Positions 1 through 40,282 of a DNA stretch of 40,282 bases are shown in pieces. Origin of the DNA: Bacteroidia bacterium (GTDB lineage: Bacteria > Bacteroidota > Bacteroidia > SpSt-205). Positions within the stretch are counted from its first letter, which is position 1. The number at the start of each line of letters is the position of its first letter. A program made the translations under genes and the position numbers. The stretch lies in the NCBI GenBank assembly GCA_025057135.1, contig JANWXY010000083.1:1-40282 (forward strand), in the 5' to 3' direction. The notes under the pieces were generated by a model that searched no databases, was not told where the DNA came from, and saw only the letters and a list, made by a program, of their open reading frames with translations.

Positions 1-54
1 CCAAAAACCTCAAAAACTCAAGACAAGCCCCAACTTATGTTATTAGGTAATGCG

Positions 55-62
55 TACCTTCG
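55..62 (+). promoter_or_regulatory. -7 promoter element TACCTTCG, ferredoxin gene
   Basis: TACCTTCG matches the Bacteroidetes -7 consensus TAnnTTTG with T to C at position 7. It ends 7 bases before the ATG at 70, so the transcript would have little or no leader. No clear -33 TTG element is visible upstream. The same octamer recurs before three other starts in this window. Confidence 0.6.
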
Positions 63-69
63 TATCTCT

Positions 70-474
70 ATGGCTATTCGCATCACCGATGACTGCATAA
101 ACTGCGGCGCCTGCGAGCCAGAATGCCCTAATAATGCCATATACGAGGGAGGCGTCCAATGGCGCTACAGAGACGGCACCGCTCTTACGGGGCAGATACA
201 GTTAGACGGCAGCCTCACTCTGGATGCCGATGCACCCCATGCGCCGATCTCTACTGAATACTACTACATTGTCCCCAGCAAATGCACCGAATGCACAGGC
301 TTTCATGAAGAGCCCCAGTGTGCTGCGGTATGTCCAGTAGATTGCTGCTTGCCCGACCCAGATCACGTGGAGACCCCCGAGCAGCTAATGGCTAAAAAAG
401 CCTTTCTTCACGATGGAGCGGCTCCGCCACCAGATGTTCTTCAGATATACTTAGAAGACTTAGAGCGGGCATAA
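70..474 (+). CDS. 2[4Fe-4S] ferredoxin, Alvin-like type
   Basis: This is a small cytoplasmic electron carrier of 134 residues. The first cluster motif is C9-x2-C12-x2-C15-x3-C19-P. The second is C72-x2-C75-x8-C84-x3-C88-P, and its eight-residue spacer between the second and third Cys is the hallmark of the Allochromatium/YfhL-like dicluster ferredoxins rather than the clostridial type. The ATG at 70 was chosen over an in-frame ATG at 37 because it gives the normal family N-terminus just before the first cluster and because a -7 promoter element lies at 55-62. The stop is one base before the ABC ATPase start, so the two are probably cotranscribed. The physiological redox partner cannot be read from the context. 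Confidence 0.9.
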
Positions 475-475
475 C

Positions 476-1174
476 ATGTCCGCTGTCATTCAGTTGAGGA
501 ACATAAAGAAGTTTTATCCCTTAGGTAAAGAAGGGGTATGGGCTCTGCGTGGCATATCCTTTGAAATAGAGGCAGGAGAACTCGTTGCTATTATCGGTCC
601 TTCTGGCTCCGGCAAGAGTACGCTCATGCACATTTTGGGTTGCTTAGATGCGCCCACAGAAGGCAAATACATTTTGGCGGGAAAAGATACTACTGGATTA
701 TCTGACAGAGAGTTAGCCAAACTGCGAAATGCTCAGATAGGCTTCGTATTTCAGAGTTTTCATTTGCTCCCGCGTTACACCGCTCTGGAAAATGTCGCTC
801 TACCCTTAGTGTATGCCGGAGTGTCGAGACGAGAACGGCTCAGGCGGGCAGAAGCCATGTTGGAAGCCGTCGGATTAAGAGATAGGCTAAACCATCGCCC
901 AAATGAGCTTTCAGGAGGACAGCGCCAGAGAGTAGCCATCGCTCGCGCCTTAGTCAACAATCCTGCCCTCCTTTTAGCTGATGAACCGACCGGTAACTTA
1001 GACTCTACAACGAGTGAAGAAATCTTGCGTCTTTTTTTAGAGCTAAACAGGCGCGGCCATACCGTGGTAGTGGTCACCCATGAGCCAGACATCGCCGCAC
1101 GCATGCATAGACAAATAGTACTGCGAGACGGACTAATCGCTGAGGACCGACGCAGCATACCTGTGACCGCTTGA
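476..1174 (+). CDS. ABC transporter ATP-binding protein, LolD/MacB type
   Basis: This 232-residue ATPase subunit has Walker [10 protein letters not shown] at 41-49, the Q-loop in FVFQSF, signature LSGGQRQR at 145-152, Walker B LLLADE at 165-170 followed by PTGNLD, and the H-loop His202 in VTHE. The family drives lipoprotein release (LolCDE), MacB-like extrusion or FtsE-like functions. The [11 protein letters not shown] and DEPTGNLDS signatures put it in the MacB/LolD group. No permease subunit lies in this window; the next gene is a MATE exporter, which does not use ATP. The permease is probably encoded elsewhere. Its TGA overlaps the next ATG (TGATG). Confidence 0.85.
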
Positions 1175-2487
1175 TGGAAGCTACCTATCGGCAAATTTGG
1201 CGAATAGCCTTACCTATCATGGGCGCCAGTTTAGCCCAAAATGCGGTTTCCCTCATCGATACGGCTTTCTTGGGACTCCTTGGTCAAGCAGAACTCGCAG
1301 CCGGAGGACTGGGAGTACTATTTTTCCTAACAATTGGGTTTATTGGCCTGGGCTTAGGGGTAGGCGTTCAGGTGTTGAGCGCCCAGTTCCTTGGAGAAAA
1401 ACGCCAGGAGCAGTTAGGAGCTCTACTCCGTCAATCTCTATGGCTGGGCACTGTAATAGGGATAGGACTTACCTTCCTCATGGCTTATGGCTCAGAGCCG
1501 CTCATAAGGGCTCTGCTATACAACCCCAGCACGGAGAGCACGACTATCTATTTCCTGCGGGGTCGGAGCTTGGAACTTTTTCCATTGATCATTTTCGGGG
1601 CTTTGCGCGGATATTACAGCGGCACCGCCCAAACAGGCTATATTTTTAGAGCCAACATACTCTTAGCGATTACTAACCTTCTGCTAAATACCATTTTCGT
1701 GCTGGGCTTCGAATGGGGCATGAAAGGAGTAATAGCCGGCTCGGTTCTGTCTCAATATCTCGCCACAGCCTATCTACTTTTAGCCCTAAAAATGCAAAAG
1801 TATCCTCTAACCCGCTCAGGAATCAGAGCAAACTGGACGCTTCCCCTTGTACGGTATGCAGGACCGGCAATTCTGCAACATTTTGTCGGTATGGCGGGAT
1901 GGGTGGTGTTTTTCCTCCTAATAGAGCGTCGGGGGCAGTTTGCCTTAGCCTCAGCAAATATCGTACGCAGTCTGTATAGCTTCGCCATGCTCCCGACCTG
2001 GGCTCTTTCTACGGCTGTGGGTACGCTTTCGGGGTACTTTTGGGGAGCCAAAGATAAAGTAGCCCTTGTCAACTCACTTAAGCGGGCCTTTCTACTTTCC
2101 CAAGGACTCAATGCGTTGATTGCCTCGGCGCTTTCTGGATTGTCTTCTATCTGGGTGAAACTTTTCAGCCAGGACATCGCTATTCAGCTACAAGCGGCTC
2201 GGGACCTTCACCTGATAGCGCTCGCAGTATTGCTCATGCCTGCTTCCGCGATGCTATTATCCGCGGTCGTCGGTGTAGATCGGGTAATACCTGCATTTTT
2301 CGTAGAGGTGGGGGTGATACTCTTCTATGTAGGATATGCGACATGGTTAGATCGTCTCGGAGTGGAGCTTACCTTGATGTGGACCACGGAGCTTACTTAC
2401 TGGATTCCTTCGGCGGTGGTGCTGTACTTTATATGGCGCCAGCAGGTAAAAAGGCTGCCTTCTCTGACACCCGCGCCAGCTATGTGA
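1174..2487 (+). CDS. MATE family efflux transporter
   Basis: This 437-residue protein is almost entirely hydrophobic, with about 12 predicted membrane helices in two halves, the architecture of MATE (NorM/DinF) multidrug or metabolite antiporters. The N-terminal stretch IALPIMGASLAQNAVSLIDTAFLG is the MATE signature region, abbreviated here as IMGASL...IDTAFLG, and GLGVGVQVLSAQFLGE follows. Members export cationic drugs or metabolites using Na+ or H+ gradients across the inner membrane. I use the ATG at 1174, which overlaps the stop of the ABC gene, instead of an in-frame TTG at 1171. The substrate cannot be predicted. Confidence 0.88.
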   Translation: MEATYRQIWRIALPIMGASLAQNAVSLIDTAFLGLLGQAELAAGGLGVLFFLTIGFIGLGLGVGVQVLSAQFLGEKRQEQLGALLRQSLWLGTVIGIGLTFLMAYGSEPLIRALLYNPSTESTTIYFLRGRSLELFPLIIFGALRGYYSGTAQTGYIFRANILLAITNLLLNTIFVLGFEWGMKGVIAGSVLSQYLATAYLLLALKMQKYPLTRSGIRANWTLPLVRYAGPAILQHFVGMAGWVVFFLLIERRGQFALASANIVRSLYSFAMLPTWALSTAVGTLSGYFWGAKDKVALVNSLKRAFLLSQGLNALIASALSGLSSIWVKLFSQDIAIQLQAARDLHLIALAVLLMPASAMLLSAVVGVDRVIPAFFVEVGVILFYVGYATWLDRLGVELTLMWTTELTYWIPSAVVLYFIWRQQVKRLPSLTPAPAM

Positions 2488-2488
2488 T

Positions 2489-4096
2489 ATGATAGGCATA
2501 TGGCTGCAGGCTACGCTTATAGGACTGACAGCCAAAGAATCCCGTCTATGGCGCCAATGGGCAGCTGATTCTACTCGCTGGGATAGCGTTCTACGGAGCT
2601 GGGGGTACTGGAACGCAGATATACCCTCTGGCTATGCTGGCTTACGCTACACCTTGGGTCAGCTCAGCTGGACAGGCGACACAGCAAGTATTTTTTCGCC
2701 AAAAACAGCCAAACGCTGGCGCCATCAGCCTATCACTCCCACCCTACTCAGCACCATACCTCGGTATTTTCAGAGAAAGCTGCAGGAGAAAGGATTTTTA
2801 TTCAGCGAAGTGGAATGGCACCATATACATTGCGACTCTACGGGAAAGTGCCATGGCGCCCTACGACTTACACCCGGGGCTTTGGTACGATTGGATACGA
2901 TTATCATACGAGGCAAATGGATCGCACCCCGTAGTGCGTTTTACCAGATTACGCGCCTTCGCCCCAATCAGCCTTTGTGTCTAAATGACTGGGAGGCGCT
3001 CCCCAGACGAATTCGCAGTAGCCCATATGCCACGCTGATAGATACACCGCAGCTCTGGCTTTTCCCTGGTTTAGCATGGATAGAAATACAGCTCAAACCC
3101 AAATCAGCTAATCGCATAGACGGCGCACTATCCGTGCTTCCTCCTAATCAAGGGAACCGAGTGCAGGCGATAGGTCATCTGGAACTGGCGCTGCTCAGTC
3201 CTTTTCGGCTAGGAGAAAAAATAGAAGCCCGTTTCGCACAGCTACCTGGCAGCTCTCAGCGACTGAATCTGCGTTTAGCTTTCCCCTACCTTCTGCGAGG
3301 ATACATGGAGACGCGCGGAGAATTTGCCCTCTGGAAGCAGGACACGAGTTTCCTCACTCGCGAAGCCTCTGTAGAGCTACGCTATCGGCTCACTTCTACG
3401 CTTAGCTTACTCGCAGGGTATCAGGGGATTACTTCCCGACTCATCAATATTTTGCCATACAAAGAGCGAGTATGGCCTCCCCCGCCTATATTGGATTTTC
3501 AACGCAGAGGTATTCGTATTGGATGGCAGTATGAACAGATAGATTTTCGTCCTGCACCACGGCGAGGGTGGCAGCTAAGCTTGTTAGGCACACAGGGACG
3601 GCGCGGATACATTCGCAACCCCGGTCTCATGCGTTTAGCTTACGAGCGCCTCCCCACAGTTGGAAACTTTCAAGAAATAAATGGCAGTCTGAGACGCTAC
3701 ACGCCCTTCGGAGCCGTGCTTTCCCTGCACACAAGCCTGAGTGGCTACAAGTACTTAGCTAAAATGACCTTTGAAAATGAGCTCCCAAGAGCTGGGGGCA
3801 GTCAGAACCTCCGCCCCTTTCCAGAAAATACCTTTCCTACCGCCGGCTATCTACACGGCGCAGGTGAGCTCCGTTTGCATATAGACGAGGAAGGGCTAAT
3901 AGCAGGATTCTTTGAGGGCACACTGATGGATATCTACGGACAAGGAGAAAAGGTCCTACAAGGACTGGGCTTACTTCTGCAGACTCGTCTGGCTGCAGGT
4001 CTCTTACAGGTTACACTCGCGGCAGGGCGTGTAGTTCCGGCGCCGTTGGACTGGCGACGCGCCTTAGTCCGAGTAGAATGGGTGTCAGAGTTTTGA
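2489..4096 (+). CDS. Omp85/surface-antigen-like outer-membrane protein
   Basis: This 535-residue protein is probably an outer-membrane beta-barrel of the Omp85 (BamA/TamA) superfamily. A weak hydrophobic N-terminus (IGIWLQATLIGLTA) is followed by what looks like one or two POTRA-like segments (about 80-210). The C-terminal half has alternating amphipathic strands and ends in Phe, as barrel proteins do. The stretch GGSQNLRPFPENTF near residue 430 resembles the conserved barrel-interior motif GGxxxxRGF of the family. It is shorter than BamA (usually about 800 residues), so it is more like TamA or a two-partner transporter. It starts 2 bases after the MATE stop, so it shares that operon. Assignment to the superfamily is inferred from pattern and not proven. 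Confidence 0.6.
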   Translation: MIGIWLQATLIGLTAKESRLWRQWAADSTRWDSVLRSWGYWNADIPSGYAGLRYTLGQLSWTGDTASIFSPKTAKRWRHQPITPTLLSTIPRYFQRKLQEKGFLFSEVEWHHIHCDSTGKCHGALRLTPGALVRLDTIIIRGKWIAPRSAFYQITRLRPNQPLCLNDWEALPRRIRSSPYATLIDTPQLWLFPGLAWIEIQLKPKSANRIDGALSVLPPNQGNRVQAIGHLELALLSPFRLGEKIEARFAQLPGSSQRLNLRLAFPYLLRGYMETRGEFALWKQDTSFLTREASVELRYRLTSTLSLLAGYQGITSRLINILPYKERVWPPPPILDFQRRGIRIGWQYEQIDFRPAPRRGWQLSLLGTQGRRGYIRNPGLMRLAYERLPTVGNFQEINGSLRRYTPFGAVLSLHTSLSGYKYLAKMTFENELPRAGGSQNLRPFPENTFPTAGYLHGAGELRLHIDEEGLIAGFFEGTLMDIYGQGEKVLQGLGLLLQTRLAAGLLQVTLAAGRVVPAPLDWRRALVRVEWVSEF

Positions 4097-4106
4097 AATT
4101 TATATC

Positions 4107-4114
4107 TACCTTCG
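4107..4114 (+). promoter_or_regulatory. -7 promoter element TACCTTCG
   Basis: TACCTTCG lies in the 22-base gap after the Omp85-like gene and ends 4 bases before the ATG at 4119. A TTTTG at 4091-4095 is only 11 bases upstream, which is too close for a classical -33 element. Confidence 0.6.
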
Positions 4115-4118
4115 GACT

Positions 4119-5648
4119 ATGCTCAACCTCTACAGCATCAAGTTTGCCTATCAGCTCATCAGCCGCATGGAGCCCTCTGAAATGCGGTATTTCAAGCGCT
4201 TTTCCGGATTTCATGGCGGGGATAAAATCTACATGGAGCTATTTGACCGCCTGCGAGAGCAGCGACGGAAAAATGTTCCACTCAAAAGAGTACGCAGCTT
4301 ACTCAGAAAAGAAGAACCCCGCTTAGAAACTCTCGTCAAACACCTCAACGAACGCCTTTTAGAAGCTCTCACCTTCTACTATGAGACCAACTCCTCCGAG
4401 CATCGTCTCGCGAAGAGCCTACGCCGATTAGAACTTTTGCTCTATAAGGGGCTTTTCACTAACCTTCCTCGCCTTCTCCTGCGGATTTATAATCAAGCGC
4501 TCGTAGAGGAGAGGTTTTCCTACGCTTACCAAGCTTTGGAAATGCTCAAACAGCTCTGGGGCATGAATCTCATTCGCAGTAAATCTGTACGGGCAGAAGA
4601 CCTCTTTCGCCATACAGAAAAGCTCTTGAACTACATGAACTACGCCCACAAAGCATGGTATGTAGCCGCTCAATATGCCGAAGTCATATTGGAAGAAGGC
4701 GAGTCCCATCCTCACGAAAAGCTGATGGTAATAGATCAGTACGTCTCGCGATTGGGTTTAGAGCCACCAGCGCCCTCAGACCCGCTCACCTTGCATTTTC
4801 TCTACGATACGGGACAGGCTATTCGGGCACGGCTCTATGGAGACCATGAAAGATACCTTCAGCTTACACGGCTGTTGGTCTATAAGTTTGAACAGAAGCC
4901 CAAGAAGCAGCAGTACCTGCAGACTCGCTACCTCCTCGCTCTGAATAACCTCATCGCCGGCCTTACAGAGCAGAGTAAGTTTGATGAAGCTCGGCTCGTT
5001 TTAGAGAAGTTTCGCAAAGTCAATCCAGCCAGTCGCTACTTAGCGCTTCAAAAAGAGCGATTGCTTATCTTCAACGAACTCAACCTCGCTTTCGTAGAAG
5101 GCAAACATGAAGAAATCGCCAACGCCTATGAAACTTATAAGGCACGGTTAGAACGCACCTACCTGCGCTCTTCGCCCTCTTATAGCCTAAATAGCTATTA
5201 TCTACTTGCTTTCAACCTGTACGCCAGCGGACTTACTCACGAAACCTTGGAGATTTTAGAGAAAGTGGAGGAAGGAGCCATGGAACTGCGTCGCAAAGAT
5301 CTCCTCGTAGCTGCCTTGATAGTGCGGATTTTGACTGCTGCCCAGACCCAAGATATTCACCTGATCAGGCGCAGTTTCTGGCACGCTTATCGGAAAATCC
5401 GACTCAGCCGAAGTACTACCCCCGTAGAGAAGGTGTTTTTAGAGTACATTCAGCGGACCCTCAAAGGCGAATTTCCGAATCGGGAGGCAGCCTTGGACGC
5501 CTTTGCTTCATACATGCAGAAGTTGCGTGAAAGTGGCGAACTCGCCCTAAAGCGATTTTGGGAGGTATTTTTCCCCACAGACTGGATAGATAAAAAGATT
5601 AGCCAGTACCGTGAGCATCTCCAATCTGGAGCGGCAGACCGTAATTGA
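4119..5648 (+). CDS. conserved-looking helical repeat protein of unknown function
   Basis: I do not recognise this 509-residue protein. It has no signal peptide or membrane segment, is very rich in Leu, Glu, Arg and Tyr, and reads as helix-turn-helix pairs of 30-40 residues throughout, which suggests a TPR-like or alpha-solenoid scaffold (for example segments AYQALEMLKQLWG, DEARLVLEKFRKVNP, ETLEILEKVEEGA). The N-terminus, with SEMRYFKRFSGFHGGDKIYMELFDRLRE, here abbreviated to SEMRYFKRF...YMELFDRL, looks like a distinct domain. It has its own promoter element at 4107 and overlaps the following rRNA methyltransferase by 38 bases, so a link to ribosome or RNA metabolism is possible but only by context. 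Confidence 0.75.
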   Translation: MLNLYSIKFAYQLISRMEPSEMRYFKRFSGFHGGDKIYMELFDRLREQRRKNVPLKRVRSLLRKEEPRLETLVKHLNERLLEALTFYYETNSSEHRLAKSLRRLELLLYKGLFTNLPRLLLRIYNQALVEERFSYAYQALEMLKQLWGMNLIRSKSVRAEDLFRHTEKLLNYMNYAHKAWYVAAQYAEVILEEGESHPHEKLMVIDQYVSRLGLEPPAPSDPLTLHFLYDTGQAIRARLYGDHERYLQLTRLLVYKFEQKPKKQQYLQTRYLLALNNLIAGLTEQSKFDEARLVLEKFRKVNPASRYLALQKERLLIFNELNLAFVEGKHEEIANAYETYKARLERTYLRSSPSYSLNSYYLLAFNLYASGLTHETLEILEKVEEGAMELRRKDLLVAALIVRILTAAQTQDIHLIRRSFWHAYRKIRLSRSTTPVEKVFLEYIQRTLKGEFPNREAALDAFASYMQKLRESGELALKRFWEVFFPTDWIDKKISQYREHLQSGAADRN

Positions 5649-6957
5649 TGTAGCAGCAGATGGGTATGGAGTTATCCGTCCAAAGGATTTGCCGGCGGTC
5701 CTAATCCCTTTTGCCATAGATAACGAAGTCGTAGACATACACATCACCCACCGCAAGCGACAGGTCTGGTACGGCGAGATTAAGAATCTCCACCTCCCCT
5801 CTCCTCACAGAGTGACGCCACAATGCACACACTTTGGGCTCTGCGGTGGATGCCGCTGGCAAATGATGGACTATCAATACCAACTTCACCACAAACGCCG
5901 ATTTGTAGAGCAGGCTTTGCATCACATAGGCAAGCTGGAGGTGCCAGTGCCACCTGTTATTCCCTCGCCCCAAGTTTGGCGCTACAGGAATAAAGCCGAA
6001 TATGCCTTCGGATACAACGATGCAAACGAAGTCGTCTTAGGATTTCATCCAAGAGGGGCGTTTGACCAAGTATTAGGGATAGAGCAGTGTTGGCTCATGC
6101 CGGCTATTTTTGAGGAGATTCGTCTCACAGTTCTTGAGCAGGTTAAGTTACTCGGCCTGACGCCCTACAATCCTCGCACACACAAAGGATTATTACGTTC
6201 CCTACTCATCCGAGGTACCGAAGAGCGGTGCATAGCGCTTTTGAGCATTGCAGAGAACCGCCCGGAGATAGTTGAAACGGTATTCGCCCCACTTCGGCAT
6301 AAGCTCCAAGGATACGGTTACTTCCACAATCCTAAGCGTAACGACAGCCTTAGCGACCTCACCCCGCATCCTCTGCACGGGGATTTGACTTTGGAGTATC
6401 AGGTGAAAGAGCGGTGTTATCGCTTGGGACCAAAGGACTTTTTTCAAGTCAACCTATCTCAGGCTGCTAATCTTGTGGAATGGATTCGCCAGCGAATGGA
6501 CCAAAAAGTACCCGCTTTGTACGACCTGTACGGAGGTGTCGGACTTTTTGCTGTGGGTTTAGCTGATAAAGCAGACACTGTTTTTCTGGTAGAAAAGCTT
6601 CCCGAAGCCGTACAGAATGCACAGAGCAATCTCCAAGCCAATCAGAGCCACTTCCCTCAAACTACATGGAGAGCGGTATCTGGCTCGGTTGAAACTACTT
6701 TATCTGAAACTGTACGCATAGCTGAGGGAGCTGTCGCCATAGTAGACCCTCCGAGAGAAGGTCTGCATCCCAAACTGCGTCGCTTTCTGGCCAGAGGAGC
6801 TTTTGACAAAATCGTCTACGTGAGTTGTCATCCAGCTACACAAGCGCGAGACATCGCAGAACTACACCAGTTCTACCAAGTCACTGAGGTGCAGCCATTT
6901 GATCTTTTCCCTCACACAACGGGGATAGAAAATGTGGTGATCATGAAAAGGCGGTAG
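5611..6957 (+). CDS. rlmD: 23S rRNA (uracil-5-)-methyltransferase, RlmD/RumA family
   Basis: This 448-residue SAM-dependent m5U methyltransferase has an N-terminal TRAM domain (about 8-65), the [4Fe-4S] ligands C72-x5-C78-x2-C81 in FGLCGGC plus C160, a SAM-binding loop LYDLYGGVGLFAVGLA, the motif VDPPREGL, and the catalytic Cys406 in SCHPATQARD. All expected catalytic residues are present. RlmD modifies U1939 of 23S rRNA in E. coli; paralogues RlmC and TrmA differ in target, so the exact site here is unproven. The GTG at 5611 is the best start: it places the TRAM domain normally and no ATG precedes it in frame. It overlaps the upstream gene by 38 bases. Confidence 0.85.
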   Translation: MSISNLERQTVIDVAADGYGVIRPKDLPAVLIPFAIDNEVVDIHITHRKRQVWYGEIKNLHLPSPHRVTPQCTHFGLCGGCRWQMMDYQYQLHHKRRFVEQALHHIGKLEVPVPPVIPSPQVWRYRNKAEYAFGYNDANEVVLGFHPRGAFDQVLGIEQCWLMPAIFEEIRLTVLEQVKLLGLTPYNPRTHKGLLRSLLIRGTEERCIALLSIAENRPEIVETVFAPLRHKLQGYGYFHNPKRNDSLSDLTPHPLHGDLTLEYQVKERCYRLGPKDFFQVNLSQAANLVEWIRQRMDQKVPALYDLYGGVGLFAVGLADKADTVFLVEKLPEAVQNAQSNLQANQSHFPQTTWRAVSGSVETTLSETVRIAEGAVAIVDPPREGLHPKLRRFLARGAFDKIVYVSCHPATQARDIAELHQFYQVTEVQPFDLFPHTTGIENVVIMKRR

Positions 6958-6975
6958 CCTTCGGCAAAATTTTTG

Positions 6976-6983
6976 TAGGTTTG
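6976..6983 (+). promoter_or_regulatory. -7 promoter element TAGGTTTG
   Basis: TAGGTTTG is an exact match to TAnnTTTG. It ends 6 bases before the ATG at 6990 and sits in a 32-base gap after the methyltransferase gene. Confidence 0.65.
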
Positions 6984-6989
6984 GGAACA

Positions 6990-8888
6990 ATGATACTGAG
7001 AGCGGTGGTAGGAATGGCTCTCAGCTGGGCATTCGCACAACTCTCTGGGATAGTCAATCAATATGCGGCTGTCCTTGCGCCATCTGATCCGAGTAATCTC
7101 ACAGTTGATAATCCTGCGCTCTTCTCGGTGGGAGATCGCATTATGGTTTATCAAGCCAAAGGCGCCACAATCAACACATCTAATAGTAGCAGCTACGGAG
7201 ACATCACAGCCCTCGGGGGAGCTGGACTATTTGAGTTCAATACCATCGTAGGTATCAGCGGAAATACTCTCACCTTGCAGTGTGGTTTGACCCGCCCATT
7301 CAATCTCTCCACACCGAGCACCGCACGGATACAAGTCATCAAAGTATCATATCACCCCGGTGATGTGACGATTACCGGTCTAGTCACAGCCCCGCCATGG
7401 GATGGACAGAAAGGTGGCGTCGTAGTTATAGAGACGGAAGGGACTCTGACCTTCGCAGCGAATATAGACGTTTCAGGACGAGGATTTAGGGGAGGGCTCC
7501 GATCACTGAATGGCGGTTCTTCATCTGCATGTGACCCTTCAACCTTTCACGGTGATGCCAATGATCAAGCTGGACGCAAAGGCGAAGGTATATCAGAGTG
7601 GCTTTCTACCAATCACTATGCTTACAGAGGAAAGATTGCTAATGGAGGCGGCGGCGGAAACAACCACAATACAGGTGGCGGAGGCGGGGCTAACTATGGT
7701 ACTGGCGGGCAGGGTGGATGGACGACCTGCGGCTCTCGAGGGTTGTGTCCAGGCTGGAATGTCTCAAACTCTGGCACTGGGATAGGAGGCGCCGCCCTTT
7801 CAACATATCTCAGTTCTACGAACCTTAGGTTATTCATGGGTGGAGGCGGAGGTGGCGGTCATCACAATAACGAACAAGGAGGAAATGGTGGAAACGGTGG
7901 GGGGGTAGTTATCCTGCGAGCAGCGAGTATTAACGGAGCTGGACATCAGATCATCGTCTCCGGAACACAAGGTGTCCAAAATTTAGGAGACGGCTGTAAC
8001 CAGTGGGGGGTCTCTTTTGCGGGGAATGATGGTGCTGGTGGCGGTGGAGCCGGGGGCAGCGTAGCTATTTTCTGCAGCGCCTTTTCTGGAAATCTCACCA
8101 TAGACGCCCGTGGAGCCGATGGACAAAACTGCAGTTCTCACTTATGTGCATGTTTCCCAGATCATGGTCCCGGCGGGGGAGGCGGAGGGGGCTACGCCGC
8201 CTTTTCACAGGCGAACCTTCCTCCAGGTATCTCTTTACTCTTGTCCGGCGGACAAAATGGCATAGAACTCACCCCTCTAAATGAAAATCAGTACGGATGC
8301 ACCAACACAGGAAATTGTATCAGTGATGTTCCATCTCGTTATCATAGAGGCGCCTCCTCAGGAGGAGCGGGTGGGGTCATCTACAGCGCTTCTTTCACTC
8401 CCTACAACTCCTGCCCTCTGAGTAATACCATTCTCCGACGATGGGAAGTAACTTCTCTGCCCACCGGTGAACTGAGACATACCTGGGAAATAAAATCCCA
8501 AGAACCTATACGCTCGCTCTCCCTACGACTCAGAGATAGGCAGACTAATGCCCAGTACGCTTATACCCTGCCTGCGGATTACGAAGGTTCTTATGGACAC
8601 TCCCTTCCGCCTGGCCTATATGAAGGACTTCTAACCGCGCAGACAGCTTCTGGCAATGCTATAAATCTCGGTACCAAGCTTATACCACATGACCTACCCT
8701 TCATTTGGAAAGCAGACCAGCTCTATTTGACAAGCAGACAAGGGGAAAACTTCTTTCTGTATGATGTGAGCGGTCGCCTGCTTGTAGCAGGAGTGACACC
8801 ACAGGTGGTCTCTTTCACAGGGTTAGCCCCAGGAATGTACATGTTGCAGATTGGCACTCAGATGCACCGCCTGTATTACTGGCGATAG
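6990..8888 (+). CDS. T9SS-exported glycine- and cysteine-rich surface protein
   Basis: This 632-residue protein starts with a signal peptide (MILRAVVGMALSWAFAQ). From about 140 to 465 it contains at least three related units of the form GG-V-V-I ... G-x-I-x-V-x-G (142-163, 304-328, 356-378), separated by loops of GGGGGG and Asn/His. This suggests a beta-helical or beta-solenoid fold with Gly-rich turns. Twelve Cys residues occur, eleven of them between 181 and 475, an even total that could form disulfides. About 485-570 looks like an Ig-like linker. The last 45 residues (FFLYDVSGRL...LAPGMYMLQI) match the type A T9SS sorting domain that directs transfer across the outer membrane and cell-surface attachment. 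The ATG at 6990 was chosen because a promoter element ends at 6983. Its function is unknown; an adhesin or matrix role is a guess. Confidence 0.8.
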   Translation: MILRAVVGMALSWAFAQLSGIVNQYAAVLAPSDPSNLTVDNPALFSVGDRIMVYQAKGATINTSNSSSYGDITALGGAGLFEFNTIVGISGNTLTLQCGLTRPFNLSTPSTARIQVIKVSYHPGDVTITGLVTAPPWDGQKGGVVVIETEGTLTFAANIDVSGRGFRGGLRSLNGGSSSACDPSTFHGDANDQAGRKGEGISEWLSTNHYAYRGKIANGGGGGNNHNTGGGGGANYGTGGQGGWTTCGSRGLCPGWNVSNSGTGIGGAALSTYLSSTNLRLFMGGGGGGGHHNNEQGGNGGNGGGVVILRAASINGAGHQIIVSGTQGVQNLGDGCNQWGVSFAGNDGAGGGGAGGSVAIFCSAFSGNLTIDARGADGQNCSSHLCACFPDHGPGGGGGGGYAAFSQANLPPGISLLLSGGQNGIELTPLNENQYGCTNTGNCISDVPSRYHRGASSGGAGGVIYSASFTPYNSCPLSNTILRRWEVTSLPTGELRHTWEIKSQEPIRSLSLRLRDRQTNAQYAYTLPADYEGSYGHSLPPGLYEGLLTAQTASGNAINLGTKLIPHDLPFIWKADQLYLTSRQGENFFLYDVSGRLLVAGVTPQVVSFTGLAPGMYMLQIGTQMHRLYYWR

Positions 8889-8890
8889 GG

Positions 8891-8912
8891 CGAAGGTATT
8901 ATGTTACCTTCG
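8891..8912. repeat. perfect inverted repeat CGAAGGTA-N6-TACCTTCG
   Basis: Both 8-base arms are perfectly complementary around the loop TTATGT. The right arm is the -7 promoter element of nrnA. The left arm is the same octamer on the minus strand. In RNA it would be an 8-bp hairpin just after the stop of the T9SS gene, but no T tract follows, so it is a poor intrinsic terminator. Confidence 0.75.
8905..8912 (+). promoter_or_regulatory. -7 promoter element TACCTTCG, nrnA
   Basis: TACCTTCG ends 5 bases before the ATG at 8918 and forms the right arm of a perfect inverted repeat (8891-8912). Confidence 0.6.
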
Positions 8913-8917
8913 TAAAG

Positions 8918-9976
8918 ATGAATAGCGCACCCGAATGGGTAGCGGCATTAGAAGCTGCTGAACGCATTTTCTGCCTGAGCCACCCCAAGCCAGATGGAGA
9001 TGCTGTGGGGTCTCTTCTTGGGTTATATCATGCCTTCACCGCCCGTGGTAAAGCCGTAACGCTTGTTCTACCCGACCCTGTGCCTGGATATCTGCGATTT
9101 CTCCCAGGTTGGGAGAAAATTCTTGTCTGGGGAGAGTCGCCTGAGGTCATTCCAACCCAAGCAGCGCAGGCAGACCTCTTTTTTTGTGTGGATTTCGGGC
9201 GGTGGGACAGAATACCCCCTGCGCTAAAAGAGCTGATCGACTCTCAGCGACTTATATGGGTAGATCATCATGCGGACAGTGAAAAACTCAGTGCCTCATG
9301 GAACTTTTGGAAAGTTGAAGCTGCGGCGACGGCAGAGCTGCTTTATACAGAGGTTTTGAAACCTTGGTATGGCTCACGCCTGCCCCTTCCTGCTCGGGTC
9401 GCTCTGTACACAGGCATGGTTACTGATACTGGCGGCTTTCGGTTCAGAAGCGTAACGCCTCATACCCTTCGCACTGCAGCCGAGCTGATAGAGCCACCTT
9501 TTCCACTGGAAGCGATACACTACTACATCTTCCAGCGCAAAAAGCTCTCTACCCTACGCCTTCACAGCCATCTTATACAGAATCATCTGCGGCGGATAGA
9601 AGGATTGCCTGTTTCTATTTTACCCATTCCAGCAGAGGTTCTTGAGGAGTTTGGAGCCACTTGGGAGGATATAGAAACAATCGCCAATCAGATTTTAGCG
9701 CTGGAAGATACGCTACTCAGTGTCGTTCTCAAGGAATATCCAGAGGCGACACGCCTTAGCCTACGCAGTGTAGGGGACTTTCCATGTCATGAACTGGCTC
9801 AACGATTTGATGTAGGAGGAGGGCATAAAAACGCTGCTGGAGCCACTTTGTACAAATCTCTGGAAGATGCCGTAACTTTCACCGAAAACTTGCTGCGATA
9901 TGAATATGCGGATAGCTTACTTAGCCACTATCGGACTTTTATGGCTAACTTGGAGCTGCAAGAACTCGCCCAGTAA
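8918..9976 (+). CDS. nrnA: DHH/DHHA1 phosphoesterase, NrnA-type oligoribonuclease/pAp phosphatase
   Basis: This 352-residue protein has the DHH-family metal motifs: H22-x3-D26-x-D28 in HPKPDGDAVGS, D92 in CVDFG, and D116-H117-H118 in VDHH. TDTGGFRF follows. The C-terminal DHHA1 domain carries GGGHKNAAG, which binds substrate. NrnA hydrolyses nano-RNAs and 3'-phosphoadenosine 5'-phosphate with Mn2+ in the cytoplasm. All key residues are present and the length fits the family (about 320-350). Its 3' end overlaps the following FKBP gene by 77 bases. Confidence 0.88.
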   Translation: MNSAPEWVAALEAAERIFCLSHPKPDGDAVGSLLGLYHAFTARGKAVTLVLPDPVPGYLRFLPGWEKILVWGESPEVIPTQAAQADLFFCVDFGRWDRIPPALKELIDSQRLIWVDHHADSEKLSASWNFWKVEAAATAELLYTEVLKPWYGSRLPLPARVALYTGMVTDTGGFRFRSVTPHTLRTAAELIEPPFPLEAIHYYIFQRKKLSTLRLHSHLIQNHLRRIEGLPVSILPIPAEVLEEFGATWEDIETIANQILALEDTLLSVVLKEYPEATRLSLRSVGDFPCHELAQRFDVGGGHKNAAGATLYKSLEDAVTFTENLLRYEYADSLLSHYRTFMANLELQELAQ

Positions 9977-10391
9977 AGCAGAAAGCCTCCGAACTGTGGA
10001 GCCTGCTCAACTCCCCTCCCTTGCCTTTAAGCCGTACCCAATTGACAGCGCGAAAATTGACTCTTTACCCTCCGGACTGAAAATATATATCCACCAGAAA
10101 GGCACAGGCAACCTTCCCAAAGCTGGACAGCGAGTAGTCGTGCATTATCATGGACAGCTCATGAATGGACAGAAGTTTGACAGCTCGTACGATAGAGGGC
10201 AACCTTTTGACTTCGTATTAGGTCAGGGGCAAGTCATCAAAGGCTGGGATGAAGGCATAGCCCAGCTCCCCGTAGGCTCGCAAGCCATACTGATTGTGCC
10301 GCCTCATTTAGGATATGGAGACAGAGACATGGGCACCATCCCCCCCAACTCCACGCTGATTTTCTATGTGGAGGTGCTGGCTGCTATGTAG
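9900..10391 (+). CDS. FKBP-type peptidyl-prolyl cis-trans isomerase, lipoprotein
   Basis: This 163-residue protein has a hydrophobic N-terminus ending in LTWSC, a plausible but non-canonical lipobox, so it is probably anchored in the periplasm. The FKBP domain (about 65-163) contains VVVHYHGQL, GQKFDSSYDRG, VIKGWDEGIAQLPVGSQA, PPHLGYGDR and IPPNSTLIFYVEVL, all landmarks of active FKBPs that isomerise X-Pro bonds during folding of exported proteins. ATG codons at 9900 and 9906 are both possible starts. Either makes an unusually long overlap (77 or 71 bases) with nrnA, yet the signal peptide is encoded inside that overlap, which argues it is real. Confidence 0.85.
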   Translation: MNMRIAYLATIGLLWLTWSCKNSPSKAESLRTVEPAQLPSLAFKPYPIDSAKIDSLPSGLKIYIHQKGTGNLPKAGQRVVVHYHGQLMNGQKFDSSYDRGQPFDFVLGQGQVIKGWDEGIAQLPVGSQAILIVPPHLGYGDRDMGTIPPNSTLIFYVEVLAAM

Positions 10392-11079
10392 CATCCTATG
10401 GGCTCAAGGACTTTTAGTTGAACCGCTACCACATGGCTTATCGGTAGCCCCCCTCCTGCATTCCTACGGCTGGGGGCTGAGTGTTTACGTACCGAAGTGG
10501 AAAAGCTCATACTCTGGCACCTTCTGGATAGGAGATTTGACTTCATACAGGTCTAAGTATGAAGGGCGCACCCGTTCCGCCTACAAGGACCAGGGAGGAA
10601 AAGACTATGTTTTCGGGAAGCTATATTATGCCTACCTTTTTCAGCTGATTTGGGGCTATCAGTATATCGTCGCTCCACGCACTATTATGAGTCCCCTGCA
10701 GGTAAGCCTCCAAGCCGGCATAGGTCCTTCGTTTGCCCTGCTCAAGCCTTATTACCTGGAAATAGCCGTACCCATCTCCTCTACACAGGCAATCATCCAG
10801 GTAGATACATACGACCCTTTACGCCATACCTATAATGACATCGTGGGGGAAGCCGACTTTTATTTAGGCTTTGACAAACTGCGCATAACGCCTGGGCTCG
10901 TCGGACAGCTCGGCAGTATGATAGATGTTGGCAAAGAGGCTGGTCTCATACGCAGCTTCGCCATAGGTGTCCGAGCACAAGCATTCACCCTACCTGTAAA
11001 AACAATGCACCAATACCCCAGCCGTTCTATGTGGGTGTCAGGTTACTTAGCCTTCTACATCGGTAACGCATGGAAGTAG
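10366..11079 (+). CDS. probable outer-membrane beta-barrel protein, unknown function
   Basis: I do not recognise the family. The 237-residue product has a short signal peptide (MWRCWLLCSILWAQG, cleavage after WA or AQG). The remainder alternates hydrophobic and polar residues with many Tyr, Gly and Trp and has no long hydrophobic helix, and the terminal strand is VSGYLAFYIGNAWK. This is the look of a small outer-membrane barrel of 8-10 strands. It overlaps the FKBP gene by 26 bases and plsY by 10, so it is translated with an envelope folding factor upstream, which suits a barrel protein. A periplasmic role is the alternative. Confidence 0.65.
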   Translation: MWRCWLLCSILWAQGLLVEPLPHGLSVAPLLHSYGWGLSVYVPKWKSSYSGTFWIGDLTSYRSKYEGRTRSAYKDQGGKDYVFGKLYYAYLFQLIWGYQYIVAPRTIMSPLQVSLQAGIGPSFALLKPYYLEIAVPISSTQAIIQVDTYDPLRHTYNDIVGEADFYLGFDKLRITPGLVGQLGSMIDVGKEAGLIRSFAIGVRAQAFTLPVKTMHQYPSRSMWVSGYLAFYIGNAWK

Positions 11080-11663
11080 TAGTCGCAGCTATAATCGGCT
11101 ATGCTTTGGGGTCACTCGTCCCGGGACTTTGGATAGCCCGAGCTAAGGGGATTGACATTCGCCGAGTAGGCAGTGGTAATATCGGCAGTACGAATGCTTA
11201 CCGAGCTATGGGATTTTGGGGGGGATTAGCCGTTCAGATTATAGATATTGGAAAAGCTGTAATGGCGGTATTTATAGCCAGAAAGTTCGGCGTTCCAGCA
11301 TGGGGAGAATACATAGTCGTGACAGCGGCTGTGCTGGGACACATTTATCCTATCTGGGCTAAGTTTCAAGGAGGCAAAGGCATCAATACCCTTCTTGGGG
11401 GCATGCTTATGGTAGAGCCGCTCAGTAGCATGGCGGCATTGGGCACATTTTTGGTGGGGCTGGGTTTATCACAGATAGTTTCGGTCAGCTCTCTCATAGC
11501 AGTGGGCAGCTTTATAGGATGGCATGGGATAGTAGGAGAAAAAACGATGATAGGCTACCTCATGGGGGCTTTCTGGTGGGGGCTCGTTATTTTCACCCAT
11601 CGTAGTAATATCTACCGACTCTGGCAGGGCACAGAACCAAAAGTTGGTCAGAGAAAACGCTAA
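11070..11663 (+). CDS. plsY: acyl-phosphate:glycerol-3-phosphate acyltransferase
   Basis: PlsY makes lysophosphatidic acid from acyl-phosphate and glycerol-3-phosphate, the first step of membrane phospholipid synthesis. The 197-residue inner-membrane protein has about five hydrophobic segments and the signature loops GSGNIGSTNAYR (34-45) and KFQGGKGINTLLG, both of which line the active site. Length is normal. The gene overlaps the upstream barrel gene by 10 bases. Its TAA stop at 11661-11663 doubles as the first bases of the -7 promoter element of the next gene. Confidence 0.92.
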   Translation: MEVVVAAIIGYALGSLVPGLWIARAKGIDIRRVGSGNIGSTNAYRAMGFWGGLAVQIIDIGKAVMAVFIARKFGVPAWGEYIVVTAAVLGHIYPIWAKFQGGKGINTLLGGMLMVEPLSSMAALGTFLVGLGLSQIVSVSSLIAVGSFIGWHGIVGEKTMIGYLMGAFWWGLVIFTHRSNIYRLWQGTEPKVGQRKR

Positions 11664-11668
11664 CTTTG
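11661..11668 (+). promoter_or_regulatory. -7 promoter element TAACTTTG built on the plsY stop
   Basis: TAACTTTG matches TAnnTTTG exactly and its TAA is the plsY stop codon. It ends 4 bases before the ATG at 11673. A TTGG at 11644-11647 lies 13 bases upstream. Confidence 0.65.
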
Positions 11669-11672
11669 AGGC

Positions 11673-12668
11673 ATGCGCCTGATCATTCCAATGGCGGGGG
11701 AAGGCAAGCGGCTCCGCCCCCATACATTCACTCTACCCAAACCGCTTTTTCCCCTCTTAGGTAAGCCTGTCTTGCAGTGGCTCATAGAAGAGGTACAGCG
11801 TGCATTGCCAGGAGCCGTAGAACGAATGGCTTTCATCGTGCGAGACTTGAAGGCAGAGCATCGCCACTTTTTAGAGGATTTAGCTGAAAACTTCGGGGCG
11901 GCAGCCCACTTCTGCGAACAGGTAGAACCTCTCGGTACAGCCCACGCCATCTATCAGGCACGCGAGCATTTGGCCGGACCATGTGTAATACTTTTCGCAG
12001 ACACGATTTTCAGAGCTTCTATACACGTTCCAGCTGATGCGGACGGGGCCTTGTGGGTCAAGCGGGTAGAAGACCCTCGCAGTTATGGGGTTGTAGAGCT
12101 TTCTTCCGAAGGCTTCATACAGCGGCTTATAGAAAAGCCCGAGATGCCGCCCTCGGATTTGGCTATTATCGGGATATACTATCTACGAGAAGCCGAGCGT
12201 CTCCTTCCAGCCATAGAGTATCTTTTTCATCATGGTATACAATCCAAAGGGGAATATCAGCTCACTGATGCCCTTCAGTGGCTGTGTTCTCAAGGGGTAA
12301 AGCTACGGGCACTCCCCGTGGAGGAGTGGTTAGATTGTGGAAGTAAAAGCCTCATCCTGCAAGCACAAGCTCGTCTATTAGACCTGAGGGACGGAGCGCT
12401 CCCCCCTACCCCCCCCTTCAAGAACGTACATATCATCCCGCCCTGTCATATTGACGAAGAGGCAGAAATCTCGGATGCTATACTCGGTCCATATGTCGTA
12501 GTGGAGAGAAGAGCTAAAATCCACCGAAGTATAATCAGCCGCAGCCTATGTCGCGCTGATTCCCACATAGAGGAGTCCATTTTGCATGATGCTATGATTG
12601 GCGTTCATGCTTATTGCAAAAGGGGCGTGGGGTCAATAGATTTAGGCGATTATAGTCGTTACGGATGA
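11673..12668 (+). CDS. sugar-1-phosphate nucleotidylyltransferase
   Basis: This 331-residue enzyme starts with the nucleotide-binding motif IIPMAGEGKRLRPHT followed by LPKPLFPLLGKPVLQW, typical of NTP:sugar-1-phosphate transferases (RfbA/GlmU/ManC-like). EPLGTAHAI and LFADTIF follow; the latter is the metal-site region, usually reading GDT or GDN, so the Gly is replaced by Ala here. After the catalytic domain (about 1-235), a C-terminal segment with AEISDAILGPYVVVERRAKI looks like left-handed beta-helix hexapeptides. It makes an NDP-sugar for polysaccharide or cell-envelope synthesis; the sugar and base cannot be told. A C8 tract lies at 12409-12416 without breaking the frame. Its TGA overlaps the next ATG. 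Confidence 0.8.
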   Translation: MRLIIPMAGEGKRLRPHTFTLPKPLFPLLGKPVLQWLIEEVQRALPGAVERMAFIVRDLKAEHRHFLEDLAENFGAAAHFCEQVEPLGTAHAIYQAREHLAGPCVILFADTIFRASIHVPADADGALWVKRVEDPRSYGVVELSSEGFIQRLIEKPEMPPSDLAIIGIYYLREAERLLPAIEYLFHHGIQSKGEYQLTDALQWLCSQGVKLRALPVEEWLDCGSKSLILQAQARLLDLRDGALPPTPPFKNVHIIPPCHIDEEAEISDAILGPYVVVERRAKIHRSIISRSLCRADSHIEESILHDAMIGVHAYCKRGVGSIDLGDYSRYG

Positions 12669-14347
12669 GATATATCTTTCAGGGGCTCTCCATCAGATTT
12701 ATTCTAAGTTTAGCTTTCATAGCCCACCATATAGCATATGCTCAAAAAAAGCGTCGTCGCGCTCCAGAAACTCCCCCCCCACAGAACGCTTTAGCGTGGC
12801 AGAAGGCGATAAGTTCATTTACTCGGGGTGTAGTGCTATTTTCTCAGGGGCTCACGGAGGAGGCCGCAGAGCATCTCGAAAAAGCAGCCGAAGCAGCCCC
12901 TAATAGTGCAGGCATACATTACTACCTGTCCCGAATAGCTTACCTCCAAGACGATCCTATTCGGATGCTCATTCATGCTGAAAAAGCCTACAAGGAGTCC
13001 CCCCGAGAGCTCTGGCTCGCCCTAGGATACGCCGCTGCCCTCCAGCTGAATAACCAGCATAAAGAGGCTTGTGCCCTCTTGGAAAAACTCGCAAAAGCTC
13101 ATCCTGACCAGCCAGAAATCATCCTACGATTAGCCCAGGCCTACCATGCAGCCGGTGATGTAGATAAGGCAGATGCCTATTATGCGCAGTTACAGCATAT
13201 GACAGGAAGTTATGAAGAGATTTTTCAGACACGATTGCAGCTACTGATAGAGAAAGGGCGCATACAACAGGCGATATCTATCGCAGAGAGCTTAGCCACG
13301 CTTTTCCCTCGGCATGAATTGTACTTAGAGTCTGCAGCGAGGCTATATGAGCTCTCTCGAGATATGCGCGGCATGGCATCGGCGACGAGTCGTCTATTAG
13401 ATATAGACCCTGCGAATCAAGTTGCGTGGGATTTGGTACTCAGCTACTACGAACTATTTGAGGATATTTGGGGTACAGAGAGTTGGGAGCGATTATTAGA
13501 CTCGTCAGGCGTCCCCGCAGAGATTAAGTATATGATCCTCCGGCGCGTAGATTTTTTAGAAGAAGACGATTTTATAAGCATCTTGCGCAAGCTATTATCT
13601 GAGTCGCCCGCTCCAAGCGGATGGGACCTGTACGCCAGATACTGGGCATATCATGAAAAATGGGATAGTGCCGCCCAGGCATGGAAGAGAGCCATTCGCA
13701 TGGACTCCACGCAGATAGGGCTTTATTCGGATTACTTTTATGCCCTTTACAAACTCGGAGGTGGAGACTCCCTCCTGCAAGAAGTAGAACAAGTATTAGA
13801 ACTTCTGCCCGGACAGGGACGCCTTTATTTATGGGAAGGCATAGCCCGCATGCTGACACGCTCGCCCAAGGAAGCCATAATGGCATTTCAGAAGGGTTGG
13901 CGCTTACATCAATCCGTAGATACCCCCCTTACGCAAATAGCCGCATATTACCACGCCATGGCAGAGAGTGTCAGTGGGAATGCCTCTCCGGACACGCGTC
14001 GTCGGCTGCAGCAGTATTATCCTACCTCCATAGGAGAAGCTTTATGGCATATTTTCCTTTTGCGACAAAAAAATACACCTCCCACTACCCTCCCCAAAGA
14101 CCTTTCTCCCCCCTCTCCCTATAACTATTGGATAAAGCTCCTACAAGCCTTACGAGAAGGGAAAGTTAGCGAGTCTTACACTTATGCCTCCATCGTTGTG
14201 AATAGCGACTTCTCTTTACCATTAGAGATGTGGGAGGATATACTGATTGGTATAGGACAGAGGGGCATTGGAGCTGATTACGCGCGATGGAAACAAAAGG
14301 CTCAAAGAACCTATCCTTTGGCAGCTTTATGGAAAGAGCTACCTTGA
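12665..14347 (+). CDS. secreted TPR-repeat protein
   Basis: This 560-residue protein has a signal peptide ending near HHIAYAQ (residue 26), then a basic and Pro-rich stretch KKRRRAPETPPP. From about 45 to 420 it contains tandem TPR motifs (for example FTRGVVLFSQGLTEEAAEHL, AACALLEKLAKAHPDQPEI-like units, and AIMAFQKGW). It is probably periplasmic or attached to the outer membrane and acts as a protein-interaction scaffold. It overlaps the previous gene by 4 bases (ATGA) and is followed by the DUF4292-like lipoprotein, a pairing I recall from other Bacteroidota. A C8 tract at 12773-12780 encodes part of the Pro run. The partner is unknown. Confidence 0.8.
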   Translation: MRYIFQGLSIRFILSLAFIAHHIAYAQKKRRRAPETPPPQNALAWQKAISSFTRGVVLFSQGLTEEAAEHLEKAAEAAPNSAGIHYYLSRIAYLQDDPIRMLIHAEKAYKESPRELWLALGYAAALQLNNQHKEACALLEKLAKAHPDQPEIILRLAQAYHAAGDVDKADAYYAQLQHMTGSYEEIFQTRLQLLIEKGRIQQAISIAESLATLFPRHELYLESAARLYELSRDMRGMASATSRLLDIDPANQVAWDLVLSYYELFEDIWGTESWERLLDSSGVPAEIKYMILRRVDFLEEDDFISILRKLLSESPAPSGWDLYARYWAYHEKWDSAAQAWKRAIRMDSTQIGLYSDYFYALYKLGGGDSLLQEVEQVLELLPGQGRLYLWEGIARMLTRSPKEAIMAFQKGWRLHQSVDTPLTQIAAYYHAMAESVSGNASPDTRRRLQQYYPTSIGEALWHIFLLRQKNTPPTTLPKDLSPPSPYNYWIKLLQALREGKVSESYTYASIVVNSDFSLPLEMWEDILIGIGQRGIGADYARWKQKAQRTYPLAALWKELP

Positions 14348-15090
14348 TATTTAGCGTTCTTTGGCTTCTGATAGGATGCCCGCGAGCGGCTAAGGAAGCC
14401 TCCAAACCCAAACTTACCCCATCAGTCAGGTCAGATGCTGATGCCATAGTCGCCGAACTTCGCAAGCGATATGCGCTCCCCCAAGGTGTAACATTCCGCC
14501 TCAAATACCAGGCTCTTTATGAAGGCGAGCGTAGGCAGCCTTTCCAACTGCGCCTTATAGGTAGAGACTCTATGCTATGGCTATCCGCAGGGCTGATGGG
14601 ATTTGAAGGGATACGAGCTTGGTGGCAGTCAGATAGTCTGGTTATTCTCAATCGCTTATCCAGAGAAGCGTATGTCGGACGCGTAGATAGTTTGCGGAGT
14701 TTATTTCCTCCCCTGAGGGCAGCTGATCTTTTAGCCCTTCTGATAGGACGCTGGGGCCCTTGTCTGGACAGTGTATCTTGGAGATGGTTTCCTGAAGAAA
14801 GTACATTGCGGGGCCAATTCAGCTCTTACCATTTAGAAGCACATTTAGCGGACAATCAAACGCTCACCCAGTGGCGCTTGACGACTATGACGGATACTTT
14901 CTTACTGAAATATGATTACACGGGCACAGCCTCCTCCGTATTCCCTGTCAAAGTGACGCTTACCTTATCCGACGAAAGTCGCCTCCTCCTTACTCTAAAA
15001 GAGGTAGAACAAGGAAAAGACACTCCGGAGGCTTCCATTTCTATACCGGATGGGTATATCGCCAAACCTTTGTCTGAATTCAGGCCATAG
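14329..15090 (+). CDS. DUF4292-like lipoprotein
   Basis: This 253-residue protein has an N-terminus MERATLIFSVLWLLIGC that is a clear lipoprotein signal with LIGC as lipobox. The body has a beta-rich pattern (FRLKYQALYEGERRQPFQLRLIG, abbreviated FRLKYQAL...LRLIG, then DSMLWLSAGLMGFEGIRAWW, i.e. the step 'no effect on model, then act on a lipid or lipoprotein'-like fold shared with LolA/LolB-type proteins), consistent with DUF4292 of Bacteroidota. The family function is unknown to me. I chose the ATG at 14329 over an in-frame one at 14287 because only it starts with a proper lipoprotein signal; it reduces the overlap with the TPR gene to 19 bases. Confidence 0.65.
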   Translation: MERATLIFSVLWLLIGCPRAAKEASKPKLTPSVRSDADAIVAELRKRYALPQGVTFRLKYQALYEGERRQPFQLRLIGRDSMLWLSAGLMGFEGIRAWWQSDSLVILNRLSREAYVGRVDSLRSLFPPLRAADLLALLIGRWGPCLDSVSWRWFPEESTLRGQFSSYHLEAHLADNQTLTQWRLTTMTDTFLLKYDYTGTASSVFPVKVTLTLSDESRLLLTLKEVEQGKDTPEASISIPDGYIAKPLSEFRP

Positions 15091-15216
15091 AGTTTTTAGG
15101 AGACCTTCTAAGGGATAATAGGTGTCAGTGTGCTCTAAAATCCAACGCACACGCTACACACGCCAGGGCCGTCCAGACTCATATATATATCGCGGGCATC
15201 CCAGCGGAGTCCTTAC
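15091..15216. other. convergent intergenic gap, no clear terminator
   Basis: These 126 bases separate the convergent DUF4292-like and PP2C genes. They contain a weak dyad GTGTGC (15128-15133) with GCACAC (15147-15152) and an (AT)5 run at 15181-15190. I see no hairpin followed by a T tract on either strand, and no credible ORF or tRNA. Confidence 0.6.
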
Positions 15217-15960
15217 TCACTCTTCATGAAACTCTACAAGAATAACACTGATATTATCATGCCCACCTGCTTCGTTTGCAGCATAGATCAGCTCCCTTGC
15301 CCGTTCCAATAAAGATACCCGACGCAGACGAAGGATTTTGACGATATCTTTTTCTGAAAGCATGCCAGAGAGTCCATCACTGCAAAGAAGAATAATATCC
15401 CCTGCCTCCACTGCGATAGCTTCTGATGCGACTTCGGGTTCGGCTCTTGGGGAGAGACCGAGCGCTCTTAGGATGATATTTCGTCGTGGATGAAACTCGG
15501 CCTCTTCTGGGGTAATAAGCCCCTGCTGAACCAGAAACTGGACATATGAGTGGTCCTGCGTTTTTTGGATGAGCGTTTCATCACGGTAGTGATACAGCCG
15601 ACTGTCTCCTACATGGGCATAGTACACTTTACCTTCACTGTAAAGAGCTATTACGCAGGTGGTGCCCATTTTTCTATATTGTGGCTGAGCTTGGGCCACC
15701 ATATAGATAGCGTTATTCGCCTCATGGAGTGCAGCCTCTAACAAAACTTGGGGGGCATCCTTAGAGCTCCGCTCGAAAAAGTCAATAGTAGCATGAACGG
15801 CTAACTCTGCGGCTTTCTCACCAGCTGCGTGACCTCCCATGCCATCACATACCATCCACACAGCCCCATGCCTACAGTGGAAACTTGCGACCCTATCCTC
15901 GTTATTCGGACGAACTCGCCCTTTATCAGATAAAGCTACGGATTTATAGCCTATAGGCAT
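15217..15960 (-). CDS. PP2C-family Ser/Thr protein phosphatase
   Basis: This 247-residue cytoplasmic metal-dependent phosphatase is of the PrpC/Stp1 type. Motifs in order are SDKGRVRPNNED (11-22), VCDGMGGHAAGE (38-48, with the metal ligand D39), HVGDSRLY, TQDHSYVQ, LLCSDGLSG and GGHDNISVILVE. All metal-binding Asp residues expected for the family are present. Such enzymes reverse the action of Hanks-type Ser/Thr kinases; no such kinase is encoded in this window. It is the last gene of the exopolysaccharide operon, overlapping the cyclophilin gene by 17 bases, so it may be expressed together with the tyrosine kinase and phosphatase. Confidence 0.9.
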   Translation of the reverse strand: MPIGYKSVALSDKGRVRPNNEDRVASFHCRHGAVWMVCDGMGGHAAGEKAAELAVHATIDFFERSSKDAPQVLLEAALHEANNAIYMVAQAQPQYRKMGTTCVIALYSEGKVYYAHVGDSRLYHYRDETLIQKTQDHSYVQFLVQQGLITPEEAEFHPRRNIILRALGLSPRAEPEVASEAIAVEAGDIILLCSDGLSGMLSEKDIVKILRLRRVSLLERARELIYAANEAGGHDNISVILVEFHEE

Positions 15961-16546
15961 TACCGTAGCGCTTGAGGAGAGCTTTAACCTTGTGCCGCTC
16001 TATACGAACTTTCATGGGTATATTCTGAAGAGGACGATCGCGCCCATCCCGTTCCACGGCGACTATTTTATCTGCCACCTCCATGCCTTCTAAGACTTGC
16101 CCGAAAACTGTATATGCTCCATCTAAAAAAGACGTCCCTTTCTCAGCGACAACGATATAAAACTGACTCCCATTGGATGCCCGGGATGGATTCACAGCGT
16201 CTCCCATGCGCGCTGCTCCTACGGCTCCTCGGGTGTGCTTAAGAGCCGAGTTAAACTCTGCTGGTATAGTATAGCCAGGCCCCCCCATACCGTCGTTGTT
16301 GGGGTCTGCATCCTTGGAGTTAGGGTCTCCTCCCTGTATGACGAAGCCGGGAACCACCCGATGAAATGTCGTTCCATCAAAAAATCCTTCGCGAGCAAGT
16401 TTTAGAAAGTTGGTGCGATGTTGAGGGGTTTGACGGTAGAGCTGGAGGCGCATAGTACCATAGCTGGTTTCTATCGCCACCAGTGTGTCCCATTTTTGAG
16501 CCATTACCAAACCCCAACTAAGGACGCTCCATTTCCACATACGCAT
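15944..16546 (-). CDS. cyclophilin-type peptidyl-prolyl isomerase, exported
   Basis: This cyclophilin of 200 residues has a short signal peptide (MRMWKWSVLSWGLVMAQ), so it is probably periplasmic. The catalytic features are present: GFFDGTTFHRVVPGFVIQGGDP holds the active Arg, Phe and Gln (given here as FHRV, GF and IQGGDP), then NGSQFYIV and FGQVLEGMEV. The Trp that confers high cyclosporin sensitivity is replaced by Leu in SFLDGAYTVFG, as in most bacterial forms. Start choice: GTG 16552, ATG 16546 and ATG 16540 are in frame; I prefer 16546 because it keeps the charged N-region. It overlaps folB by 29 bases. Confidence 0.88.
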   Translation of the reverse strand: MRMWKWSVLSWGLVMAQKWDTLVAIETSYGTMRLQLYRQTPQHRTNFLKLAREGFFDGTTFHRVVPGFVIQGGDPNSKDADPNNDGMGGPGYTIPAEFNSALKHTRGAVGAARMGDAVNPSRASNGSQFYIVVAEKGTSFLDGAYTVFGQVLEGMEVADKIVAVERDGRDRPLQNIPMKVRIERHKVKALLKRYGNAYRL

Positions 16547-16895
16547 ATGCACTTTCTGCTAAGATACCCACAGGCGGATGAACTTTATGTACAGCTATAC
16601 GCACTTTTTCCACAGTATTCCATCGGTTGAAAATAGCCACAGCTATTTCCTCTGCGAGGTGTTCTATAAGGACGCCTTCGCTGACGAAGCGCTCCTTAAT
16701 CATGTGAGCGATTTCTCGGTAGTCTATGGGAGGCGTCGCTCCCACTTCGGGCGCGACATATTCCGCGTCAATATCCAAGCGGAAGAGGCGACCCATTTTT
16801 CGCTCCTCAGGAAAATAGCCGATATGCCCATATACTTCTATGCCTTTCAATCCGACGACACGCCGAATGATAGAGTATTGCTTTGTGGATTCCAT
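16518..16895 (-). CDS. folB: dihydroneopterin aldolase
   Basis: FolB converts dihydroneopterin to 6-hydroxymethyl-dihydropterin and glycolaldehyde in folate synthesis. The 125-residue product has GLKGIEVYGHIGYFPEERKMG with the conserved Glu, DYREIAHMI, LIEHLAEEIA and RIAVHKVHPP, which carries the catalytic Lys region; together these cover the family fold (here cited in pieces). The ATG at 16895 makes a 49-base overlap with the upstream membrane-protein gene; a TTG at 16853 (L-K-G-I-E) would match the common family start and cut the overlap to 7 bases. Folate synthesis has no evident link to its exopolysaccharide neighbours. Confidence 0.85.
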   Translation of the reverse strand: MESTKQYSIIRRVVGLKGIEVYGHIGYFPEERKMGRLFRLDIDAEYVAPEVGATPPIDYREIAHMIKERFVSEGVLIEHLAEEIAVAIFNRWNTVEKVRIAVHKVHPPVGILAESAYAYVEMERP

Positions 16896-17335
16896 ATAAT
16901 CTCCAGCGGTTCTGCAAAAGTATCTTCTCTGGCAGGAATAGCCAAGAGCCTATTTTCGCCCCTATCAAGAAGCCATGAGTACCCATGACTTGGGATAAGA
17001 CTTTCACCGACTTTGAAGCCCTCTTTGGAATGCCAAAGTAAAACATGAACCTTCTTCTTGTGAATTTCCATCCAAATAAACTGCTCGTGTGCTGACGATA
17101 AAGCTGAGTCGCAGGAGAAAAGATATTCTTTCACGCCATTCTTATTTTCATCTAATGTCATGCCTCGACTTATGAGATAAGGCCTGCAACCTAAAAGTTT
17201 AGAGGCCTCCGCATATAAGTAGGTTTCCTGTGAAGGTTCTTTTACAGATTCGCCCTTCATCCATAAGTAAATGGTCAAAGCTGCCAAAGCAGTAAATAAT
17301 CCTATCAGCCAGATGCGCCCAAGCTTATCTGTCAT
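16847..17335 (-). CDS. small membrane-anchored protein of unknown function
   Basis: This 162-residue protein was not recognised. It has one N-terminal membrane helix (about 6-25, IWLIGLFTALAALTIYLWM), preceded by a short positive segment, so the rest should face the periplasm. The soluble part contains two Cys (in LLGCRPY and FSCDS) that could pair, and ends in a beta-like stretch. It starts inside the stop of the tyrosine phosphatase gene (ATGA overlap) and runs into folB, so it is translated with the exopolysaccharide genes and may assist them. No further function can be inferred. Confidence 0.75.
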   Translation of the reverse strand: MTDKLGRIWLIGLFTALAALTIYLWMKGESVKEPSQETYLYAEASKLLGCRPYLISRGMTLDENKNGVKEYLFSCDSALSSAHEQFIWMEIHKKKVHVLLWHSKEGFKVGESLIPSHGYSWLLDRGENRLLAIPAREDTFAEPLEIIWNPQSNTLSFGVSSD

Positions 17336-18048
17336 AGTAAAGTAGGATTGAGTAAATCTGTGAAACGACGACGGACCAGTTTTTCTGATAAAGCTTCTCT
17401 TACAGCGCCAATCTGTTTAGGAGAGTGCATATCACTTCCCAAAAAATGTACCCACCCTTTCTCTAAAAGGTATGTAGCCTTCTCTTGCGCAAGCCTACCA
17501 TAAGCTCTGGATATAGAGAGGAGATTCACCTGCATTAGGTAGCCTTTTTCATACCACGCTTTGAGCACTTGACGATCAGCAAATTCGTATCTCTCCGGAT
17601 GTGCGATGACCGGAGTATATCCCTGCTGATAAAGTTCAAATATAACGCTTTCCCAGCCCAATGGCGGCAGCCAAAAGCCCAGTTCTACAAGAACATATCG
17701 CTTCGGTCCGAAGGTGCGTAGGTAAGGAATGCGTTCCCGAAACTCAGGTTCTACGAGATATTCAGCCGCTGTCGTGAGAAATATAGGCAATTCTTGTTCT
17801 TGAAGCTGGGCTCTTAGTCGGGATTCGGCGTTGTCTATCTGATCCGCAGTTGGATTCATGCTGGTATTCTGGTGAGGCGTAGCAATAACTTTTTGATAAC
17901 CCATTTCTGCCCAGAAAAACATCATCTGCAATGCCTCCTGCATAGTATGCGCTCCATCATCCACCCCAGGAAGCACATGATTATGTAGCTCAACTAAGAG
18001 CTCTGCGCCAAGATTGATTGGAGCCGTTTTTTTAGAGAAAAACCACAT
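17332..18048 (-). CDS. PHP-domain protein-tyrosine phosphatase, CpsB/YwqE family
   Basis: This 238-residue metal-dependent phosphatase dephosphorylates bacterial tyrosine autokinases. The first motif ELHNHVLPGVDDG (residues 20-32) holds the metal ligands H22 and H24 and the DD pair. ATPH, EYLVEPEF, AHPERY and LGSDMHSP supply the other ligands in the order expected for CpsB/YwqE. It lies 4 bases after the tyrosine autokinase gene, its likely substrate, as in Gram-positive capsule loci and many Bacteroidota exopolysaccharide loci. Confidence 0.9.
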   Translation of the reverse strand: MWFFSKKTAPINLGAELLVELHNHVLPGVDDGAHTMQEALQMMFFWAEMGYQKVIATPHQNTSMNPTADQIDNAESRLRAQLQEQELPIFLTTAAEYLVEPEFRERIPYLRTFGPKRYVLVELGFWLPPLGWESVIFELYQQGYTPVIAHPERYEFADRQVLKAWYEKGYLMQVNLLSISRAYGRLAQEKATYLLEKGWVHFLGSDMHSPKQIGAVREALSEKLVRRRFTDLLNPTLL

Positions 18049-18052
18049 ATCG

Positions 18053-20425
18053 TTATACAGGTAAAAGCTCCCTTATGCGTCTCCACACGGAAGGAGAGCC
18101 TGTGGAAGTGCCATAGTACCTGCGAGAATAGCCGTTTCCATAGTACCCATATCCATAGCCATATCCATAACGAGGCCTTGATAGGCGAGTCCCATTGAAG
18201 AGAAGATAAACTTTTTGCAGGCGATGAATTTTAATCATCTCTTCTAAGTGCTTGAGAAATGGAATCCGTGAGTACTCCGCTCTAAATACATACAAAGTGA
18301 CCGAAGAGGGCAAGTTGCGCATCACACTCAGCGTGTCAGGAACAAGACCGATAGGCGAAGTATCCAGTACGAAGTAATCAAACCTGTCAGATAAGCTCTG
18401 AATGAGCCGAGACAAAAACGGAGAATCTAAGAGTTCGGTGGGATTTGGAGGTATAGGCCCCGAGGATAAAAAATAGAGTCCCTCCCGCCCCATCGGAACT
18501 ATATATTCCTCAGGATGGCTCACCTGGGAAGGTGCGGCGAGAAGAAGGCTGAGTCCTTTATCAAGCACGCCTACTTCATGTGAAATCGTCGCCCTGCGCA
18601 AATCAGTATCAATCAGCAAAACACGATACCCAGACAAAGCATAGGCATAAGCCATCCCTCGGGCAACAAAAGATTTCCCCTCCCCACTGACTGTGGAGGT
18701 CACTATCAGGACTCTCGGAGAATTTTCCTCCCACAAAAAGCCCAAAGCACTTCTTAGACTCCTGAGAACCTCAATCTGAAGCCTTGAAAAAGGAAAGACG
18801 CCTTTTTGTCCTTTAGCATACGGCAGCTCTCCTATCACAGGAATAGGTGAGAGTCCTTCAATATCACTTCGATACGAGACTTTTTGATTGATAAGATGCC
18901 ATAGTAGTACTCCCCCTACGCCTATCACTATGCCTAAAAAAATCCCTATGACATATACTTGTATCGGATTAGGAGAAATCGGAGCCGCTATAAATGTCGG
19001 AGGCTGTGTAATCCGAATCGCAGAGGATATAGCCTCCTTTTCTATGGAGTATTCTATTTTCTTCTCCAAGAGTGACTTGTAAATACTTTGCCGCAGAATA
19101 ACATCCTCTTCTTGTAGTGAAAACTGGCGTTTAGAAAAGATATCTTCATAAATCTGCTTACGCTTTTGAATCCACTCCTGTCGCTGCTTCCTAAGCTGCT
19201 CAGCATTCAACCTACGCAGCTCAGAGATAAGATATTCCAAATGCTGGAGATTCTTAAGGAGAGTCTGTCGCAGGCTAAGAAGAGGAGGAGAAGTAGGAGT
19301 ATATCGCTGCATCAGAAGCTCCCGACGCTCTATGAGCTGATTTATAGACTCAATCACGGGACGAAGCTCTGTCGGTGTAGAAGGGAGCACGGATATGGGA
19401 TAAAGCACAGCTTCTGGAGAGCCTTGAAGCTCTTTCAGAAGTCGGCTCAGCTGGGCCTCAAGAGCTTGAAGAGCTTCCTCTTCGGGCTTCCCCAGTTTCT
19501 GCGCATCTATTTGTGAAAAAAGTTCTATTGCTCGTTCTCTTCGGGTCTCTACGAAAGGCATGTCTGTTTTTTGCTCCTTCCGAAAGAGAGAATCGTGTGC
19601 TTTGTCCAAGTCTTCTTTGACGACGAGGAGTAAAGTATCTATGTATTGGATAGCTTTTTGATAATATACCTGTCTCAGTCCGCGCTCATATTCTCGGGCA
19701 TGCTCTAAGAGTTTTTGCAAAAAGCTTTGAGCTCGGGATGGAGAGATATCAGTCACACTTATGAGCCATGCGGTGAGACCGCGTTTAGGTGTTACACTTA
19801 CCTTGCGCTGCCAGCTAGAAATAGCTATCCGCTCAGGCTGCCTCTCAATCAAAAAATCTCCGAAAGGAAAACTTCCATCCTCCCGAGCGGAAGTTATACG
19901 CAGCTTCCCATTTCCACATTGTACCCATTCCCCTACTTTTCCCTTACAGAAGACCGAGTCATTTTTTCTTATGATAAAATCTCGCTGTCCTTCATAGATT
20001 TCTACCTCTATTGGAAATAATCCCCAAAAATTCTGCCCATTTATAAGAAGTGTATCAGCAGCTTCTATCCAGAAAGGCGTAGGAAAAATCAGACTACGAC
20101 CAACTTTACCCAAAGAATACACCTCCCAATCCAGCTTGAGCTCACGGACAGCTTGTTGAACGAGATCATACGTCATGAAGAGCTCAACATACGAGTCTGC
20201 GATATTTTCCATTGAGATAAAGCCCCCCATGCTACCCTGATTAGACTTGACCAAAGAGCTCCTCTCAAGCTCTATCTGAATGGTAGCATCACTTTTGTAG
20301 ATGGAAGTAGTATATCGTAAATACAGTTTGGCTGCCATCACACTTGCAAGCCCTATTCCTACCGGCCACCACCAGCTCCGGGTGAGAAGGATAAGCACGC
20401 GGCGGATATCCCACTGATTAGGCAT
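18053..20425 (-). CDS. polysaccharide copolymerase with C-terminal tyrosine autokinase (Wzc-like)
   Basis: This 790-residue inner-membrane protein controls polysaccharide chain length and export. It has an N-terminal Wzz domain with a first membrane helix (about 20-40) and a long periplasmic coiled coil (about 220-460). A second helix lies near 480-505 (VYVIGIFLGIVIGVGGVLLW). The cytoplasmic BY-kinase domain has Walker A GEGKS (581-585), Walker A' LLIDTD (603-608) and Walker B FVLDTS (685-690). The tail carries nine Tyr between 753 and 771 in Gly-Tyr repeats, the autophosphorylation cluster. ATG 20425 is preferred over TTG 20434. It is fused in one chain, as in proteobacteria. Confidence 0.92.
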   Translation of the reverse strand: MPNQWDIRRVLILLTRSWWWPVGIGLASVMAAKLYLRYTTSIYKSDATIQIELERSSLVKSNQGSMGGFISMENIADSYVELFMTYDLVQQAVRELKLDWEVYSLGKVGRSLIFPTPFWIEAADTLLINGQNFWGLFPIEVEIYEGQRDFIIRKNDSVFCKGKVGEWVQCGNGKLRITSAREDGSFPFGDFLIERQPERIAISSWQRKVSVTPKRGLTAWLISVTDISPSRAQSFLQKLLEHAREYERGLRQVYYQKAIQYIDTLLLVVKEDLDKAHDSLFRKEQKTDMPFVETRRERAIELFSQIDAQKLGKPEEEALQALEAQLSRLLKELQGSPEAVLYPISVLPSTPTELRPVIESINQLIERRELLMQRYTPTSPPLLSLRQTLLKNLQHLEYLISELRRLNAEQLRKQRQEWIQKRKQIYEDIFSKRQFSLQEEDVILRQSIYKSLLEKKIEYSIEKEAISSAIRITQPPTFIAAPISPNPIQVYVIGIFLGIVIGVGGVLLWHLINQKVSYRSDIEGLSPIPVIGELPYAKGQKGVFPFSRLQIEVLRSLRSALGFLWEENSPRVLIVTSTVSGEGKSFVARGMAYAYALSGYRVLLIDTDLRRATISHEVGVLDKGLSLLLAAPSQVSHPEEYIVPMGREGLYFLSSGPIPPNPTELLDSPFLSRLIQSLSDRFDYFVLDTSPIGLVPDTLSVMRNLPSSVTLYVFRAEYSRIPFLKHLEEMIKIHRLQKVYLLFNGTRLSRPRYGYGYGYGYYGNGYSRRYYGTSTGSPSVWRRIRELLPV

Positions 20426-20430
20426 ACGGC

Positions 20431-21222
20431 TCAAGGGAAAAAGTTGATTATCAGAAGAACTAAATTAAGCAGTTGTAGCGCCGCAGTAAGTACGAAAAGA
20501 TTTTGGAGCTCTATGCGGCCACGAACAATATCACGCTGCTCTAAAACAACTATGTCTTCAGCTTGCAGCAAGAACCTACTGGTTAGCACAGCCGCATCCC
20601 TTGCATCTACTAAGAATACCTGAGCATATTTAGGTGGGCCGCGAAAAACCTTTACCCGACTAATGTCGGCCTCCCGAGCTTGCACGTTCAGTAGATGAAA
20701 GAACTCCAAAAGAGGCATCTGAGATTTGTCGGAGAGTATCCTGCCTTGCTGAGAAACCTGACCGAAGAAGTAATAAGCATACATGGGATATAGCCGCAGC
20801 TTCGCCCCGATAAAAATACGAGAGGCGGCATCTTGAAGTACTGCGCGTGCAGAGTCTATGGACAATCCACCAAGACGCACCGCCCCCGCCCAAGGAAGGT
20901 ATGTAAGACTATCCTCAAACACCCTGAGAGTATCCATACGGACGGTCTGCCAGGTCATAGGGTCATCGGTAGTAATATGTGAATGCGGCAGCTCTATCAC
21001 TACCCGAATGAACTGTCCTGGCAGTAGGTATCCTCGTGGTTTTTGAGCAGAGAGCGTGTCCATCGGCTGACCTGCTGAGACCCATCCTCCTTTTTGCTGA
21101 TTGAGCGCACGACGAAGCTCTCTATCATAGGGTGTGGTAAAAAAAGCTGCGCGCTTTCCGCACGCCGACAGATAGACAACTGAAAAAATTACACCTAACC
21201 ACGTCGCTACCCTCCCTGTCAC
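20431..21222 (-). CDS. polysaccharide export outer-membrane lipoprotein (Wza-like)
   Basis: This 263-residue protein forms or gates the outer-membrane channel for polysaccharide. I start it at GTG 21222 because this yields the lipoprotein signal MTGRVATWLGVIFSVVYLSAC; the open frame extends upstream to 21330 but through a terminator. The Poly_export domain is seen as YLLPGQFIRVVIELP, ... TYLPWAGAVRLGGLSIDSAR, then a SLBB-like part YFFGQVSQQGRI and a C-terminal helix LFVLTAALQLLNLVLLIINFF that could span the outer membrane. Its stop lies just after the ATG region of the autokinase gene, so the two are coupled. A near-consensus -7 element precedes the GTG. Confidence 0.85.
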   Translation of the reverse strand: MTGRVATWLGVIFSVVYLSACGKRAAFFTTPYDRELRRALNQQKGGWVSAGQPMDTLSAQKPRGYLLPGQFIRVVIELPHSHITTDDPMTWQTVRMDTLRVFEDSLTYLPWAGAVRLGGLSIDSARAVLQDAASRIFIGAKLRLYPMYAYYFFGQVSQQGRILSDKSQMPLLEFFHLLNVQAREADISRVKVFRGPPKYAQVFLVDARDAAVLTSRFLLQAEDIVVLEQRDIVRGRIELQNLFVLTAALQLLNLVLLIINFFP

Positions 21223-21227
21223 TTCTG

Positions 21228-21235
21228 CAACATTA
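21228..21235 (-). promoter_or_regulatory. near-consensus -7 element TAATGTTG before the wza-like gene
   Basis: On the minus strand TAATGTTG differs from TAnnTTTG at one position and ends 5 bases before the GTG at 21222. It follows the terminator of the upstream lipoprotein gene directly, so it would be the main promoter of the exopolysaccharide operon. Confidence 0.4.
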
Positions 21236-21237
21236 TG

Positions 21238-21273
21238 AAAAAAGGCGCAGAGAGAAAGACTCTCCCTGCGCCT
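21238..21273 (-). terminator. intrinsic terminator of the coiled-coil lipoprotein gene
   Basis: AGGCGCAG (21243-21250) pairs with CTGCGCCT (21266-21273), extended by AGAG with CTCT across a 2-base bulge. On the minus strand it is followed by six T (21243-21238). It lies 26 bases after the stop of the lipoprotein gene. Confidence 0.85.
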
Positions 21274-21298
21274 CTTTTGGGTGAAGAGAGGACTAGCT

Positions 21299-21826
21299 TT
21301 ATTTTTTGTACTTCTTCTTGATTTCCTCACTCACGGCATTCGCCCCATCCAAAATGGAAGAGACTCCACCCGTAGCAGCATCTATAGCCCCTTGTTTTTC
21401 CGTTATCTTGGTTTTCAGGTTTTCCCATTCAGTTTTCAGTTCTTCATCTTTCTTTTGCTGAGTGGCAAGTCCATCTACGAAAGCCTTAGCCTCATTTAGC
21501 GCACTGCTTGCATCGTTTTTAGCCGTATTGATAGAATTTACAGCTTCCTGGGCTTTTTGAGAAATACTATCTACCTTTGCCTTGATAGCTTTGTCTTTTT
21601 CAACCTTTTCGGTCCATGCTTTGCCTAACTCAGCTTTTACAGCAGAGAAGGGGTCCTGAAGCTTTGTTGCTTGGTCTTCAGCTTGCTTGATTTTTTCATT
21701 CAGCGCCTGCTCAGCCGCTTTGTATTCATCTTGAACGGACTTTATGAAACCTTCGCTCGGCTTAGGCGCACATGCTGATACAGCCCATATGAGGGCTCCG
21801 GATAATACGTACTGAATGTACCGCAT
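21299..21826 (-). CDS. coiled-coil lipoprotein, unknown function
   Basis: This 175-residue protein starts MRYIQYVLSGALIWAVSAC, a clear lipoprotein signal with VSAC as lipobox. The mature part is nearly all Lys, Glu, Ala, Gln and Asp with heptad-like spacing (for example EYKAAEQALNEKIKQAEDQA), so a long helical coiled coil, ending KKKYKK. It has its own promoter and a strong terminator, so it is a single-gene unit likely made in quantity. A structural envelope role like Lpp or an alanine-zipper lipoprotein is a guess. The ATG at 21826 was chosen over the ATG at 21880 because of the signal and because the promoter lies between them. Confidence 0.8.
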   Translation of the reverse strand: MRYIQYVLSGALIWAVSACAPKPSEGFIKSVQDEYKAAEQALNEKIKQAEDQATKLQDPFSAVKAELGKAWTEKVEKDKAIKAKVDSISQKAQEAVNSINTAKNDASSALNEAKAFVDGLATQQKKDEELKTEWENLKTKITEKQGAIDAATGGVSSILDGANAVSEEIKKKYKK

Positions 21827-21847
21827 AGGCGTGTGATTTTTCGCCCA

Positions 21848-21855
21848 CAAAGGTA
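21848..21855 (-). promoter_or_regulatory. -7 promoter element TACCTTTG, lipoprotein gene
   Basis: TACCTTTG is an exact TAnnTTTG match on the minus strand. It ends 21 bases before the ATG at 21826, so this transcript would have a short leader, unlike most others here. Confidence 0.6.
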
Positions 21856-21869
21856 CAATAGATGACGCA

Positions 21870-21885
21870 CATATTTGCAAATATG
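21870..21885. repeat. 16-bp perfect palindrome CATATTTGCAAATATG over the ruvA start
   Basis: The sequence equals its own reverse complement over 16 bases, and its last three bases are the ruvA ATG. The left half CATATTTG also differs from the -7 element TAnnTTTG by one base and ends 5 bases before that ATG. Confidence 0.7.
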
Positions 21886-22455
21886 TTCCATGCCTTACGC
21901 GGGCGTCTTGTACGGGTGACTCCTCATCAAGCTTATATAGATGTAGGGGGTATTATCTTTAGCTTACGAGTCCCCCTTTCTACCACCCAGAAGCTTACGG
22001 AACAGTCCGAAGCCATCTTGTACACTGTCCTGCATTTACCTCGCGAGGAGGGAGAGCCCATCTTATACGGTTTCACAGATGAAAGTGAGCGAAAGCTATT
22101 CCTCCACCTTCTCAAGGTCCGAAGTTTAGGCCCTCAGAAAGCTCTGACGCTCCTCTCTCATTTCGCTCCAGAGGTACTTCTCCAGCTCATACACAGCGGA
22201 AATGTAGAAGCCCTCACCCAGGTCAAAGGAATTGGGAAAAAGCTCGCTCAGCAGATTGTTTTGGATATGCAATCAGCCCTAAAGGATTTTTCTCTACCAA
22301 CCACATCCCCTGTGCATGAAGAAGCATATGAGGCATTAATCGCCTTGGGATTTACACCCCAAGAGGCCCACACTCGCCTGAGCAAAGCCATCAGTACGCT
22401 ATCAAAAGAAGCCTCAGCCGAGGATATCGTGCAGTTTGCCCTCAAACATTCGTAG
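21883..22455 (+). CDS. ruvA: Holliday junction branch migration protein RuvA
   Basis: RuvA binds the Holliday junction and loads the RuvB motor. The 190-residue product starts MFHALRGRLV, matching the usual MIxxLxGxL start, so I use ATG 21883 rather than 21862. The OB-fold domain (1-62) is followed by helix-hairpin-helix motifs around LLKVRSLGPQKALTLL and LTQVKGIGKKLAQQI, and the C-terminal domain III (about 143-190, YEALIALGFTPQEA) that contacts RuvB. Its TAG stop supplies the first bases of the promoter element of the next gene. Confidence 0.93.
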   Translation: MFHALRGRLVRVTPHQAYIDVGGIIFSLRVPLSTTQKLTEQSEAILYTVLHLPREEGEPILYGFTDESERKLFLHLLKVRSLGPQKALTLLSHFAPEVLLQLIHSGNVEALTQVKGIGKKLAQQIVLDMQSALKDFSLPTTSPVHEEAYEALIALGFTPQEAHTRLSKAISTLSKEASAEDIVQFALKHS

Positions 22456-22460
22456 ATTTG
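22453..22460 (+). promoter_or_regulatory. -7 promoter element TAGATTTG built on the ruvA stop
   Basis: TAGATTTG matches TAnnTTTG exactly; its TAG is the ruvA stop. It ends 6 bases before the ATG at 22467. A TTTG at 22435-22438 lies 14 bases upstream. Confidence 0.65.
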
Positions 22461-22466
22461 CACCAT

Positions 22467-23921
22467 ATGTCTAAAGTACCCATAGCAGTCGCTTACGGAG
22501 ATGGTATCGGACCTGAGATAATGTCCGCCTGCCTACATATTCTCCAAGAAGGTGGTGCCCAAATAGACATTCACACCATAGAAATCGGAGAGAAAATCTA
22601 TTTACAAGGTTATACTGCTGGCATCAAACCAGAAGCTATCCAGACCATCAGAGACTGTAAGGTTTTTTACAAAGCTCCGATAACCACCCCCCAGGGAGGC
22701 GGGTTCAAAAGCCTGAATGTCACTACACGAAAGCTTTTCAATCTCTTCGCTAATGTTCGTCCTTGTGTATCCTACCATCCGTTTATAGATACCAAGTTCC
22801 CCAAGCTGGATGTAGTAATAGTCCGAGAAAACGAAGAGGACCTGTACGCTGGCATAGAACATCAACAAACGCCCGAGGTCTATCAGGTATTGAAACTTAT
22901 CACTCGCCCAGGAACGGAGCGGATTATTCGCTACGCCTTTGAGTATGCTCGCGCGTATGGGCGAAAAAAGGTCACTTGTATGACCAAGGACAATATCATG
23001 AAGCTCACGGATGGATTGTTTCACAAAGTGTTTGACGAGATTGGCGCAGAATACCCCGAAATAGAAAAGGAACACTGGATTATAGACATCGGTACGGCGA
23101 AGCTGGCAGATACGCCGGAGATGTTTGATGTGGTAGTAACGCTCAATCTATATGGAGATATCCTTTCTGACATGGTAGCGCAAATTGCCGGTTCTGTCGG
23201 ACTGGCAGGGTCTGCTAATATCGGTCCGAATGTGGCGATGTTTGAAGCAATACACGGTTCTGCTCCCCGTCGCGCAGGTCAGAATCTCGCCAATCCCTCT
23301 GGTCTCCTCCATGCAGGTATAATGATGATGGTACATATCGGACAGCCAGAGGTCGCCGAACGCGTCCATAATGCCTGGCTGCGTACCATAGAGGAAGGAT
23401 ATCACACCTATGATATTTACAGAGAAGGCGTCTCCCGAGAAAAAGTCGGCACAAAAGAATTTGCTCAGGCAGTGGTGAGAAATCTTGGCAAACAGCCTGA
23501 ACATTTCAAGCCTGTACGCTATACTCAAGAAGGCGGCCCAGCCAAGGTTCTCGCCATACCACCCTATCAACGCCCAACCCCTCCGAAAAAAGACCTTATC
23601 GGCATAGACATTTTTGTAAACTGGACGCCTGGGCGTCCCGAGGAGCTCGCTGAAAAGATTCAAGCCGTACTCCCATCGCAGCTCAAACTCACTATGATTT
23701 CCAACCGAGGAACTGCCGTATGGCCTCAAACACTGGAAGAAACCTTCCTCGTTGATCACTGGCGCACTCGCCTTCTCTCCGCAGACGGAAAGCCGATATC
23801 TCATGAAGTTGTGATAGAGGCTCTAAAACGCTACCACGAAGCAGGATTAGATTTCATCAAGACCGAACACCTATACCTCTTTGATGGCGTAGAAGGCTAC
23901 TCCAAAGGTCAGGGCGAATAA
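22467..23921 (+). CDS. icd: isocitrate dehydrogenase, Thermus/Rickettsia-type long form
   Basis: This TCA-cycle enzyme oxidises isocitrate to 2-oxoglutarate. The 484-residue product has VAYGDGIGPEIM, the substrate-binding FKSLNVTTRKLFNLFANVRP (cited as SLNVTTRK), VIVRENEEDLYAGIEH, NLYGDILSDM and HGSAPRRAGQN (from H263). The extra 140 or so C-terminal residues after about 345 are found in the roughly 485-residue Rickettsia/Thermus group rather than the 416-residue E. coli form. Arg-Arg takes the place of the Lys-Tyr pair that contacts NADP in E. coli, so NADP use is likely but not certain. The ATG at 22467 was chosen over a TTG at 22458, which lies inside the promoter element. Confidence 0.9.
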   Translation: MSKVPIAVAYGDGIGPEIMSACLHILQEGGAQIDIHTIEIGEKIYLQGYTAGIKPEAIQTIRDCKVFYKAPITTPQGGGFKSLNVTTRKLFNLFANVRPCVSYHPFIDTKFPKLDVVIVRENEEDLYAGIEHQQTPEVYQVLKLITRPGTERIIRYAFEYARAYGRKKVTCMTKDNIMKLTDGLFHKVFDEIGAEYPEIEKEHWIIDIGTAKLADTPEMFDVVVTLNLYGDILSDMVAQIAGSVGLAGSANIGPNVAMFEAIHGSAPRRAGQNLANPSGLLHAGIMMMVHIGQPEVAERVHNAWLRTIEEGYHTYDIYREGVSREKVGTKEFAQAVVRNLGKQPEHFKPVRYTQEGGPAKVLAIPPYQRPTPPKKDLIGIDIFVNWTPGRPEELAEKIQAVLPSQLKLTMISNRGTAVWPQTLEETFLVDHWRTRLLSADGKPISHEVVIEALKRYHEAGLDFIKTEHLYLFDGVEGYSKGQGE

Positions 23922-23952
23922 GCCCTTGCTTTTCCTAAATACGCAAGCCAAA

Positions 23953-23982
23953 GGCGAGACTGACAGTCTCGCCTTTATTTTT
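23953..23982 (+). terminator. intrinsic terminator after icd
   Basis: GGCGAGACT (23953-23961) pairs perfectly with AGTCTCGCC (23965-23973) around loop GAC, followed by TTTATTTTT (23974-23982). It lies 31 bases after the icd stop. Confidence 0.92.
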
Positions 23983-24017
23983 GTCAGCAACTTCTGCCTA
24001 TATGACAAAAAAAGCAT

Positions 24018-24036
24018 TTGGCATGCCACTTGCCAA
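24018..24036. promoter_or_regulatory. inverted repeat TTGGCA-N7-TGCCAA upstream of groES
   Basis: The arms TTGGCA (24018-24023) and TGCCAA (24031-24036) are perfectly complementary, and the left arm also overlaps the 10-base palindrome TGGCATGCCA. It lies 33 bases before the groES ATG. It is not the CIRCE operator (TTAGCACTC-N9-GAGTGCTAA), and no TAnnTTTG element is near the groES start. It may be a heat-shock operator or part of an alternative promoter. Confidence 0.4.
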
Positions 24037-24068
24037 TATAAGTCCCGAAACCCAATCAAAGTAAGACT

Positions 24069-24347
24069 ATGTCAGTGAACATCAAGCCATTAGCCGACCG
24101 TGTAATCGTAGAACCCGCTCCCGCAGAAGAAAAAACCGCTGCGGGCATTATCATTCCAGACACAGCGAAGGAAAAGCCCCAGAAAGGTACTGTCGTTGCA
24201 GTGGGGCCTGGTAAAAAAGATGAGCCAATGGCCGTCAAGGTGGGAGATAAAGTCCTATACGGCAAATATGCCGGAACTGAAATCACTATTGACGGCAAGG
24301 AGTACTTAATCATGCGAGAGTCTGACATTTACGCAATCATCAACTAA
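24069..24347 (+). CDS. groES: co-chaperonin GroES
   Basis: This 92-residue lid protein caps the GroEL cavity. It begins [14 protein letters not shown], with the mobile loop [21 protein letters not shown], here cited as KTAAGIIIP, and [11 protein letters not shown], all normal for the family. The gene forms an operon with groEL 18 bases downstream and lies between two intrinsic terminators, so groESL is a self-contained unit. Confidence 0.96.
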
Positions 24348-24365
24348 ACCCAAACAAGAAGTCGT

Positions 24366-26012
24366 ATGGCTACAGGTAAAATCATCCGTTATAACGCTGA
24401 TGCCCGAGCAAAGCTGCTCGCAGGAGTAGATGCATTAGCCAATGCAGTTAAAGTAACCCTCGGTCCTCGCGGACGAAACGTAGCGATAGAGCGAAAGTTT
24501 GGTGCCCCTCTCGTTACCAAGGATGGGGTAACCGTCGCCAAAGAAATCACCCTTAAAGACCCTCTGGAAAATCTCGGCGCCCAAATGGTCAAGGAGGTGG
24601 CATCCAAGACCGCTGATGTAGCAGGCGACGGGACTACCACAGCCACCCTTCTGGCTCAAGCTATTTTCCGTGAAGGACTGAAAAGCGTGACTGCTGGCGC
24701 CAACCCCATGGAAATCAAACGGGGAATTGACGAGGCTGTAAAAGTCGTCATAGAAGAATTGAAAAAAATCAGTCGCCCTATCACTTCTAATAAAGAAATC
24801 GCTCAAGTCGCTACGCTCTCCGCTAATGGGGATGAAGAAATCGGCAAACTCATCGCCGATGCCATGGAGAAGGTCGGCAAAGATGGGGTAATCACCGTTG
24901 AAGAGTCCCGCAATATTGAAACTTATCTGGATGTGGTGGAGGGCATGCAATTTGACCGAGGCTACATCTCCCCGTACTTCGTAACGAATGCGGACAAAAT
25001 GGTCGCTGAATTGGAAGACGCCCTCATTCTCATCCATGATAAGAAGATTTCTTCCATGAAAGACCTTCTCCCCATCCTCGAGCAAGCCGTCCGCATCAAT
25101 AAACCCCTGCTCATCATCGCTGAGGATGTAGAAGGTGAAGCCCTGGCTACGCTGGTCGTGAATAAACTGCGTGGAACCCTCCGAGTCGCAGCTGTGAAAG
25201 CCCCCGGCTTTGGAGATCGCCGCAAAGCGATGCTGGAAGACATAGCTATCTTGACAGGTGGTACGGTCATCTCCGAAGAGCAAGGCTATAAGCTGGAGCA
25301 TGCCACCTTGGATTACCTCGGTAAGGCAAAGAAGATTACAGTTGACAAAGACAACACCACTATCGTCGGCGGACAAGGCTCACCCGACAAAATCAAAGCC
25401 CGAATCAACCAAATCAAAGCCCAGATAGAAACCACTACCTCGGAATATGATAAAGAAAAGCTTCAAGAGCGCCTCGCTAAGCTCTCAGGTGGCGTAGCGG
25501 TGCTGTATGTGGGAGCTGCCACAGAAGTCGCTATGAAAGAGAAGAAGGCTCGTGTGGAAGATGCTCTCCATGCTACTCGCGCCGCTGTGGAAGAGGGTAT
25601 CGTTCCAGGAGGGGGTGTCGCTTACCTGCGCTGCTTACCTTCCCTCTTGCCTGGGAAAGGTGGAATCAACGATAAGTTCCTGAGAGGAGATACAGGCATC
25701 GGCGTAGAAATTGTCCGTCGCGCCCTGGAAGAGCCTCTGCGTCAAATAGCGTATAATGCTGGTCGTGAGGGAGCAATCATTGTAGAGAAAGTCAAAGAAG
25801 GCAAAGAGGACTTCGGATGGAATGCGAGAACGGAAGAGTTTGAAAATCTCTTCCAAAGCGGCGTCGTAGACCCCACAAAGGTCGCTCGCACAGCCCTTGA
25901 AAATGCCGCTTCCATCGCCTCTCTGCTTCTCACGACTGAGTGCGTAGTCGTAGAAGAGCCTGAAGAGGAAAAAGCTCCCGCTCGCCCAGCTGGCGGTGAC
26001 ATGGACTTCTAA
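24366..26012 (+). CDS. groEL: 60 kDa chaperonin GroEL
   Basis: GroEL is the ATP-driven folding chamber. The 548-residue product has the ATP-site motifs TLGPRGRNV and [13 protein letters not shown], the apical-domain region [35 protein letters not shown] and [12 protein letters not shown]. The tail ends [15 protein letters not shown] and lacks the long GGM repeats of E. coli. It has no SD sequence. It is strongly conserved and surely functional. Confidence 0.97.
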
Positions 26013-26036
26013 GCGAAGCCATCTAATGTTCGCATA

Positions 26037-26070
26037 AAAGCCCCCTTTGCAGAGGGGGCTTTATCTTTTT
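26037..26070 (+). terminator. intrinsic terminator after groEL
   Basis: AAAGCCCCCT (26037-26046) pairs with AGGGGGCTTT (26053-26062) around a 6-base loop, followed by ATCTTTTT (26063-26070). It starts 25 bases after the groEL stop. Confidence 0.92.
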
Positions 26071-26141
26071 AACCGTGAAGCTGGTTGCCCCCCTCACGTG
26101 CCCCAACAAATGCGGATTTTGTGATACCTTGGCTGAGAAAA

Positions 26142-27278
26142 ATGAGCACGGATTGGTATCGTAGTCTCGGAGTCTCTGCCCACAAGAGTTTCCTCGCTAA
26201 ACATCATGCTAAGGACTACTTCGCCGCCGTGTTACCTGACATCGCAGGAGAAGCTACGCATCGGTTCGCTCTACATGCTGATGGGGTGGGGACCAAAGGT
26301 ATCTTAGCCTACTTATGGTGGCGTGAAAAGGGAGATGAAAGCATATGGTACCATTTGGCTCAGGATGCCCTCGTCATGAATACAGATGATATGGCATGTA
26401 GCGGCATTACTGAGGGGTTTGTTTTTTCTACTACTATCACCAGAAATCCTTTCCACATACCCGACTCAGTAGTCGGTGCCATCATAGACGGGGTATATGC
26501 TTTCACTGAGCATCTAAATCAACTAGGCATCTCCGCTCAGGTAGCAGGGGGAGAAACTGCCGATATGCCTGACATAGTGCGAACTGTGGGCATAGAAGCT
26601 ACCGCCGCAGCACGCGTGGCTACGAATAGGCTTATCCCCCTGAGACGCCCAGAACAAGAGATTTTGATAGTAGGGCTGGCGAGCTTCGGACAAACGAATT
26701 ACGAAACAACCTACAATAGTGGCATCGGCTCAAATGGCATCACAGCTATACGACACCTACTCCTATCACCTGTCTATAAACAGAAATATCCAGAAACCGT
26801 AGCCGATGAGCTCCCTAACCCTTATCAAGGGCGATTTCATTTATCAGACAGAGTTCATGACTTCTTTTTGGGAGACCTTCTCACCGCTCCTACTCGGACC
26901 TACCTCCCCTACCTGCGGCAAGTGTATGAAAACTACCGCCAGGCCATCTATGCAGTGATACACTGTACGGGGGGCGGACAAAGAAAAGTAATGAAGTATC
27001 TGCCCTATACACTCATTCGCAAGGATAACTTTTTCCCCCTACCTCCTATGTTTTCTGTATTAGAGGGGCTGCGCCCATGGTCAGAACTCTTCGAAGTGCT
27101 CAACATGGGGCATCGGATGGAGATATACGCACTCCCTTCTATTGCTGAGGAACTGCTCGGTATCGCTACCCAATATAACCTCCCTGCAAGAATCATTGGC
27201 AGCGCCCGCCCACACGAAGGTCCGACCCGTATAGAAGCTTCGTTTCAAGGAACGTCCTGGTGCTGGGAAGGAGATTGA
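26142..27278 (+). CDS. purM: phosphoribosylformylglycinamidine cyclo-ligase, Bacteroidota type
   Basis: PurM closes FGAM to aminoimidazole ribotide with ATP in purine synthesis. The 378-residue product has HADGVGTKGILAYL, LVMNTDDMACSGITE and AGGETADMPDIV, the phosphate- and Mg-binding motifs of the PurM/AIR synthase fold. It closely resembles the roughly 390-residue Bacteroides form, which is longer than E. coli PurM. I take ATG 26142 over an in-frame TTG at 26085. A variant element TACCTTGG (26125-26132) lies 9 bases upstream. Identity rests on family resemblance; other AIR-synthase-related proteins have the same fold. Confidence 0.82.
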   Translation: MSTDWYRSLGVSAHKSFLAKHHAKDYFAAVLPDIAGEATHRFALHADGVGTKGILAYLWWREKGDESIWYHLAQDALVMNTDDMACSGITEGFVFSTTITRNPFHIPDSVVGAIIDGVYAFTEHLNQLGISAQVAGGETADMPDIVRTVGIEATAAARVATNRLIPLRRPEQEILIVGLASFGQTNYETTYNSGIGSNGITAIRHLLLSPVYKQKYPETVADELPNPYQGRFHLSDRVHDFFLGDLLTAPTRTYLPYLRQVYENYRQAIYAVIHCTGGGQRKVMKYLPYTLIRKDNFFPLPPMFSVLEGLRPWSELFEVLNMGHRMEIYALPSIAEELLGIATQYNLPARIIGSARPHEGPTRIEASFQGTSWCWEGD

Positions 27279-27297
27279 GAGGAAATGAACCTCAACT

Positions 27298-27891
27298 ATG
27301 CCTCAAAAGCCGCCGAAAAATCCATGTCCGCCCTTGCCTCTACTCCCGACAGCATACCCTAATCTTAGTAGAGCGAAGCTATTCTATGCGATTTTCTCGG
27401 TAGTTTGGGTAGCCTTTGGTGATACAGCTTGTACAGAAAAAGCCGCTATATCTCCACCTAAGTGGTGGGAATATGCCGCCGATAGCCATATTAGCCGCTT
27501 TCTCTTATTGGGACGTCCCCTCTATGAGGCAGAAGCCGCCGAGGCTTCCCCTTATTACAAAGACTCCTTAGGCTATACTTTTTTGTATGCCCCGCCTCTC
27601 GGTGGCAAGCTGTGGGTAGAATACTATGCTCAGTCAGAGACGATTCGTGCTATAGCTCTTTTATGGGAGGCAGATAGCTTTGCGCAAATGACGCAGCTCT
27701 ACCAGCTGCTGAAGGGGGCTTATACTGAGCGCTACGGCACCCCTGAGGGCGTGGTAGGCGACCTAAAATGGCAACCCTCCGAGAACCTCCGGCTGGTGCT
27801 TAGACTCAGCCCTGAACGAAGGTACCTACACGCTAACTTTAGCTTACTTTCGCTCCATGAAGATTTATACGAAAACGGGGGACAAAGGTGA
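27298..27891 (+). CDS. probable exported protein of unknown function
   Basis: I do not recognise this 197-residue product. A hydrophobic stretch at about 28-41 (FYAIFSVVWVAFGD) precedes Cys, in GDTAC, which resembles but does not match a lipobox. The N-terminal 25 residues are Pro-rich, an unusually long lead for a signal peptide. The mature part includes KWWEYAADSHISRFLLLGRP and a beta-like segment with GGKLWVEYYAQSE, and may be a small envelope domain. It overlaps the next gene by 35 bases and follows purM by 19 bases. Confidence 0.65.
   Translation: MPQKPPKNPCPPLPLLPTAYPNLSRAKLFYAIFSVVWVAFGDTACTEKAAISPPKWWEYAADSHISRFLLLGRPLYEAEAAEASPYYKDSLGYTFLYAPPLGGKLWVEYYAQSETIRAIALLWEADSFAQMTQLYQLLKGAYTERYGTPEGVVGDLKWQPSENLRLVLRLSPERRYLHANFSLLSLHEDLYENGGQR
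27845..27852 (+). promoter_or_regulatory. -7 promoter element TACTTTCG within the upstream gene
   Basis: TACTTTCG fits TAnnTTYG, ends 4 bases before the ATG at 27857 and lies inside the 3' end of the preceding coding region. Confidence 0.5.
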
Positions 27892-28420
27892 AACGGGACT
27901 TTTAGGTGGAGACCGAGTCTCAAAAGCAGACATCCGGATAGAGGCATATGGCACCTTGGATGAGCTAAATGCAGTGATCGGACTTCTGTGTCAGAAAGTT
28001 TCTCCCCAGGATAGAGACTCTTTGCGAAGGATACAGTGGGGACTTTTCACTATCGGATCGCATCTGGCGGCAGGGCGTTCAGACAAGCCCCTTCCTTTGC
28101 CCATCTTAGAGGCTGAGGAGGTGCGCTGGTTAGAAGATGATATTGATCGGCGACAGAGCGAGATTCCTCCGATGAGACACTTTATATTACCTGGGAGCTG
28201 CGAAGTGGAAGCCTACACTCATCTGGCGCGAACAGTATGCCGACGAGCAGAGAGACGCCTGGTCGCCTTGAATGCCCAAGAGCCAATCAATCCCCTCTTC
28301 ATAGAGTATCTCAATCGCCTCAGCGATTGGTTCTTTGTATTAGGAAGGCATATAACCTATCTACTCGGAGCGCAGGAGATTCCATGGATCCCGGAGAAAG
28401 TCAAACAAAATCCCGCGTAG
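27857..28420 (+). CDS. PduO-type ATP:cob(I)alamin adenosyltransferase
   Basis: This 187-residue enzyme attaches the adenosyl group to cob(I)alamin to make coenzyme B12. It begins MKIYTKTGDKGETGLLGGDRV, cited as KIYTKTGDKGETGLL, with the ATP loop, then AYGTLDELNAVIGL. Near the C-terminus RTVCRRAERRLVAL and YLNRLSDWFFVLGRH hold the conserved Arg and Asn residues of the family. It suggests the cell uses a B12 enzyme such as methylmalonyl-CoA mutase or class II ribonucleotide reductase. It overlaps the preceding gene by 35 bases and has its own promoter element. Confidence 0.92.
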   Translation: MKIYTKTGDKGETGLLGGDRVSKADIRIEAYGTLDELNAVIGLLCQKVSPQDRDSLRRIQWGLFTIGSHLAAGRSDKPLPLPILEAEEVRWLEDDIDRRQSEIPPMRHFILPGSCEVEAYTHLARTVCRRAERRLVALNAQEPINPLFIEYLNRLSDWFFVLGRHITYLLGAQEIPWIPEKVKQNPA

Positions 28421-28462
28421 AGTCAGAGGGCTGCCAGTGGCCCTATGCTCAGGTATATTTTT

Positions 28463-28470
28463 TACCTTTG
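28463..28470 (+). promoter_or_regulatory. -7 promoter element TACCTTTG before a small ORF
   Basis: TACCTTTG is an exact TAnnTTTG match in the gap after the adenosyltransferase gene, 25 bases before the ATG at 28496. AGGTA (28451-28455) and TACCT (28463-28467) form a 5-base dyad around it. Confidence 0.45.
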
Positions 28471-28495
28471 AGGAAGCTAAATTGTTCGGTAAGAT

Positions 28496-28663
28496 ATGCG
28501 TAAAATATGGCGAGCTTTTGATCCGCGCGCTTCACGCGTGAGCCATTTATCAGGAACCAGCCGCTTCAACCTACTTTTCATGAGACGCACAAACCTGCTA
28601 TCGCTGTCCCTATTTATTCTGGGCATTTTGGCGAAGCTCATCTGGAATTGGCTCTCCCGATAG
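28496..28663 (+). CDS. putative 55-residue single-pass membrane protein
   Basis: This short ORF starts at ATG 28496 and stops at TAG 28661-28663. It begins MRKIWRAFDPRASRVSHLSG, a basic N-terminal part, and has one strongly hydrophobic C-terminal helix (NLLSLSLFILGILAKLIWNWL) ending in SR; both parts are cited in short runs. It fills the only sizeable gap between pduO-type and cca genes, has an upstream TACCTTTG element, and its last 54 bases overlap the 3' end of the convergent cca gene. The amino acid order looks like a real small membrane protein, but I know no family for it. Confidence 0.45.
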   Translation: MRKIWRAFDPRASRVSHLSGTSRFNLLFMRRTNLLSLSLFILGILAKLIWNWLSR

Positions 28664-30073
28664 AATATACGGAGCGATTTTGTGCATATATGCCAGTGCA
28701 GCTTGATATTCGTTAGGGATGATACCATCTAGAATCGCTTGGCGTATAGCTTCCTTGATAGCACCGACAGTCGCCCCTGGGGGCAGCTGAAATGTACGCA
28801 TGATCTCCTCCCCCCGAATAGGCGGCTGAAAGCGAGCAAGACTATCTTTGATTTGTACCTCACGCACGCGCTGCATTATTTGATCAAAGTTTTTTAGAAA
28901 ACGCTGACGGCGATGAGGGTTTCGAGTCGTTACATCGCTACGACAGAGAAGGATAAGGTCCTCTAAATCTTCTCCTGCATCGGCGGCGAGTCTTCGGATA
29001 GCGCTATCGGTTACTCCCTCTTGGGCGAGTCCGATAGGGCGCCCGTGCATACGGACGAGCTTCTGCACATACCTGAGTCGCTCGTCCATGGGCAGGTGCA
29101 GCCGTTGAAATATATTCTTGACCATTTTAGCTCCGACCTCTTCATGCAAATGAAAAGTCCAGCCTAGCCGTTCATCAAATCGCTTTGTTTCGGGCTTGCC
29201 GATATCATGAAGAAGGGCTGCCCAGCGCAGCCAGAGAGACGCATCTGGACGCTGCGCCAAAAGCTGCTCTAAAACCTTGAGCGTGTGAGCAAAATTATCT
29301 TTGTGAGCGTAACCCTGCTGCATTTCTGTGCCGGCGAGAGCCACCACCTCAGGTAAGAAGTGCTCTAATAGCCCCGTGTCATATAAAAGTCGGAGCCCCC
29401 GTACAGGCGCAGGACTGAGGAGGATTTTGTGAAACTCCTCTACAATCCGCTCAGGCGAGACAATCTTCAGCCGAGAAGCCTCCCGACGAATACCCTTAGA
29501 GGTCATGGGATCAATCTGAAAGCCTAAACGCACCGCAAAGCGTATCGCTCGCAGCATTCGCAGAGGGTCATCACTAAATGTACGAAGCGGATCCGTCGGC
29601 GTACGAATGACCCGCCGAGCAAGGTCTTTGACTCCTCCAAAAGGGTCTAATAAACACGCTTTTTCTGCTGCATGTAGGCCTAAGTAAAGAGCGTTGATCG
29701 TAAAATCTCGCCGGATAAAGTCTGCTTCCAAAGGTGCAGGCTCTACGCTGGGATTGCGCGAATCAGGACTATAACTTTCTCGGCGGGAAGCTACGACTTC
29801 TACTTCGTATTTATCCCATTTCACCACCGCCACATAGAAACGGCGATATTCGGCGGCGATAGACGTGCCTAATCGTTCTGCCAGCTTTTCTGCAAAAAGC
29901 GTAGGATTACCGACGGTGACGACATCTATGGATGTGGAAAAACTATTTGTAAGAAAAAAGTCGCGTACCCAGCCTCCTACAATATAAGAGGGCTGAGCAA
30001 GCTGGTCAGCGACCGCCGATAAATGCGCTAAGATCGGCTCCGCTTCCCACAGGCTCAGGGGAAGCTGAGTCAT
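28610..30073 (-). CDS. cca: CCA-adding enzyme / poly(A) polymerase family with HD domain
   Basis: This 487-residue protein has the nucleotidyltransferase head with IVGGWVRD (31-38), then the position of the catalytic DxD reads S48-I49-D50, followed by VVTVG. VEVVASRRESYS, RRDFTINAL and DDPLRMLRAIRFA follow in the usual order. An HD phosphohydrolase domain (HTLKVLEQLL...LHDIGKPE) is at about 240-360. The family adds CCA to tRNA 3' ends or tails RNA. The first metal-binding Asp is replaced by Ser, so activity is in question. It starts 2 bases after the fumC stop and shares that operon. Known relatives in Bacteroides read DID at this site. Confidence 0.82.
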   Translation of the reverse strand: MTQLPLSLWEAEPILAHLSAVADQLAQPSYIVGGWVRDFFLTNSFSTSIDVVTVGNPTLFAEKLAERLGTSIAAEYRRFYVAVVKWDKYEVEVVASRRESYSPDSRNPSVEPAPLEADFIRRDFTINALYLGLHAAEKACLLDPFGGVKDLARRVIRTPTDPLRTFSDDPLRMLRAIRFAVRLGFQIDPMTSKGIRREASRLKIVSPERIVEEFHKILLSPAPVRGLRLLYDTGLLEHFLPEVVALAGTEMQQGYAHKDNFAHTLKVLEQLLAQRPDASLWLRWAALLHDIGKPETKRFDERLGWTFHLHEEVGAKMVKNIFQRLHLPMDERLRYVQKLVRMHGRPIGLAQEGVTDSAIRRLAADAGEDLEDLILLCRSDVTTRNPHRRQRFLKNFDQIMQRVREVQIKDSLARFQPPIRGEEIMRTFQLPPGATVGAIKEAIRQAILDGIIPNEYQAALAYMHKIAPYILSGEPIPDELRQNAQNK

Positions 30074-30075
30074 TT

Positions 30076-31455
30076 CTACACCATATTTTCCGGGCGAATG
30101 TACTGATCAAACGCCTCCGCTGTCAAGTACCCTAACTCCACGGCAGCTTCCTTAAGGGTCTTATCTTCTTTGTGGGCCTTCTGAGCAATCTTAGCGGCTT
30201 TTTCGTACCCTATCACTGGATTGAGGGCCGTCACAAGCATGAGGCTACGATCTAAATGCCGCTGTATGGCAGGCAAGTTAGGCTCTATACCAACGACACA
30301 ATTATCGGTAAAAGAGTGGCAGGCATCCGCCAAAAGACGAATAGACTCCAGGATATTGTGAATAATCAAGGGCTTGAAGACATTCAGTTCCATGTGTCCC
30401 TGGAAAGCCCCACAGGTGACAGCGGCATCATTTCCAATCACCTGACAACAAACCATCGTCATTGCTTCACTCTGGGTAGGATTGACCTTTCCAGGCATGA
30501 TAGAGGAGCCGGGTTCATTTTCTGGTAGATTGAGCTCGGCAAGCCCAGCACGAGGTCCCGAGCCCAATAGTCGGATGTCATTCGCAATCTTCATAAGAGC
30601 CACAGCAGTACGGCGAAGCGCCCCAGACAAAGCTACAAGGGCATCGTGCGATGCCAAAGCGGCAAACTTATTCGGTGCAGAAGTAAAAGGATAGCCTGTA
30701 ATCTCAGCGATTTTCTGAGCGACTTTCTCAGCAAAGCCTTTGGGCGCATTCAGACCTGTACCGACAGCTGTACCTCCCAAAGCCAACTCTGCCACCTGAG
30801 GAAGCACCCGCTCAATATCCCGCAGACTATCTGCCAGCTGCTGCGCATATCCAGAAAACTCCTGCCCAAGCCGCACGGGCACAGCGTCCATCAAGTGCGT
30901 GCGCCCCACCTTTATGATATGCCAGAATTCCTGAGCTTTGCTCGCTAAGGCTTTGTGCAACTTCTGTAGAGCAGGGAAAAGCTTCTCCACCACTGCAATA
31001 TAGGCTGCGATATGCATCGCAGTCGGGAAAACATCATTGGAGGACTGTGACCGATTTACATCGTCATTAGGGTGGATGGGCTTCTTGCTGCCGAGCGGCT
31101 GACCGAGCTTTTGGTTTGCACGGTTGGCGATAACTTCATTCACATTCATGTTAGACTGAGTACCTGAGCCTGTCTGCCATACTACCAGAGGAAAATGGTC
31201 ATCCAGCTTTCCTGTCAGTATCTCGTCGCAAACTTCTGCTATAAGTTGGGCTTTATCAGAGGGCAAAACCCCTAATTCCGCATTCGTGAGGGCAGAAGCT
31301 TTTTTAGCTATGGCAAGGGCATAAATCACTTCTTTGGGCATGCGATGCCCGCCTATTCGGAAGTTTTCTAATGAACGCTGGGTCTGCGCGCCCCAGAGCT
31401 TATCAGCTGGTACCTGCACCTCTCCGAGAGTATCGTACTCAGTGCGATAGGACAT
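30076..31455 (-). CDS. fumC: class II fumarase
   Basis: Fumarase hydrates fumarate to malate in the TCA cycle and needs no metal cluster in this class. The 459-residue product has [46 protein letters not shown] and the superfamily signature [15 protein letters not shown]. Length and motifs are normal. It follows the thiolase gene by 34 bases but has its own TACCTTCG promoter element, so it can be transcribed separately with cca. Confidence 0.95.
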
Positions 31456-31462
31456 AGGCAGA

Positions 31463-31470
31463 CGAAGGTA
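31463..31470 (-). promoter_or_regulatory. -7 promoter element TACCTTCG, fumC
   Basis: On the minus strand TACCTTCG ends 7 bases before the fumC ATG at 31455. It is the fourth copy of this exact octamer before a gene start in the window. Confidence 0.6.
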
Positions 31471-31489
31471 CAGCTTTCACCCGATGTAT

Positions 31490-32677
31490 TTAGACCTTCT
31501 CGAGCAGCAAACTGACCCCCTGCCCGACCCCAACGCATAAAGTGGCTAATCCGTATTTTCTGTCATATGCATGAAGGCTCCGAGTCAGGGTCAGCGCCAA
31601 CCGCGCTCCGGTCGCTCCGAGTGGATGCCCAATAGCGATAGCTCCTCCGTGGATATTCAACCGAGATTCATCCATATCCAGGAGTTGAACGCATGCGAGG
31701 ACCTGCGCAGCGAAGGCTTCGTTCAGCTCTACAAGGTCTATATCCGCCAGAGAGATATGCAAGCGTTTCAGGAGCTTTTGTGTAGCGGGCACAGGGCCGA
31801 TGCCCATATATGCGGGGTCCACTCCAGCGCTGCTGGCACCGACGATGCGAGCAAGGGGAGTAAGTTCATAGGTTTTGAGGGCCTTTTCGCCGGCTAAAAG
31901 CAGGATTGCCGCTCCATCATTGATGCCCGATGAGTTTCCGGCAGTTACCGTGCCCCCTGCACGAAAAGCAGGTTTGAGCTTAGCCAGCTTGTCTAAACTG
32001 GTGTCTGGACGAGGATGCTCATCCTCAGTGAGCTCAGTGCCGTCTGGAAGCGGTATAGAGAGTAGCTCCTCTATGAAAAAGCCCTGGGCTTTCGCCTTGG
32101 CGTATCGCTGTTGGGAGCGGAGCGCGTAGGCATCTTGGGCTTCCCGAGAGATATGGTACTTTTCGGCGACATTTTCAGCAGTTTCTCCCATGCTGAAAGG
32201 GGGATAGTGCGCGGCAAGGCGGGGATTCGTGAAGCGCCAACCGATAGTGGTATCGTAGATTTCAGCATTTCTTGAAAAAGCCACCTCGGCCTTAGGCAGC
32301 ACAAAAGGCGCCCGACTCATAGACTCCACTCCTCCTGCCAGTACCAGCTCTGCCTCGCCAGTCGCTATCGCCCGCGCCCCCTGGATAATGGCTTCTAAAC
32401 CTGAAGCGCAAAGCCGATTCACCGTAACGCCCGGCACGTCTACGGGCAGCCCCGCTAATAAAGCTGCCATTCGGGCCACGTTGCGATTATCCTCCCCAGC
32501 TTGATTAGCTGCACCGAGTATAACCTCATCATATGCGGCAGGAGGCACCTGAGGAAAACGAGCAATGAGCCCCTGAATAAGTAGAGCTATTAGGTCATCT
32601 GGACGGACAGAAGCCAGTTTTCCTCCATAGCGCCCGAAAGGGCTCCGCACGCCCCCCACAACATAAACCGCTTCCAT
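31490..32677 (-). CDS. acetyl-CoA acyltransferase (thiolase)
   Basis: This 395-residue thiolase carries the nucleophile Cys90 in [11 protein letters not shown], the catalytic His351 in [10 protein letters not shown] and Cys381 in CVGVGQG. All three are in the right places. Thiolases either cleave 3-ketoacyl-CoA in beta-oxidation (FadA) or condense acetyl-CoA units (biosynthetic AtoB). The start [18 protein letters not shown] and the length fit the FadA/PcaF side, but the direction cannot be decided from sequence. It is divergent from ruvX, sharing a 52-base promoter region. Confidence 0.92.
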
Positions 32678-32681
32678 AAGT

Positions 32682-32689
32682 CAAAGGTA
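32682..32689 (-). promoter_or_regulatory. -7 promoter element TACCTTTG, thiolase gene
   Basis: Exact TAnnTTTG on the minus strand, ending 4 bases before the ATG at 32677. No TTG is seen at the usual -33 position. Confidence 0.65.
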
Positions 32690-32716
32690 GGATATTCCTT
32701 ACCCGCAGAAGGGCTG

Positions 32717-32724
32717 TATTTTTG
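32717..32724 (+). promoter_or_regulatory. -7 promoter element TATTTTTG, ruvX
   Basis: TATTTTTG is an exact TAnnTTTG match ending 5 bases before the ATG at 32730. It points away from the thiolase promoter 27 bases to the left. Confidence 0.65.
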
Positions 32725-32729
32725 CAGAA

Positions 32730-33134
32730 ATGGGGCGTATCTTGGCGATTGATTATGGGCTTCGGCGCAGCGGTCTGGCATGGACTGACCCAGCGCAGAG
32801 AATCGCTCTGCCCTTAGCTGGGATAGAAACGACAAGCATATGGACCCACCTCGATGCCCTCATTCCAGAAGTGGAAAAAGTCCTCATCGGCTATCCTAAA
32901 CGGTTAGATGGCCGCCCGACCGATATGACTGTCCCAGTAGAGCGATTCTACGAGGAAATGAAGCGCCGCCATCCCCAACTGTCCATAGAGCTTGTAGAAG
33001 AAAGGCTGAGTACTCAGGCTGCCCACCATTATCTCAAACAGCTTCCCCAGCGCATTCGCCGCGATAAAGCCACGGCTGACAAACTCACCGCTACCATATT
33101 GTTAGAAACCTATCTCCTTCGTCAAAAGGTGTGA
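32730..33134 (+). CDS. ruvX: YqgF/RuvX family putative Holliday junction resolvase or pre-16S rRNA nuclease
   Basis: This 134-residue RNase H-fold nuclease has the acidic residues in ILAIDYGLRRSGLAWTD, LIGYPKRLDG and VEERLSTQAA, and ends with the Asp in ATADKLTATILLETYL, as expected for YqgF. In E. coli it processes the 5' end of 16S rRNA. Length is normal. Its stop overlaps the GTG start of def. Confidence 0.93.
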   Translation: MGRILAIDYGLRRSGLAWTDPAQRIALPLAGIETTSIWTHLDALIPEVEKVLIGYPKRLDGRPTDMTVPVERFYEEMKRRHPQLSIELVEERLSTQAAHHYLKQLPQRIRRDKATADKLTATILLETYLLRQKV

Positions 33135-33679
33135 TTCGTCCGATAGTGCTATATGGCTCTCCTGTTCTGCGTCAGCGAGCCGAACCGGTCACGCCTGATG
33201 ACCCAGAACTAACTGCCCTACTCAGAGACCTATGGGACACAATGTACAACGCTAATGGAGTAGGATTAGCTGCGCCCCAGATAGGCGTGTCTAAACAAGT
33301 TTTTGTCGTGGATGCCCATGAGCTGCAATCCCCAGAGGAAGAGCCTTTCAAACAAGCTTTCATCAATCCCCGCCTCATCAGCACAAATGACCTATGTACA
33401 GGATACGAAGAAGGCTGCCTAAGCATTCCAGGCATCCGAGAACGCATATATCGTCCGACCATTATAGAGGTAGAATTCTATGATGAGTCTTTCCATCTAC
33501 ACCGACGCACTTTCTCGGGTATCGTGGCACGGATTTTCCAGCACGAATACGACCATCTCATGGGCCAGCTCTTCATAGACTACCTCTCGCCGATTAGGCG
33601 ACAGCTTTTGAGACGGAAGCTAAAGGAAATAGCCGCTGGCGAAGTGGAAGCTCATTACCCTATGCTCCATGCGAGATAA
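33131..33679 (+). CDS. def: peptide deformylase
   Basis: Def removes the formyl group from nascent N-terminal Met. The 182-residue product has motif 1 GVGLAAPQIG (43-52), motif 2 EGCLSIPG with the metal ligand Cys96, and motif 3 QHEYDHLMG with H138, E139 and H142. All metal ligands are present. It starts with GTG overlapping the ruvX stop and overlaps the next gene by 11 bases. Confidence 0.95.
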   Translation: MIRPIVLYGSPVLRQRAEPVTPDDPELTALLRDLWDTMYNANGVGLAAPQIGVSKQVFVVDAHELQSPEEEPFKQAFINPRLISTNDLCTGYEEGCLSIPGIRERIYRPTIIEVEFYDESFHLHRRTFSGIVARIFQHEYDHLMGQLFIDYLSPIRRQLLRRKLKEIAAGEVEAHYPMLHAR

Positions 33680-35051
33680 GTTTTACGAATATCTCGTTCT
33701 TTTTCTCACAGTGGCGCTGATGGGCTTAGCTCTTTTAGTTTTTCCATTTAGCCGGCGCACCGCATGGCTGATACTAACCGCAGGTATTCCATGGACTATT
33801 GAGCTTTCTGAATGGGAAAGCCTCACTCTGTCGCTACCTACTGATATTTTCGCCGTCCTGACAGGAAGCGTTACTGGGGTATATCTACTATTTTTCCCCC
33901 ACCACCTAAGGCGGATTTGGCATGCTAGTATTACCCGCTGGGTTGTATTGTATCTACTATGGATGGGGATTGGAGTTATTTTTTCGGCCGATCATGTTAT
34001 TTCTCTCAAGTTCTGGATAAGCCAGAGTGCGTATTTTCTTGCTTTCGGCATAGGAAGTTATCTGTGGCTGGAAAGGCGAGGCTCTCCGACCCAACTTTAC
34101 TTGTGGGTGATTTTGCCTTCCGCTGCCTTAGTCATGAGCATCTGTGTATTGGAGCATCTAAAAATGGGAGGAAGCCGTGCTGTCGTAGATAAAGCAATCA
34201 GTCCTTTCATGCGTGAGCATACTGTGTATGGTGCTTATGGGGCATGGTTCTTTACGGCGAGTGTAGTGGCATTTTTCCTCAGACCTGGAATACTGACCAC
34301 AGCAGCTGTGGGCATATCGGGTACTGCCCTTGTACTCAGCTATAGTCGGGGAGGCTGGCTTAGTGCCCTCGGGGCTCTGTCGATATGGTTTGCTGTGGAG
34401 CAGCTAAGACGACTTTCTGCTATCACGAGGTTCGTACTCGTAAGTGGCGTGAGCATAATGCTCCTCATCATGGGCATTTTTCTAATCAGCTATAATCCCG
34501 AAATCCTTCAGCTCTACGCCAAACAGCAAGTAGGTGAAATTGGCGAACACTTAGTATCCAGCTTTGATGTGCAGCAAAACGCATCTAACATGGAACGAAT
34601 AAATCGCTGGTTCTCCGCTATCCAAATGATTCAAGAACGCCCACTGTTAGGGTTTGGCGCCAATACCTTTGCCCAAGAATACTCTGCCTACCAGCGAAGC
34701 ATAACCCGAACAAAAATCAGCGTAGAAATGGGGGAAATCGGGGGGGCCCATAGTGAATACTTTACCGCTGCATCTGAGATGGGGATACCTGGTTTGGTGC
34801 TACTTCTGGGGATTTATTTATCTACGATATGGTTCGGCATGTCGTATCTCTGGCGAGAAGGAAGTGCCTCTAAACGCTGGGAGGTTGCCTTAGTCCTGCT
34901 ACCCCTTCTTTCCTATTATCTACATGGCTTCATAAATAACTTCATGGACCACGGACACATGGCAGCGCTTGTGTATCTCCACTGGGGCATACTCGCAGTA
35001 CTCCAAAGAGAAAGCGTACCTTCACCTCATGCAGCGACCTATCAGGTATAA
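33669..35051 (+). CDS. O-antigen ligase / Wzy-type polymerase family membrane protein
   Basis: This 460-residue inner-membrane protein has about 10-12 hydrophobic helices. A long periplasmic loop holds the family signature ERPLLGFGANTFAQEY and, after it, GGAHSEYFTAASEMGIPGL, given here in part (AHSEYFTAASEMG). The family transfers or polymerises glycans on undecaprenyl carriers (WaaL or Wzy). Either role fits a cell that also encodes the exopolysaccharide export system in this window. It overlaps def by 11 bases and the TlpA-like gene by 23. Confidence 0.85.
   Translation: MRDKFYEYLVLFLTVALMGLALLVFPFSRRTAWLILTAGIPWTIELSEWESLTLSLPTDIFAVLTGSVTGVYLLFFPHHLRRIWHASITRWVVLYLLWMGIGVIFSADHVISLKFWISQSAYFLAFGIGSYLWLERRGSPTQLYLWVILPSAALVMSICVLEHLKMGGSRAVVDKAISPFMREHTVYGAYGAWFFTASVVAFFLRPGILTTAAVGISGTALVLSYSRGGWLSALGALSIWFAVEQLRRLSAITRFVLVSGVSIMLLIMGIFLISYNPEILQLYAKQQVGEIGEHLVSSFDVQQNASNMERINRWFSAIQMIQERPLLGFGANTFAQEYSAYQRSITRTKISVEMGEIGGAHSEYFTAASEMGIPGLVLLLGIYLSTIWFGMSYLWREGSASKRWEVALVLLPLLSYYLHGFINNFMDHGHMAALVYLHWGILAVLQRESVPSPHAATYQV
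35017..35024 (+). promoter_or_regulatory. near-consensus -7 element TACCTTCA before the TlpA-like gene
   Basis: TACCTTCA differs from TACCTTCG only in the last base and ends 4 bases before the ATG at 35029, inside the upstream coding region. Confidence 0.35.
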
Positions 35052-36336
35052 ACGACCAGTGTGGCTTTTTACGCTTGTGATAAGTGCCTGCCAATCTCAG
35101 CCTGCTTTGGTATTTACAGGAGAAATAAAAGGCCTTGTGCGAGACTCCATATACCTCTTCAAATGGGAGGCTGGCCGGTGGGACAGAGTCTTAGGAGCCA
35201 AAGTGAGTGACGGAAAATTCTCCTTCCGCGGTACTCCAACCCCAGGAATATACTTATGGGGGCTCTCTCCCCAAGAGGGAGATATCATCTCTCTCAACGG
35301 TAAAGACCAGCCACACATAAAAGGCGATGTCAATCAACTGCTCCAAACCTACATCTACGAGAAAAGTCCTGAAAACGAGGCACTTCTAAACTTTCGTCGG
35401 GAGATAAACAAGCTATACCAACAAATCGGACAACTACCTCCCGAACAGCGCGCTAATCTGCAACAGCAGGTAGATAATCTCACAAAGCAGGCAGAAAAAA
35501 GTCCCTACGCTACGGTCCGATTGTACGGACAGCTATTCCGCTCCCCAAAGTCTATTACGCCAAGTACATCGCCTCACACCACATGGTCAGAACTTGTCAA
35601 AAGCTTTTGGGAAGGTATCAGCTTAGACAATCCCCTCGTCACTCAGATTCCTGAAACATTTATGCGATTGCAAGGATTCTGGCAAAATGCCCTTGCTCTA
35701 CTACCAGAAGACTCTCTTCATGTATATGTCGAAGTATGGGCACAGAAAACTCCGCCTGCTTTCCAATCAAACATATGGATAACTCTCTTAGATGTAGCTC
35801 AGCGCTTTCAACTGGTGGAGACAATGCTCTTTGCAGCAGAAAAGTTTGTAAAAGCCGCCCCTTTTGACCCTCGTCGAGCACAGATTGAACAGTTCATTCA
35901 AGCCGAGGGTACTCTCCGTCGCGGACGCCCTGCCCCAGATATAGCGCTTCCCGACCCAGACGGAAAAACTCGTCGACTGTCTGAACTGCGGGGTAAATGG
36001 GTTCTGATAGACTTTTGGGCAAGCTGGTGTCGTCCCTGCCGCATAGAGAATCCGAATGTGGTTCGCTTATATCAAAAATACCACCCAAAAGGGTTTGATA
36101 TATTCGGAGTGAGCCTGGATAGTAATAAGGATGCATGGATTCAAGCCATAAAGTCAGACAATCTTTCATGGACTCATGTTAGTGACCTCAGAGGATGGCA
36201 GAGCGCAGGTGCGCAGCTGTATCGGGTCTCTGGGATTCCTTTCACAGTTCTTGTGGACCCCGAAGGAAAAATCGTCGCCAAGGGCCTTCGTGGTCCATCA
36301 TTAGAAGCTAAGCTACGGGAAATTTTCGGTGAGTAA
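35029..36336 (+). CDS. TlpA-family thiol-disulfide lipoprotein with N-terminal DUF4369-like domain
   Basis: This 435-residue protein starts with MQRPIRYKRPVWLFTLVISAC, a lipoprotein signal with VISAC, cited here in brief. The next 100 residues (VFTGEIKGLVRDSIYLF...) resemble DUF4369, a beta-sandwich typical of Bacteroidota. The C-terminal thioredoxin domain (about 300-435) has WASWCRPC with the redox pair C334 and C337, plus GIPFTVLVDPEG with the cis-Pro. It likely reduces or isomerises disulfides in the periplasm. I use ATG 35029 over the in-frame GTG at 34969. It overlaps era by 8 bases. Confidence 0.85.
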   Translation: MQRPIRYKRPVWLFTLVISACQSQPALVFTGEIKGLVRDSIYLFKWEAGRWDRVLGAKVSDGKFSFRGTPTPGIYLWGLSPQEGDIISLNGKDQPHIKGDVNQLLQTYIYEKSPENEALLNFRREINKLYQQIGQLPPEQRANLQQQVDNLTKQAEKSPYATVRLYGQLFRSPKSITPSTSPHTTWSELVKSFWEGISLDNPLVTQIPETFMRLQGFWQNALALLPEDSLHVYVEVWAQKTPPAFQSNIWITLLDVAQRFQLVETMLFAAEKFVKAAPFDPRRAQIEQFIQAEGTLRRGRPAPDIALPDPDGKTRRLSELRGKWVLIDFWASWCRPCRIENPNVVRLYQKYHPKGFDIFGVSLDSNKDAWIQAIKSDNLSWTHVSDLRGWQSAGAQLYRVSGIPFTVLVDPEGKIVAKGLRGPSLEAKLREIFGE

Positions 36337-37216
36337 AGCTGGCATTATCACACTCGTAGGTTTCCCTAATGCAGGAAAATCTTCCTTGCTTAATCGCTTA
36401 GTGCAGAATAAGCTCGCAGCTATCAGCCCTAAGCCGCAGACTACCCGTCACAATATCCCCGGCATAATCACCCGAGAAGATGTCCAGTACATTTTTATAG
36501 ACACGCCAGGCTGGGTTTCCAAACCTAAAAGTGCTTGGCATAGAGCGCTTATCCATCGGAGCCTCTCAGCAATGAAAGACTCCGACGTACAGGTATGGGT
36601 ACTATCTCTAAGGCAGGAGGTTCCAGTCCTACCACCTGAGGTGGAAGCTATCCTTCTAAAAGCCCAGGGGCTAATAGGAGCATTTTCTCATGGCGATATA
36701 ATTTCCCCTCAAGAACGCCGCGTTCAAATCAGCACGTTCCAAACCCAACTCCACCCTTATCCATTCAAAGCATGGATAGATGTATCTTTTGACCAACCGA
36801 CAAATACTCTACTGAATGCTATCGCCGACCTCCTTCCAGAGTCACCATTTCTGTACCCCGTAGAAGAACTTAGTTACCTGCCTGTGCGCTTTTTCGTTGA
36901 AGAGCTTCTGAGAGAAACCATTTACACGCACTTACGAGAAGAGGTACCATACGGTACCGAGGTTCAAGTTACGGCGTATAAAGAGACCCCTACTCGCGAT
37001 ATTATATCTGCGACAATCTATGTGGAGCGAAACTCTCACAAGCTCATAGTTATCGGCTCTAAAGGGGCTATGATAAAGAAATTGGGCATAGATGCCCGAA
37101 AAAAGATTCAGAATCTCATAGGAAAGCCCGTATATTTAGAGCTCTTCGTAAAGGTGGCTCCTAAATGGCGACACTCCAGTTTTTATCTACGTAATTTAGG
37201 CTATGAAACTTTCTAA
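36329..37216 (+). CDS. era: GTPase Era family, degenerate G4/G5 motifs
   Basis: Era is a GTPase that binds 16S rRNA during small-subunit assembly. The 295-residue product has G1 GFPNAGKS (11-18), G2 in PQTTRHNIPG, G3 DTPG (58-61) and a normal KH domain with VIGSKGAMIKKLGIDARK and LELFVKVAPKWR. The guanine-recognition G4, normally NKxD, reads S120-H-G-D123, and G5, normally SA, reads S153-F. Both differ although the rest is well kept. Start is GTG 36329. The TAA stop forms part of the next promoter element. Confidence 0.88.
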   Translation: MSKAGIITLVGFPNAGKSSLLNRLVQNKLAAISPKPQTTRHNIPGIITREDVQYIFIDTPGWVSKPKSAWHRALIHRSLSAMKDSDVQVWVLSLRQEVPVLPPEVEAILLKAQGLIGAFSHGDIISPQERRVQISTFQTQLHPYPFKAWIDVSFDQPTNTLLNAIADLLPESPFLYPVEELSYLPVRFFVEELLRETIYTHLREEVPYGTEVQVTAYKETPTRDIISATIYVERNSHKLIVIGSKGAMIKKLGIDARKKIQNLIGKPVYLELFVKVAPKWRHSSFYLRNLGYETF

Positions 37217-37221
37217 CTTTG
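37214..37221 (+). promoter_or_regulatory. -7 promoter element TAACTTTG built on the era stop
   Basis: TAACTTTG matches TAnnTTTG exactly, its TAA being the era stop. It ends 4 bases before the ATG at 37226. It is the same octamer as at 11661. Confidence 0.65.
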
Positions 37222-37225
37222 CCGC

Positions 37226-38074
37226 ATGGCATCCGAATCCTCTGGCAAGAAGAAGCGGACACTCGTCGTTATAGATGGAGATGCCCTACGCGAAGGTTCG
37301 AGGTATGACTTTTCATTTTTGGAGAATCAGAAGCGATTAGAAATATGGTTTTTTTACAAGGATAAGGTCAATCATTCCTTCAAGCTCAGGCGGGACTTCT
37401 CTGCGCAGAACGTTCTTCTACCGCGGTATGAAGATGATCTACATCTGTACATTCTCAAAAGGGTATGTTATGAGTTAGGAAAGCGAGAAGGGCGCTATCG
37501 CCGAGCCATATTTGTTGGCTCACACCATCCTATATGGGAGGGATTAGTTCAGTTTCTGCGAGAACGGGGATTGAACTCTACCCATATTTTAGCTGAGGAC
37601 TACCGAGAGAGTAGTAACATAACTTCTGCCGAGCCCCACTCTACGGAGAGTACTTCACCTCTACCCCTCTCTCCTGCTGCTGTCCCTACTATTCAAGAGA
37701 GCTTCAAGACATCTCCGGCCTCGCCTCCTGCCATCTCCGCGGGAAACCAACCCAAAAAGTCCCCCTCAAAGCCAAAGTCACCTCCCGCTGAAGAGGTTAG
37801 GCTCTCAGACGCAGATTATGCTCGGCTCTTCAAACGCAAGGGAAGAGTAACAGACGCTCACATTGAAATATATGCTCGGGTCATAAGCGCCTTGCGAACG
37901 CTACCTAAGCCAGAGGTTTCTATATCAGACTTTCGCCAAATGTTACGAAAAATGAATATCTCTATCAAGAATAATCTGCCCGGAAGCAACTTGAACTACT
38001 TTTTGAGTCGGCTTGCGGAAGCTGGCTTCATCACTGTGGAAGCAGATAAAATCATTATACACCCAGAAGCATGA
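37226..38074 (+). CDS. NYN/PIN-like domain protein with C-terminal winged-helix-like domain
   Basis: The first 125 residues of this 282-residue protein start KKRTLVVIDGDALREG, resembling the VxxDGxN motif of NYN/PIN nucleases, and include FFYKDKVNHSF and AIFVGSHHPIWEGLVQF. About 130-190 is a disordered linker rich in Ser, Pro, Thr and Lys. The last 90 residues (LSDADYARLFKRKG...EVSISDFRQMLRKM...NNLPGSNLNYFLSRLAEAGFITV) look like a winged helix similar to OST-HTH or DNA/RNA-binding domains, cited in short pieces. A role as an RNA- or DNA-directed nuclease is inferred. A -7 element precedes it, and its stop overlaps the fabI ATG. Confidence 0.65.
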   Translation: MASESSGKKKRTLVVIDGDALREGSRYDFSFLENQKRLEIWFFYKDKVNHSFKLRRDFSAQNVLLPRYEDDLHLYILKRVCYELGKREGRYRRAIFVGSHHPIWEGLVQFLRERGLNSTHILAEDYRESSNITSAEPHSTESTSPLPLSPAAVPTIQESFKTSPASPPAISAGNQPKKSPSKPKSPPAEEVRLSDADYARLFKRKGRVTDAHIEIYARVISALRTLPKPEVSISDFRQMLRKMNISIKNNLPGSNLNYFLSRLAEAGFITVEADKIIIHPEA

Positions 38075-38871
38075 GCTACGGACTACTACGAGGAAAAAAG
38101 GGTATAATCACAGGTGCTCTGGATGATAAATCCATCGCTTGGCATGTAGCCTTACGGGCTCATGAAGAAGGCGCCCAACTCCTTCTCACCAATGCCCCTG
38201 TTGCGTTACGACTTGGACAACCCAAAGCCTTATCCCAGCAGCTAAATGCGCCTCTCATTCCAGCCGACCTTACCCAAATCTCTGATATAGAGAAACTGTA
38301 TGAAGAAGCTTTGCGCCATTTTGGGGGGCCTGTAGACTTCGTCCTGCACTCCGTAGGCATGTCCCCAAATGTCCGAAAAGGGAAAGCCTACGCCGAGCTG
38401 GACTATGAGTTCTACTTCAAAACCTTAGATGTCTCAGCGGTATCTTTCCACAAAATGTTACAAGTTGGACGCCAGAAAGGTGCCTTTGCTAGGGGGGGAT
38501 CCATCGTAGCGCTAAGCTACATAGCAGCACAGCGCGTTTTCCCGAAGTATGGGGATATGACGGATGCCAAAGCGCTTCTGGAATCCATCGCTCGGATGTT
38601 TGGTTATTTTTTAGGTAAAGAACTTGGCGTAAGGGTAAATATCGTCTCACAATCTCCCACACCCACGACAGCTGGTACAGGCATAGCAGGATTCCAGGCA
38701 ATGTATGATTATGCAAATAAGATGAGCCCATTAGGTAATGCCTCAGCCGCAGCGTGTGCTGACTTTATAGTAGCGCTTTTTTCAGACCTTACCCGAGCCG
38801 TAACGATGCAGACTTTATATCACGATGGAGGCTTTTCTGCGATGGGCATAGCCGAAGAGCTCCTGCAATAA
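38071..38871 (+). CDS. fabI: enoyl-[acyl-carrier-protein] reductase (NADH)
   Basis: FabI catalyses the last step of each fatty-acid elongation cycle. The 266-residue short-chain dehydrogenase has the FabI nucleotide loop IITGALDDKSIAW, DFVLHSVG, and the catalytic pair Y160-x6-K167 with Y150 in ALSYIAAQR. The substrate-binding loop SPTPTTAGTGI replaces the common PIxTLAASGI. Length is normal. It is translated from an ATGA overlap with the preceding NYN-like gene. Confidence 0.92.
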   Translation: MSYGLLRGKKGIITGALDDKSIAWHVALRAHEEGAQLLLTNAPVALRLGQPKALSQQLNAPLIPADLTQISDIEKLYEEALRHFGGPVDFVLHSVGMSPNVRKGKAYAELDYEFYFKTLDVSAVSFHKMLQVGRQKGAFARGGSIVALSYIAAQRVFPKYGDMTDAKALLESIARMFGYFLGKELGVRVNIVSQSPTPTTAGTGIAGFQAMYDYANKMSPLGNASAAACADFIVALFSDLTRAVTMQTLYHDGGFSAMGIAEELLQ

Positions 38872-38878
38872 AACGCTA

Positions 38879-40198
38879 ATGGGAGACCTGTGGGCGCTCT
38901 CTCCCTTGGACGGCAGGTATAAGCGCTATACTGAGCCGCTTCGGGCATACCTCAGTGAAGCTGCTTTTTTTCGCTACAGACTTGTAGTTGAGACGCTCTA
39001 TTTCCGAATGTTGGCAGAGCTGCCTCTACCTCCCCTTAGAGATTTGCCAGCCTCTTTGTTAGAGCGGTTAGAAGAGGCCTTCACACCCTTTACGGATGCT
39101 ATTTTATCAGAACTGCGAACGATTGAAGCACGCACGCGTCATGATGTCAAAGCCATAGAGTATTTTCTGCGCCAGCGATGGAGCGCCCTATTTCCGCCTG
39201 AGTACCACAGCGCTTTGGCTTTCATACACTTCGGATTGACCTCTCAGGATGTAAATAATACCGCTCAACCCCTCATGCTAAGAGATGCTCTGAGACATGT
39301 CGTATACCCGTCCTTAGAGGAGCTTATTCATGTTCTACATCAAAAAGCGTACGCTTGGCGGGATATAGTGATGCTTGCCTTTACTCACGGGCAGCCAGCC
39401 TCTCCTACTACACTTGGAAAAGAGCTCTATGTGTATGTAGAGCGTCTGCGCACAGAGCTTGAGCGTTTGTATCAAATACCCTTCTGGACAAAAATCGGCG
39501 GTGCAGTTGGTCATCTGAATGCGCACCGGATCGCCTACCCCGAAATAGACTGGCAGACATTTTTTGATAAAATGGCAGAAAGGTTAGGGCTAAAACGATT
39601 TTATCCCACCACTCAAATCCTTCCGTACGAACGGTGGGGTGAAATCTGGGACAGCCTTCGGCGACTACAAGCGGTGCTAATAGACTTCGCTCAGGACATC
39701 TGGCTTTATGCCCACCGAGGGTACTTCCGCATACTGAAAGCAGAGGGGCAAATAGGCTCCTCTACCATGCCGCATAAAACGAATCCGATTCTATTTGAGC
39801 TCGCTGAGGGAAACCTTCGCCTATCTAATGCTCTATGGGGATTTTTCACGGAAAAACTCCCCGTCTCTCGCCTGCAACGAGACCTTACTGATTCTACCAT
39901 CCTTCGGAATCTTGGCGTAGCTCTGGGACATGGTCTAATAGGCATCAAGAGCTTGTCTGAAGGCATTCAACAACTCAGTCCTGAACCGCAAGTGATTACA
40001 AGCGATTTAGAGACTCATCCAGAGGTCGTAGCCGAAGCATGGCAAACCCTCCGACGAAAGGCAGGGCAAACTGATGCTTATGAAATAGCTATGGCAGCCC
40101 TAAACGAGGGCACCCTTCCTCTCACTGAGCTCAGACCACAAGAATACATAGGCTACGCCGTGGAGTCTGTTCCGCCGCCCCAGACCTCCCTTGAATGA
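38879..40198 (+). CDS. purB: adenylosuccinate lyase
   Basis: PurB acts twice in purine synthesis, releasing fumarate from SAICAR and adenylosuccinate. The 439-residue product starts WALSPLDGRYKRYTEPL, has TRHDVKAIEYFLR, HFGLTSQDVNNTA, and the signature GSSTMPHKTNPILFELAEGNL, cited here as GSSTMPHKTNP. It belongs to the E. coli-like group, in which the usual GSSAMPHKVNP has Thr in two places. The fumarate it makes can feed the fumC step encoded earlier. It starts 7 bases after fabI. Confidence 0.93.
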   Translation: MGDLWALSPLDGRYKRYTEPLRAYLSEAAFFRYRLVVETLYFRMLAELPLPPLRDLPASLLERLEEAFTPFTDAILSELRTIEARTRHDVKAIEYFLRQRWSALFPPEYHSALAFIHFGLTSQDVNNTAQPLMLRDALRHVVYPSLEELIHVLHQKAYAWRDIVMLAFTHGQPASPTTLGKELYVYVERLRTELERLYQIPFWTKIGGAVGHLNAHRIAYPEIDWQTFFDKMAERLGLKRFYPTTQILPYERWGEIWDSLRRLQAVLIDFAQDIWLYAHRGYFRILKAEGQIGSSTMPHKTNPILFELAEGNLRLSNALWGFFTEKLPVSRLQRDLTDSTILRNLGVALGHGLIGIKSLSEGIQQLSPEPQVITSDLETHPEVVAEAWQTLRRKAGQTDAYEIAMAALNEGTLPLTELRPQEYIGYAVESVPPPQTSLE

Positions 40199-40282
40199 CC
40201 GAATAAGGCGGGCTCATGAGAAGAGGCTGGAGCTGCTGCGAGGGGGGAGTATGGATACTTTATTGGGGGGGGGGGGGGGGGG
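40191..40282 (+). CDS. possible 5' end of a further gene, truncated
   Basis: A frame from TTG 40191 stays open to the contig end and reads NDRIRRAHEKRLELLRGG and on. It overlaps purB by 8 bases, the spacing common here, and faintly resembles the N-terminus of acyl-CoA carboxylase beta subunits. The run of Gly at its end comes from the suspect poly-G, so the call is weak. Confidence 0.2.
   Translation, partial: MNDRIRRAHEKRLELLRGGSMDTLLGGGGG
40265..40282. repeat. terminal poly-G run of 18 bases
   Basis: The window ends in 18 consecutive G with no interruption. Such runs are typical of two-colour Illumina read ends and contig tips, so this is probably not genomic. Confidence 0.7.

Follow-up and report, generated by a model that had tools for sequence, protein, structure and literature searches.

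A Class II tRNA Nucleotidyltransferase without the First Catalytic Aspartate as the Probable Sole CCA-Adding Enzyme in a Family of Bacteroidia

The CCA tRNA nucleotidyltransferase homologue of the window (the whole stretch of DNA that was analysed, 40,282 nucleotides) lacks the first aspartate of the catalytic DxD motif, and the same aspartate is missing in every genome of its taxonomic family in which the motif is covered. Judged from sequence comparison, the protein is probably still the only CCA-adding enzyme of the cell, with two catalytic carboxylates (Asp50 and Glu92) in a re-packed palm. This reading is supported because Asp50 and Glu92 are invariant in 57/57 aligned rows although the first Asp is lost in 11/11 family members, and because a single PF01743 gene occurs together with tRNA genes that do not encode CCA. 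The wider claim is that all tRNA 3' ends of the family are made by a Pol beta-superfamily enzyme without one carboxylate, which would have passed from DxD through ExD to (S/A/G)xD with a compensated palm and perhaps one tightly held metal; to this we give slightly better than even chances.

Results

The ORF begins with ATG, and GGWVRDFFLTNSFSTSIDVV within it holds S48-I49-D50, encoded by TCC ATA GAT on the minus strand (29932–29924), exactly as the earlier note had read this site. Pfam matches of the protein exceed the cut-offs for the head (PF01743, 91.3 bits, cut-off 23), the neck (PF12627, 76.2 bits, cut-off 22) and the HD domain (53 bits, cut-off 22), so that the head and neck homology of class II enzymes is present, and the top NCBIfam model is TIGR02692 (CCA tRNA nucleotidyltransferase) with 364 bits, which is below the curated equivalog cut-off of 438.8. 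The AlphaFold model (mean pLDDT 93.3, pTM 0.84) has the overall fold of the solved enzymes, its best matches being tRNA nucleotidyltransferases (3wfq_F with Z 34.6, rmsd 6.4 and 396 aligned residues; 5hc9_B with Z 29.3, rmsd 3.0 and 348 aligned residues). The class II motif A consists of GGxVRD and then DxD; GGWVRD is present and DxD reads S-I-D. The third carboxylate on strand 5 is in place, as are the RRD of motif B, for ribose recognition, and the E/DDxxR of motif D, for NTP selection. The protein is a class II tRNA nucleotidyltransferase by homology and fold, without the DxD signature, and because this signature fails despite the class II homology and fold, we regard it as a variant form of the class. 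The features are collected in Table 1.

Table 1. Features of the CCA tRNA nucleotidyltransferase homologue in the window.
Feature	Position	Strand	Length
CDS, homologue of class II (bacterial-type) CCA tRNA nucleotidyltransferases, with head, neck, HD body and tail	28610..30073	-	487 aa
PolyA_pol head domain PF01743, sole genome copy	29603..29986	-	
Motif A part 1, GGWVRD, residues 33-38, intact	29960..29977	-	
Codon 48 TCC, Ser where the first catalytic Asp of DxD is expected	29930..29932	-	
Codon 50 GAT, second catalytic Asp, invariant in 57/57 rows	29924..29926	-	
E75, acid gained in 11/11 family members, not taken as a substitute ligand (aligned with Glu86 of AaS)	29849..29851	-	
Y80-V81 in place of Gly-Thr of 45/45 outgroup rows	29831..29836	-	
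E92, corresponding to the third catalytic carboxylate (AaL Glu74), invariant in 57/57 rows	29798..29800	-	
Motif B RRD, residues 121-123, intact	29705..29713	-	
Motif C region DPFGGVKDL, residues 143-151, intact	29621..29647	-	
Motif D DDPLR, residues 168-172, which serves as amino-acid template for CTP/ATP, the same in 57/57 rows	29558..29572	-	
Neck domain PF12627	29345..29524	-	
HD domain PF01966, residues 261-382, H289-D290 kept	28928..29293	-	

The CCA gene was searched for in 60 whole genomes and was found in 58. The taxonomic family of the window's genome is represented by 12 genomes, 11 of which cover the motif (in the remaining one, G001, the match starts at residue 245, at a contig end, and it was left out of the residue counts). 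The outgroup consists of 45 rows, i.e., 44 of 45 class-level matches (the contig-edge match of G054 being omitted) and the named locus L067; G030 and G046 gave no match and are absent from it. In the alignment, the first Asp is missing in 11/11 family genomes, where Ser (seven), Ala (three) or Gly (one) is found, whereas the outgroup has Asp in 44/45 rows and Glu in one (L014, from G047). The codons for S, A and G at position 48 differ within the family, and the same non-Asp residues occur in six publicly named records (L062–L066 and L068), titled Bacteroidia bacterium SKYB95, SKYB116, SKW77, KatS3mg025 and KatS3mg026, and Sphingobacterium sp. RSWP8. Records of this type we take to be of hot-spring origin. 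A sequencing or assembly error at codon 48 would have to explain three different residues, differing codons and 11/11 genomes including the six named records, with Asp seen in none of the 11, so base-calling error is ruled out for practical purposes and hardly deserves further weight. As a separate observation, the CCA gene of KatS3mg025 (G005:C1:1056009-1057464; L066, L080) is interrupted by a change of reading frame at about residues 392–403, with two matches in different frames, which is either an assembly indel or a real break.

The members of the family form one clade in a quick tree (support 100), and its sister (support 91) is G012, the only genome from another family of the same order, which has Glu at column 48 (L012), i.e., ExD. 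The other ExD genome, G047, is placed nearby, and a DxD row (L022, from G029) sits between the two; therefore, Glu either arose twice or reverted. A route from Asp through Glu to Ala, Gly or Ser is plausible from the sequences, and Ala and Gly can be reached on it by single-base steps.

To describe what else changed, a column was called near-invariant when at least 44/45 outgroup rows share the residue, and lost when at most 1/11 family members retain it. The family keeps 28/35 such columns in the head, 21/22 in the neck, 34/36 in the HD body and 8/8 in the tail, and the eight lost positions are D48, G57, G80, T81, F93, G95, N215 and D269. Residues 48–96 hold six of these eight losses (6/12 columns, as against 2/89 elsewhere; Fisher p = 1.8e-5, which is descriptive, as it was counted post hoc from an alignment of related rows). 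Since the losses cluster there, the change, as far as the alignment tells, is focal and concerns the palm strands around the missing Asp. All 57 rows keep G33, G34, R37, D38, D50, E92, R121-R122-D123, D143, G147, D168-D169-P170-L171-R172 and H289-D290. The median pN/pS within the family (55 pairs; a crude counting estimate at high divergence) is 0.265 for the head, 0.214 for the neck, 0.160 for the HD body and 0.283 for the tail, and by this measure the head is under purifying selection, although weaker than that on the HD body. The NTP-selecting, ribose-binding and HD motifs are kept intact under purifying selection.

These data also bear on the proposal that the nucleotidyltransferase site is dead, that the protein serves in tRNA binding or as an HD phosphohydrolase, and that an unrecognised enzyme adds CCA. 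The loss of one catalytic Asp and of T81 could be taken in its favour, as could the retained HD residues and the HD body being the most conserved domain of the family, but DDPLR, RRD, Asp50 and Glu92 are invariant, the head is under purifying selection, and no other CCA-type enzyme was found although CCA is not encoded in the genes. A stand-alone HD phosphohydrolase would keep HD while the other motifs decay, and here the head and neck motifs are conserved too. Motif D, according to PMC11784652, is a template to which the incoming nucleotide (CTP or ATP) is hydrogen-bonded, and its invariance is not expected of a dead nucleotidyltransferase. We therefore regard a dead site as rather unlikely, and the HD-phosphohydrolase reading of the earlier note finds no support.

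PMC3925840 lists Asp31, Asp33 and Glu74 as the catalytic residues of the Aquifex A-adding enzyme (AaL) and Asp58, Asp60 and Asp112 as those of the Aquifex CC-adding enzyme (AaS). In our alignment, S48 corresponds to Asp31/Asp58, D50 to Asp33/Asp60 and E92 to Glu74; therefore, two of the three carboxylates are left. This raises the alternative that the enzyme is active with another acid replacing the first Asp at the metal site. The only invariant acid gained in the palm of the family is E75 (11/11 members, as against V, I or F in 41/45 outgroup rows), and the clustered changes at 48, 57, 80, 81, 93 and 95 could re-position ligands. However, E75 aligns with Glu86 of AaS, an enzyme that retains the full Asp58-x-Asp60, and no acid is conserved in the motif A loop among the 11 family members. 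Moreover, Phe83 and Phe85 on the head sheet of AaS stack on the tRNA acceptor end (PMC3925840), and since the residue next to Phe85 should face the other side, E75 would be expected to point away from the active surface. By sequence, E75 was thus judged an unlikely replacement ligand, and a relocated ligand in general seems improbable to us. Of the possibilities raised before, the use of another acidic residue is accordingly disfavoured, and an altered active site is supported.

Whether the cell needs such an enzyme depends on its tRNA genes. CCA is encoded in 0/41 tRNA genes of the window's own genome (ARAGORN on the loci, 41 being the count of covariance-model matches) and in 3/44 of G005, which belongs to the same genus and consists of a single contig, the latter figure being roughly at chance level once C74 is fixed. 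Encoded CCA was thereby ruled out, and because the tRNA genes lack it, CCA addition is indispensable in the window's genome.

The search for a second enzyme took in nine family genomes, all of the 12 except G001, G007 and G008; the window's own genome is 98.1% complete in 94 contigs, and the family genomes are mostly fragmented. PF01743 is single-copy in the own genome and in each of the 9/9 family genomes, so that a split CC-/A-adding pair, with two class II genes per genome, was seen in none of them. Neither the archaeal-type CCA enzyme (PF09249) nor AbiEii/MenT-like proteins (PF08843) were found (0/9 each), and PF01909 proteins are patchy (5/9). On these grounds a second CCA-type enzyme was rejected, and the earlier idea that CCA addition rests on another gene, with a second nucleotidyltransferase to be looked for, was not borne out in the nine genomes. 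The checks proposed in the earlier note, on encoded CCA and on a second nucleotidyltransferase, thus proved decisive. The PF01909 matches are small NTP_transf_2 ORFs (G000:C77:4087-4302 in the own genome and others scattered in G004, G005, G009 and G011), which presumably resemble MNT-type nucleotidyltransferases.

An observation apart concerns position 74 of the tRNA genes, the base directly following the discriminator, which is C in 38/41 genes of the own genome (L032–L061, L069–L078) and in 43/44 genes of G005 (L090–L119, L146–L158). Positions 75–76 are free in both genomes, with C75 being rare in the own genome (1/41), so that of the CCA end the genes specify no more than C74. Pattern counts across the class suggest that C74 is encoded there as well (e.g., 46 C-type vs. 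29 other in G038, the latter, among the rows listed, mostly unlike tRNA genes). An exception is G037, a genome of 0.5 Mb (1 C-type vs. 27 other). A family-specific C74 linked to the lost Asp was for this reason dropped. In the literature searched, no report was found of C74 surviving 3' processing so that only CA would have to be added.

Discussion

The activity of the protein and its mode of metal binding are what we infer from the above. In a two-carboxylate CCA enzyme, the metal ions would be bound by Asp50, the remaining Asp of DxD, and by Glu92 on strand 5, with help from the triphosphate and water. The first Asp has been exchanged for Ser, Ala or Gly, all of them small, and the adjoining palm strands would have been re-packed. 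The choice of NTP by motif D, ribose recognition by motif B and the motif C region would be the same as in relatives, as would the HD body and the two parts that bind tRNA, neck and tail. The likely route leads from DxD to ExD, as in the sister genome G012, and then to (S/A/G)xD in the ancestor of the family.

Several points count against this reading. Ala or Gly, residues incapable of binding metal, stand at position 48 in 4/11 members; T81, present in 45/45 outgroup rows, is lost, which is readable as decay; and since the genomes are mostly fragmented, a second enzyme from a protein family outside those searched may exist. For the E. coli enzyme, both DxD aspartates are described as essential for catalysis, and an AxA double mutant serves as the inactive control (PMC11784652). 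In the one open-access library searched, which is not proof of absence, no paper on this variant was found, whether for single-Asp mutants, natural DxD-less class II enzymes or Pol beta carboxylate mutants.

Textbooks place the carboxylates of the Pol beta superfamily at the core of two-metal nucleotidyl transfer, and the DxD pair of CCA enzymes counts as essential. Here, the first carboxylate is absent across a whole family from an enzyme that is both essential and single-copy, and the graded forms DxD, ExD and (S/A/G)xD exist in living relatives, as a natural series for the role of each carboxylate and for the rebuilding of an essential active site. If the family does finish all its tRNAs with this single enzyme, the active site as textbooks describe it may be less strictly required than has been assumed. 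It is also a caution that the absence of DxD alone is a poor basis for calling a pseudoenzyme.

Comparison with Known Enzymes

Other Bacteroidia class II enzymes (TIGR02692-like, long form with HD body) share the domain order, motifs B, C and D and the equivalents of Asp50 and Glu92 with the window protein, at 44–51% identity, except for the divergent L145 at 30%. The window family differs from them in the first Asp of DxD (S, A or G), in GT replaced by YV at 80–81, in F93 replaced by V or I, and in G95 to A, G57 to P and N215 to H.

AaL (1vfg and 4wbz) is alignable in the head, with Glu74 equivalent to Glu92, and differs by its Asp31-x-Asp33, as the first position of the window protein is Ser48. 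The closest solved structures by sequence and fold are 3wfo–3wfs, which we infer to be AaS from the match of Asp58/Asp60 to the numbering in PMC3925840, and whose Glu86 corresponds to E75. According to that source, AaS has Asp58-x-Asp60 with Asp112 and a separate A-adding partner enzyme, whereas the window's genome has one gene and no first Asp. Archaeal class I CCA enzymes are of a different class from the window enzyme (PF09249 matches, as stated, in 0/9 family genomes), but they carry Glu at the first position (PMC3925840), which is a precedent for the ExD of G012 and G047.
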